A DNA stretch of 42,209 bases, from assembly GCF_002251835.1 (NCBI RefSeq), contig NZ_NOXV01000305.1, forward strand, positions 1 through 42,209, written 5' to 3'. This DNA comes from Flavobacterium cyanobacteriorum (GTDB lineage Bacteria > Bacteroidota > Bacteroidia > Flavobacteriales > Flavobacteriaceae). The notes below the pieces were generated by a model. The model made no database searches. It saw only the letters and a list, made by a program, of their open reading frames with translations, and was not told the origin of the DNA. The position numbers and the translations under genes are program-made. Positions 1 through 42,209 of this stretch are shown piece after piece (within the stretch, counting starts at the first letter, position 1; every line of letters starts with the position of its first letter).

Positions 1-189
1 CACCAGATACTGGTGATAAAAGACTCCAGCAACACTTCTTTTTATAAAAATTGTTCAATTGTGAGACCGGTAGCCATTCACAGTGTTCTATCTGTTCCCC
101 GAAACCCCATTTTGTCCAACATTTGCTTCATAAAAACCATTCCACCCACGGGGTAATCTCTTTATTGTAAAGGATAAATCGAATTTCAT
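1..189 (-). pseudogene. Decayed IS1380-like transposase, N-terminal fragment (runs off the left edge)
   Basis: Read on the minus strand from an ATG at 187-189, the three frames together spell a transposase-like N-terminus: MKFDLSFT, then NKEITPW, then GGMVFMKQMLDKMGF, then EQIEHCEWLP, then VLLESFITSIW up to the window edge. The order and motifs (TPWGG, KMGFREQIE, ESFITSIWCG) resemble what I remember of IS1380-family transposases in Bacteroidota. Keeping the reading requires at least four single-base frame changes, mostly at short A or G runs, so the gene is dead. The rest lies outside the window. The family call is from memory of motifs and is moderate. The decay itself is seen directly. Confidence 0.55.
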
Positions 190-292
190 CACTATTTTTT
201 TCTACTGCTACGCAGTTGGACTTTCAGGCCTAAAATATGCTTTTTTCTCTATTGCGTAATTTGGGTTAAATAAAACTATAATTAAAAAAATT

Positions 293-320
293 GAGTTATA
301 TAGTTAGTTTCTGTATTATT
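293..320 (+). repeat. Left terminal inverted repeat of the IS1595-type element
   Basis: It begins GAGTTATATAG and contains TTTCTGTAT at 308-316. It pairs with 1219-1246 at 21 of 28 positions in inverted orientation. The transposase stop codon (296-298) lies inside it. Confidence 0.7.
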
Positions 321-1198
321 TGATTATGATATATAGGTTTTGAGTTTATCATTCTTTCGATTGTTTTGTGAAATATATTCTCTTTAAAAATAGATTTATT
401 CATTCTAAAAGAGAATTCATCAAAATACGACTGAACGTGCTTTTTACTAACATGAGTTGGAACTGTTCTAATCCAAGACTTTATCTGGTGTACTACAACG
501 TGTATTTCTTTAAAATTCCTTCCTTTTTTGCTTTCTTTTTGCTCAATATTATACATTGCTTTTAATGGTGAATATCCTCGCCATTTGTCTGTAAATATTT
601 TGGCACTTGTACTTATGTGTTCCTCAAAAATAGGTGTTAATGACTTAGCTGAATAGTCATCAATTGCTTTCACATAAACGCGTTTTATCTTGTTTTTTTC
701 TGTTAGTTCAACTGCTATAACTGCCGTAGTCTTTTTTGTGTCATAACTTCTTCCTTGTTTTGCGTCTTCTTTCCCACCAACTACAAATTCATCTACATGG
801 ACAATTTGCGATAAAGGATATTTCTGACTGCTTTGCATTGCAACACGTACCTTCTGCATGAAAAACCAAGCTGTGGTTTGGCTTATTCCATAACGCTTTC
901 CAACTTGAATACTTGACATGCTTTTAGTTGAAGTTGTCATCTCAAAAACAATTAAAAATGCTTTTTGCAAACCGAATTTTACTTTATGAAAAAGTGTATT
1001 TGCTGTTGAACTTTCAACATGATTACAAGAATAACATTGATAGTTATATCCCGCTTTTTCACATCCTTTTTCAGAACCGTATTTTGAGCATTTAAAGCCA
1101 TCCATCCATTTGATTTTACTTAAATAAGCTTTACAAGCATCATCGTCCGGTAATTCTTTTACTAAGTTGAGTATGTTTTGACCTTTAAAAACTTTCAT
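296..1198 (-). CDS. IS1595 family (ISXO2-like) transposase
   Basis: This 300-residue protein has the layout of an ISXO2/IS1595 transposase: an N-terminal zinc ribbon (about residues 35-65), a linker, then a DDE-type nuclease domain. Candidate acidic residues are in HVDEFVVGGK (about 134-143) and IFTDKWRGY (about 200-208), followed by the family-typical HVSKKHVQSYFDEFSFRMNK near 253-272. The zinc ribbon is imperfect: the first knuckle reads CSKYGS where CxxC is expected (Tyr replaces the second Cys), while the second knuckle CYSC is intact. There are no frameshifts and the length is normal for the family. It is codon-wise very AT-rich compared with the chromosomal genes. Activity is uncertain because of the lost Cys. 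Confidence 0.88.
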   Translation of the reverse strand: MKVFKGQNILNLVKELPDDDACKAYLSKIKWMDGFKCSKYGSEKGCEKAGYNYQCYSCNHVESSTANTLFHKVKFGLQKAFLIVFEMTTSTKSMSSIQVGKRYGISQTTAWFFMQKVRVAMQSSQKYPLSQIVHVDEFVVGGKEDAKQGRSYDTKKTTAVIAVELTEKNKIKRVYVKAIDDYSAKSLTPIFEEHISTSAKIFTDKWRGYSPLKAMYNIEQKESKKGRNFKEIHVVVHQIKSWIRTVPTHVSKKHVQSYFDEFSFRMNKSIFKENIFHKTIERMINSKPIYHNQIIQKLTI

Positions 1199-1218
1199 AA
1201 TATAGTATTTATAGGTGC

Positions 1219-1246
1219 TAATATACAGAAATTAAATTAATAACTC
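1219..1246 (-). repeat. Right terminal inverted repeat of the IS1595-type element
   Basis: Read on the minus strand from 1246 it begins GAGTTATTAAT and contains TTTCTGTAT, matching the left repeat at 293-320. It lies 21 bases outside the transposase start codon, so the transposase promoter must sit in or next to it. Confidence 0.7.
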
Positions 1247-1407
1247 GTTAAAAAAAATTGGAAAAAACCTTTTTAAAGCTTTATTCATTAATCACATTAT
1301 TTGCTTTAACTTCTTAATTTTGATAAAAATATGATTCCGGATAATTTTATATACACTACACCTGTAAAAGAATAAGCAACGGGATTCCAAATAATAAAAA
1401 AATAATA

Positions 1408-4400
1408 CTAATGGACGAGTTTCCTGTTATAAATACCTTTTACGGTAGTGATTTTTAGGAGTAATACCTGCTGTTTTGCCACAAGGCCATCCAGCAATAC
1501 CTCTGTAGACATTAGCCTCTCACGGCTATACACCAGCCTTCCCCTTATGTCGTACACCTCAATACCTGTGATATCTTCCTGTGGCGCGCTCACCACAACC
1601 GTATCGCCCTGCCTGTATACGCTAAGGGACGTACCGGCAGTAATCGTGGGCCTGTTAAGTGTATTATTAGCAAATACTATTTCAAACCTGTTACTAAAAG
1701 TTCCCGCCCCGGTCGTAAAGGTATAGGCGCCATCGGCAAAATTGTGTACCGTGCCGACAGCATTATCTTTGAGGTACACGGTCTGGCCTTCGCCAAACAA
1801 ACCGTTTACGCGGCCTATGGCTACCTCATAAGTACCAGACTGGGCTGTACGCAGCTGCAGCGGCACCACATCCGTATCGGTAAATGGCAATGCACGTGCG
1901 TGTATAATGAATTCCTTACCATTCAGTACAGGCGCAAGTACAAAATCTGCATCGTTAATGTAGGGCGCGTCAAGCCCCTCATCTTCTTCATTAGTAGCGC
2001 CGGCTACATAGCCCGTATACATCTGGCTAAAACGCTGGCCGGGGCCTGTAAGATTGAGCCATATTCCGTGGCTTTCGGTTTCCGGCGCATTCATCCTAAA
2101 GAACTGGTTGGCCGTGTCGGTGCTTCGCATACCGTTCGTAAATAAGGCATTGAGCGAACCGGGGCTGTTTTTCATCTTCACAATAAAACCCTGCCCTGTC
2201 CTGATGATGCCCAGGGGATCTTCCTGCTCGGGCTCCCCATTGGAAGTGTATATCCCCACACTGTTTATGGTGACATAGGCCGATGAAGGGCTGTTGTTGG
2301 TTTTCCTCCATATCCAAACATTGCCGTCTATAGCGTTGGTATTGGCCGCCCTGAATACCGCAAGGCTAATGGGTGACGGGTACGGGTTACCTACAAAATT
2401 ATAGCCGTTTCCTGCCGTGCTGAGGCTTACTGTAATATTGCCGTTATTAGGTAAGCCGGAAAACCTACCGTTGAACGTCATGGTGGTGATTCCCTGCTGG
2501 TATTCGGCAGCATTAGTACTGAATGTACCTGTAGGGTTCCCCTGGCCGTCAAAGCTGCCGTTTGGCATTCGTATCAGGTAGCCAGTACCGGGTGTAAAGG
2601 TTGTGGCTGACGATGTGCCCAAGCCGGGTACCTGGATATACTGGTCAGTAGCAGTATTGTAAGTGTAAAAACGGTTGGGCAGCGTATTGGGTGAAAAACC
2701 GAAAAGGTTCTGCGCGGCTACCGGTGATGACCACATGGTGTAATCCTGCCTGAAAAGCGGCGAACTGTTCCTGAAAACTACTACATTACCCGAATTGTTG
2801 TTTGTGGTAGTGGCAGCGCCCTGCAGCAGGTTGGCATTATTAAGGAATGACACGTTGCCCCCTGAATTAACAAGGTTGCCCCCTACAGTAAGGTTTTGCC
2901 CCGAAACTACTGTTAAGGCCACATTAGTTACAGTGGCATTACCGGCGGTGACTACGTTGCCCGCAAGGGTTTTTGCCCCGGAGCCAGAAAGAATGAGATT
3001 ACCATACTGTGACCCGCCAAGCGTAGAAACAGACTGCGCCCCGCCGTAATATTCCGTAGTACTGGTGGCTCCCAATGTGTAATTGGCGTAACCCGCAGGA
3101 AATGAACCTGTACCGCCTATACGCAGCGTGGCACCATTGGCGATGCTAAAGGTGGCCCCTGTACCAGTATTGGTAAGGGTATTGGAAGCAATGTCAAGCG
3201 TAGAGGCATTAATAGCTACATTACCCCTTGCTGCAGTGTTGGCCGACAAAGATTTTGTGCCTGTGCCTGATATAGTAAGGTTGCCATAGTCAGTACTGTT
3301 AAGCGCAGCCACTACCTGGTTACTGCCATAGTACTCCACTGTTGACGAAGCACCCAGGGTATGGGTGGCAAAGTTGGCCGGGAAAGTACCGGTGCCGCCT
3401 ATGCGGAGGATGGCGCCGTTGGCAAGGGTAAGCGTACCGCCCGAGACAGCCCTGCTCAGGGTGTTGGCACCAATATCAAGCGTACCGGCGTTGATATTCA
3501 GGTTGCCCGAAATGGCCCTGTCTGCACTAAGTGTGATGGTGCCGTTATCTACCGTAACGTTATTAGGCCCGAATGTAGCAGGCCATTCAGCACCGGTAGT
3601 AAGGGAACCCGGAAGGTTATAAATAAGGTTGCCGCCCGTGCCGTAGCGTATAGCCGCGCCGGCGCCTAACGACAGGGTTGCGGAACCTGTTACGGTAAGG
3701 TTACCGTTGATCGTAAGTACGCGGCCTGCTGTTATGGACAGGGTACCGCCACTAAGGGTAAGGTTACCGATGGTTTCATCAAAACCTACATTAAAAGTAC
3801 CTGATGAGAGGTTTACAGATGCAGCATCAGGGATAATGTTAGCTGCACCCACCGTAAACGTTCCGCCGTTGATGTTATAAACTGTTGATGCCATAGCCAC
3901 CGCTGTGGAGAGTTCATCACCCGAAACCGTAGTGCTGCCGGTGTAGCCTTGTGTACCATAGAGCGAAAGGGTGCCACTGCCCTGCTTGGTGATAGTGCCG
4001 GAACCGCTTATGGAATTCTGGAAGATGGTGCCTGTCCAGCCCCCGGTAATGGTCAGGTTACCCGAGCCAAGCGACACCGAGCCACCATTATTAAAACCAG
4101 TTTCCCGTACCGAAGCTACTGAGGTATCTACGCCGTTAAGGTCAAATGTTGCGCCAGCGCTGATAAACACATTGGAGCCGATACCGGGCCTGCCTGAACC
4201 ACTCAGCCTGAGTGTTCCGCCGGTAATACGGGTGTTGCCGGTATAGGTATTGGCCGCCGCGAGCGTAATGGTACCTGTACCTTGTTTTATAAGTTCATTG
4301 ACAGAAACAATAGTAGTAGAATTGGCATCCGTGCCGTTGCTTATGATACCGTCAAAAGTTGATGAGCCATTACCGCCGCCTATTTCGACGGTACCGGTAG

Positions 4401-5094
4401 AGCGGATAGAAGCATTTTTCCAAAACATGTTATTGCTGTTCCCACTTGTCTGGTTCCATATAGCAAAACTGGTAATATTGTCTGTTGCCCCAAGTGTGCC
4501 GGCAAGTACCATATCAAAAGAAGTAGCGCTGTTAGCCGATGAAATGGTAAGGTTCGCCGTTCTCGCCGAAGTGAGTTTCAGCCTGAAGGTTACATCCTGG
4601 TTTGGCGTAGCGAATCCGCTACCTGCTGAAGAAGCAGCGGGAAACCAGTTGCCATTCGTATTGATCTGGAAACGCGCTCGTTGGTTTACCAGCAAAGCGC
4701 CATAGTTTGAATATGTTGTATTTCCGTTAAAAGAAATACCCGCAGTACCATTGTCAAAAAAATTAGTAGAATTATTTACGAAAGCCGTGATTACAAATTC
4801 GTCGCCTACCTGCATAGGGCGGGAAATACCCTGGGTGCCAAAGGTATTGGTGGTAAAAGTACGAAATGTTGCCACACCCGGATTACCTATAAAACCACTT
4901 CCGCTACCGTTAGCAAACACACCCAGTTCGGCAGCGCCGTTATCAAAAGTGCCTGCAAAATAATTACTGCCTGTAAATACGGTATGGGTCTGGTTAAAAG
5001 CAACTGTTTGCGTGGTATAGTTAAGTGTTACCTGCGCATTCAGGGTATTGGTTAACATAAATAAAAGCAGGAGTAGTTTTTTTTTCATTTCCAT
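1408..5094 (-). CDS. Large secreted beta-strand-repeat protein with T9SS C-terminal sorting domain
   Basis: A 1228-residue exported protein. A signal peptide covers about residues 1-20 (lysines, a leucine run, cleavage near LNA-Q). Residues of about 250-480 hold repeats of the autotransporter-associated beta-strand type (KQGTGTITLAAANTYTGNT, later KQGSGTLSLYGTQGYTGST). Two near-identical units of about 92 residues, centred on GGTGTFPANF (about 573) and GGTGSFPAGY (about 665), follow. The last 80 residues match a type A type IX secretion sorting domain (VYDIRGRLVYS, then a G-x-Y-x-RKLVH ending). It is probably carried across the outer membrane by the gliding/T9SS machinery and anchored or released; adhesin or matrix protein is a guess. 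It is monocistronic, with a hairpin leader upstream. ATG at 5094 or at 5088 (MKKK) are both possible starts. Confidence 0.85.
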   Translation of the reverse strand: MEMKKKLLLLLFMLTNTLNAQVTLNYTTQTVAFNQTHTVFTGSNYFAGTFDNGAAELGVFANGSGSGFIGNPGVATFRTFTTNTFGTQGISRPMQVGDEFVITAFVNNSTNFFDNGTAGISFNGNTTYSNYGALLVNQRARFQINTNGNWFPAASSAGSGFATPNQDVTFRLKLTSARTANLTISSANSATSFDMVLAGTLGATDNITSFAIWNQTSGNSNNMFWKNASIRSTGTVEIGGGNGSSTFDGIISNGTDANSTTIVSVNELIKQGTGTITLAAANTYTGNTRITGGTLRLSGSGRPGIGSNVFISAGATFDLNGVDTSVASVRETGFNNGGSVSLGSGNLTITGGWTGTIFQNSISGSGTITKQGSGTLSLYGTQGYTGSTTVSGDELSTAVAMASTVYNINGGTFTVGAANIIPDAASVNLSSGTFNVGFDETIGNLTLSGGTLSITAGRVLTINGNLTVTGSATLSLGAGAAIRYGTGGNLIYNLPGSLTTGAEWPATFGPNNVTVDNGTITLSADRAISGNLNINAGTLDIGANTLSRAVSGGTLTLANGAILRIGGTGTFPANFATHTLGASSTVEYYGSNQVVAALNSTDYGNLTISGTGTKSLSANTAARGNVAINASTLDIASNTLTNTGTGATFSIANGATLRIGGTGSFPAGYANYTLGATSTTEYYGGAQSVSTLGGSQYGNLILSGSGAKTLAGNVVTAGNATVTNVALTVVSGQNLTVGGNLVNSGGNVSFLNNANLLQGAATTTNNNSGNVVVFRNSSPLFRQDYTMWSSPVAAQNLFGFSPNTLPNRFYTYNTATDQYIQVPGLGTSSATTFTPGTGYLIRMPNGSFDGQGNPTGTFSTNAAEYQQGITTMTFNGRFSGLPNNGNITVSLSTAGNGYNFVGNPYPSPISLAVFRAANTNAIDGNVWIWRKTNNSPSSAYVTINSVGIYTSNGEPEQEDPLGIIRTGQGFIVKMKNSPGSLNALFTNGMRSTDTANQFFRMNAPETESHGIWLNLTGPGQRFSQMYTGYVAGATNEEDEGLDAPYINDADFVLAPVLNGKEFIIHARALPFTDTDVVPLQLRTAQSGTYEVAIGRVNGLFGEGQTVYLKDNAVGTVHNFADGAYTFTTGAGTFSNRFEIVFANNTLNRPTITAGTSLSVYRQGDTVVVSAPQEDITGIEVYDIRGRLVYSRERLMSTEVLLDGLVAKQQVLLLKITTVKGIYNRKLVH

Positions 5095-5124
5095 AAATCA
5101 TTTAAAAAACATTATTACATTAAA

Positions 5125-5164
5125 AATGAAGCACTTGTTTGTGCTTCATTCATACTCAAATGTA
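5125..5164 (-). promoter_or_regulatory. Candidate promoter -7 box and 5' stem-loop of the secreted repeat protein gene
   Basis: On the minus strand TACATTTG (5164-5157) fits the Bacteroidota -7 consensus TAnnTTTG, although I see no good -33 TTG at 18-20 bases. A start about 6-7 bases further on would put the mRNA 5' end close to 5150, the outer base of a perfect 10-bp hairpin (AATGAAGCAC 5125-5134 with GTGCTTCATT 5141-5150, loop TTGTTT). The start codon is 30 bases downstream. It could be an mRNA-stabilising 5' hairpin. It could also be a minus-strand terminator, since ATTTTTAA follows the stem. Confidence 0.45.
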
Positions 5165-5175
5165 AAAATACATAC

Positions 5176-5206
5176 AAAAAGTTGGTTTTACATACTAACT
5201 TTTTTT
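5176..5206. terminator. Possible intrinsic terminator in the ribH to repeat-protein gap
   Basis: AAAAAGTTGG (5176-5185) pairs with CTAACTTTTT (5195-5204) over 10 bp with one G-T, followed by T on both strands. Read on the minus strand it lies about 200 bases past ribH and could end that transcript. The rest of the 313-base gap (5207-5407) is AT-rich with only a weak 5-bp hairpin near 5362-5375, and I see nothing else in it. Confidence 0.35.
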
Positions 5207-5407
5207 AACATTTAAACTATAACGTTTTCGTGTTGAAAAGTTTTTTAAAAATGATTATTTTAAAAAAAAAGATACGGGTTTTAAAAAAAATTAAGTAATA
5301 CAATAGCAAATGTGCAATTGATGTGCCGCTGCAATTCTGACAGTAAAGTTTAAGGATAAGAGACTACTCTTGTAGTGAAAGGTTATTGTTACTTATACAA
5401 AATATAG

Positions 5408-5899
5408 TTACTTTACCCTGTGCTTTAAGCCGGCCATTTTCATGGCTACTACTGCTGCTTCCGTGCCTTTATTGCCGTGTTTGCCCCCGCTCCTGTCTAT
5501 GGCCTGCTGCAGGTTATTATCTGTAAGCACACAAAAGATTACAGGGACATCAGTAATAATGTTAAGGTCTTTTATGCCCTGTGATACCGCTTCACAAACA
5601 AAGTCAAAGTGTTTCGTCTCGCCCTGTATAACGCTGCCTATGGCAATTACTGCATCAACAGCCTGTGATTGTATCATTTTTTTGCAGCCGTAGATTAGTT
5701 CAAAACTTCCCGGGACATTCCATATTACCAGGTTTTCTTCCGGCACGCCATTATCCCGCAGCGTTTCAACAGCTCCTTTATATAGCCCAGAAGTTATGTT
5801 TTCATTCCACTCTGAAACAACAATCCCAAACCGGAAATTTTTCGCGTTTGGGATTGTGTTTTTATCGTAATGTGATAAATTCTTATTTTCGGTTGCCAT
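5408..5899 (-). CDS. ribH: 6,7-dimethyl-8-ribityllumazine synthase
   Basis: It catalyses the penultimate step of riboflavin synthesis, joining the ribityl-aminouracil and a four-carbon phosphate to give lumazine, in a cytosolic icosahedral or pentameric assembly. The 163-residue protein has the family landmarks FGIVVSEWN near the N-terminus, VPGSFELIYGCKKM, AVIAIGSVIQGETKHFDFV and VPVIFCVLTDNNLQQAIDRSGG, and ends with the conserved AAVVAMKMAGL. The start at 5899 (MATENKNL) is preferred over an upstream ATG inside the previous gene, because family members begin this way and it leaves a 1-base gap to the TPR gene. It is co-transcribed with that gene. No other rib genes are nearby. Confidence 0.95.
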   Translation of the reverse strand: MATENKNLSHYDKNTIPNAKNFRFGIVVSEWNENITSGLYKGAVETLRDNGVPEENLVIWNVPGSFELIYGCKKMIQSQAVDAVIAIGSVIQGETKHFDFVCEAVSQGIKDLNIITDVPVIFCVLTDNNLQQAIDRSGGKHGNKGTEAAVVAMKMAGLKHRVK

Positions 5900-5900
5900 A

Positions 5901-6677
5901 TTATTCGGCCTTTGCGATGTAGGCATCAATGTTTACGCCTTCAGCAGAAGTATCATATTTATCTTTTATTTCCTGGTAATATTTAAGCGCGTCAGCCTTT
6001 TTGTTCATGGACATTAAAAGCTGAGCCGCCTTAAACAGGAATCGTGGTGTAGTGAGCTCATTGTCACTGGCCTTTATGGCTTTTTCATAAAATTTTAGTG
6101 CGTCTTCATTCTGCTTCAGCTGGGCAAAAGCATCGCCTTTGGCACCTTCGGCCATGGCAGTAAGTACATCATCGCCGGATTTGAATTCTTCCAGATGTTT
6201 CACGGCATCCTTATATTTACCGGTATTAAGGTACGCCATACCGGCAAAATAATGTGAAAGGTTAGCCGCGTCAGTACCACCATAATTTTCAATTATGCCC
6301 AGGAAACCGAGTTTACCTTCACCACCTTTTAGCGACAGGTTATAAAGTGAGTCATTTGCGGTGGGGGCATCAATAGCCTGTGTAAAGTATTCTTCTGCCT
6401 GGAACATTTCCCTGGCAGCCTCGTCTTCTTTAGGAGTGGCAACAAACTTGTCATAAAGCAGGTAACCCACAGTAGCAAGGGCTATTATACCAAGCACTAC
6501 AAATATAGCTTTTTGGTTACGGGCTACCCACGCTTCCGTTCTGGATGCGCTTTGGTCCAGCGTATTAAACACTTCAGCAGTAGTACTTTTGCCATCAAAT
6601 TTTTCTTCAGGCTCAATATCATTAACTTCAGCTACAGGTTTGGGTGCTTTATATCCTCTTTTGTTATACGTTGCCAT
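5901..6677 (-). CDS. TPR-containing membrane-anchored protein (YfgM-like)
   Basis: A 258-residue protein with a basic cytosolic N-terminus, one transmembrane segment (AIFVVLGIIALATVGYLLY, about residues 58-76) and a periplasmic region of tetratricopeptide-like helices (for example ALKFYEKAIKASDNE and YHFAGMAYLNTGKYKDA-like units between about 130 and 250). The layout resembles YfgM, an ancillary partner of the SecYEG translocon in proteobacteria; that role is only inferred here. It precedes ribH with a 1-base gap, an arrangement I recall as common in flavobacteria. Upstream on the minus strand, TATTTTTG at about 6700-6707 is a candidate -7 box. It is divergent from recF. Confidence 0.8.
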   Translation of the reverse strand: MATYNKRGYKAPKPVAEVNDIEPEEKFDGKSTTAEVFNTLDQSASRTEAWVARNQKAIFVVLGIIALATVGYLLYDKFVATPKEDEAAREMFQAEEYFTQAIDAPTANDSLYNLSLKGGEGKLGFLGIIENYGGTDAANLSHYFAGMAYLNTGKYKDAVKHLEEFKSGDDVLTAMAEGAKGDAFAQLKQNEDALKFYEKAIKASDNELTTPRFLFKAAQLLMSMNKKADALKYYQEIKDKYDTSAEGVNIDAYIAKAE

Positions 6678-6818
6678 TTATTTCATTTTTGTGAGCCGCA
6701 AAAATAAAATTTTTATTGAATATTAAAATATCTTTTTATTGATATTTTTTGAATAATTTGCAGCCACTTTAAAAAAAGCATATACCATAACCGTTCGCTT
6801 ATACCGGACGCATTGCGC

Positions 6819-7898
6819 ATGTACCTGAAACAATTATCCATACTTAATTATAAAAACATTGCTGAAGCAGTATATGTTTTTGACCCGAAGATTAACTGTT
6901 TTACAGGTAAAAACGGCATTGGCAAAACCAACGTGCTGGATGCGGTATACCACCTTGCTTATGGAAAAAGTTATTTTAACCCGCTGGCGGTCCAGAACAT
7001 TAAGCACGGTGAAGATTTCTTTGTCCTTGAAGGCACATTCAGCAAGGATGGCCGTACCGAACAGGTTGCCTGCAGCCTGAAGAAAGGGCAAAAAAAAGTA
7101 CTGAAACGCAACGGCAAAGTGTATGAAAAATTTTCAGAACATATAGGTTTTATACCTCTTGTGATCATTTCACCATCTGACAATGACCTGATTATGGAAG
7201 GCAGCGAAACCCGCAGGAAGTTCATTGACAGTGTCATTTCACAGCTCAACAGCCGGTACCTGCAGCAGCTTATAGCCTACCAGAATATTATAGCGCAGCG
7301 GAATGCCCTGCTGAAGTACTTTGCACTCAACCGCGTATTTGATAAAGAGCAACTTTTGGTTTATAATGAGCAACTGGAACCACTGGCACAGGCTGTTTTT
7401 GAAGAAAGGAAAAAATTCCTTGAAAATTTCATACCTATTTTTAGCCACCACCACAGGACCATCACTGACGCGGCCGAAAGCGTAAACCTCATCTACGAAA
7501 GCCACCTGCACCATAATAGCCTTAGCGGCCTGCTTGAAGAAAACCTGGGCAGGGACAGGGTATTGCAATATACCAGTACCGGTGTGCATAAAGATGACCT
7601 TTTGTTCGAGATAGAGGGCCACCCCATAAAAAAATTTGGTTCCCAGGGCCAGCAAAAATCATTCCTCATCGCCCTGAAGCTGGCGCAGTTCGAGTTTATA
7701 AAGCAGCAAAGCGGCGTGCTGCCCATACTGCTTTTTGACGATATTTTTGACAAGCTGGATGAGACGAGGGTAGAAAAAATAGTTCGGATGATAGATGATA
7801 AGGTGTTCGGGCAGATTTTTATATCCGATACCCATACCGGTCGCACGGAAGCTATAGTCAAAGCCACACACCAGAGCTATAAGATGTTTACTTTATAA
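6819..7898 (+). CDS. recF: DNA replication and repair protein RecF
   Basis: RecF is an SMC/ABC-like ATPase that helps RecO and RecR load RecA at gaps. Walker A is GKNGIGKTN at about residues 30-38, a signature region SQGQQKS lies near 275, and Walker [13 protein letters not shown] is near 305. The length of 359 residues is normal. I start at ATG 6819 ([13 protein letters not shown]), as in relatives; a TTG two codons upstream is the only alternative. The gene stands alone, away from dnaA/dnaN/gyrB, as is usual in Bacteroidota, and is divergent from the TPR gene. No convincing -7 box was found in the 141-base gap. Confidence 0.95.
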
Positions 7899-7959
7899 GA
7901 GTTGATTGAATTATTGATTTGCTTAGCCGGTATCCTGCTTTTTTTACTTTAAGCAAAAA

Positions 7960-7983
7960 CTTTGTTACTTTGTTACTTTGTTA
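7960..7983. repeat. Three tandem copies of an 8-bp unit upstream of the DUF2461 gene
   Basis: CTTTGTTA is repeated three times without mismatch at 7960-7983, followed by a partial CT. Each copy makes TTACTTTG, one base short of the TAnnTTTG promoter box. The array lies 58 bases before the DUF2461 start codon, so copy-number slippage could alter promoter strength. Confidence 0.7.
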
Positions 7984-8040
7984 CTGGCAAACCGATTATG
8001 TACAAAAAAAATTCACGAATCCACAAATTATCAAAAACAG

Positions 8041-8712
8041 ATGCTTCAAAAAGAAACCCTCCAATTCATCAGTGACCTTAAAGCCAACAACAACCGTGAC
8101 TGGTTCCAGGCAAACCAAAAGCGGTATGACGCTTATAAAAAAGAGTACAAACAACTTATTGAGGCCTTTATTGCCGAAATGAGCAAAGGCGATGCTTCAC
8201 TGGCCCAACTGGAACCTAAGCACTGCTCGTTCAGGATAAACAGGGACATCCGGTTTACGAAAGACAAGTCGCCTTACAAGACCAATATGGGCATATGGAT
8301 GTGCGAAGGCCGCAAGGGTACTAATAAGGCAGGCTATTATGTGCATATTGAGCCGGGGGCAAGTTTTGTAGCAGGGGGGCTATACATGCCTGAGGTAGCT
8401 GACCTGAAAAAAGTGCGCCGCGAAATTGCCGGGTTTTATGAAGACCTTGAAGCCATTGTAGGACATGAAGTATTTATAAAGCTATTTGGGACGCTTGACC
8501 GTGATGAAAATATTGCGCTTAAAACCGCACCTAAAGACTTTGATAAGGAACATCCCGCCATTGAATTCCTGAAGCTGAAAAGCTTTACTGCCACGGCAAA
8601 AATTAGTGATAAGGAGCTTGATGATAAAAATTTTGTAAAGAAAACATCAGAAAAGCTGCTGGTGCTGAAACCCTTGATTGAATTTCTGAACCGCGGGCTT
8701 TCTACAGAGTAA
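8041..8712 (+). CDS. DUF2461 domain-containing protein
   Basis: A 223-residue soluble protein that fits the DUF2461/TIGR02453 family. Landmarks are LQFISDLKANNNRDWFQANQ at the N-terminus (W near 20), FRINRDIRFTKDKSPYKTNM (about residues 61-80), YYVHIEPGASFVAGGLYMP, and the later KSFTATAKISD. The biochemical function is unknown to me. ATG 8041 is chosen because the family starts this way; an upstream in-frame extension to 7978 uses a non-ATG codon and overlaps the tandem repeat. It is probably monocistronic. Confidence 0.9.
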   Translation: MLQKETLQFISDLKANNNRDWFQANQKRYDAYKKEYKQLIEAFIAEMSKGDASLAQLEPKHCSFRINRDIRFTKDKSPYKTNMGIWMCEGRKGTNKAGYYVHIEPGASFVAGGLYMPEVADLKKVRREIAGFYEDLEAIVGHEVFIKLFGTLDRDENIALKTAPKDFDKEHPAIEFLKLKSFTATAKISDKELDDKNFVKKTSEKLLVLKPLIEFLNRGLSTE

Positions 8713-8929
8713 CAGAACAGCTGTAACCCCCTGAAATATCATCCTGAAGCTGCCCGGAGGATACTGCAGTCCCCTGCCCAGCCCCGACAGAAGCGGCATC
8801 CTCCGCGGCGCCTGCTTTTGCGGCGCGGAGATACAGCGTATGGCGGGACCAAGCCCTGCCCGGCAAGCCGTACGCGTGCCGCTCCAAATGAAGCAATTAG
8901 CGTGTGTGCATTTTTTTTACACATTGCTA
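8713..8929. other. GC-rich structured intergenic element between DUF2461 and murB genes
   Basis: This gap of about 270 bases is far more GC-rich than other gaps in the window. It contains a strong hairpin at 8801-8830 (CTCCGCG with CGCGGAG, a 1x1 internal loop, then CGC with GCG). A second hairpin is at 8861-8881 (CGGCA with TGCCG). Flanking CCCG (8783-8786) and CGGG (8844-8847) could close an outer stem. Short ORFs on both strands are not convincing because they have no start context and poor residue composition. I have an impression of similar sequences ending genes in other flavobacteria, which suggests a dispersed repeat, but I cannot verify it. Confidence 0.5.
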
Positions 8930-8958
8930 TTGCGTAAATCGGGATTAACGTACTTTTG
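8930..8958 (+). promoter_or_regulatory. Candidate promoter of murB
   Basis: TTG (8930-8932), an 18-base spacer and TACTTTTG (8951-8958) fit the Bacteroidota TTG-N18/19-TAnnTTTG promoter. The start codon of murB is 24 bases downstream of the -7 box, giving a short leader. Confidence 0.65.
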
Positions 8959-8981
8959 CCACGGCAAAAATAACCGCAGGC

Positions 8982-9995
8982 ATGGAAATTATCAAAGACT
9001 TTTCCCTGAAAGGCTACAATACCTTTGGCATAGACGCAAAAGCGTCAGCATTTGTCGCCGTACACACTGTTGCAGAACTCGCGCAGGTTTTAAAAGAAAA
9101 TACGGGCAGGAAACTGTTTATCCTGGGCGGCGGCAGCAACATGCTGCTGACTAAGGATATCGACGCACTTGTGCTACATATAGACCTAAAAGGTAAAGAG
9201 GTGGTAAAGCAGGAAGAAGGCTATGTACACATAAAAGGGATGGCGGGCGAAAACTGGCACCAGTTTGTACTGTACTGCATTGAGAGTAATTATGGCGGGC
9301 TGGAAAACATGTCGCTAATCCCCGGGAATGTGGGTACTACGCCCATACAAAATATAGGCGCTTACGGGACTGAAATTAAAGATACTTTTGTGTCATGCGA
9401 GGCTATGGACACAGAAACGCAGGAATTAAAAACCTTCACTAAGGAAGAATGCGAATTTGGCTACCGGGAAAGTGTTTTTAAAGGCAGGCTGAAGAACCGG
9501 TACATAATAACTTCGGTTACTTTCAGGCTTACTACTAGGAACCATAAAATAAATACTGCCTATGGCGATATTGCTGCCGAACTTGCCCGAAATAATATAA
9601 CCCTTCCGGGTATAAAAGATGTAAGCGATGCCGTAACTGCCATACGCCAGAGCAAGCTGCCCGACCCAAAAGAACTGGGCAACAGTGGCAGTTTCTTTAA
9701 AAATCCGGTTATCACAAAAGAACAGTTTGACAAAGTATACCGGCAGCACCCGCAGATGCCGCACTACATACTGAACGACGCTGAAGTAAAAATCCCGGCA
9801 GGCTGGCTTATAGAGCAGGCAGGCTTCAAAGGCAAGCGTTTTGGCGATGCCGGAGTACATGCCAAACAGGCACTGGTACTGGTAAATTACGGTAACGCTA
9901 CCGGGAAAGAAATACTGGAGCTATCAAAGAAAATCCAACAAAAGGTACTGAATAAATTTGGTATCGCTATTGAAGCCGAGGTTAATATTATTTAG
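8982..9995 (+). CDS. murB: UDP-N-acetylenolpyruvoylglucosamine reductase
   Basis: MurB is the FAD- and NADPH-dependent cytosolic enzyme that reduces UDP-GlcNAc-enolpyruvate to UDP-MurNAc for peptidoglycan. The FAD-binding motif GGGSNML is at about residues 49-55, NIGAYGTEIKD at about 125, YRESVFK near 165, and the catalytic-serine motif GNSGSFFKNP at about 232-241. The C-terminus EAEVNII carries the conserved acidic residue. The 337-residue length fits the E. coli-like type I form. Its own promoter is seen upstream. It is not in a dcw cluster; the next gene has a separate promoter. Confidence 0.96.
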   Translation: MEIIKDFSLKGYNTFGIDAKASAFVAVHTVAELAQVLKENTGRKLFILGGGSNMLLTKDIDALVLHIDLKGKEVVKQEEGYVHIKGMAGENWHQFVLYCIESNYGGLENMSLIPGNVGTTPIQNIGAYGTEIKDTFVSCEAMDTETQELKTFTKEECEFGYRESVFKGRLKNRYIITSVTFRLTTRNHKINTAYGDIAAELARNNITLPGIKDVSDAVTAIRQSKLPDPKELGNSGSFFKNPVITKEQFDKVYRQHPQMPHYILNDAEVKIPAGWLIEQAGFKGKRFGDAGVHAKQALVLVNYGNATGKEILELSKKIQQKVLNKFGIAIEAEVNII

Positions 9996-10026
9996 CCTAA
10001 ATATATTTTCAATTACTATTTGAACG

Positions 10027-10034
10027 TAACTTTG
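10027..10034 (+). promoter_or_regulatory. Candidate -7 box for the glycosyltransferase gene
   Basis: TAACTTTG matches TAnnTTTG, 30 bases before the ATG. The -33 side is weak (TTTC at 10007-10010 with a 16-base spacer). Confidence 0.5.
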
Positions 10035-10064
10035 CGGTAAAATTAAAAAAACAGAAAAGCCTAT

Positions 10065-11171
10065 ATGCTGAACATTATTTTCTATGCCTTTATCGGGGTT
10101 GTGGCCATACAGCTGTTTTATTATGGAGGTATTTTTTCGAAATTTGCTTTTGCAAAACCTAAAACCATAACGCCAAAAAAAATACCTGTCTCTGTGATTG
10201 TTTGTGCTAAAAATGAGGCTGAAAAAGTAAGGGAGTTTGTGCCACTTTTGGCCACACAAGATTATCCTGACTATGAAATTGTACTGATTGATGATGCCTC
10301 CAGCGATGAAACCCTTGATATTTTTGAAGCTTTTGAAAAGCAGTACAGCAACATCAGGCTTGTTAAGGTAGAAAACAATGAGGCATTCTGGGGCAATAAA
10401 AAATTTGCGCTTACCCTGGGCATAAAAGCTGCGCGGAAAGAATACCTTCTATTTACGGATGCTGACTGCTACCCTGCCGATAAATACTGGATAGCCAGCA
10501 TGAGTTCACAGTTCACAATGAGTAAAACCATCATACTGGGCTATGGGGCTTATGAACGGGTGAAAAATTCTTTCCTTAATAAGATTATAAGGTTTGACAA
10601 TATGCTTACGGCTACACAATATTTTTCGTGGGCAAAAGCCGGGATGCCCTTTATGGGCGAAGGCCGCAACATGGCGTATAAAAGGGAAGAGTTTTTTAAA
10701 GTAAACGGTTACATTGACCACATGAACATCCGCAGTGGCGAAGATTCGCTTTTTATTAACCGCGCTGCTACTAAAAAAAATACGACGCTTTGCTACGCAC
10801 CCGGCAGTTTTACCTATTCTGAACCCAAACATAAGTTCAGGGACTGGTTCATGCAAAAACGCCGCGGCGCTTTTACCGCTTCCTTTTTCAGGCCATTGCA
10901 TAAGTCCCTGTTACGGCTTTTTTTCTTGTCGCAGCTCTTGTTTATCATCCTGGCAATATTACTGGCCGTGTTGCAGTTCAGCTGGATGTTGCTGGTCCCC
11001 GTAATTGCCTTCCGGTATATTTTCTCCTGGATTACCATGGGCTACAGCGCCTCTAAACTAAACGAAAAAGACACCGTTTACTGGTACCCTGTTATCGAAA
11101 TTATCCTTATCTTCACACAACTTAATGTTTTCTTTACCAATTTGTTTTCAAAACCGGTACATTGGAAATAA
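10065..11171 (+). CDS. Family 2 glycosyltransferase, membrane-bound
   Basis: A 368-residue inner-membrane glycosyltransferase with a GT-A fold. An N-terminal membrane segment (about residues 3-24) is followed by the nucleotide-sugar site IDDASSDE (about 75-82), the metal-binding DAD in TDADCYPA (about 130-137), the GEDS motif (about 225) and KRRGAF (about 264), which resembles the QxxRW-like site of processive enzymes. Two or three membrane segments follow (about 285-330 and 340-362). The substrate and product are unknown. The last 10 bases overlap the start of the sigma factor gene, so the two are probably co-transcribed. A separate promoter box lies upstream. Confidence 0.88.
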   Translation: MLNIIFYAFIGVVAIQLFYYGGIFSKFAFAKPKTITPKKIPVSVIVCAKNEAEKVREFVPLLATQDYPDYEIVLIDDASSDETLDIFEAFEKQYSNIRLVKVENNEAFWGNKKFALTLGIKAARKEYLLFTDADCYPADKYWIASMSSQFTMSKTIILGYGAYERVKNSFLNKIIRFDNMLTATQYFSWAKAGMPFMGEGRNMAYKREEFFKVNGYIDHMNIRSGEDSLFINRAATKKNTTLCYAPGSFTYSEPKHKFRDWFMQKRRGAFTASFFRPLHKSLLRLFFLSQLLFIILAILLAVLQFSWMLLVPVIAFRYIFSWITMGYSASKLNEKDTVYWYPVIEIILIFTQLNVFFTNLFSKPVHWK

Positions 11172-11725
11172 ACGCTGATCAGATACAGGCCAACATAGAA
11201 AAAGCCAAAAAGGGCGACCAGGTAGCATTTACATTCCTGCTTGATTTTTTTTGGAACGAAGTTTATGGCTTTATGCTGAAACGTACCGAAAATGAAGCAG
11301 ATACGGAAGATATTGTTATAGAAACCTTTGCCAAGGCATTTGATAAAATCGGAACTTATAATCCTGATTATGCTTTTAATACATGGCTGATAGCAATAGC
11401 AAAGAATGTGCATATTGATATGCTGCGCAAAAAAAAATCATCGCTTTTTATTGAAATTAATGACGTAAACGACCAGCAGGCTTACTATGTGGCCGACAGT
11501 ACACCCACTGTGGAAGACCGGCTGATTAAAGAACAAAACCTCTCGAGCCTGCTAAACTGTATTAGACAATTGAAACCGCAGTACCAGGAGGTCATCCAGC
11601 TGCGTTATTTCCAGGAACTCAGCTACCAGGAAATAGCAGACCAGCTTGGCGAGCCACTTAATAATGTGAAAATAAAGCTCCTCCGTGCGAAAAAGCTCCT
11701 CTCAGAAATCATAAGGAAAAAATAA
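11162..11725 (+). CDS. ECF-type RNA polymerase sigma factor
   Basis: A 187-residue sigma-70 family protein of the extracytoplasmic-function group. Region 2 spans about residues 35-92 (DTEDIVIETFAKAFDKI, FNTWLIAIAKNVHIDMLRKKK) and region 4 about 134-183 (YQEVIQLRYFQELSYQEIA, then VKIKLLRAKKLL). The start is a TTG at 11162 that overlaps the glycosyltransferase stop by 10 bases. I accept it because the following MEINADQIQ is what I recall for flavobacterial homologues and no in-frame ATG occurs before residue 38. No anti-sigma gene is next to it, so its control is unclear. Confidence 0.9.
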   Translation: MEINADQIQANIEKAKKGDQVAFTFLLDFFWNEVYGFMLKRTENEADTEDIVIETFAKAFDKIGTYNPDYAFNTWLIAIAKNVHIDMLRKKKSSLFIEINDVNDQQAYYVADSTPTVEDRLIKEQNLSSLLNCIRQLKPQYQEVIQLRYFQELSYQEIADQLGEPLNNVKIKLLRAKKLLSEIIRKK

Positions 11726-11831
11726 GCAGCATTATTTACTTTTTAAACATTTACAGGTATTTGTATAATATATACCGATACTTAACCGTTTTAGTAAATA
11801 TAATTTACCATCAACCTTAAATTAATTTATT

Positions 11832-12665
11832 ATGTCAAAAGCTAGCGTTTTCAACTACGGATGGATTGACCTTGTGTTTGAAGGCAGGAACCAGAATTAT
11901 GGTGCCTACCAGCTGCGCCGACAGGATCCCAGAACTACAGTTATAGCCTTACTTTTAGGTATTGGCCTTATCGGGGTGCTTGTGGGCATACCCGCCACAA
12001 TTAACTACTTTAGCAGGACAGGCAACGGCCCTGTAGAAATCCCGCGGCCTAATGTAATTAAAGTAGATAAAATATATACAATCCCTGAGCCTGAAAAACC
12101 AAAGCCACAGGAACAAGCAGCGGGGGCTGCCGCACCAAAAAGCCCTGAGGAGACAAAACGTTTTACGCCGCCAACACCTGTTTCAGGCCCCGCAGATGAT
12201 GAAGTACCTACAACCCGGGAAGTACAGCAAACAAATCCGGGACAAATGACACAGGCGGGTACAGGCGCTAACGAGATTGTTACGGGCCCAACTTCAGGGA
12301 CAGGCGGAACCGGAGGCACGGGTACTCCGACCGCTGGAACTGGAAATGAGGTTGTTAGCATGCCGGAGCTGGATGTAATGCCTGAATTTCCTGGTGGAAT
12401 AAAAAAATTTTTTGATTATGTTGGAAAAAATTTCAGGACACCTGACAGTGAAACTGCCGGCACACTAAAAGTGTATGTATCTTTTATCATTGAAAAAGAT
12501 GGTACCCTGACGGATATTAAAGTGCCACACGACCCGGGCAGCGGCATGGGTGATGAGGCTATACGGGTTTTGAAATCACTTAAGACAAAATGGAAGCCGG
12601 GTATTAGGAACGGAATGCCTGTAAGGACTAAATACTACATGCCTATTATCGTAAGGCTTCATTAA
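11832..12665 (+). CDS. tonB: Energy transducer TonB
   Basis: TonB couples ExbB/ExbD proton-motive energy to outer-membrane receptors. The 277-residue protein starts with the Bacteroidota-type cytosolic motif (WIDLVFEGRNQNYGAYQLRR, about residues 10-30), one membrane segment (TVIALLLGIGLIGVLVGIPA, about 36-55), and a Pro/Glu-rich periplasmic linker with KPKPQEQ and a Gly-Thr run (about 155-168). It ends in a TonB C-terminal domain (about 185-277; DVMPEFPGG, GTLKVYVSFIIEKDGTL, KWKPG). There is no exbB/exbD nearby. A terminator follows directly, so it is probably a single-gene unit. Confidence 0.93.
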   Translation: MSKASVFNYGWIDLVFEGRNQNYGAYQLRRQDPRTTVIALLLGIGLIGVLVGIPATINYFSRTGNGPVEIPRPNVIKVDKIYTIPEPEKPKPQEQAAGAAAPKSPEETKRFTPPTPVSGPADDEVPTTREVQQTNPGQMTQAGTGANEIVTGPTSGTGGTGGTGTPTAGTGNEVVSMPELDVMPEFPGGIKKFFDYVGKNFRTPDSETAGTLKVYVSFIIEKDGTLTDIKVPHDPGSGMGDEAIRVLKSLKTKWKPGIRNGMPVRTKYYMPIIVRLH

Positions 12666-12666
12666 C

Positions 12667-12695
12667 AAAGAGTTCCCCTTGGGAGCTTTTTTTAT
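12667..12695 (+). terminator. Intrinsic terminator of tonB
   Basis: AAAGAGTTCCC (12667-12677) pairs with GGGAGCTTTTT (12681-12691), loop CTT, ending in a T run to 12693. It starts one base after the tonB stop. The 200 bases up to the next gene hold only a short direct repeat of TGCCGGATT (near 12746 and 12760). Confidence 0.85.
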
Positions 12696-12893
12696 GCATA
12701 TCATTTTACATTTGGCAATTTTTAACGCTAAATAAAGTATTGGGCTGCCGGATTACAGTTGCCGGATTCCTGCGAAACATTGTATGAGCTGCGGGTTGCT
12801 CGCTCTTTATAAAATTTATGTAAAAATAAATCGCCATTTCTTCTTACAAATAAAAAAAGTAGTACTTTAGAATTGTTTAAACTATCAACCAAA

Positions 12894-14264
12894 ATGCAGG
12901 AAAAAGTTATTGTAGGAAGCGAAGAATGGTGCGCGTTCCCTCAATTAGGAATACCCACAATAAAAGCACGTGTAGACTCAGGGGCCAAAACCTCTGCCCT
13001 GCATGCGGTAAATATTATGCCCTTTGAAAAAGAAGGGGAAAACTGGGTAAAATTTGACATAAACCCGATACAGAATAATACCAAAACTGTGATACACTGC
13101 CAGGCGCCGCTGGTTGATAAGCGTATTGTAAAAAGCTCAAGCGGTTTCAGGGAACAGCGATATGTAATAGCTACAGAGATACAGGTGGGCGAATCAACCT
13201 GGGAAGTTGAAGTAACACTAACTAACCGTGACTCTATGGGTTTCCGTATGCTGCTGGGCCGTGAGGCCATGAGCGGAAGGCTGCTGGTAGACCCGGAACA
13301 GAAATTCCTGCTTGGGCAGCCTACAAAGGAAAAACTTCAGGAATATTATTCAAAATCGGACGAAGGCAGGAAAGGGCTGCGCATAGGGTTGCTGGCCAGC
13401 AACCCGGAGCTTTATAGCAATAAACGTATCATGGAAGCCGGGGAACAACGGGGGCACGAAATGCATTTCCTGAACCTGAAGGACTGCTACATGAAACTGG
13501 ATGCCGACACCCCGGAAATTCACTACCGCGGCGGCCGCATACTTAATGACTTTGATGCTGTAATACCACGCATACGCCCCAGTATGACTTTTTACGGGTG
13601 CGCGCTTACAAGGCATTTTGAAGCACTGAAGGTTTTTTGCCTTAATTCGGCTATGGCCATAAGCCAGTCACGCGATAAACTGTACTCATTACAGTTACTG
13701 CTCAACAGCGGGATTGACATACCCACTACAGGTTTTGCCAACTCACCGCTTGATACCAACGAACTCATAAAAATGGTAGGTGGGCCGCCGCTTATCGTTA
13801 AACTGCTGGAGGGTACGCAGGGAAAAGGTGTGGTACTCGCCGAAACTAAAAAAGCGGCCGAGAGTGTTATTAATGCCTTTAAAAGCCTGAATGCCAATAT
13901 ACTGGTGCAGGAATTTATAAAGGAAGCCAATGGTAAGGACCTGAGGCTTTTTGTAATAGACGGCAAAGTAGTTGCCGCCATACAGCGTGAAGCATTGCCG
14001 GGCGAATTCAGGGCCAACATACACCTGGGTGGTACTGCATCTGTTATTAAAGCCACGGCAGAGGAAAAGAAAATCGCTATAAAAGCAGCTAAGGCCATGA
14101 ACCTTAAAGTTGCCGGTGTTGATATTATCCGTTCTTCTAAAGGGCCGTTACTGCTTGAGGTGAATTCATCTCCGGGCCTTGAAGGTATTGAAGGTGCTAC
14201 CAATAAGGATATAGCAGGCGAAATGATAAAAGCTATTGAAAAGAACTTTAAATGGAAATTATAG
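12894..14264 (+). CDS. rimK: RimB-RimK fusion: retropepsin-like domain plus ATP-grasp glutamate ligase
   Basis: The 456-residue protein joins two units. Residues 1 to about 150 resemble the RimB/RloA-type 'ATP-dependent zinc protease' family, with the retropepsin motif [12 protein letters not shown] (Asp about residue 28) and [11 protein letters not shown]. From about 158 to the end it matches RimK ATP-grasp ligases ([52 protein letters not shown]). RimK adds glutamates to the C-terminus of ribosomal protein S6 in E. coli, and RimB belongs to the same pathway; here both are on one chain. ATG 12894 (MQEKVIV) is chosen over a TTG seven codons upstream. It overlaps the DUF1304 gene by 13 bases, so the two are probably coupled. 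Confidence 0.88.
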
Positions 14265-14617
14265 GGAAAATACTTGTAGCGCTTGTAGCCCTCATACATG
14301 TTTATGTTCTATGGCTGGAAATGTTTGCATGGACTACACGTGCACGAAAAGTATTCCGCAACTTTCCTGAAGATATGTTTGCCAAAACCAAGGCCATGGC
14401 GGCAAACCAGGGTTTGTATAACGGTTTCCTGGCGGCAGGGCTTATCTGGTCATTGTTTATAACAGAGGCTGAATGGGGCGCTAATACAGCCATGTTTTTC
14501 CTGGCGTGTGTATGTGTAGCGGGTGTTTATGGTGCGGCAACAGTGCAAAAGAAAATTTTTTATGTACAGGCAGTACCGGCGTTATTGGGAATAGCAGCAG
14601 TATATTTTAATTTTTAG
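14252..14617 (+). CDS. DUF1304 family small membrane protein
   Basis: A 121-residue protein with four predicted membrane segments (about residues 4-25, 50-70, 76-95, 100-119). The family-typical stretches are [30 protein letters not shown] and GVYGAATVQ. The function is unknown. Its ATG lies inside the end of the RimB-RimK gene (13-base overlap), which points to translational coupling; any functional link is unproven. The gene is convergent with hutH, and I see no strong terminator in the 173 bases between. Confidence 0.85.
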
Positions 14618-14790
14618 CATAGCCTGACACATTATTTATTTAAAATGCTGTACTAAAACAGTATTAGGACGTAATAGCTCAAGATTTTTTTGCTGAAGTC
14701 TTCAACCTCATTGTTCCGGCGCAGCCTGCCAGTTTCTTTTATCTTGGTGAGCACAACTTTTTCGGGATTAAGAAATTAAACAGGAAAAGG

Positions 14791-16299
14791 CTATTCAAAC
14801 ACACTCTCGTCGAGCTGCAGGTTTTGAAGGAAAGCAACGGTGTTTTCGATATCATAATGCAGTATCCTGTCTTCACCCACCAGTGGCACTTCCTCACGAT
14901 ACGATTTTACAAAAGATTCTAAAAACCCGCTTGATTTTAGTGGGCGGCGGTATTCCAGCGCCTGTGATGCGTTCATAAGCTCAATGGCAAGTATGCGCTC
15001 CAGGTTTTCCACAATTTTTAGCGCTTTTGTAGCGGCATTGGCACCCATGCTCACGTGGTCTTCCTGCCCGTTGCTTGAAACAATACTGTCTATACTGGCA
15101 GGGGTGGCAAGCTGTTTGTTCTGGCTCACTATGCTTGCTGCCGTGTATTGCGGTATCATGAAGCCCGAGTTAAGCCCCGGGTTCGAAACGAGGAACGGCG
15201 GGAGGCCGCGGAGGCCTGATATAAGCTGGTAAGTACGCCTTTCCGATATGCTGCCAAGTTCGGCCAAAGCCATACCCAAAAAATCAAGCGTTAGTGCCAG
15301 CGGCTGTCCGTGAAAATTGCCTCCTGAAAGTATCTGGTCACTTTCGGTAAATATATTAGGGTTATCTGTAACCGAATTTATCTCTGTCCTGAACACCTTT
15401 TTTACATATTCAATAGTATCTTTACTGGCGCCGTGTACCTGTGGTATGCAACGGAAAGAATACGGGTCCTGCACATGTTTTTTTGGCTGTATTATTATTT
15501 CACTGTCTTCAAGCAGTTCGTTAAAGCGCCTTGCCGTAACAATCTGCCCCTTGTGTGGGCGCACCATGTGTATCAGCTCACTGAATGGCTCTATACGGCC
15601 ATCAAAACCTTCAAGCGACAGAGCCCCGATAACATCGGCCAGATAACTTAGCTTCACAGATTTCAGCAGTACATAAACACCATAGGCACTCATAAATTGT
15701 GTGCCGTTCAGCAATGCAAGCCCTTCTTTAGATTGTAATGCGATGGGCTGCCACCCCATTTTGTCAAGCACTTTTTGTGCAGGCTGGCGGAAACCGTCCC
15801 TATATACTTCCCCTTCACTGAGTAACGGCAATGACAGGTGTGCCAGCGGGGCAAGGTCGCCCGATGCGCCAAGTGAGCCCTGGGTATATACCACAGGCAG
15901 TATATCATAGTTATAAAAATCAATAAGCCTTTCCACTGTTTCGAGTTGCACCCCCGAATAGCCATAGCTCAGGGACTGTATCTTCAGCAGGAGCATTATC
16001 TTCACAATATCAGCAGGAACTTCGTCTCCTGTGCCGCAGGCGTGGGAGCGTACAAGGTTTTCCTGTAGCTTTGTAAGGTTTTCATTAGATATTTTTACAT
16101 TATATAAAGAGCCGAAACCTGTGTTTATACCATAAATAGGATCATCATGCGACTTCATTTTTTCATCAAGGTATATACGGCACCGCTCTATACTTGCCCG
16201 TGCTTCTTCTGACAGTTCCAGTGTAAGGCCCTGTGAAATAATAGTGTTAACTGTTTCCAGGGAAAGAAGCTCAGAGCTTATATAATGTATGGTTTCCAT
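14791..16299 (-). CDS. hutH: Histidine ammonia-lyase
   Basis: It deaminates histidine to urocanate in the cytosol, using an MIO group formed autocatalytically from Ala-Ser-Gly. The ASG is at about residues 143-145 in GSLGASGDLAPLAH. Other landmarks are YGINTGFGSL (about 57) and the selectivity pair Ser-His in VRSHACGTG (about 86), which favours histidine over tyrosine or phenylalanine lyase. The later VQDPYSFRCIPQVHG and SSNGQEDHVSMGANAA are canonical. The length of 502 residues is normal. ATG 16299 is chosen because an upstream extension (17 codons) is not conserved. No hutU, hutI or hutG lies nearby; nnr is 71 bases upstream on the same strand. Confidence 0.95.
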   Translation of the reverse strand: METIHYISSELLSLETVNTIISQGLTLELSEEARASIERCRIYLDEKMKSHDDPIYGINTGFGSLYNVKISNENLTKLQENLVRSHACGTGDEVPADIVKIMLLLKIQSLSYGYSGVQLETVERLIDFYNYDILPVVYTQGSLGASGDLAPLAHLSLPLLSEGEVYRDGFRQPAQKVLDKMGWQPIALQSKEGLALLNGTQFMSAYGVYVLLKSVKLSYLADVIGALSLEGFDGRIEPFSELIHMVRPHKGQIVTARRFNELLEDSEIIIQPKKHVQDPYSFRCIPQVHGASKDTIEYVKKVFRTEINSVTDNPNIFTESDQILSGGNFHGQPLALTLDFLGMALAELGSISERRTYQLISGLRGLPPFLVSNPGLNSGFMIPQYTAASIVSQNKQLATPASIDSIVSSNGQEDHVSMGANAATKALKIVENLERILAIELMNASQALEYRRPLKSSGFLESFVKSYREEVPLVGEDRILHYDIENTVAFLQNLQLDESVFE

Positions 16300-16370
16300 A
16301 GTGGTGTGGTTTGAGGGGTCAAAATTCACAAAACCATAATTAAAAAACAAGGTTTTTAGGAGAAATCATT

Positions 16371-17864
16371 TTACTGGCAGCTGCTTTCTGCCTGCAGGTA
16401 GGCCCTGCCCAGGTAATGCAGTATTGATGATGCCGTAAAAGCCTGTGTACCTGTTTCGGCAACGCCTATATCAGCAGAAAGGCCATGCAGGTATACCCCG
16501 AAAACAGCCGCATCGGCAGGAGTGTACTGCTGTGCAATAAGCCCTGTGATAAGCCCTGCCAGCACATCGCCGCTGCCCCCTGTAGCCAGTGCCGCGTTGC
16601 CCGTGCTGTTTACATATACAGCATCGCCATTTACTACAAGTGTGCGGGCATCTTTGGCTACAATAATAACAGAATGCTTTTTTGAAAATGCTTTAAGCTT
16701 GTCTATTTTATCGAAATCATCATTCCAGGTGCCCATAAGGCGTTCCAGTTCTTTAGGGTGTGGCGTTATTACAGATTTTGGCGGCAAAAGCTCAAGCCAC
16801 TGCAGATTTTCGGAAAGTATGTTTAGCGCATCGGCATCAACAACCATGGGAATCTTATTATCAAACAAAAAGTTATGCAGTGCCTGCTGTGTCTCTTCAT
16901 CGGTACCCATACCCGGGCCAATAGCTATTGCTGCCGGCTTCAGTGCAAAAGCAATTTCCTGCAGGTGTGTTTCGCCGTTGGTAAGCACCATGGCTTCAGG
17001 GAAGGATGCCTGTAAGGGCACATAGCCACATTGGGGCACTAAAGCCGTTACCAGGCCGCAGCCCGAGGTGAGCGCTGCCCTCGCTGCAAGATGGACTGCC
17101 CCGGTTTTGCCGTAGCTGCCACCGATTACAAGCACATGCCCCCGGGTACCTTTATGTGCATAGTAAGGTACAGGCCTGTAAAGCCTGTAGGCCTCAAACT
17201 TGTCGGTAAAATAGTAGCCGGTAACTGTATCATTAATAAAATCTTTATCAAGGCCTATATCAATAATATGCATTTTATTAATATACCTGTAATTACCGGG
17301 AAGGAAAAAAGCCAGCTTAGGGAACTGGAAGGTAAGCACCTCATCAGCTTTTACGGCAAAACCTGTAGGCCTGTCAAGAAAAAGCCCCGAAGGCACATCT
17401 ACTGAAACCACATAGGCGCCGCTATTATTTATCTTCTCTATAATACCTTTATATTCACCGGCCGGCTCCCGTGTAAGGCCGGTGCCGAAAAGGGCATCAA
17501 CCACTACAGCTTTCCCTTTGCCGTAGGATGAAATCTCTGTAGTAGTGTTATAGGGTATGCCTTCCCTGTTTATTTTTTCAAGATTGGCGGCAAAATCAGG
17601 TGAAGGTGTATTTTCACCTGCAATGGTAAGGTGCAGCGTGTATTTGTCATTGCGCAGCAGCCGGGCAATTACCAGCCCGTCTCCCCCATTGTTGCCTTTA
17701 CCGCAAAAAACATGAAAAACAGTCTCTTTATCGGGAAACCGGTTTTTCAGCCATAAATAAACCTCGTTCCCGACGCGTTCCATAAGGCCTCCGGAACTTA
17801 TGCCCTGGCGTATAATTGTTAATCTGTCAGCTTCACGTATCTGGGCGGCATTAAAAATTTTCAT
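16371..17864 (-). CDS. nnr: Bifunctional NAD(P)H-hydrate epimerase / ADP-dependent NAD(P)H-hydrate dehydratase
   Basis: This 497-residue enzyme repairs hydrated NADH and NADPH. The N-terminal epimerase half (residues 1 to about 210) shows CGKGNNGGDGLVIARLL and VVDALFGTGL. The C-terminal ribokinase-like dehydratase half (about 225-490) shows VIGGSYGKTGAVHLAARAAL, AIGPGMGTDEE, VVDADALNIL, VITPHPKELERLMG and the nucleotide-binding ATGGSGDVLAGLITGL. Both halves look complete. It acts in the cytosol. It is upstream of hutH on the same strand with a 71-base gap, so co-transcription is possible but not shown. Confidence 0.95.
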   Translation of the reverse strand: MKIFNAAQIREADRLTIIRQGISSGGLMERVGNEVYLWLKNRFPDKETVFHVFCGKGNNGGDGLVIARLLRNDKYTLHLTIAGENTPSPDFAANLEKINREGIPYNTTTEISSYGKGKAVVVDALFGTGLTREPAGEYKGIIEKINNSGAYVVSVDVPSGLFLDRPTGFAVKADEVLTFQFPKLAFFLPGNYRYINKMHIIDIGLDKDFINDTVTGYYFTDKFEAYRLYRPVPYYAHKGTRGHVLVIGGSYGKTGAVHLAARAALTSGCGLVTALVPQCGYVPLQASFPEAMVLTNGETHLQEIAFALKPAAIAIGPGMGTDEETQQALHNFLFDNKIPMVVDADALNILSENLQWLELLPPKSVITPHPKELERLMGTWNDDFDKIDKLKAFSKKHSVIIVAKDARTLVVNGDAVYVNSTGNAALATGGSGDVLAGLITGLIAQQYTPADAAVFGVYLHGLSADIGVAETGTQAFTASSILHYLGRAYLQAESSCQ

Positions 17865-17917
17865 ACTTCAAAATTGAGCAGGCATTTATAAAAAATCCGT
17901 AAAAGTGATTCTCAGGC

Positions 17918-17947
17918 TTTTAGCGCTTTGTAAAATTATTACATTTG
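17918..17947 (+). promoter_or_regulatory. Candidate promoter of the threonine operon
   Basis: TACATTTG (17940-17947) fits TAnnTTTG, with TTTT at 17918-17921 as a weak -33 element at 18 bases. A start near 17954 would give a leader of about 45 bases before the threonine-rich leader peptide. The nnr gene is divergent from here. Confidence 0.55.
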
Positions 17948-17999
17948 TTACGATATGTATTACAAAAGCAACAAACATTTAACTCAGTTTTATACAAGC

Positions 18000-18080
18000 A
18001 TGGCCACGTTGCCGTGCAATGTTGCCTTTGCCCTTGCTTCTACAACTGCTACAACAACTACTACCCCGTTAGGGGTATAA
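18000..18080 (+). CDS. thrL: Threonine operon leader peptide, 26 residues
   Basis: ATG 18000 opens a 26-codon frame reading MATLPCNVAFALASTTATTTTTPLGV in two parts: a non-polar first half, then seven threonine codons in eight (ACA ACT GCT ACA ACA ACT ACT ACC). The stop is at 18078-18080. It ends 80 bases before thrA, the first gene of the threonine pathway operon. A run of the end-product's codons is the hallmark of ribosome-mediated attenuation. Isoleucine codons are absent, so the likely signal is threonyl-tRNA alone. The peptide itself probably has no other job. A short hairpin TACCCC/GGGGTA overlaps its last codons. Confidence 0.88.
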   Translation: MATLPCNVAFALASTTATTTTTPLGV

Positions 18081-18140
18081 TCATTTACATATCAGCCAAT
18101 AAAGGGATTATTTAATAATAATCAAAAAATAGTTGTTGTA
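18050..18140 (+). promoter_or_regulatory. Thr leader RNA switch: codon run complementary to a site before thrA
   Basis: TACAACAACTA (18050-18060), inside the threonine-codon run, is a perfect 11-base complement of TAGTTGTTGTA (18130-18140), which ends 20 bases before the thrA ATG. Between them are the hairpin TACCCC-GTTA-GGGGTA (18062-18077) and GATTATT-TAAT-AATAATC (18106-18123). ATAATC (18077-18082) could instead pair with GATTAT (18106-18111). No U-tract follows any stem, so classical termination is not evident. A stalled ribosome would block the long pairing and free the thrA upstream region. That direction of control is inferred. Confidence 0.6.
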
Positions 18141-18160
18141 TAACCAATCCAGTTACTATC

Positions 18161-20611
18161 ATGCACATAATCAAATTTGGCGGCACTTCGGTTGCCAACC
18201 CGCAAAATATACTGCAATGCATAAGCATAATTAAAAATAAAATCAATAACGGCCGTGTGGCGGTGGTAGTTTCCGCGCTTGGTGGAATAACCGACCTGCT
18301 ACTAAGTGCGGCACTTGATGCCTCGGCTAAAAAATTAAATTACAAAGAACTATATAACGAAATAGAAGTACGGCATGTTGACGCAGTTGCCGGCCTGATT
18401 CCTGAAAAGAACCAGCCTGAATCGCTGCAAAATGTAAAGCAGGAACTGGAGCATTTGCAAACCCTGCTTGACGGCTGTTACCTGCTTGGTGAGCTTTCTG
18501 AACGCACAAAAGACCTTATCCTTTCTTTTGGCGAGGTGCTTTCCTCCTACATTATGGCTGAAGCCCTAAAAGTACAGGGGGAGGACTGCCGGCTTGCCGA
18601 CTGCCGGGAACTCATAAGGACCAATAACCGGTTTGGCCGCGCCATTGTAAATTTTGAGATAACCAACCTGCATATTCAGCATTTCTTTGACAAGAACAGG
18701 AATACTGTTATAGTACTGCCGGGGTTCATAGCGCAGTCAGAAGACGGTCATGTTACCACACTGGGGCGGGGAGGATCTGATTATACCGCGGCTATTGTTG
18801 CTGCTGCGCTCGATGTGCCGCACCTTGAAATATGGACTGACGTAAGTGGCATTTATACCGCTAACCCCAAGCTGGTAAAACAGGCCAGGAGCATAAGCCA
18901 TATTACTTTTGAGGAAGCTATGGAGCTGTCTCATTTCGGGGCAAAAGTATTGTATCCACCTACTATCCAGCCTATTATTAATAAAAATATTACGCTTACC
19001 ATAAAAAATACCTTTGAGCCGGAGGCACCGGGCAGTATCATTACAAGGCAGGTGCCGGAAGAGAGCCGCAACCCCATTAAAGGCATCAGTAATATTGACG
19101 GTATAACACTTATTACGCTCGAAGGGCCGGGTATGGTGGGTGTATCGGGTTTTTCAAAACGCCTGTTCGAGGTTATTTCCAAAGAAAGCATCAATGTTAT
19201 CTTCATAACACAGGCATCTTCTGAGCATTCTATATGCTTTGGCATTTCTGATGCAGAAGCGCCAAAAGCAAAAGCGGCTATAGATGTGGAGTTTTTATTT
19301 GAGATACGCCAGCAAAAAATAAAGCCTGCCATAGCAGAGAACGGGCTTTCAATTATAGCCGTAGTAGGCGAAAACATGAAGAACCACCAGGGGCTCAGCG
19401 GCAGGATGTTCAGTACCCTGGGGCGCAATAACATCAATATAAGGGCTATTGCACAGGGTGCAAGTGAGCGTAATATTTCAGCCGTAATAGCAAGCAGGGA
19501 CGTTAAGAAAGCGCTGAACAGCCTGCATGAGGAATTTTTTGAGGAAAGTACTGTACAGCTCAACCTGTTTGTAATGGGTATTGGCAATGTGGGCGATAAA
19601 TTCCTGGAACAGGTGCAGCAGCAACGTAAATACCTTAAAGAGCACCTCAACATCAATGTAAGGGTTATAGGGCTCGCCAATTCACGTAAAATGTATTTTG
19701 ATGAGTATGGCATTGCCCTGAAAGACAGGAAGGCGCTCCTTGAAAATGGTGAACCATCAACACATACCGGATTTATAGGGGCTATAAAACGCTTTAACCT
19801 GCGTAACAGCATATTTATTGATAATACTGCCAGCAACGAAGTAGCCATGACCTATGGCAGCTACCTGAAACAAAGCATAGCCGTGGTAACCTGTAACAAG
19901 GTGGCCTGCTCATCAGCTTACAGCCACTATAGTGAACTAAAAAGCCTGTCAAGGCAGTATAGCGCGCCCTTCCTTTTTGAAACCAATGTAGGTGCCGGCC
20001 TGCCAATAATCGATACGCTGAAGAATCTTGTTGCTTCCGGCGACAGGATACGTAAAATACAGGCGGTGCTTTCCGGCAGCCTTAACTTTATTTTTAATAA
20101 CTTTAATGAATCGGTTTCTTTCCATGATGTAGTGAAACAGGCGCAGGAAGAAGGCTATACAGAACCCGATCCTAAGATAGACCTGAGCGGAGTTGACGTA
20201 AAACGAAAACTGGTAATACTAATCCGCGAAAGCGGATACAAAATGGAAATTGAAGATATTGAAAACCGCTCATTCCTGCCCCAAAAATGCCTTGATACGC
20301 AAACCGTTGAGGATTTCTTCAGGTCACTGCAGGACAATGCAACGCATTTTGGGGATCTTTATGCCCGGGCAAAAAGTAAAGGGTGCAGGCTGAAGTTTGT
20401 AGCTACTTTTGAAGAAGGCAACGCGCATGTAGGGCTGGAATTTATACCACAGGAGCACCCCTTTTATAACCTGGAGGGCAAAGATAATATTGTGCTGTTT
20501 TACACCGACAGGTACGCAGATCAGCCGCTTATAATTAAAGGTGCCGGTGCCGGTGCGGCAGTAACAGCTTCGGGCATTTTTGCAGATGTAATACGTATTG
20601 GCAATAAATAG
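18161..20611 (+). CDS. thrA: Bifunctional aspartokinase / homoserine dehydrogenase
   Basis: It phosphorylates aspartate (first step) and reduces aspartate semialdehyde to homoserine (third step), serving threonine, isoleucine and methionine synthesis. The 816 residues split into an aspartokinase (KFGGTSVANPQN at the start; TLGRGGSDYTAAIVA near 205), two ACT-type regulatory segments (about 310-460, including GMVGVSGFSKRLFEV and NHQGLSGRMFSTLGRNNINI) and homoserine dehydrogenase (about 468-816; nucleotide site FVMGIGNVG near 473, later VLSGSLNFIFNNFNE). The ACT region implies allosteric feedback, as in E. coli ThrA. It heads the operon behind the leader peptide, and thrB starts 2 bases after its stop. 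Confidence 0.96.
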   Translation: MHIIKFGGTSVANPQNILQCISIIKNKINNGRVAVVVSALGGITDLLLSAALDASAKKLNYKELYNEIEVRHVDAVAGLIPEKNQPESLQNVKQELEHLQTLLDGCYLLGELSERTKDLILSFGEVLSSYIMAEALKVQGEDCRLADCRELIRTNNRFGRAIVNFEITNLHIQHFFDKNRNTVIVLPGFIAQSEDGHVTTLGRGGSDYTAAIVAAALDVPHLEIWTDVSGIYTANPKLVKQARSISHITFEEAMELSHFGAKVLYPPTIQPIINKNITLTIKNTFEPEAPGSIITRQVPEESRNPIKGISNIDGITLITLEGPGMVGVSGFSKRLFEVISKESINVIFITQASSEHSICFGISDAEAPKAKAAIDVEFLFEIRQQKIKPAIAENGLSIIAVVGENMKNHQGLSGRMFSTLGRNNINIRAIAQGASERNISAVIASRDVKKALNSLHEEFFEESTVQLNLFVMGIGNVGDKFLEQVQQQRKYLKEHLNINVRVIGLANSRKMYFDEYGIALKDRKALLENGEPSTHTGFIGAIKRFNLRNSIFIDNTASNEVAMTYGSYLKQSIAVVTCNKVACSSAYSHYSELKSLSRQYSAPFLFETNVGAGLPIIDTLKNLVASGDRIRKIQAVLSGSLNFIFNNFNESVSFHDVVKQAQEEGYTEPDPKIDLSGVDVKRKLVILIRESGYKMEIEDIENRSFLPQKCLDTQTVEDFFRSLQDNATHFGDLYARAKSKGCRLKFVATFEEGNAHVGLEFIPQEHPFYNLEGKDNIVLFYTDRYADQPLIIKGAGAGAAVTASGIFADVIRIGNK

Positions 20612-20612
20612 T

Positions 20613-21530
20613 ATGGAAGTAAAGATTTTTTGCCCGGCCACTGTTGCCAACGTTTCCTGCGGGTTTGATGTGCTGGGCCTTTGCCTTGACACAGCAGGCG
20701 ACGAAATGCTGGTGGAACGTACCATGCAGCCGGGCGTAAGGATAAAAGAAATTACAGGTGCAAACCTGCCGCTTGACACAGCGCAGAATGTAGCGGGTGT
20801 GGCCGCGACAGCACTGGTGGAAAAACTCCATCCGCCCTATGGATTTGACATTACCATACACAAAAAAATAAAAGCAGGGAGCGGACTGGGCAGCAGTGCA
20901 GCCAGTGCAGCCGGAGCGGTATTCGCTGTAAATCATTTGGTGGGGAATCCGCTCACGCCTAAGGAACTGGTGCATTATGCCATGCAGGGTGAAAAACTTG
21001 CCAGCGGCGCTGCCCATGCCGATAACGTAGCCCCTGCCCTTTTAGGCGGATTTACACTGGTACGGAGTTATGAGCCACTGGATATTATAGAAATCCCGGC
21101 TCCCGAAAACCTGTATGTTGCCATTATACATCCGCATATTGAGGTAAGGACGAAAGATGCACGGGCAGTGCTGAAAGACAGAATTGACTTTAAAAAAGCC
21201 GTTATACAAACAGCTAACCTGGCAGGGCTTATCAGCGGTCTTTACACAGCTGATTTTGACCTTATAGGGCGCTCGCTCCACGATGTGCTGGTAGAGCCGC
21301 TCAGGGCGCATCTTATACCACATTTCAGTTTTATAAAGAAAGCCGCGCTTGATGCCGGCGCGCTGGGTGCCGGTATATCAGGCTCGGGGCCATCTGTTTT
21401 TGCGCTGGCTAAAGGTAACGAAGCCGCAGGGAAAGCCGCAGGCGCTATGGCACAGGTACTGGAAGGCACTGGCATTGATTATGAGATACATGTTTCTAAC
21501 ATAAATCCCGTAGGGATAAAAATAGTATGA
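20613..21530 (+). CDS. thrB: Homoserine kinase
   Basis: A GHMP-family kinase that makes O-phosphohomoserine with ATP in the cytosol. The 305-residue protein begins MEVKIFCPATVANVSCGFD. It has the phosphate-binding GSGLGSSAASAAG at about residues 89-101 and the C-terminal GAGISGSGPSVFAL near 257. ATG 20613 is preferred: it follows the thrA stop by one base and gives the family-typical start, whereas the longer reading starts inside thrA. Its last four bases (ATGA) hold the start of the next gene. Confidence 0.96.
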   Translation: MEVKIFCPATVANVSCGFDVLGLCLDTAGDEMLVERTMQPGVRIKEITGANLPLDTAQNVAGVAATALVEKLHPPYGFDITIHKKIKAGSGLGSSAASAAGAVFAVNHLVGNPLTPKELVHYAMQGEKLASGAAHADNVAPALLGGFTLVRSYEPLDIIEIPAPENLYVAIIHPHIEVRTKDARAVLKDRIDFKKAVIQTANLAGLISGLYTADFDLIGRSLHDVLVEPLRAHLIPHFSFIKKAALDAGALGAGISGSGPSVFALAKGNEAAGKAAGAMAQVLEGTGIDYEIHVSNINPVGIKIV

Positions 21531-22267
21531 AAAGAACACTATTAAAAATTATAACAATTGTTTTTATCGTACTATTCGCTTTTATATATATTTGGCTTGA
21601 AAGCTTTTACTATACGGATTTAACTTGTGGATGTAGCTCGGCATGCTCAAGTTTTTATATATCTAAAACTGATAAAATTATTGGTTATATTATAATTTTT
21701 TTATCCGTCATTGTTATTACTGTCAGCCTTTGGAAGTTCCGCAAAATTTCTCGTTGGTGGTCTATTTTAGGATTACTTCTACTAGGCACTGCAATATATG
21801 GTAATAGTTTGATGTTTTTTAACCCAAATATATGCGGTTCATCTCTTAATGAATCGTACTTGTACTTCTTTAGTAATAAGATTGGTGATTGGGCAAAAAC
21901 TGATTCAGAACACATTAACATGGACAGCCTGAAATTGCGAAAGCTTGATGGTAAATTTTTAGGATATTATTATCTAAATAATGATTTAATTATTTACAGG
22001 ATTGGTAAAAAGCCAATAACTCTTCATACAAATTTTTTATTTTGGAATATTTGTAAACAAGAAATTACAAAACATATATCTTATGGATTAGATTCTTACC
22101 ATCTGCCTGATAATAGTGAAGAAATGACAATACTTTTAGGTGGACAAGATATGCCTATTCAAGCCTTTATGCAGGAAGTAAACTACAATAACTTTAGTAA
22201 GGGGTTGAAGTACCAAAAACTTTTAAAGTTTGATGACGGAACAACACGCCTTTATATTTACAGATAA
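21527..22267 (+). CDS. Unknown membrane protein inserted between thrB and thrC
   Basis: I do not recognise this 246-residue protein. It has three N-terminal membrane segments (about residues 4-24, 48-67 and 76-94; for example TLLKIITIVFIVLFAFIYIW and KIIGYIIIFLSVIVITVSLW). They are interrupted by a cysteine-rich loop LTCGCSSACSSFY (about 33-45) and followed by a polar domain of about 150 residues. It overlaps thrB by four bases (ATGA) and ends 3 bases before thrC, so it must be read from the thr operon. Its base composition is clearly more AT-rich than thrA, thrB or thrC, a sign of later acquisition. A role in threonine synthesis is neither shown nor needed; the place may simply give expression. 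Confidence 0.8.
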   Translation: MKRTLLKIITIVFIVLFAFIYIWLESFYYTDLTCGCSSACSSFYISKTDKIIGYIIIFLSVIVITVSLWKFRKISRWWSILGLLLLGTAIYGNSLMFFNPNICGSSLNESYLYFFSNKIGDWAKTDSEHINMDSLKLRKLDGKFLGYYYLNNDLIIYRIGKKPITLHTNFLFWNICKQEITKHISYGLDSYHLPDNSEEMTILLGGQDMPIQAFMQEVNYNNFSKGLKYQKLLKFDDGTTRLYIYR

Positions 22268-22270
22268 CTC

Positions 22271-23557
22271 ATGAAATACTACAGCTTAAACAACCATAAC
22301 AGCAAAGCTTCCTTCAAAGAAGCTGCGGTTACAGGCATTGCACCTGATAAAGGCCTTTATTTCCCTGAAACAATTCCGCAGCTTGAATCAGGATTTATAA
22401 ACAATATTGAAGACTACAGCAACACTGAAATTGCCGTTAAAGCCATTACACCCTTCATCGGGGACGAGATACCCCCGGATAAACTGCGGGAAATTGTGGA
22501 GGAAACCCTGGCTTTCAGTTTCCCACTGGTACAGGTAGATGAGGATGTATATGCGCTTGAGCTTTTCCATGGCCCTACCCTTGCTTTTAAAGATGTAGGC
22601 GCAAGGTTTATGTCGCGCTGCCTCCGTTATTTTTTACAGGACGATAAGAAGGAAGTAACCGTTTTGGTAGCCACTTCGGGTGATACGGGAGGGGCGGTCG
22701 CCAGTGGTTTCCTTGGGGTTGAAGGTATAAAGGTTGTGATATTATACCCCTCAGGCAAAGTAAGCGATGTTCAGGAACGCCAGCTCACAACGCTTGGGCA
22801 GAACATAACAGCACTTGAGGTAAGCGGCACTTTTGACGATTGCCAGGACATGGTAAAGCAGGCTTTTCTTGATGATGAGCTGAAAGGGCTGAACCTTACT
22901 TCGGCCAATTCCATAAATATTGCCCGCTGGCTGCCGCAAATGTTCTACTACTTTTTTGCGTATAAAGAACTCCGAAAAAACGGCAGGCCTTTAGTAGTAT
23001 CAGTGCCAAGCGGCAATTTCGGGAATATCTGCGCCGGTATGATGGCAAAAAAAATGGGACTGCCCATCATGCATTTTATTGCCGCCACCAATGCCAATGA
23101 TACCGTTCCCCGGTATATGGAATCGCGCCGGTATGTCCCCATGCCTGCTGTTGAAACACTTTCAAATGCCATGGACGTAAGCAACCCCAGTAATTTTGTA
23201 CGCATATTGGAGCTTTTTGGCCCTGAAAGCCTTTCACAGGAATTGTCGTCCTATAGTTTCACGGATGAAGAAACCCTGAAAACCATTGCACAGCTGCACA
23301 AAAACCACCACTACCTGCCTGACCCGCACGGTGCGGTAGGGTACCTTGGCCTGAAGAAGTTCATGAAAACCAATCCCGGTGTTACAGGCGTGTTTTTAGA
23401 AACTGCACATCCTGTAAAGTTTGGCGAAAGTATTACAGGCAATTTCGGGATTAAAATTGCGCTGCCCGGGCAGATTAAAACCTTAATGTACCTGGAAAAA
23501 AAGAAAATTCAAATAGAAAATTATGAAGGTTTGAAAAAAGTTTTAGCCAAAATATAA
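22271..23557 (+). CDS. thrC: Threonine synthase
   Basis: The PLP enzyme that converts O-phosphohomoserine to threonine, the last pathway step. In the 428-residue protein the PLP lysine is in LAFKDVGARFMSR (about Lys107), with VATSGDTGGAVASGF for phosphate/PLP binding near 138, SANSINIARWLPQMFYYF near 214 and VPSGNFGNICAGMMAK near 246. The N-terminus MKYYSLNNHN is typical of the long bacterial form. It is the last gene of the operon, and an intrinsic terminator begins directly after its stop. Confidence 0.96.
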   Translation: MKYYSLNNHNSKASFKEAAVTGIAPDKGLYFPETIPQLESGFINNIEDYSNTEIAVKAITPFIGDEIPPDKLREIVEETLAFSFPLVQVDEDVYALELFHGPTLAFKDVGARFMSRCLRYFLQDDKKEVTVLVATSGDTGGAVASGFLGVEGIKVVILYPSGKVSDVQERQLTTLGQNITALEVSGTFDDCQDMVKQAFLDDELKGLNLTSANSINIARWLPQMFYYFFAYKELRKNGRPLVVSVPSGNFGNICAGMMAKKMGLPIMHFIAATNANDTVPRYMESRRYVPMPAVETLSNAMDVSNPSNFVRILELFGPESLSQELSSYSFTDEETLKTIAQLHKNHHYLPDPHGAVGYLGLKKFMKTNPGVTGVFLETAHPVKFGESITGNFGIKIALPGQIKTLMYLEKKKIQIENYEGLKKVLAKI

Positions 23558-23588
23558 CCTGTAACATTTGCATATACAGGATTTTTTA
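23558..23588 (+). terminator. Intrinsic terminator of the threonine operon
   Basis: CCTGTA (23558-23563) pairs with TACAGG (23575-23580), followed by ATTTTTTAT. It begins directly after the thrC stop. The stem is short (6 bp) but the T run and position fit. Confidence 0.7.
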
Positions 23589-23612
23589 TCCTATATTTAA
23601 AATCTTAAATAA

Positions 23613-23918
23613 ATGTTAATGGAAAATTCTACGCAAACTTTAGACTCAGACAAGGCCCATGCACTTGCTGCCAACATGATTGTTAACCAGAATAAAAACA
23701 ATTATGAAGTAAAACAGGCATTAATGCTTCAAGGGCTTTCTGAAGCTGATGCTGCCATTGTTGTTGATAATGTTGAAATAATGATAGACGATGCCCAGAA
23801 GGCTAAGGCAAGAAAAGATATGTTATGGGGCGCGGTATGGTGTATAGGTGGTACAATAATAACTATAGCTACCTATTCAGCAGCCAGTGGCGGAGGCCGT
23901 TATGTAGTGGCCTGGTGA
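23613..23918 (+). CDS. Small membrane protein, probably truncated by an in-frame TGA
   Basis: The frame gives 101 residues: a helical N-terminal part (VNQNKNNYEVKQALMLQGLSEADAAIVVDNV), a basic KAKARKD stretch, then one membrane segment (MLWGAVWCIGGTIITIATYS) and a stop in YVVAW-TGA. Directly after the TGA the same frame continues for 18 sense codons (AILFGGVQFIRGLINWTK) to a TAG at 23973. The continuation is hydrophobic and looks like the second membrane helix of proteins ending YVVAWGAIxFGGxQF, a motif I recall from Bacteroidota. A single GGA to TGA change would explain it. The function is unknown. The shorter product may still be made. Starts at 23613 or 23619 are both possible. Confidence 0.65.
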   Translation: MLMENSTQTLDSDKAHALAANMIVNQNKNNYEVKQALMLQGLSEADAAIVVDNVEIMIDDAQKAKARKDMLWGAVWCIGGTIITIATYSAASGGGRYVVAW

Positions 23919-23975
23919 GCCATTTTATTTGGAGGTGTCCAGTTCATAAGAGGACTGATAAACTGGACAAAATAG
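23916..23975 (+). pseudogene. In-frame tail cut off by TGA from the preceding small membrane protein
   Basis: TGA at 23916-23918 is followed in the same frame by 18 codons encoding a second hydrophobic helix, then TAG at 23973-23975. There is no frameshift, only the one stop. Nonsense mutation is the simplest reading. Readthrough cannot be excluded. Confidence 0.6.
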
Positions 23976-24021
23976 CCTTTCTCTATAAATAAATCATAAT
24001 CTTTTAACATACAGATTCTAC

Positions 24022-24049
24022 AATGCTGAATTTTCAATAATTTAGCATT
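24022..24049 (+). other. 11-bp hairpin upstream of gcvT
   Basis: AATGCTGAATT (24022-24032) pairs with AATTTAGCATT (24039-24049), one G-T, loop TTCAAT. It ends 22 bases before the gcvT start. No T run follows, so it is not a standard terminator. I see no glycine-riboswitch core. It may be a 5' leader structure or chance. Confidence 0.35.
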
Positions 24050-24071
24050 ATCTAACATTTCCTGACCAATA

Positions 24072-25154
24072 ATGAAAAATACTGCGCTTACGCACATTCA
24101 TGAACAACTTGGGGCCAAGATGGTTCCTTTTGCGGGTTTTAACATGCCCGTTCAGTATGAGGGGGTTAATATTGAGCACGAAACCGTGAGGAACGGTGTA
24201 GGTGTTTTTGATGTTTCCCATATGGGTGAATTCCTGCTATCAGGCCCTAATGCACTGGAGCTGATACAGAAAGTAACCACAAATGATGCTTCTGTACTTA
24301 CCGTGGGCAGGGCTCAATATTCGTGCCTGCCAAATGAAAACGGCGGCATTGTAGATGACCTTATCGTCTATAAAATCAAGGAAGACCAGTATTTACTGGT
24401 AGTTAACGCGTCAAACATTGAAAAAGACTGGAACTGGATTTCCTCTAAAAATGATATGGGAGTAGATATGCGCAACATATCAGACGAGTATTCCCTGCTT
24501 GCCATACAGGGCCCAAAGGCTGTTGAGGCCATGCAGCCTTTAACGTCTGTTGACCTGTCTGCCATTAAATATTATCATTTTGAGGTAGCTGATTTTGCGG
24601 GTATTGAGCATGTTATTATTTCCGCTACGGGATATACCGGCAGTGGCGGATTTGAAATATACGCTAAAAATACCGAAATTGAGCAGATATGGAACCGCGT
24701 ATTTGAAGCCGGGGCTGCTTTTGGAATAAAACCAATAGGCCTTGCTGCCCGCGATACACTTCGCCTTGAAATGGGCTTTTGCCTGTACGGCAACGACATA
24801 AATGACAGCACGTCGCCGCTTGAGGCAGGACTGGGCTGGATAACTAAATTCAATAAGGAATTTGTAAACGCTGAAGCGCTTAAAAAGCAGAAAGAAGAAG
24901 GCGTACAGCGAAAGCTGGTAGGCTTTGAATTAACAGAAAGAGGCATTCCGCGCCACGATTATGAAATTGTGGATAAAGACGGCAACATTATTGGCATTGT
25001 AACATCAGGCACCATGTCGCCTTCCCTTAACAAAGGTATCGGCCTGGGGTATGTACCGGCAGGGTTTGCCACTCCTGATAGTGAAATATTTATCCGGATA
25101 CGAAATAAAGATATCCCTGCGAAAGTTGTAAAACTGCCTTTTTACAAAAAATAA
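24072..25154 (+). CDS. gcvT: Glycine cleavage system aminomethyltransferase (T protein)
   Basis: It transfers the methylene group from the aminomethyl-lipoyl H protein to tetrahydrofolate, releasing ammonia. The 360 residues carry the family landmarks [15 protein letters not shown] (about residues 16-30), [11 protein letters not shown] (about 43-53), [38 protein letters not shown] (about 187-200) and [20 protein letters not shown] (about 226-245). The length is normal. The gcvH and gcvP genes are not in the window. It is followed after 5 bases by the tail-specific protease gene, so the two are probably co-transcribed. Confidence 0.96.
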
Positions 25155-25159
25155 CCGCT

Positions 25160-27202
25160 ATGAAAAAACTGATCGCAATTACCTGTATGCTTCCGGTTGC
25201 CCTCGCGGCCCAGAATCATGAGAAAGCCTGCGATATTTTTTCAAAAGTAAATTTTGTGCTTCAGGAAGCGCACATCAAGCCTAAACCGGTAGACGACAGC
25301 CTGTCGGTTTATGTTTTTAATACCGTCATGAATGGGCTCGATGAAGACAGGATGCTCTTCATCCAGGAAGATGTAGATAAGCTTTCTAAACATAAATACC
25401 TGATTGACAATTATATAAAAAACAAAGATTGCAGTTTTTTCAATGATTTTATTTCTATTTATAAAACTGCGCTCGCGCGAAACAAAGAAAATGTCACAGC
25501 AATAAGCAGCCAGCAACTACCCGGGGCTGCTGTTGACACATTATATTTTTCCAAAAGCCATTTTCCTTATCATAAGGATGCGGCACGGATCAGGAAGTTT
25601 ATTCGCAAGAAACTGATACACGATATTTTTGAAGACATTGCCAAGCAAAGTAAAAACAGGGATTCGCTAAGACTAAATCTCGTGAAGCTGGCAAAAGCGT
25701 CCCAATCAAAAATTGTGGAGCTTTACCTGTGCAGGGCAAATACCCGGCTAAATCCTCCAGGAGGCTTTGAAAACAGCATGTACAACAGGTTCTTTTCTGC
25801 CTTTTGTTCATACTATGACCCCCACTCTACTTATTTGAATAATGATGAAAAAACATCATTCATGTCTTCGATATCAACAGAAAATTATTCCCTGGGACTG
25901 ATAGTGAGCAAAAATGATAATGAAGAAATAATTGTTGAAGACATTGTTCCCGGGGGGCCGGCTTATAAGTCAAATAAGATAAGCAAGGGAGACCAGATTA
26001 TAACGTTAATCTCACAAGGCAAAGAATATAGTGTGAACTGTGCTACGTCAGAAATGATAAGTAACATAGTCCTGTCTGATGATTATAAAAAAATAGGCTT
26101 CACGCTCAGGAAAAATGACGGGACAGTATACTCCGTCATGCTTGAAAAAGCCATCATGAAGGCCGAAGACCACAGCGTATACAGTTTTATACTCAGTGAC
26201 AGGGGCGAAAAAGTAGGCTATATAAAAGTACCGAGTTTTTACAGTGCTGCGGATAACAGCATCAGGGGCTGTGCCGATGATGTGGCAAAAGAAATCACCA
26301 AACTTAAAAAAGACAATGTAAATGGTATAATCCTGGACCTGCAGTATAACGGCGGCGGCTCTATGGAAGAAGCCATCAAATTGTCAGGCATGTTTATAGA
26401 CTATGGCCCGCTGGCAATTGTTTCAGATACACGCCACAGTTTCACAACTATAAAAGACCAAAACAGGGGAACGTTCTACAACGGCCCGCTGGTAGTAATT
26501 GTAAATAATTTTTCTGCGTCGGCAAGCGAATTTTTCGCAGGTATAATGCAGGATTACAACAGGGCGCTGGTTGCGGGCAGTACCACACTGGGAAAAGCAA
26601 CCATGCAAACCATTATACCGCTTGATGAAAAAAATCCAAAGGATTTTGTTAAAGTAACGATTGACAAGTTTTACAGGGTGACCGGCAAGAGCAGTCAGTA
26701 CACAGGCATAAAGCCTGATGTTGTGATGCCTGTTTTCCTGGAAAAATTAATGCCCCGGGAAAGTACTATGCCCAATGCGATGGCCAATGACAGCATCAAT
26801 ATGAACCTGAGATACAAGCAACTTTCCAGGACTCCCCTGTTACAGGCTGCGGAACTTAGCAAAAAAAGGATTAAAAACAATAGTGATTTTGCAAAAGTAG
26901 AAGACATCAATAACCAGATTGACAACCTGATGCTCAAAGACAAGAAACCATTGCTGCTTACCTTTGACGCTGTTTTTGAAGATGTGCATTCCATGGACAG
27001 CGTCTGGAAAAGTATAAATGAAGCCTCGGAAAAAGAGCAGCCACTGACAGTTGACAATACATCTTTTGCTTCAGAAGTAATGATGTACGACAGTTATCTT
27101 AAAAGTACCATGGAGCATAAAATCAATGCTTTAAAAAAAGACCCGTACATCTACGAGAGCCTTAAAATCCTCTATGACCTTAATAAATTAACCAATCCCT
27201 AA
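25160..27202 (+). CDS. prc: Carboxy-terminal (tail-specific) processing protease, S41 family
   Basis: A periplasmic serine protease of the Prc/Tsp type that degrades or trims envelope proteins. The 680-residue protein has a signal peptide (MKKLIAITCMLPVALAAQ) and an N-terminal helical domain. A PDZ domain spans about residues 235-320 (SLGLIVSKNDNEEIIVEDIV, GGPAYKSNKISKGDQI), followed by the S41 core: GIILDLQYNGGGSMEEA, catalytic Ser in FSASASEFFAGIMQDY (about residue 453) and catalytic Lys in TTLGKATMQT (about residue 478). The spacing of Ser and Lys matches E. coli Prc. It sits between gcvT (5-base gap) and the secreted helical protein (7-base gap). Confidence 0.93.
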   Translation: MKKLIAITCMLPVALAAQNHEKACDIFSKVNFVLQEAHIKPKPVDDSLSVYVFNTVMNGLDEDRMLFIQEDVDKLSKHKYLIDNYIKNKDCSFFNDFISIYKTALARNKENVTAISSQQLPGAAVDTLYFSKSHFPYHKDAARIRKFIRKKLIHDIFEDIAKQSKNRDSLRLNLVKLAKASQSKIVELYLCRANTRLNPPGGFENSMYNRFFSAFCSYYDPHSTYLNNDEKTSFMSSISTENYSLGLIVSKNDNEEIIVEDIVPGGPAYKSNKISKGDQIITLISQGKEYSVNCATSEMISNIVLSDDYKKIGFTLRKNDGTVYSVMLEKAIMKAEDHSVYSFILSDRGEKVGYIKVPSFYSAADNSIRGCADDVAKEITKLKKDNVNGIILDLQYNGGGSMEEAIKLSGMFIDYGPLAIVSDTRHSFTTIKDQNRGTFYNGPLVVIVNNFSASASEFFAGIMQDYNRALVAGSTTLGKATMQTIIPLDEKNPKDFVKVTIDKFYRVTGKSSQYTGIKPDVVMPVFLEKLMPRESTMPNAMANDSINMNLRYKQLSRTPLLQAAELSKKRIKNNSDFAKVEDINNQIDNLMLKDKKPLLLTFDAVFEDVHSMDSVWKSINEASEKEQPLTVDNTSFASEVMMYDSYLKSTMEHKINALKKDPYIYESLKILYDLNKLTNP

Positions 27203-27209
27203 CATACCT

Positions 27210-28244
27210 ATGAAAAAAACGTTATTTTATATTTTCTTATTTGCCTATGCCGCTTCGTTTTCAGCAGTGGCACAAAATTTTAAAACACCTATAGAATATT
27301 TAAACTATATCGGCAAAGAAACAGAACAAATTTCGGCAAGTACATGGAAATATACCAAAGCTGTAGCCCATAGCAAAAGGGCCAGGAAAATAGAAGCTAC
27401 ACGCAAAGAGCTTATTAAATCCATACAGTCGGCCATCAAAAAAATTGAGGCCGCAAAAAACGGATATAACGGAGATACTGAGTATAGGGACCAGTTACTG
27501 GCCTACCTTACTGTTACAGAAAATTATATAAATGAAGAATATAGCAAAATTATAAACCTGCAGGAGGTAGCCGAGCAGTCATACGACTTTATGGAAGCCT
27601 ACATTACAGCACGTGACCTGATAAACAATAAAATAAATTCTGAAGTTGAAAAATTAAATATTAACCAAAAAATATTTGCAAACAAATACAACATCCAAAT
27701 CACGGAAAATAACAGCAAGCTGTCCCAAAACATGAAAATATCAGATGAAGTTTTTGACCACCAGTCCGAAATGTACCTGATTTTCTTCAAAGTTTATATT
27801 ACTGATGAAAACCTTATGAAAGCCGTTGCTGCAAATGACATAAACAGTATCCAGCAAAATGCCTCAGCTCTCGAACAATATGCTGATGAAGGCCTTATGA
27901 AACTTAAGGATGCCAAACCTTACAAGAATGACATGTTATTGGTAAACGCTACAAAGAAAATGCTTGAAACTTATAAAAAAGAAGCTGTTGAATATGCGCC
28001 GCAGGTTGTAGACTTCATGATGATGAAACAAAAAGCTGAAGAGGCCGGTAAATCCATTAATAGCAAGTCATCTCCCAGTAAAGAAGAAATCGCAGCATAT
28101 AATAAAACAGTTGCTGACTTCAATAAACTCATATCAAACTATAACAACCTGAACACAAACTATAATAACGATAAAAACAAGGCTATAAACGACTGGAACC
28201 AGGCCAGTGAGACTTTTGTATCCAAACACGTTCCAAAAGATTAA
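27210..28244 (+). CDS. Secreted alpha-helical protein, LIC11966-like
   Basis: A 344-residue protein with a signal peptide (MKKTLFYIFLFAYAASFSAVAQ, cleavage near VA-Q). The mature part is almost wholly helical, rich in Lys, Glu, Asn and Ala, without cysteines after the signal. The N-terminal FKTPIEYLNYIGKETEQIS and the long helices remind me of the 'LIC11966 family surface protein' group described in Leptospira and Bacteroidota; I hold that name lightly. It is the last gene of the gcvT-prc unit (7 bases after prc), so it may be a substrate or partner of the protease, which is inference only. It ends 7 bases before the yebC promoter. Confidence 0.65.
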   Translation: MKKTLFYIFLFAYAASFSAVAQNFKTPIEYLNYIGKETEQISASTWKYTKAVAHSKRARKIEATRKELIKSIQSAIKKIEAAKNGYNGDTEYRDQLLAYLTVTENYINEEYSKIINLQEVAEQSYDFMEAYITARDLINNKINSEVEKLNINQKIFANKYNIQITENNSKLSQNMKISDEVFDHQSEMYLIFFKVYITDENLMKAVAANDINSIQQNASALEQYADEGLMKLKDAKPYKNDMLLVNATKKMLETYKKEAVEYAPQVVDFMMMKQKAEEAGKSINSKSSPSKEEIAAYNKTVADFNKLISNYNNLNTNYNNDKNKAINDWNQASETFVSKHVPKD

Positions 28245-28250
28245 ATAGCC

Positions 28251-28281
28251 TTTGCAGAAATTACGAATAAGTTTATTTTTG
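28251..28281 (+). promoter_or_regulatory. Promoter of yebC
   Basis: TTTG (28251-28254), a 19-base spacer and TATTTTTG (28274-28281) are a near-perfect Bacteroidota promoter, 19 bases before the yebC ATG. It begins 7 bases after the stop of the previous gene. Confidence 0.75.
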
Positions 28282-28300
28282 TGCCGTTAACTAAAATTTT

Positions 28301-29011
28301 ATGGGAAGAGCGTTTGAATTTAGGAAAGCCAGGAAAATGAAGCGTTGGTCGGCTATGGCCAAAACGTTTACAAGGATAGGCAAAGATATTGTTATGGCCG
28401 TTAAGGAAGGCGGGCCAAATCCTGAGACTAACTCACGTTTAAGGGCCGTCATACAGAATGCCAAAGCAGCAAACATGCCCAAAGACAATGTAGAAAGGGC
28501 AATAAAAAAGGCTTCAGACAAGGATACGGCCAACTTTAAAGAAGTATTATTTGAAGGTTACGCGCCGCACGGCATAGCCATACTGATAGAAACGGCTACC
28601 GATAATAATAACCGTACTGTGGCTAACATAAGGAGTTATTTCAACAAATGTAACGGTGCGCTGGGCACACAGGGCTCCGTAGAATTTATGTTTGACCACA
28701 CATGCAATTTCCGCATTCCTGCCGATGGGCAGGATGTAGAAGCGCTTGAACTAGAAATGATAGACTTTGGCGTGGAAGAAATATTTGCAGATGAAGACAG
28801 TATTATAATGTATGCCCCTTTTGAAAGTTTTGGCGCCATACAAAAAGAATTGGAAAACAGGGGAATAGATATATTATCATCAGGTTTTGAAAGAATTCCG
28901 CAGATAACTAAGGAACTTACCCCCGAGCAGGTGGCCGATGTGGAGAAATTGCTGGAAAAGATCGAAGAAGATGATGATGTGATGAACGTGTACCACACCA
29001 TGAAAGAGTAA
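28301..29011 (+). CDS. yebC: YebC/PmpR family protein
   Basis: A 236-residue cytosolic protein with the three-domain YebC/TACO1 build. The N-terminal helical domain (GRAFEFRKARKMKRWSAM, then ARLR-like SRLRAVIQNAKAANMPKDN) is followed by GYAPHGIAILIETATDNNNRT and the alpha/beta domains with GTQGSVEFMFD. Family members were first described as DNA-binding regulators (PmpR) and more recently as translation factors that help ribosomes at polyproline stretches; which applies here cannot be read from sequence. It has its own strong promoter and a strong terminator, so it is monocistronic. Confidence 0.94.
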   Translation: MGRAFEFRKARKMKRWSAMAKTFTRIGKDIVMAVKEGGPNPETNSRLRAVIQNAKAANMPKDNVERAIKKASDKDTANFKEVLFEGYAPHGIAILIETATDNNNRTVANIRSYFNKCNGALGTQGSVEFMFDHTCNFRIPADGQDVEALELEMIDFGVEEIFADEDSIIMYAPFESFGAIQKELENRGIDILSSGFERIPQITKELTPEQVADVEKLLEKIEEDDDVMNVYHTMKE

Positions 29012-29125
29012 TCCTGAATCGTATTATCTGAGTATATACGGCAAAGATGCAACCCATTAAACCTGCATCAAAAAGGATTTGTCCTTCAAGCGTGGCTTAA
29101 TTATTGATTTTCAGTACCGACACGT

Positions 29126-29168
29126 AAAATAAAAGCTTTTTAGTACGCTAAAAGGCTTTTATTTTTTT
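29126..29168 (+). terminator. Strong intrinsic terminator after yebC
   Basis: An 18-bp stem, left arm 29126-29143 and right arm 29148-29165, loop TACG, has one G-T pair and a T run to 29168. It lies 114 bases past the yebC stop and only 11 bases before the next ATG. The bases between yebC and the stem show nothing further. Confidence 0.9.
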
Positions 29169-29179
29169 AATTTTACCAA

Positions 29180-29926
29180 ATGCTAAAGCGTATAGCCCAT
29201 ATCACCGACACGCATATTGACGACCCTACCGCACTTGAACGCGATGCCGACCCAAGGGCCAATTTGGAAGCAGTACTGCGACATACCGCGGACTATGGCA
29301 CAGACGAAATTATTTTCACGGGAGATATTGGTGAGCCGGGCACAGCGCCTTGGCTTCTGGACAAACTGAATGAATACAAACCCGGATTTAGAATTGTTTT
29401 AGGGAACCATGACAACCTGCAGGAAGTACTAAGCCTGTACACCAATACTGCTTCTGCCGGTAAAGACGGATTATACTACGCATATGAAGATGACATTTAT
29501 AAATACATATTTCTTGACTCGTCCTCCTCTGCTATAAGCGACGCACAACTACAATGGCTGGCAGCAGAAGCCACAACGCTAAAAAAGATAATTGTTTTCA
29601 TCCATCACCCAATACTTGATGTAGGTACTGCAATGGACAGGATTTACCCCTTGCAAAACAGGGACAGCCTGAGCAGTATCCTGCAGCAATGCAAAAAAGA
29701 AGTAATTGTTTTTTGCGGACATTATCATTTGCCAGATAAAAGGACAGACAGGAATATAACACAGTACGTGACGCCGGCTGTATCTTTCCAGGTGAAAAAG
29801 AATGCCCCGGATATTACTATTAATGTATCTTCTTTTGGGTACAGGCTCATAACACTTACTGAAGACAAGGTAAGCTCTCAGCTTATTATTAACCGGTATG
29901 ACTACTTTAGCCCTGAAAAACTATAA
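29180..29926 (+). CDS. Calcineurin-like metallophosphoesterase, cyclic-nucleotide phosphodiesterase type
   Basis: A 248-residue cytosolic enzyme with all five metal-binding blocks of the class III/CpdA-like family: HITDTHIDD (about residues 7-15), TGDIGEPG (about 46-53), LGNHDN (about 74-79), FIHHPILD (about 143-150) and CGHYHLP (about 178-184). Substrates of this group include cAMP and other phosphodiesters; the actual substrate is unknown. The start follows closely on the yebC terminator, so the promoter must lie within or just after it. It is followed by the DUF4241 gene after 74 bases. Confidence 0.87.
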   Translation: MLKRIAHITDTHIDDPTALERDADPRANLEAVLRHTADYGTDEIIFTGDIGEPGTAPWLLDKLNEYKPGFRIVLGNHDNLQEVLSLYTNTASAGKDGLYYAYEDDIYKYIFLDSSSSAISDAQLQWLAAEATTLKKIIVFIHHPILDVGTAMDRIYPLQNRDSLSSILQQCKKEVIVFCGHYHLPDKRTDRNITQYVTPAVSFQVKKNAPDITINVSSFGYRLITLTEDKVSSQLIINRYDYFSPEKL

Positions 29927-30000
29927 CGGTTAAAATATTGATAAATACAAAAGATGAACTGAAGTTTTGGCTAACTTTAAATATCCATAAATCACGTACT

Positions 30001-30705
30001 ATGAAAGACCTTAAAGACTATGAGATTTTTTATGATCTTGAAGATGAAATAAACGACGCCGAACTCGTAGAAATACACATAGGCGAACTCAACCTGCCCA
30101 CAGGCCGTGTAATAGCCGCAGACCCTTTTTTTACAGATACACAGCAGCCTTTCGCCCGTACGGTAGAGCCTGATAAATATCCTGTATTTATCTATATGGC
30201 TGAGATTGACGGGCTGCACCACAGGGTTGCTTATGCCAAAATTAAATTCAGGCCTGAACAAGCAAAAAAATGGATTTTAGCCATAACGGAAGACCTTACC
30301 GACGAAGAACTGAATGGACTGGCTGAAGATGAATTTTACGGTTTTGCCGTAGAATCAGGGATTGCGGCCTTTGTTGATGCGAAAACCAATGAAGAACTGG
30401 TTGCCAAAATCAATGAATTACAGGAAAAAAATCCGGAATCAAACTATTATGATGAGGTACTTGCAGATGAGTTTCGTGACTATTCAGGCAAAAACCAATT
30501 TTCCCGGTCCCTTGGCGACTGGAATGACCACCACCCCTACAAAGAATCTGACAACAACGTCATCATGTTTGCTTCGGGTTGGGGAGACGGCTACTACCCT
30601 GCCTACTGGGGCCTTAATGAAAACGGTGACACCATAGAACTTGTCATTGATTTCCTTCTTAATGATTTTACTGAAGAAGAGGATGAACTTTATACCACCG
30701 ATTAG
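30001..30705 (+). CDS. DUF4241 domain-containing protein
   Basis: A 234-residue acidic soluble protein. The pattern LNLPTGRVIAADPFF (about residues 34-48), the central YAKIKF strand and the C-terminal FASGWGDGYYPAYWGLNENGD (about 199-219) fit the DUF4241 family as I recall it. The function is unknown; members occur in contexts near immunity proteins of polymorphic toxins, but no toxin gene is here. ATG 30001 is preferred. A TTG at 29938 would add 21 residues, but a promoter-like TAACTTTA lies at 29972-29979 inside that extension. Its stop codon overlaps that of birA. Confidence 0.8.
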   Translation: MKDLKDYEIFYDLEDEINDAELVEIHIGELNLPTGRVIAADPFFTDTQQPFARTVEPDKYPVFIYMAEIDGLHHRVAYAKIKFRPEQAKKWILAITEDLTDEELNGLAEDEFYGFAVESGIAAFVDAKTNEELVAKINELQEKNPESNYYDEVLADEFRDYSGKNQFSRSLGDWNDHHPYKESDNNVIMFASGWGDGYYPAYWGLNENGDTIELVIDFLLNDFTEEEDELYTTD

Positions 30706-31427
30706 TACAGGAGCCGGACTTCTTTAAGGCCAAACAAGGCTGTGGTGTCATCTTCAAGGGTAACTTTAAGGTTTCCGGTACGGGACACTTCCTGAATAAT
30801 ACCCATAAATTTCTGTCCTTCTTTTTCAAAAGGCATGGGTATACCTTTCCTGTACAATTTATCATGATACTTCTCCCAAAGGGCATTACTGCCGTTATGC
30901 ATGAGAGCCGCAATGTTTCGCTTCAGGTTATCAGCTATTGCCAGCATAATGGTTTCTTTATCAAAATCATGCCCAGCCACAACAGCCATTGATGTAGCTT
31001 TGGGCAGGCCCTCAAAATTATGCTGGTTAACATTGAGCCCTATACCTGCCACTGAAACAATTTCGCCGTTGTTTTTAATGCTGTTTTCAATTAATATCCC
31101 GCCAATCTTATAATTACCTGCCAAAATGTCGTTAGGCCACTTAATACTGATATCGGATAAATAATGTGCCAGAGTGTCTGTTATACTAACCGCAACAGCT
31201 GCATTCAGGTAAAATATCTCATTGATATCAAGCAGTAAATCTTTGATTAATATACTAAAAGTTAAGTTTTTACCGGGTTCAGCATACCACTGAGCGCCCC
31301 TCTGCCCCCTGCCGTTCAACTGGTGTTCGGCAACTACAAGTGTCAAATGTTCTACGTACCTTTCAGCAGCGAGCGTTTTTAGGTAATCATTAGTGGAGTT
31401 CGTGGCACTGAGTTTGATAATATTCAT
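30702..31427 (-). CDS. birA: Biotin--[acetyl-CoA-carboxylase] ligase
   Basis: It activates biotin with ATP and attaches it to the carboxyl carrier protein. The 241-residue protein shows LSATNSTNDYLK at the start, the biotinyl-AMP site GRGQRGAQWYAEPGKNLTFS (about residues 38-57) and KWPNDILAGNYKIGGILIE (about 98-116), and a small C-terminal SH3-like domain. There is no N-terminal helix-turn-helix, so it is a ligase only and not a biotin repressor. The gene is convergent with the DUF4241 gene, with overlapping stops (30702-30705), and divergent from rsfS. Confidence 0.95.
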   Translation of the reverse strand: MNIIKLSATNSTNDYLKTLAAERYVEHLTLVVAEHQLNGRGQRGAQWYAEPGKNLTFSILIKDLLLDINEIFYLNAAVAVSITDTLAHYLSDISIKWPNDILAGNYKIGGILIENSIKNNGEIVSVAGIGLNVNQHNFEGLPKATSMAVVAGHDFDKETIMLAIADNLKRNIAALMHNGSNALWEKYHDKLYRKGIPMPFEKEGQKFMGIIQEVSRTGNLKVTLEDDTTALFGLKEVRLLY

Positions 31428-31470
31428 TTACAAATAATGTAAGTACTATGCTTTTAATCTTGTATTAAGT

Positions 31471-31502
31471 TTCAAAAGTAAATACAAAAATGATAACTTT
31501 GC
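31471..31502 (+). promoter_or_regulatory. Candidate promoter of rsfS-ftsH
   Basis: TAACTTTG (31495-31502) is a good -7 box, with TTTC (31471-31474) at a 20-base spacer. The rsfS ATG is 20 bases downstream. The box lies in the 94-base gap divergent from birA. Confidence 0.65.
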
Positions 31503-31521
31503 GTAATAACTAAATTTTTAA

Positions 31522-31893
31522 ATGGCGAAAAAGAATATAAACAATGATGCGTTGTTGGCCAACATCATCAAAGGGATTGAAGAAGTAAAAGGAAATGACA
31601 TAGATATTCTTGACTTGAGGGCAATCGATAACACCGTTTGCGACTATTTTGTGATATGCAACGGTACTTCAAATACACAGGTGAACGCTATAGTTCACTC
31701 CATCCAGAAAATAGTTTCCAGGGAATTGAAAGACAAGCCTTGGCATGTTGAAGGCACTGAAAATGGAGAGTGGGTACTCATGGACTATGTTAATATTGTA
31801 GTCCATGTTTTCCAGAAACACATACGCGAGTACTACAACATTGAAAGCCTCTGGGGCGATGCAAGGATAACTTCAATAGGAAACAACTACTAA
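31522..31893 (+). CDS. rsfS: Ribosomal silencing factor RsfS
   Basis: A 123-residue protein of the RsfS/DUF143/Iojap family, which binds ribosomal protein L14 and keeps the subunits apart when nutrients are low. The landmarks are CDYFVICNGTSNTQVNAI (about residues 41-58), KPWHVEGTENGEWVLMDY (about 73-90) and VVHVFQKHIREYYNIESLWGDA (about 93-114). The length is normal. ftsH starts 12 bases after its stop, so both are probably in one transcript. A promoter box is seen upstream. Confidence 0.94.
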   Translation: MAKKNINNDALLANIIKGIEEVKGNDIDILDLRAIDNTVCDYFVICNGTSNTQVNAIVHSIQKIVSRELKDKPWHVEGTENGEWVLMDYVNIVVHVFQKHIREYYNIESLWGDARITSIGNNY

Positions 31894-31904
31894 TATTAAC
31901 ATTC

Positions 31905-33833
31905 ATGTCAAAAGATAATAAACCTAATAAAGTTAAAATAAGTCCATGGCTTATATATGGCGGTATTCTGCTACTGTTCCTGGCTATTAACCTCCTTTTT
32001 GGGAATTCTGGCTGGAGCGACCCTAAGCCAATATCACTCTCAAAATTCTACAGTTACCTTGATAAAGGTGAGGTAGGCAGGGTGATATATGACAAAACCC
32101 AGGCAAAGGTGTTCCTGAAGCCTGATGCGGTTAAAGACAATGCCCATAAAGATGTTCGGGAAGATGTTTTTGGAAAGCCTAATAAAGGCCCGCATTATAC
32201 AGTTATACTTGGTGATAAAAACGAACTTTTTGTAGATAAACTGTACCAGGCTAACAAAGATGGTAAACTCAATGACTATTCGGCTGAGCAGGAAAGCCAG
32301 TGGGGGGAACTGTTCCTAACCCTACTACCGGTACTAATTATAGTAGCGCTGTGGATTTTCATGATGCGCCGCATGGCCGGTGGAGGTGCCGGCGGGGGTG
32401 GCGGGCAGATTTTCAATATAGGAAAATCTAAGGCGCGCCTTTTTGATGAAAAGAATGATATTAAGGTAACTTTCAAAGATGTTGCCGGCCTTGAGGGCGC
32501 CAAAGAAGAAATACAGGAGATTGTAGAGTTCCTTAAAAATCCCGAAAAATATACAAGTATAGGTGGTAAAATCCCCAAAGGTGCGCTATTGGTAGGCCCT
32601 CCGGGAACAGGCAAAACACTACTGGCCAAAGCAGTTGCCGGCGAGGCAAAGGTACCCTTCTTTTCACTTTCAGGTTCTGACTTTGTAGAAATGTTTGTAG
32701 GTGTAGGCGCATCAAGGGTACGCGACCTTTTTAAACAGGCTAAAGAAAAATCTCCGGCCATAATTTTTATTGATGAAATTGATGCCGTAGGCCGTGCCAG
32801 AGGTAAAAATAATTTTTCGGGATCTAATGACGAACGTGAAAATACGCTGAACCAGCTGCTTACAGAAATGGACGGTTTTGGCACCAACACCAATGTTATT
32901 GTGCTTGCCGCGACTAACCGTGCGGATGTACTTGATAAAGCACTTATGCGTGCCGGTCGTTTTGACAGGCAAATATATGTAGACCTGCCGGACATTAGGG
33001 AACGAAAGGAAATTTTTGAGGTACACCTGAAACCGCTTAAAAAATCCGAAGACCTTGATACTGACTTCCTGGCCAAGCAGACTCCGGGATTTTCGGGAGC
33101 TGACATTGCCAATGTATGTAATGAAGCGGCGCTTATTGCGGCCCGCAAAGATAAAAAATCTGTAGACCGCCAGGATTTTCTTGACGCAGTAGACAGGATA
33201 GTAGGCGGGCTTGAAAAGAAAAACAAAATTGTATCACCCGAAGAGAAAAAAGCAATTGCCATACACGAGGCCGGGCACGCTACCGTAAGCTGGATACTAG
33301 AACATGCCGCACCGCTGGTAAAAGTAACTATAGTACCACGTGGGCAGAGCCTGGGCGCTGCCTGGTACCTCCCGGAAGAAAGGCTGATTGTAAGGCCTGA
33401 GCAGATGCTTGATGAAATGTGTGCTACAATGGGTGGCCGAGCCGCCGAAAAAGTAGTGTTTGACAAAATATCCACCGGAGCCCTCAGCGACCTTGAAAAG
33501 GTGACACGGCAGGCTCGCGCCATGGTTACAATATTCGGGCTCAACGAAAAACTGGGCAATATCACGTATTACGACTCAACAGGGCAGGCCGAGTACAGCT
33601 TTAGCAAGCCTTATTCGGAGGAAACGGCAAAACTTATAGATGAAGAAATTTCAAAACTAATCGAAGAGCAATACCAGAGGGCTATCGCGATATTGAACGA
33701 AAATAAGGACAAGCTGAACAGGCTTGCTGATATACTTATCGAAAAAGAAGTTATATTTAAGGATGACCTGGAAGATATTTTTGGCAAAAGGCCTCATGAA
33801 AGGACAGATACAGAAGTAGTTACAGAGGCATAA
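31905..33833 (+). CDS. ftsH: ATP-dependent zinc metalloprotease FtsH
   Basis: A hexameric membrane AAA+ protease for membrane and short-lived cytosolic proteins. The 642 residues contain two membrane segments (about 14-29 and 139-155) around a small periplasmic domain, and a glycine-rich [10 protein letters not shown] linker. The AAA+ core has Walker A GPPGTGKT (about 231-238), Walker [12 protein letters not shown] (about 286-296) and second region of homology [15 protein letters not shown]. The protease has the zinc motif HEAGH (about 454-458) and a third ligand region near SDLEKVT. The length is normal. It follows rsfS and is ended by a perfect terminator. Confidence 0.97.
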
Positions 33834-33856
33834 TAGCCGTGAAATAATTTATTTTC

Positions 33857-33898
33857 AAAAATCTTAATTCAGTTGAAAAATTGAATTAAGATTTTTTT
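33857..33898 (+). terminator. Intrinsic terminator after ftsH
   Basis: A perfect 15-bp stem has arms AAAAATCTTAATTCA (33857-33871) and TGAATTAAGATTTTT (33882-33896) with a 10-base loop and further Ts to 33898. TATCTTTG (33898-33905), the likely -7 box of the next operon, overlaps its end. Confidence 0.92.
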
Positions 33899-33941
33899 AT
33901 CTTTGAGTAATATCAAAAAAATGAAAATATAGGGAGCAGGT

Positions 33942-34544
33942 ATGAGTCTTTTTAAAAAAATCTTTGGCGCCGCTAACGACGTTTCGAATGAGGAAAAAAA
34001 TTCTGATGCGAACCCTTTCCTGCCTGAAAAACAAGTACCTGCTGATGAACTTTTTACCTATAACTTCAAGAAAAACGGCGGTAAATTCCTCTACTGCGAA
34101 AACCTCCCGGAAGTACATGACCAGTTCCTGAATATCCTGGAAGAAAATGACTGGTTTGAATGTGAGGCCCTTTGTTTCGAGCCAAAATTATTTAGCCTGC
34201 TCGATGAGAACAAACTATCTTATCAGAAGCCTTCTGATCCGAAGTTTTTACTCGCTACCTGCGAAAACCTTATTGCTGATGAAGGCTCTATACTGTTTTC
34301 ATCAAATCAGATAAAGCAAAATAAACCCAATGAGCTGCCGGCCAGTATTGTGATATTTGCCACTACCAGCCAGATACTAGGTTCAAAAAGTGACGGATTA
34401 AGGGAAATCAAAAAGAAATATGACAAAGATTATCCTACCAATATAACTACTATAAAATATTTCGAAAAAGCTAAAGAGGAAGATTTCCTTCAATATGGCA
34501 GTGCTGCGAAAAATCTTTACCTGTTGCTTTTAGAAGATCTTTAA
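33942..34544 (+). CDS. LUD domain protein (LutC/YkgG-like)
   Basis: A 200-residue cytosolic protein. The second half fits the LUD fold of LutB/LutC-type lactate-utilisation proteins (LATCENLIADEGSILFSSNQ near 105-124, then LPASIVIFATTSQILGSKSD near 133-152), though the lutA and lutB partners are missing. The N-terminal 30 residues are charged and possibly disordered. The role is unknown. It starts the run LUD-cdsA-psd-acbp (1 base before cdsA), so a role connected with lipid synthesis is possible but unproven. TATCTTTG at 33898-33905 is the likely promoter box. Confidence 0.75.
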   Translation: MSLFKKIFGAANDVSNEEKNSDANPFLPEKQVPADELFTYNFKKNGGKFLYCENLPEVHDQFLNILEENDWFECEALCFEPKLFSLLDENKLSYQKPSDPKFLLATCENLIADEGSILFSSNQIKQNKPNELPASIVIFATTSQILGSKSDGLREIKKKYDKDYPTNITTIKYFEKAKEEDFLQYGSAAKNLYLLLLEDL

Positions 34545-34545
34545 A

Positions 34546-35358
34546 ATGAATGAAAGCATTGTCAGGGCGCTCTCAGGTATTGTTTATATTGCTCTCCTAA
34601 TTTCTGCTACCTTATTTTCAGGCTTAACATTTACCCTGCTGTTCGGCGTTTTCCTCTTTACTGCGGTATCGGAATTTTGCAGGCTTGTAAGCCTTAATAA
34701 GGTTTTACCTTTTATTATAGCGGCAACAGGCTATATCCTCTTTGCTGTTTTTATCTCTGATAATAAAGTTTACAACCTTATGCTGACTGTGGCGGCGCTC
34801 TGTGTAGGCTGCACGCTTCTGTATCGCCTGTTTAATCCGGCACGTCACACAAAAGTTGATTTTCTGGCTAAAATTGTCCTTCTTTCAGGATATATAATTA
34901 TTCCGTTCCTGCTGCTGATCAGGATGCCTTTCAGTACTGGCGCTTATAACAGGTGGCTGCTTATAGGTATTTTCATCCTTATCTGGACTAATGATACATT
35001 TGCTTATATAGTAGGTAAAGCCTTGGGTCGGACAAAATTACTGGAAAGGATATCCCCCAAAAAAACAGTTGAGGGCTTTGTGGGAGGTATGGTGTTTGCG
35101 GTAGCCGCTGGCTTCACCGTCAGCCTGTTCCCCGAATTTGGGCAATCATCCCTATTATGGATCTGCACTGCTTTGATAGTGGTTGTATTTGGGACACTTG
35201 GGGATTTAGTGGAGTCCAAATTCAAACGCGATGCCGGAGTTAAAGACAGCGGTGCTATAATGCCCGGCCATGGCGGAATACTTGACAGGCTCGATAGTAT
35301 TATATTTGCTATACCTTTCTTATTTTTGTTTTATCAAATCATCCATTATGTTTCATAA
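34546..35358 (+). CDS. cdsA: Phosphatidate cytidylyltransferase
   Basis: An inner-membrane enzyme making CDP-diacylglycerol from phosphatidate and CTP, the branch point of phospholipid synthesis. The 270-residue protein has about seven membrane segments. It carries the CdsA signature near the C-terminus: RISPKKTVEGFVGG (about residues 169-182), GDLVESKFKRDAGVKDSG (about 219-236) and PGHGGILDRLDS (about 240-251). It begins one base after the LUD gene and overlaps psd by 11 bases, a tight unit in which the product goes on towards phosphatidylethanolamine. Confidence 0.94.
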   Translation: MNESIVRALSGIVYIALLISATLFSGLTFTLLFGVFLFTAVSEFCRLVSLNKVLPFIIAATGYILFAVFISDNKVYNLMLTVAALCVGCTLLYRLFNPARHTKVDFLAKIVLLSGYIIIPFLLLIRMPFSTGAYNRWLLIGIFILIWTNDTFAYIVGKALGRTKLLERISPKKTVEGFVGGMVFAVAAGFTVSLFPEFGQSSLLWICTALIVVVFGTLGDLVESKFKRDAGVKDSGAIMPGHGGILDRLDSIIFAIPFLFLFYQIIHYVS

Positions 35359-36001
35359 AGAAGGCGCTAAAATTATTTTTATTGCAATGGCAATAACTGT
35401 GGCAGTCATACTGCTTTCAGAAGAATTTATTCAAAGTTACTGGCTATTAAAGTTTATCCAGATATTTTCGCTGGTATTCCTCATACTGATACTCCAGTTT
35501 TTCAGGAATCCGAAAAGGCCGGTAAATGCAACCGATACTACTATTATAGCCCCTGTTGACGGGAAAGTTGTAGTAATTGAAGAAGTTTATGAACCGGAAT
35601 ATTTCAAGGACAAGCGCCTTCAGGTATCTATTTTTATGTCGCCTATCAATGTACATGTTACCCGCTATGCGGTTAACGGCCTTGTTAAGTTCAGTAAATA
35701 CCATCCCGGTAAATACCTTGTAGCATGGCATCCAAAAGCCAGTGAAGAAAATGAACGTACGACAGTAGTTATTGAAAACCGTACATTTGGCGAAATATTA
35801 TACAGGCAGATAGCCGGTGCCCTTGCAAGGCGTATTGTGAATTATGCCCGCGAAGGCATGCATGTGGTACAGGGTACTGATGCCGGCTTTATTAAGTTTG
35901 GGTCGCGGGTTGATATATTCCTTCCTGTAGGGACGCCTGTTGATGTGAAGCTGAACCAAAAAGCCATTGGCGGAAAAACAATAATTGCAAGAAGAGCTTA
36001 A
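35348..36001 (+). CDS. psd: Phosphatidylserine decarboxylase, short family
   Basis: It decarboxylates phosphatidylserine to phosphatidylethanolamine; the proenzyme cleaves itself to create a pyruvoyl group. The 217-residue protein has two N-terminal membrane segments (about residues 9-25 and 33-50), PVDGKVVVIEE (about 71-81), SIFMSPINVHVTRYAVNG (about 95-112) and the self-cleavage motif FGSRVDIFLPVG, with the Gly-Ser bond at about 185-186. ATG 35348 is chosen because it overlaps cdsA by only 11 bases and gives the normal start. Pyruvoyl formation at the Ser is by analogy. No pssA is in the window. Confidence 0.94.
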   Translation: MFHKEGAKIIFIAMAITVAVILLSEEFIQSYWLLKFIQIFSLVFLILILQFFRNPKRPVNATDTTIIAPVDGKVVVIEEVYEPEYFKDKRLQVSIFMSPINVHVTRYAVNGLVKFSKYHPGKYLVAWHPKASEENERTTVVIENRTFGEILYRQIAGALARRIVNYAREGMHVVQGTDAGFIKFGSRVDIFLPVGTPVDVKLNQKAIGGKTIIARRA

Positions 36002-36002
36002 G

Positions 36003-36269
36003 ATGGAAGAAAAAGATTTGGATACCCTTTTTCATGAAGCTTATGAAAAGGCTTCAAATCTGGCGCATCCACTGCCTCAGGATGTCATGCTGAGGCTATA
36101 TGCTTATTATAAACAGGCAACTATTGGCGAGGCTAACCCTATGTACCAGCATAGTTTTGACCTCAGGAATGCCTTTAAGATGAATGCATGGATGCAGGTA
36201 CGGCATCTGCAGCCTGATGAAGCTAAAAAATTATACATAGAAATTATCGATTCAGTAACTAAAACATAA
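36003..36269 (+). CDS. Acyl-CoA-binding protein
   Basis: An 88-residue four-helix protein of the ACBP family, which is commoner in eukaryotes. [15 protein letters not shown] (about residues 33-47) matches the family YxxYKQAT core, and the following [25 protein letters not shown] fits helices 3-4 with the conserved Trp. It would bind long-chain acyl-CoA in the cytosol. It begins one base after the psd stop, so it is made with the phospholipid enzymes and may supply acyl groups to them. ATG 36003 is preferred over an upstream TTG within psd. Confidence 0.88.
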
Positions 36270-36273
36270 TATT

Positions 36274-37053
36274 ATGAAAAAAGTAAAAATCCTTGTATTT
36301 GCATTAGTAGCCCTTTCGTCCATGCCGTCGTGTAAAGATAAAGGCCATCTTGAAGAAGTGGTTCAGACACCGGAACCTCAAAAAGAAGAGAAAGCAGTAC
36401 CGCTTGGCAACCCTGACGATGTAAAAGCGGAAGGAGGCCCTTTCCAGATCGCTAAACTTGGTTATACCTATGATGCGCTTGCCCCCCACATTGACGCAAA
36501 AACGATGGAAGTGCATTACTCCAGGCATTATAAAAAATATACTGATGAACTTAACAAAGCCGTGACCGGCACTGACCTTGAAAAGAAAACAATTGAGGAA
36601 ATACTTAAAACCCTTGATATGGAAAACAAGGCTGTCAGGAACAATGGTGGCGGATACTACAACCATACACTCTTTTGGGAAATAATGGCCCCTAATGCGG
36701 GCGGAACACCAAAAGGCACCCTTGCAGAGGCTATAAACAAAGATTTTGGTTCTTTTGACGCTTTTAAAACACAATTTACAGAAGCTGCTACCAAACAGTT
36801 TGGCTCAGGATGGGCATGGCTTGTAGTGAATAAAGACGGAAAACTTGCTATTGGCAGTACCCCGAACCAGGACAATCCGCTAATGCCTAATGCCGGCATA
36901 GCAGGCACACCGGTTCTTGGACTGGATGTATGGGAACACGCCTACTACCTAAATTACCAAAACAAAAGGCCTGATTATATCAATGCTTTTTACAATGTTA
37001 TAAACTGGGATGCTGTTGCCAGGAAATACGACGCAGCCGTAGCGAAAAAATAA
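36274..37053 (+). CDS. Superoxide dismutase (Fe/Mn type), predicted lipoprotein
   Basis: The 259-residue protein combines a lipoprotein signal ([20 protein letters not shown], Cys about 20), a charged linker and an Fe/Mn dismutase. Metal ligands are the first His in [14 protein letters not shown] (about 78), His in [14 protein letters not shown] (about 130) and Asp and His in [19 protein letters not shown] (about 219-223). FGSGWAWLV is canonical. It would remove superoxide in the periplasm or at a membrane surface rather than in the cytosol. It is 4 bases after the acyl-CoA-binding gene and closes the operon at a good terminator. Fe versus Mn cannot be told. Confidence 0.9.
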
Positions 37054-37074
37054 TTTATCAGCACATACTGATGT

Positions 37075-37107
37075 ATATAATCCGCCTGTGGGTGGATTAT
37101 ATTTTTT
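37075..37107 (+). terminator. Intrinsic terminator after the superoxide dismutase gene
   Basis: ATATAATCCGCC (37075-37086) and GGTGGATTATAT (37091-37102) form a 12-bp stem with one G-T, loop TGTG, then a T run to 37107. Confidence 0.88.
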
Positions 37108-37164
37108 ATAGTATTGCGAATTTTAAAAAAATAACAGACTTTTGGAATACAAACTTATCCTGTA

Positions 37165-38241
37165 ATGAAATATTGTCCCTACCTGTTTACCCTACTGTTT
37201 TTGTTGTCATGCAGCAAAAAACCTGAAATAGATTACTCAGAAACCGACTGGGCTTTTTATGAACTAAAAGGCAATGTCAAGAGCATGAGCGAAAAATCTT
37301 TTGCCGCTACAACTATTCCCGGTAAGCCTGCAATGAACCGTGAAAACCCGGCGGAACACAATACAGACCTGTATTTTAGTGAACAAGGGAAACTAATACT
37401 GGAAAAGAAATGGATAGACAATGGCCAGCCATTTGAAGAAACAAAATACAACGGAAAGAACCAGAAACTCTCTGCCACGCAGTATATAAACGGCAAGCCC
37501 TATACTATTACAGAATACAAATGGGATAAAACCGGAAAAATAAACATTGTTGCCGAACGGAAAAATCCCGACAATACTATTATTGAAAAAACCATAATCA
37601 AAGTAGTAACCGGCCTCCCTTTTGAGCGGCTTACCTACAATGCCCGGGGCAACCTGAAAGAAAAAATTCAATATTTTTATGATAATCAAAGGAAATTGTA
37701 TGCCGAAAACCTTTATTATAATATTGAAATTTTAGAACAGCGTACCCAATATGAGTATGATGCCCAAAACAGGAAGATTGCAGAAATCAAAACAGGGAAC
37801 AATGGGGAATTATTGTCAAAAACTACCTACCAGTATGAAGGGCAAAATATTTCTACAATTATAAATTATAATCATAAAAACGAAACAGATAATTATGAAA
37901 AATACGAATACGACTCAAAAAATAATATGACGGTAAAAGTATTTTATTCAGAATTTGATAAAATAGAAAGTAAAGAGTTGTTTATGTACAACAACAAGAA
38001 TAAAAAGACCGGCAATAAATCATATGAAAACGGCTTACTCCAGTCAATAACCCTCATTAATTACGATAAATCGGGTAATATTAGCGCCATATCAACAACA
38101 AATGCGGAGGGCAGGGTTACGGACGAGAAAAGATATACTTATACATACGACAGTCAGGGAAACTGGATAACCAAAAATATTATGTATACAACGGGTGATA
38201 AACGTTCGTATCGCATAATAAGGAAAATTGAATATTATTAA
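37165..38241 (+). CDS. Lipoprotein with YD-like repeats, unknown function
   Basis: A 358-residue protein with a lipoprotein signal (MKYCPYLFTLLFLLSC, Cys about 16). The body consists of degenerate repeats of about 20-30 residues, each with a Tyr-x-Tyr-Asp/Lys core followed by N-x-(I/V): YEYDAQNRKIAEIKT, YEYDSKNNMTVKVFY, YTYDSQGNWITKNIMY. This recalls YD/RHS-type beta-strand repeats, but no RHS core or toxin tip exists. It is probably an outer-membrane or surface protein. It is not a member of any family I can name. It is more AT-rich than the core genes and lies at the start of an accessory-looking stretch. Confidence 0.72.
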   Translation: MKYCPYLFTLLFLLSCSKKPEIDYSETDWAFYELKGNVKSMSEKSFAATTIPGKPAMNRENPAEHNTDLYFSEQGKLILEKKWIDNGQPFEETKYNGKNQKLSATQYINGKPYTITEYKWDKTGKINIVAERKNPDNTIIEKTIIKVVTGLPFERLTYNARGNLKEKIQYFYDNQRKLYAENLYYNIEILEQRTQYEYDAQNRKIAEIKTGNNGELLSKTTYQYEGQNISTIINYNHKNETDNYEKYEYDSKNNMTVKVFYSEFDKIESKELFMYNNKNKKTGNKSYENGLLQSITLINYDKSGNISAISTTNAEGRVTDEKRYTYTYDSQGNWITKNIMYTTGDKRSYRIIRKIEYY

Positions 38242-38299
38242 AAAAATTAACCGCCTGAATATATTTCGGGGGAATTGATAACAGAAGCTTTTATCCATA

Positions 38300-38881
38300 C
38301 TACTGTGAATCTTTGGGATTTGCGCTAAGGTCTAATATGGTTAATTCTTTTATATCAGTTAATTTGTTTAAAGGTAATATTTGCTCTTTTATTTTATCAT
38401 TGACTGCTGTACTGTACACAAGATATACTTTCCATATTCCTTTATTATCATTTTTAGGCGAAGAAAAAACAAGATTACAATATTCATTGTTATTTATAAA
38501 TCTTTTAAGCGTGTTGTACTTTTCTATGTCTTCTGCTTTAGCCAGCTTTATATGGCCCTTTAAAGTCCTTTCACCATTTGAATTGAGATAGATATTTTTA
38601 AAATTTCTATCTAATATGTATATTGAATCATTTGTATTATTAACTGCATACAATTCATGTATATCAAAGTTACTGGCGGCTTTATAAACAGCGTTCACAT
38701 TTGCTAATGCAAAAATATGGGTTGTGTATGGTGCTGATTCATAAAACGGCCTGTAATATTCGACTCTCTTACTATTTGAAACTTCAATATCAGCACTTAC
38801 TTTCTGGGTTCTACATGCGTTTAACCCCATTGACAAGCATAGTACAGCCATTATCCAAATAATATTAGTGGTAATTTTCAT
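38300..38881 (-). CDS. Predicted lipoprotein, paralogue of the next gene upstream
   Basis: The 193-residue protein has a lipoprotein signal (IIWIMAVLCLSMGLNAC, Cys about 23). The mature part shares with the product of 38902-39486 the stretch VEYYRPFYES, a hydrophobic YTTHIFALAN strand, KAASN, a KGHIKLA segment and the end LNKLTDIKELTILDLS. I do not recognise the family. The tail of the gene faces the YD-repeat lipoprotein. Both genes of the pair are AT-rich and lie 20 bases apart on one strand, so they are probably a single transcript and arose by duplication. Confidence 0.72.
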   Translation of the reverse strand: MKITTNIIWIMAVLCLSMGLNACRTQKVSADIEVSNSKRVEYYRPFYESAPYTTHIFALANVNAVYKAASNFDIHELYAVNNTNDSIYILDRNFKNIYLNSNGERTLKGHIKLAKAEDIEKYNTLKRFINNNEYCNLVFSSPKNDNKGIWKVYLVYSTAVNDKIKEQILPLNKLTDIKELTILDLSANPKDSQ

Positions 38882-38901
38882 ATATAGTAATTGTGAGATT
38901 A

Positions 38902-39486
38902 TTAGTTGATTTCAGCAGCGCTTTTATTGAAGCTTAAATTGAGTATTATGATTTCATTAATATCATTAAGTTCCGTAACGGGTAAAGTTAATTTTCGAAG
39001 TTTTTTGCCCAGAAAAGTAGCATACGATATATAAATATCCCATGTTTTCATAGTGTTGTTTTCCCCCGAGAAAAATATCATTTTAGAAGATTGAGCAGCA
39101 TTTATAAAAGCTTCAAGGTTTTTAAATTCCTGTTCATTTTTCAGGGTGATGTAACCATCTATAACATTATTATTAATATCCTGAATATTGTCCTGAATAT
39201 CTTCAAAACAATCTAACTGATAAATTACGTTGGTTTTCCTGTTTTTGATAAATATTTTTGGAACCCCAATGTTACTTAAAGCCTTGCCCGCCGCATCATA
39301 ATTGGAAAGTGTATAAATTTTTAGCGCGTATTCGTTATCTTTTAAAAAAGGCCTGTAATATTCAATAACCTCAGTGTCGGGTTTTATGGTTATTTCAGTT
39401 TTTTCCATTCCAAAATAGGTGCGCTTAACTGTTTCGCAGGAGGAAAAACTACTGATGATCAGGAACAGTATTATTTTTTTTACCAT
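38902..39486 (-). CDS. Predicted lipoprotein, paralogue of the downstream gene
   Basis: The 194-residue protein has a short lipoprotein signal (IILFLIISSFSSC, Cys about 17). It matches its neighbour in order: IEYYRPFLKD, YALKIYTLSNYDAAGKALSN, DGYITLKNEQEFKNLEAFIN, WDIYISYA and a closing LTLPVTELNDINEIIILNLS. By eye the two are similar over their whole length, with clear divergence, so the duplication is not recent. The function is unknown; a paired surface complex or an immunity-like role are only guesses. It ends 20 bases before its partner starts and lies just downstream of lon and its terminator on the same strand. Confidence 0.72.
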   Translation of the reverse strand: MVKKIILFLIISSFSSCETVKRTYFGMEKTEITIKPDTEVIEYYRPFLKDNEYALKIYTLSNYDAAGKALSNIGVPKIFIKNRKTNVIYQLDCFEDIQDNIQDINNNVIDGYITLKNEQEFKNLEAFINAAQSSKMIFFSGENNTMKTWDIYISYATFLGKKLRKLTLPVTELNDINEIIILNLSFNKSAAEIN

Positions 39487-39500
39487 GATTATGTATTAAT

Positions 39501-39530
39501 AAAAAAACGCCCAGTTTCCCGAGCGTTTCA
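39501..39530 (-). terminator. Intrinsic terminator of lon
   Basis: Read on the minus strand AAACGCTC (39528-39521) pairs with GGGCGTTT (39512-39505), one T-G, loop GGGAAACT, then a T run to 39501. It starts 4 bases after the lon stop. Confidence 0.88.
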
Positions 39531-39531
39531 G

Positions 39532-42018
39532 TTACTTTTTATCCTCCATTATCTGTTTAGTCTGCAGCTTGAACCGTTTGGCATAGATGGCATCCTCGTG
39601 GCTTATTGCGTGTTCAATAACTTCACTTACGTTTTTCACATAATGGAATGTAAGGCCTTTGAGATAATCCTGGTTTATTTCATCTACGTCGCGCCTGTTT
39701 TCTTCGCAAAGTATTATCTCCCTGATATTGGCGCGCTTTGCTGCCAGTATTTTTTCTTTAATGCCGCCTACGGGCAATACACGGCCACGCAGGGTAATTT
39801 CGCCCGACATCGCGAGGTGTTTTTTTACCTTTTTCTGCCTGAATGAGGATACTAAAGATGTAAGCATGGCCACACCGGCACTTGGGCCGTCTTTTGGCGT
39901 GGCACCTTCCGGTACGTGTATGTGTACATTATAATGGTTGATCATATCGGGGTCTATGCCCAGTACCTCCGCATTCGATTTTATATATTCCAGCGCAATG
40001 GTAGCCGATTCTTTCATTACCGTACCCAGGTTGCCTGTCATGCTCATGTGCCCCTTGCCTTTACTTAATATCGACTCAATATACAATATATCGCCTCCTA
40101 CGCTCGTCCAGGCCAGCCCTGTAACTACCCCGGCAACATCGGTATTTTCATACTTGTCACGTTCCATCTTTGGTACTCCAAGTATCTTGGTTATGTCCGC
40201 GTCCGTCAGCTTAATATTGTAATCTTCGCCCAGGGCAATAGATTTTGCCACATTACGCACCGCCTTGGCAATTTGCTTTTCTAGTCCGCGTACACCGCTT
40301 TCACGGGTATAGCCGGTAACAATCCTTTCAAGCTGCCTTTTACCTATGGCAACGTCTTTATCGGTAAGGCCATGCTCTTTTATCTGTTTAGGAAGCAGGT
40401 GGCGTTTAGCAATCTCAATTTTCTCTTCAATAGTATAGCCTGTCATGGTTATTATCTCCATCCTGTCCCTGAGGGCAGGCTGCACGCTGCCCATATTATT
40501 TGATGTAGCAATAAACATGACCTTGCTAAGGTCAAAACCCAGCTCAAGGAAGTTATCATAGAACTCCTTGTTCTGCTCAGGGTCCAGCACCTCAAGCAGT
40601 GCACTTGAGGGGTCTCCCTGGTTGCTTATGCTAAGCTTGTCTATCTCATCCAGTACAAACACAGGATTACTGGTACCCGCTTTTTTAATACTTTGGATGA
40701 TACGGCCCGGCATAGCGCCAATATAGGTTTTCCTGTGTCCCCGTATCTCTGCTTCGTCCCGGAGGCCGCCCAGGGAAATACGGATGTACTCCCGGCCTAA
40801 CGCTTCGGCTACTGATTTACCTATAGAAGTTTTACCCACACCCGGAGGCCCGTAAAGGCAGAGTATCGGTGACTTCATATCATTACGGAGTTTAAGCACC
40901 GCAAGGTATTCTATGATACGCTGCTTCACATCTTCGAGCCCGAAATGATCACGGTTCAGTATTCGCTCTGCCCTTTTCAGGTCAAAGTTATCCTTGCTGT
41001 ACACGTTCCAAGGTAAATCAAGTAAGAGTTCAAGGTAATTGCGCTGCGTACCATAGTCGGCCGCCTGTGGGTTCATCCTTTGCAGCTTGGCGAGTTCTTT
41101 CTCAAACTGGAGTTTCGTTTTATCGTTCCACTTTTTCAGCTTGCCCTTCTGGCGCATCTCTTCAATTTCCTGATCGTGGCTTACCCCGCCCAGCTCTTCC
41201 TGTATGGTTTTCATCTGCTGGTGCAGGAAATATTCGCGCTGCTGCTGGTCAAGGTCAAAACGTACTTTGCTCTGTATATCATTCTTGAGTTCCAGCTTCT
41301 GCAGTTCAAGGTTCATATACCGCAGCGTTTCCAGGGCTCGGTCTTTCAAATCATTCTTAGCCAGCAACTCCTGCTTTTCCTTAACTGTAAGGTTCATGTT
41401 TGAAGATACAAAATTCACCAGGAAGGAATCACTCTCAATGTTCTTTATAGCAAAAGTAGCCTCAGTAGGAATATTGGGGCTCTCCTTTATAATTTGTATG
41501 GCCAGTTCTTTGATGGATTCAATAATAGTGGCAAATTCCACATCGGCCCTTTCAGGCCGTGACTCATGTACCTCTTTTATAGTGGCTTTTAAGTAGGGCT
41601 GTTCTGTGGTTACCCTATCAATTTCAAAACGCTTCTTTCCCTGCAGGATTACTGTTGTGTTGCCATCGGGCATTTTCAGTACGCGGAGTATCCTGGCTAC
41701 CGTACCTATAGGGTGTACATCGCCGGCTGCAGGCTCTTCTATATTTTCATCTTTTTGAGCAACGACACCTATAATCTTGCTTCCATTATTGGCATCATTA
41801 ATAAGTTTAATCGACTTATCCCTGCCTGCAGTAATAGGTATTACTACACCGGGAAAAAGTACCATGTTCCGCAGTGGGAGTATGGGCAGGTCTGCCGGCA
41901 ACTGCTCATTGTTCATCTCCTCTTCATCTTCCGGGGTCATTAGCGGTATAAGTTCCGCATCAGTATCCAGTTCCTGGAGTGACAAACTGTCAATATTTAA
42001 AATCTTTTGGTTAGACAT
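39532..42018 (-). CDS. lon: ATP-dependent protease Lon
   Basis: A cytosolic AAA+ serine protease that removes misfolded and regulatory proteins. The 828 residues run from an N-terminal substrate domain (about 45-240, LPILPLRNMVLFPGVVIPI) and a coiled-coil link (RVRFDLDQQQREYFLHQQM-like, about 260-290) to the AAA+ domain. That domain has Walker A YGPPGVGKTSIGKS (about 385-398) and Walker B VFVLDEIDKL. The protease domain has catalytic Ser in PKDGPSAGVAM (about residue 712) and Lys in GGIKEKILAAKRA (about 755). The length is normal. It has its own terminator, and no heat-shock-like element was recognised in the 190 bases upstream. Confidence 0.97.
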   Translation of the reverse strand: MSNQKILNIDSLSLQELDTDAELIPLMTPEDEEEMNNEQLPADLPILPLRNMVLFPGVVIPITAGRDKSIKLINDANNGSKIIGVVAQKDENIEEPAAGDVHPIGTVARILRVLKMPDGNTTVILQGKKRFEIDRVTTEQPYLKATIKEVHESRPERADVEFATIIESIKELAIQIIKESPNIPTEATFAIKNIESDSFLVNFVSSNMNLTVKEKQELLAKNDLKDRALETLRYMNLELQKLELKNDIQSKVRFDLDQQQREYFLHQQMKTIQEELGGVSHDQEIEEMRQKGKLKKWNDKTKLQFEKELAKLQRMNPQAADYGTQRNYLELLLDLPWNVYSKDNFDLKRAERILNRDHFGLEDVKQRIIEYLAVLKLRNDMKSPILCLYGPPGVGKTSIGKSVAEALGREYIRISLGGLRDEAEIRGHRKTYIGAMPGRIIQSIKKAGTSNPVFVLDEIDKLSISNQGDPSSALLEVLDPEQNKEFYDNFLELGFDLSKVMFIATSNNMGSVQPALRDRMEIITMTGYTIEEKIEIAKRHLLPKQIKEHGLTDKDVAIGKRQLERIVTGYTRESGVRGLEKQIAKAVRNVAKSIALGEDYNIKLTDADITKILGVPKMERDKYENTDVAGVVTGLAWTSVGGDILYIESILSKGKGHMSMTGNLGTVMKESATIALEYIKSNAEVLGIDPDMINHYNVHIHVPEGATPKDGPSAGVAMLTSLVSSFRQKKVKKHLAMSGEITLRGRVLPVGGIKEKILAAKRANIREIILCEENRRDVDEINQDYLKGLTFHYVKNVSEVIEHAISHEDAIYAKRFKLQTKQIMEDKK

Positions 42019-42172
42019 ATCTGGTTAAAGGTCATTTTGTCATTAAACATTAAATTCTTACAACGCCTGAAAAAAGCCAGGCCTGATATAAAGCATTGAC
42101 TTTTAGATAATTTTAATAATCCTGAGTTTGCTTTCCGGATGTATAAGTCAATCTTTATGCCATAAAAAGAAG

Positions 42173-42206
42173 CCGTCTCAATACTTAAATTTTGAGACGG
42201 TTTTTT
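42173..42206 (+). terminator. Intrinsic terminator at the right edge, possibly bidirectional
   Basis: CCGTCTCAA (42173-42181) pairs with TTGAGACGG (42192-42200), 10-base loop, followed by TTTTTT. On the minus strand the stem is followed by CTTCTTTTT. As no plus-strand gene ends nearby, it may serve a minus-strand gene beyond the edge, upstream of lon. Confidence 0.8.
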
Positions 42207-42209
42207 ATT

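Follow-up and report, generated by a model that had tools for sequence, protein, structure and literature searches.

A threonine-rich leader peptide and a conserved RNA module before thrA in Flavobacterium suggest attenuation mostly without a standard intrinsic terminator

The threonine operon of Flavobacterium cyanobacteriorum is preceded by a short, threonine-rich open reading frame (ORF) that belongs to a conserved arrangement found before thrA across many related genomes. Comparison of 141 distinct leaders reveals that the ORF begins a few nucleotides after a promoter box, that its last threonine codon is built into a hairpin (P2), and that a conserved sequence motif follows this hairpin at a nearly fixed distance, with a second hairpin (P3) further downstream. 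Most of these leaders have no U-tract terminator. On balance, we lean towards reading the region as a leader-peptide attenuator that would sense threonine (and isoleucine) and control thrA-thrB-thrC, perhaps by way of Rho, with no standard intrinsic terminator.

The stretch that was analyzed, here called the window, comprises 42,209 nt of contig NZ_NOXV01000305.1. On its forward strand it carries thrA for an 816-aa bifunctional aspartate kinase/homoserine dehydrogenase I (18161–20611; Pfam; NF006959, 1036.5 bits), thrB for homoserine kinase (20598–21530; NF002288 and TIGR00191) and thrC for threonine synthase (22271–23557; PF14821 and PF00291). An ORF of 246 aa without a Pfam or NCBIfam match lies between thrB and thrC (21527–22267). 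An earlier note on this DNA had described a frame of 26 codons, starting at 18000 and containing seven threonine codons in eight, between a promoter and thrA. The codon run is as described: the codons at 18042–18065 of the forward strand read ACA ACT GCT ACA ACA ACT ACT ACC, that is, seven Thr codons and one Ala codon. A short ORF with this run indeed lies between thrA and a promoter, the latter being a consensus match only, namely TACATTTG at 17940–17947 (forward strand), which agrees with the Bacteroidetes -7 box TAnnTTTG. The frame is longer than had been stated, however, being open from an ATG at 17955 and thus spanning 41 codons (17955–18080, forward strand; MYYKSNKHLTQFYTSMATLPCNVAFALASTTATTTTTPLGV). 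We consider 17955 rather than 18000 the most likely start of the leader because the N-terminus shared by the four nearest relatives, L001–L004 (M...SNKYLT), resembles MYYKSNKHLT, because TACATTTG ends 7 nt before 17955, and because the ATG at 18000 sits within a GC-rich predicted hairpin, P1 (17998–18017, forward strand; GCATGGC/GCCGTGC in the minimum free energy fold). In F. psychrophilum, TAnnTTTG is reported to occupy positions -12 to -5 relative to the start site (PMC9723704), which places the predicted transcription start of the window's leader at about 17952 and leaves a 5' untranslated region (5'UTR) of about 3 nt.

To compare this region among relatives, we searched 160 loci, consisting of 80 thrA loci found by protein, 79 loci (L085–L163) picked from 150 genomes of the genus because their DNA resembles the leader of the window, among which three places occur twice, and the window. 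In 158 of them thrA could be located; L104 and L158, at which its start was not found, were dropped. At 145 of these 158 loci, thrA is preceded by an ORF rich in Thr and Ile whose end forms an ACC..GG hairpin, P2; without the duplicates L154, L161, L162 and L163 they amount to 141 distinct leaders, which are related and hence not independent of one another in the counts given here. Since L085–L163 were chosen by DNA similarity, we quote prevalence from the protein-selected loci only, where the Thr/Ile-rich leader with P2 was recognized at 67 of 80. This supports the earlier note as far as a threonine-rich leader peptide before thrA is concerned, which in the window is not accompanied by an intrinsic terminator. 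The 13 remaining loci include L005, where the contig stops within the leader, and L039, where a Thr run and a hairpin are visible by eye and the search criteria were missed. Three metagenome bins (L009, L020 and L078), titled Klebsiella pneumoniae, Bdellovibrio and Rhodobacteraceae, carry a flavobacteria-like thrA, which makes the bin titles or the bins themselves doubtful. In the 141 leaders, Thr accounts for 28% and Ile for 9% of residues, all four Thr codons are in use, and the last ten codons up to the ACC of P2 comprise 872 Thr and 151 Ile codons. A codon-position test for selection on the peptide gave a weak signal, with 1111 differences at the first, 1102 at the second and 1425 at the third position.

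The short distance from promoter to leader start is equally widespread. When the choice of leader start favored candidates close to a promoter box, the gap between box and start is 3–11 nt in 134 of the 141 distinct leaders and 17–18 nt in two, and five have no box. In a promoter-blind repeat, 123 of 141 leaders had their first in-frame ATG 3–11 nt downstream of TAnnTTTG, against a chance expectation of about 2.6%; the others have no box (8), a gap of 12–20 nt (5) or no ATG (5). If the box is positioned at -12 to -5 as in PMC9723704, leaders with a gap of 3–11 nt have predicted 5'UTRs of about 0–7 nt. Leaderless mRNAs are reported to make up only 5.5% in F. psychrophilum (PMC9723704), and the near-leaderless arrangement predicted here and kept among 141 thr leaders therefore appears both unusual and conserved.

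Within the leader ORF, hairpins in the P1 region exceed codon-shuffled controls (mean z 1.93; p ≤ 0.05 in 71 of 141 leaders). P2 lies at the end of the ORF, in the window at 18062–18077 of the forward strand (fold TACCCC-GTTA-GGGGTA), where the ACC of the hairpin serves as the last Thr codon and the hairpin is followed immediately by the stop codon (18078–18080). As a P2-like sequence was a selection criterion for leaders, its presence is no test, whereas the frame of the Thr codon and the position of the stop codon are. An in-frame Thr codon opens P2 in all 141 leaders, and the stop codon starts 6–27 nt after the first base of the ACC, most often at +6 and thus inside the hairpin (84 of 141). 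The outer pair of P2 is T-A in 92 leaders, A-T in 6, G-T in 1 and unpaired in 42, and so displays little covariation.

Downstream of P2, the leaders share a sequence motif with the consensus ACATATAATCC, represented in the window by ACATATCAGCC at 18087–18097 of the forward strand, which agrees at 9 of 11 positions when counted by eye. At least 9 of the 11 positions match in 108 of 141 leaders, compared with 0–4 of 141 in each of ten shuffled-spacer sets, the consensus having been read from the same sequences that were later scored. A cut-off of 7/11 proved too lax, as 71 of 141 shuffles pass it, and spacing is therefore quoted for matches of at least 9/11; an earlier automatic motif finder, which placed the motif in only 34 of 141 rows, has been superseded by this scoring. 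Among the 108 strong-motif leaders, P2 and the motif are 9–12 nt apart (sd 0.67), and P2 and thrA 77–211 nt (sd 36). A spacing that is fixed towards the motif and variable towards thrA suggests a decision point within the leader rather than at the start of thrA. A device that hides this start would be expected to be tied to thrA, whereas the module is tied to the leader ORF, and we infer that it probably acts on transcription. Hairpin-dependent pauses of RNA polymerase have a characteristic distance between the hairpin and the RNA end, and the 9–12 nt between P2 and the motif come close to it. This distance, together with the conservation of the motif as sequence and not as pairing, fits the idea that P2 and the motif form a pause that only synchronizes ribosome and polymerase, with the threonine response running via leader RNA stability or another route; such a pause does not by itself explain control, and we regard this account as improbable.

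Beyond the motif, P3 is an A+T-rich hairpin (18106–18123 of the forward strand in the window; GATTATT-TAAT-AATAATC) whose score exceeds mononucleotide shuffles (mean z 2.3; p ≤ 0.05 in 87 of 140). Its helix displays compensatory changes in 22 leaders, window included, that the author picked out of the 141 as alignable. Over six pairs, these leaders reach a covariation score of 0.491 against a shuffled mean of 0.277, and 81.1% of cells are paired against 69.4%, values that none of 500 shuffles attained in either case; slid along the alignment, the covariation score stays at or below 0.243. Two of five measures are less clear, as pair changes on both sides were matched in 94 and further pair types in 37 of 500 shuffles. 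P3 varies in length, which is why RNAalifold on mixed Flavobacterium leaders found only P2 and why the resulting model, R1, contains 3 pairs and consists mostly of sequence. Of 21 genomes, 9 contain a single strong match to R1, and all nine matches stand before thrA. The next best match has an E-value of 0.07, and in the window's own genome alone the next one has an E-value of 4.4. The possibility that the module also occurs elsewhere was therefore rejected for these 21 genomes, in which no strong match lies away from thrA and the other matches have E-values of at least 0.07.

These data bear on the mechanism offered in the earlier note, leader control of translation or Rho access, and in particular on its translational form, according to which the Thr run pairs with a site before thrA and closes its start, while a ribosome stalled for threonine frees it. 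The complementarity itself is real: TACAACAACTA at 18050–18060 is the exact reverse complement of TAGTTGTTGTA at 18130–18140 of the forward strand. None of 200 shuffles of the downstream stretch contains a perfect complement of at least 11 bases, and the match in this single sequence thus exceeds what composition provides; the duplex has a p-value of 0.005, and the leader RNA as a whole (17957–18190) is more stable than shuffles (z -3.0; 2 of 200 equally good). Among 62 leaders tested for the same pairing (L017 and L053 left out), however, p ≤ 0.05 was reached in 4 by duplex energy, in line with chance, and in 2 by the longest perfect complement. The respective medians are 0.46 and 0.855, which makes the window an outlier, and L001, the closest locus of the protein search (thrA 77% identical), has a longest complement of 5 and a duplex p-value of 0.07. 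The 11-base pairing was accordingly rejected as a general mechanism. The opening of the start did not hold up either. The partner site lies 20–30 nt before the start codon, and in folding of the 141 leaders the mean unpaired probability at the thrA start was 0.612 with the Thr run free and 0.624 with it blocked. Blocking the run improved accessibility by more than 0.1 in 7 of 141 leaders and lowered it in the window from 0.716 to 0.616, and sequestration of the thrA start was rejected as well. Given also the widely variable distance from P2 to thrA, translational control of this kind seems very unlikely. The 11-base match is probably private to the window's genome and without the proposed role; the stretch 18130–18140 has both the Thr run and the motif as potential partners, an arrangement that is not conserved.

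The statement that no U-tract terminator is present, by contrast, was borne out: between 17700 and 18400, no terminator-like site was found on the forward strand (two are on the reverse strand). Across the 141 leaders, a test for terminators with at least 3 G-C pairs was passed by 19, of which 17 pass at P2, and failed by 122. A laxer test with at least 2 G-C pairs was passed by 33, compared with 1–4 in shuffles; nine of the 33 are from Winogradskyella, where P3 (GTCTA/TAGAC) is followed by the T-rich tail ATTTTATTC. Neither test was passed by 108 of the 141 leaders, window included. Weak terminator-like sites are hence commoner than chance in a minority of lineages.

Classical attenuators of the same genus served as controls. 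In six Flavobacterium genomes, strong hairpin and U-tract terminators, judged by the test with at least 3 G-C pairs, are present in six of six his leaders (L206–L211), located by their His codons, and in six of six ilv leaders (L199–L204), located by their hairpin, with the second ilvD of one genome (L205) left out. The his leader peptides follow the pattern LHHHH[SF]H[YN]CSQAMC (for example MLSIQLHHHHSHYCSQAMC), and the ilv leaders are rich in Ile, Val and Leu. A first search for near-leaderless leaders of his and ilv gave none, and the leaders described here were located through codon runs or hairpins; in the nine his and ilv leaders checked the -7 box stands 20–36 nt before the start. Five of the six ilv leaders have ATATAAT at or shortly after the stop codon, which by eye is reminiscent of the thr motif. 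Judging from these leaders, the genus is equipped with classical attenuation and mostly appears not to use it for thr. In the window's own genome (G000, 99.89% complete), neither hisG nor ilvD gave a match, while the control genomes match and each of the two genes is found in 6 of 7 other genomes of the genus; on the basis of these searches, the organism may require histidine and branched-chain amino acids.

Sampling beyond the genus points to a variety of designs. In a class-wide draw of 60 genomes, we inspected the regions upstream of 14 thrA-like loci (L212–L225), one of which (L224) gave no start. The module is present at L215, from another family (gap 9 nt), and at L216, from a third family (gap 18 nt). 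At L222, again from another family, a Thr/Ile leader (MYNSTIIITIIITTGRNLAEE) with a classical terminator lies some 170 nt before thrA. A Thr-rich ORF lacking the module was seen at L221, the short ORFs at L219 and L223 are of unclear kind, and no such leader was seen at the remaining loci of the 14. Within the class, thr control thus appears to differ in design between a leader with a terminator, as at L222, and the mostly terminator-less module.

The leader at L222, the Winogradskyella tails and the excess of sites over shuffles in the two terminator tests could all be explained if control of thrA were attenuation with P2 (through a T-rich tail) or P3 as a weak intrinsic terminator assisted by NusA, NusG or another factor. 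The large majority of thr leaders that fail both tests and the strong terminators in 12 of 12 his and ilv leaders speak against this explanation, as does the lack of any alternative helix with support, and we consider it rather unlikely. Two candidate helices were examined and rejected, although both looked promising by eye in some species: an antiterminator formed by the 3' arm of P2 and the motif (p ≤ 0.05 in 6 of 141) and a terminator stem formed by the motif and the stretch after P3 (p ≤ 0.05 in 6 of 68). In the main Flavobacterium group, a stretch rich in TTGG(A/G)T, such as TTGGATACATAA, is well conserved after P3, and its pairing with the motif has no overall support.

We therefore return to an attenuator without a standard terminator and consider how it might operate. 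The leader ORF is predicted to start at most a few nucleotides from the 5' end of the RNA, which would let a ribosome load at once as the RNA leaves RNA polymerase. When charged tRNA-Thr is scarce, this ribosome would wait on the Thr run. Since the end of the run forms part of P2, a ribosome held up at any of the final few Thr codons would, given the size of its footprint and a geometry otherwise read from the sequence, cover the 5' arm of P2, keep the hairpin open and allow the polymerase to proceed into thrA. With ample threonine, the ribosome would reach the stop codon in or beside P2 and leave, P2 would form behind the polymerase, and the polymerase would stop or be terminated around the motif and P3, before thrA. 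Because most leaders have no standard intrinsic terminator, Rho would be the most likely terminator. A gene for Rho is present in the window's genome (L241, G000:C241:6840-8660); its open frame of 618 aa is longer than the 415-position model. The leader ORFs have a median C/G ratio of 2.0, and a ratio of 2 is reached by 1.1% of 1440 thrA windows; this imbalance was not used as a signal for a Rho site, since Thr codons alone explain much of the high C/G. In the absence of both a standard terminator and a supported helix exchange, the simplest reading would be that P2 is kept open directly by the ribosome and that transcription is stopped ahead of thrA either by P2 and the motif together or by Rho. 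A bolder version, which we put forward as speculative, is that these leaders constitute a separate class of attenuators without helix exchange, in which a near-leaderless ORF loads the ribosome, the last regulatory codon lies in a hairpin held open by that ribosome, and the hairpin with a ACATATAATCC-like motif 9–12 nt downstream forms a sequence-specific pause or termination point for the Bacteroidota RNA polymerase, with Rho or NusG.

The closest known relative in function is the thr operon attenuator of E. coli, thrL, which we take to be the Rfam family Thr_leader (RF00506). In the window, only four chance-level matches to Rfam families were obtained, all of them far below the respective gathering scores, which no family reached. 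As in E. coli, a Thr/Ile-rich leader peptide precedes a bifunctional thrA and would sense charged tRNA. Unlike thrL, the flavobacterial leaders mostly have no intrinsic terminator and no supported antiterminator, their ORF is predicted to be near-leaderless, and the last Thr codon is built into P2. Because the thr leader departs from classical attenuators in its terminator and matches no Rfam family, we set it apart from them as a variant. With the his and ilv attenuators of the same genus it has in common a leader peptide in which the regulating amino acid occurs in runs, and it differs from them in the distance between box and start and in the terminator. Leaderless leader ORFs are reportedly also found among mycobacterial poly-Cys ORFs. 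In Sinorhizobium meliloti, trpL is a leaderless leader ORF and is described in terms of trp transcription attenuation (PMC7298713). Both resemble the thr leader in having an ORF at the RNA 5' end, which for thr is a prediction, and both belong to other phyla and involve other amino acids. Rho-dependent control through upstream ORFs is known from pyrBI and tnaC, among others. It has also been described for E. coli topAI (PMC12121999), where, as proposed for the thr leader, whether transcription continues depends on where a ribosome stands on a short ORF; the signal and the RNA anatomy differ, and a role for Rho at the thr leader is hypothetical.

Parts of this picture have been anticipated. Leader-peptide attenuation in Flavobacterium is already suspected, as strong clues for it upstream of amino-acid operons are reported for F. 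psychrophilum (PMC9723704), and leaderless leader ORFs are known from other phyla (PMC7298713). The passages of PMC9723704 on this point name no operon, and neither 'thrA' nor 'threonine' occurs in its main part, while its supplements may list thr. None of the titles and abstracts that came up in our literature search dealt with a Bacteroidota thr leader, which a 2010 comparative study by Lopatovskaya et al. may cover, and the combination of a near-leaderless Thr leader with P2, the motif and P3 was not found in the literature searched.

A single genus thus seems to combine textbook attenuation of his and ilv with a second design for thr, a conserved, near-leaderless and mostly terminator-less module. 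A search for leader attenuators that requires an intrinsic terminator would miss most of the thr leaders found here. To our knowledge, Bacteroidota translate without Shine-Dalgarno sequences, and the coupling of ribosome and polymerase in this phylum has been little studied. The comparison of thr with his and ilv would offer a natural contrast for termination, pausing and coupling in the phylum, for which the thr module is a short, conserved and mutable test object.
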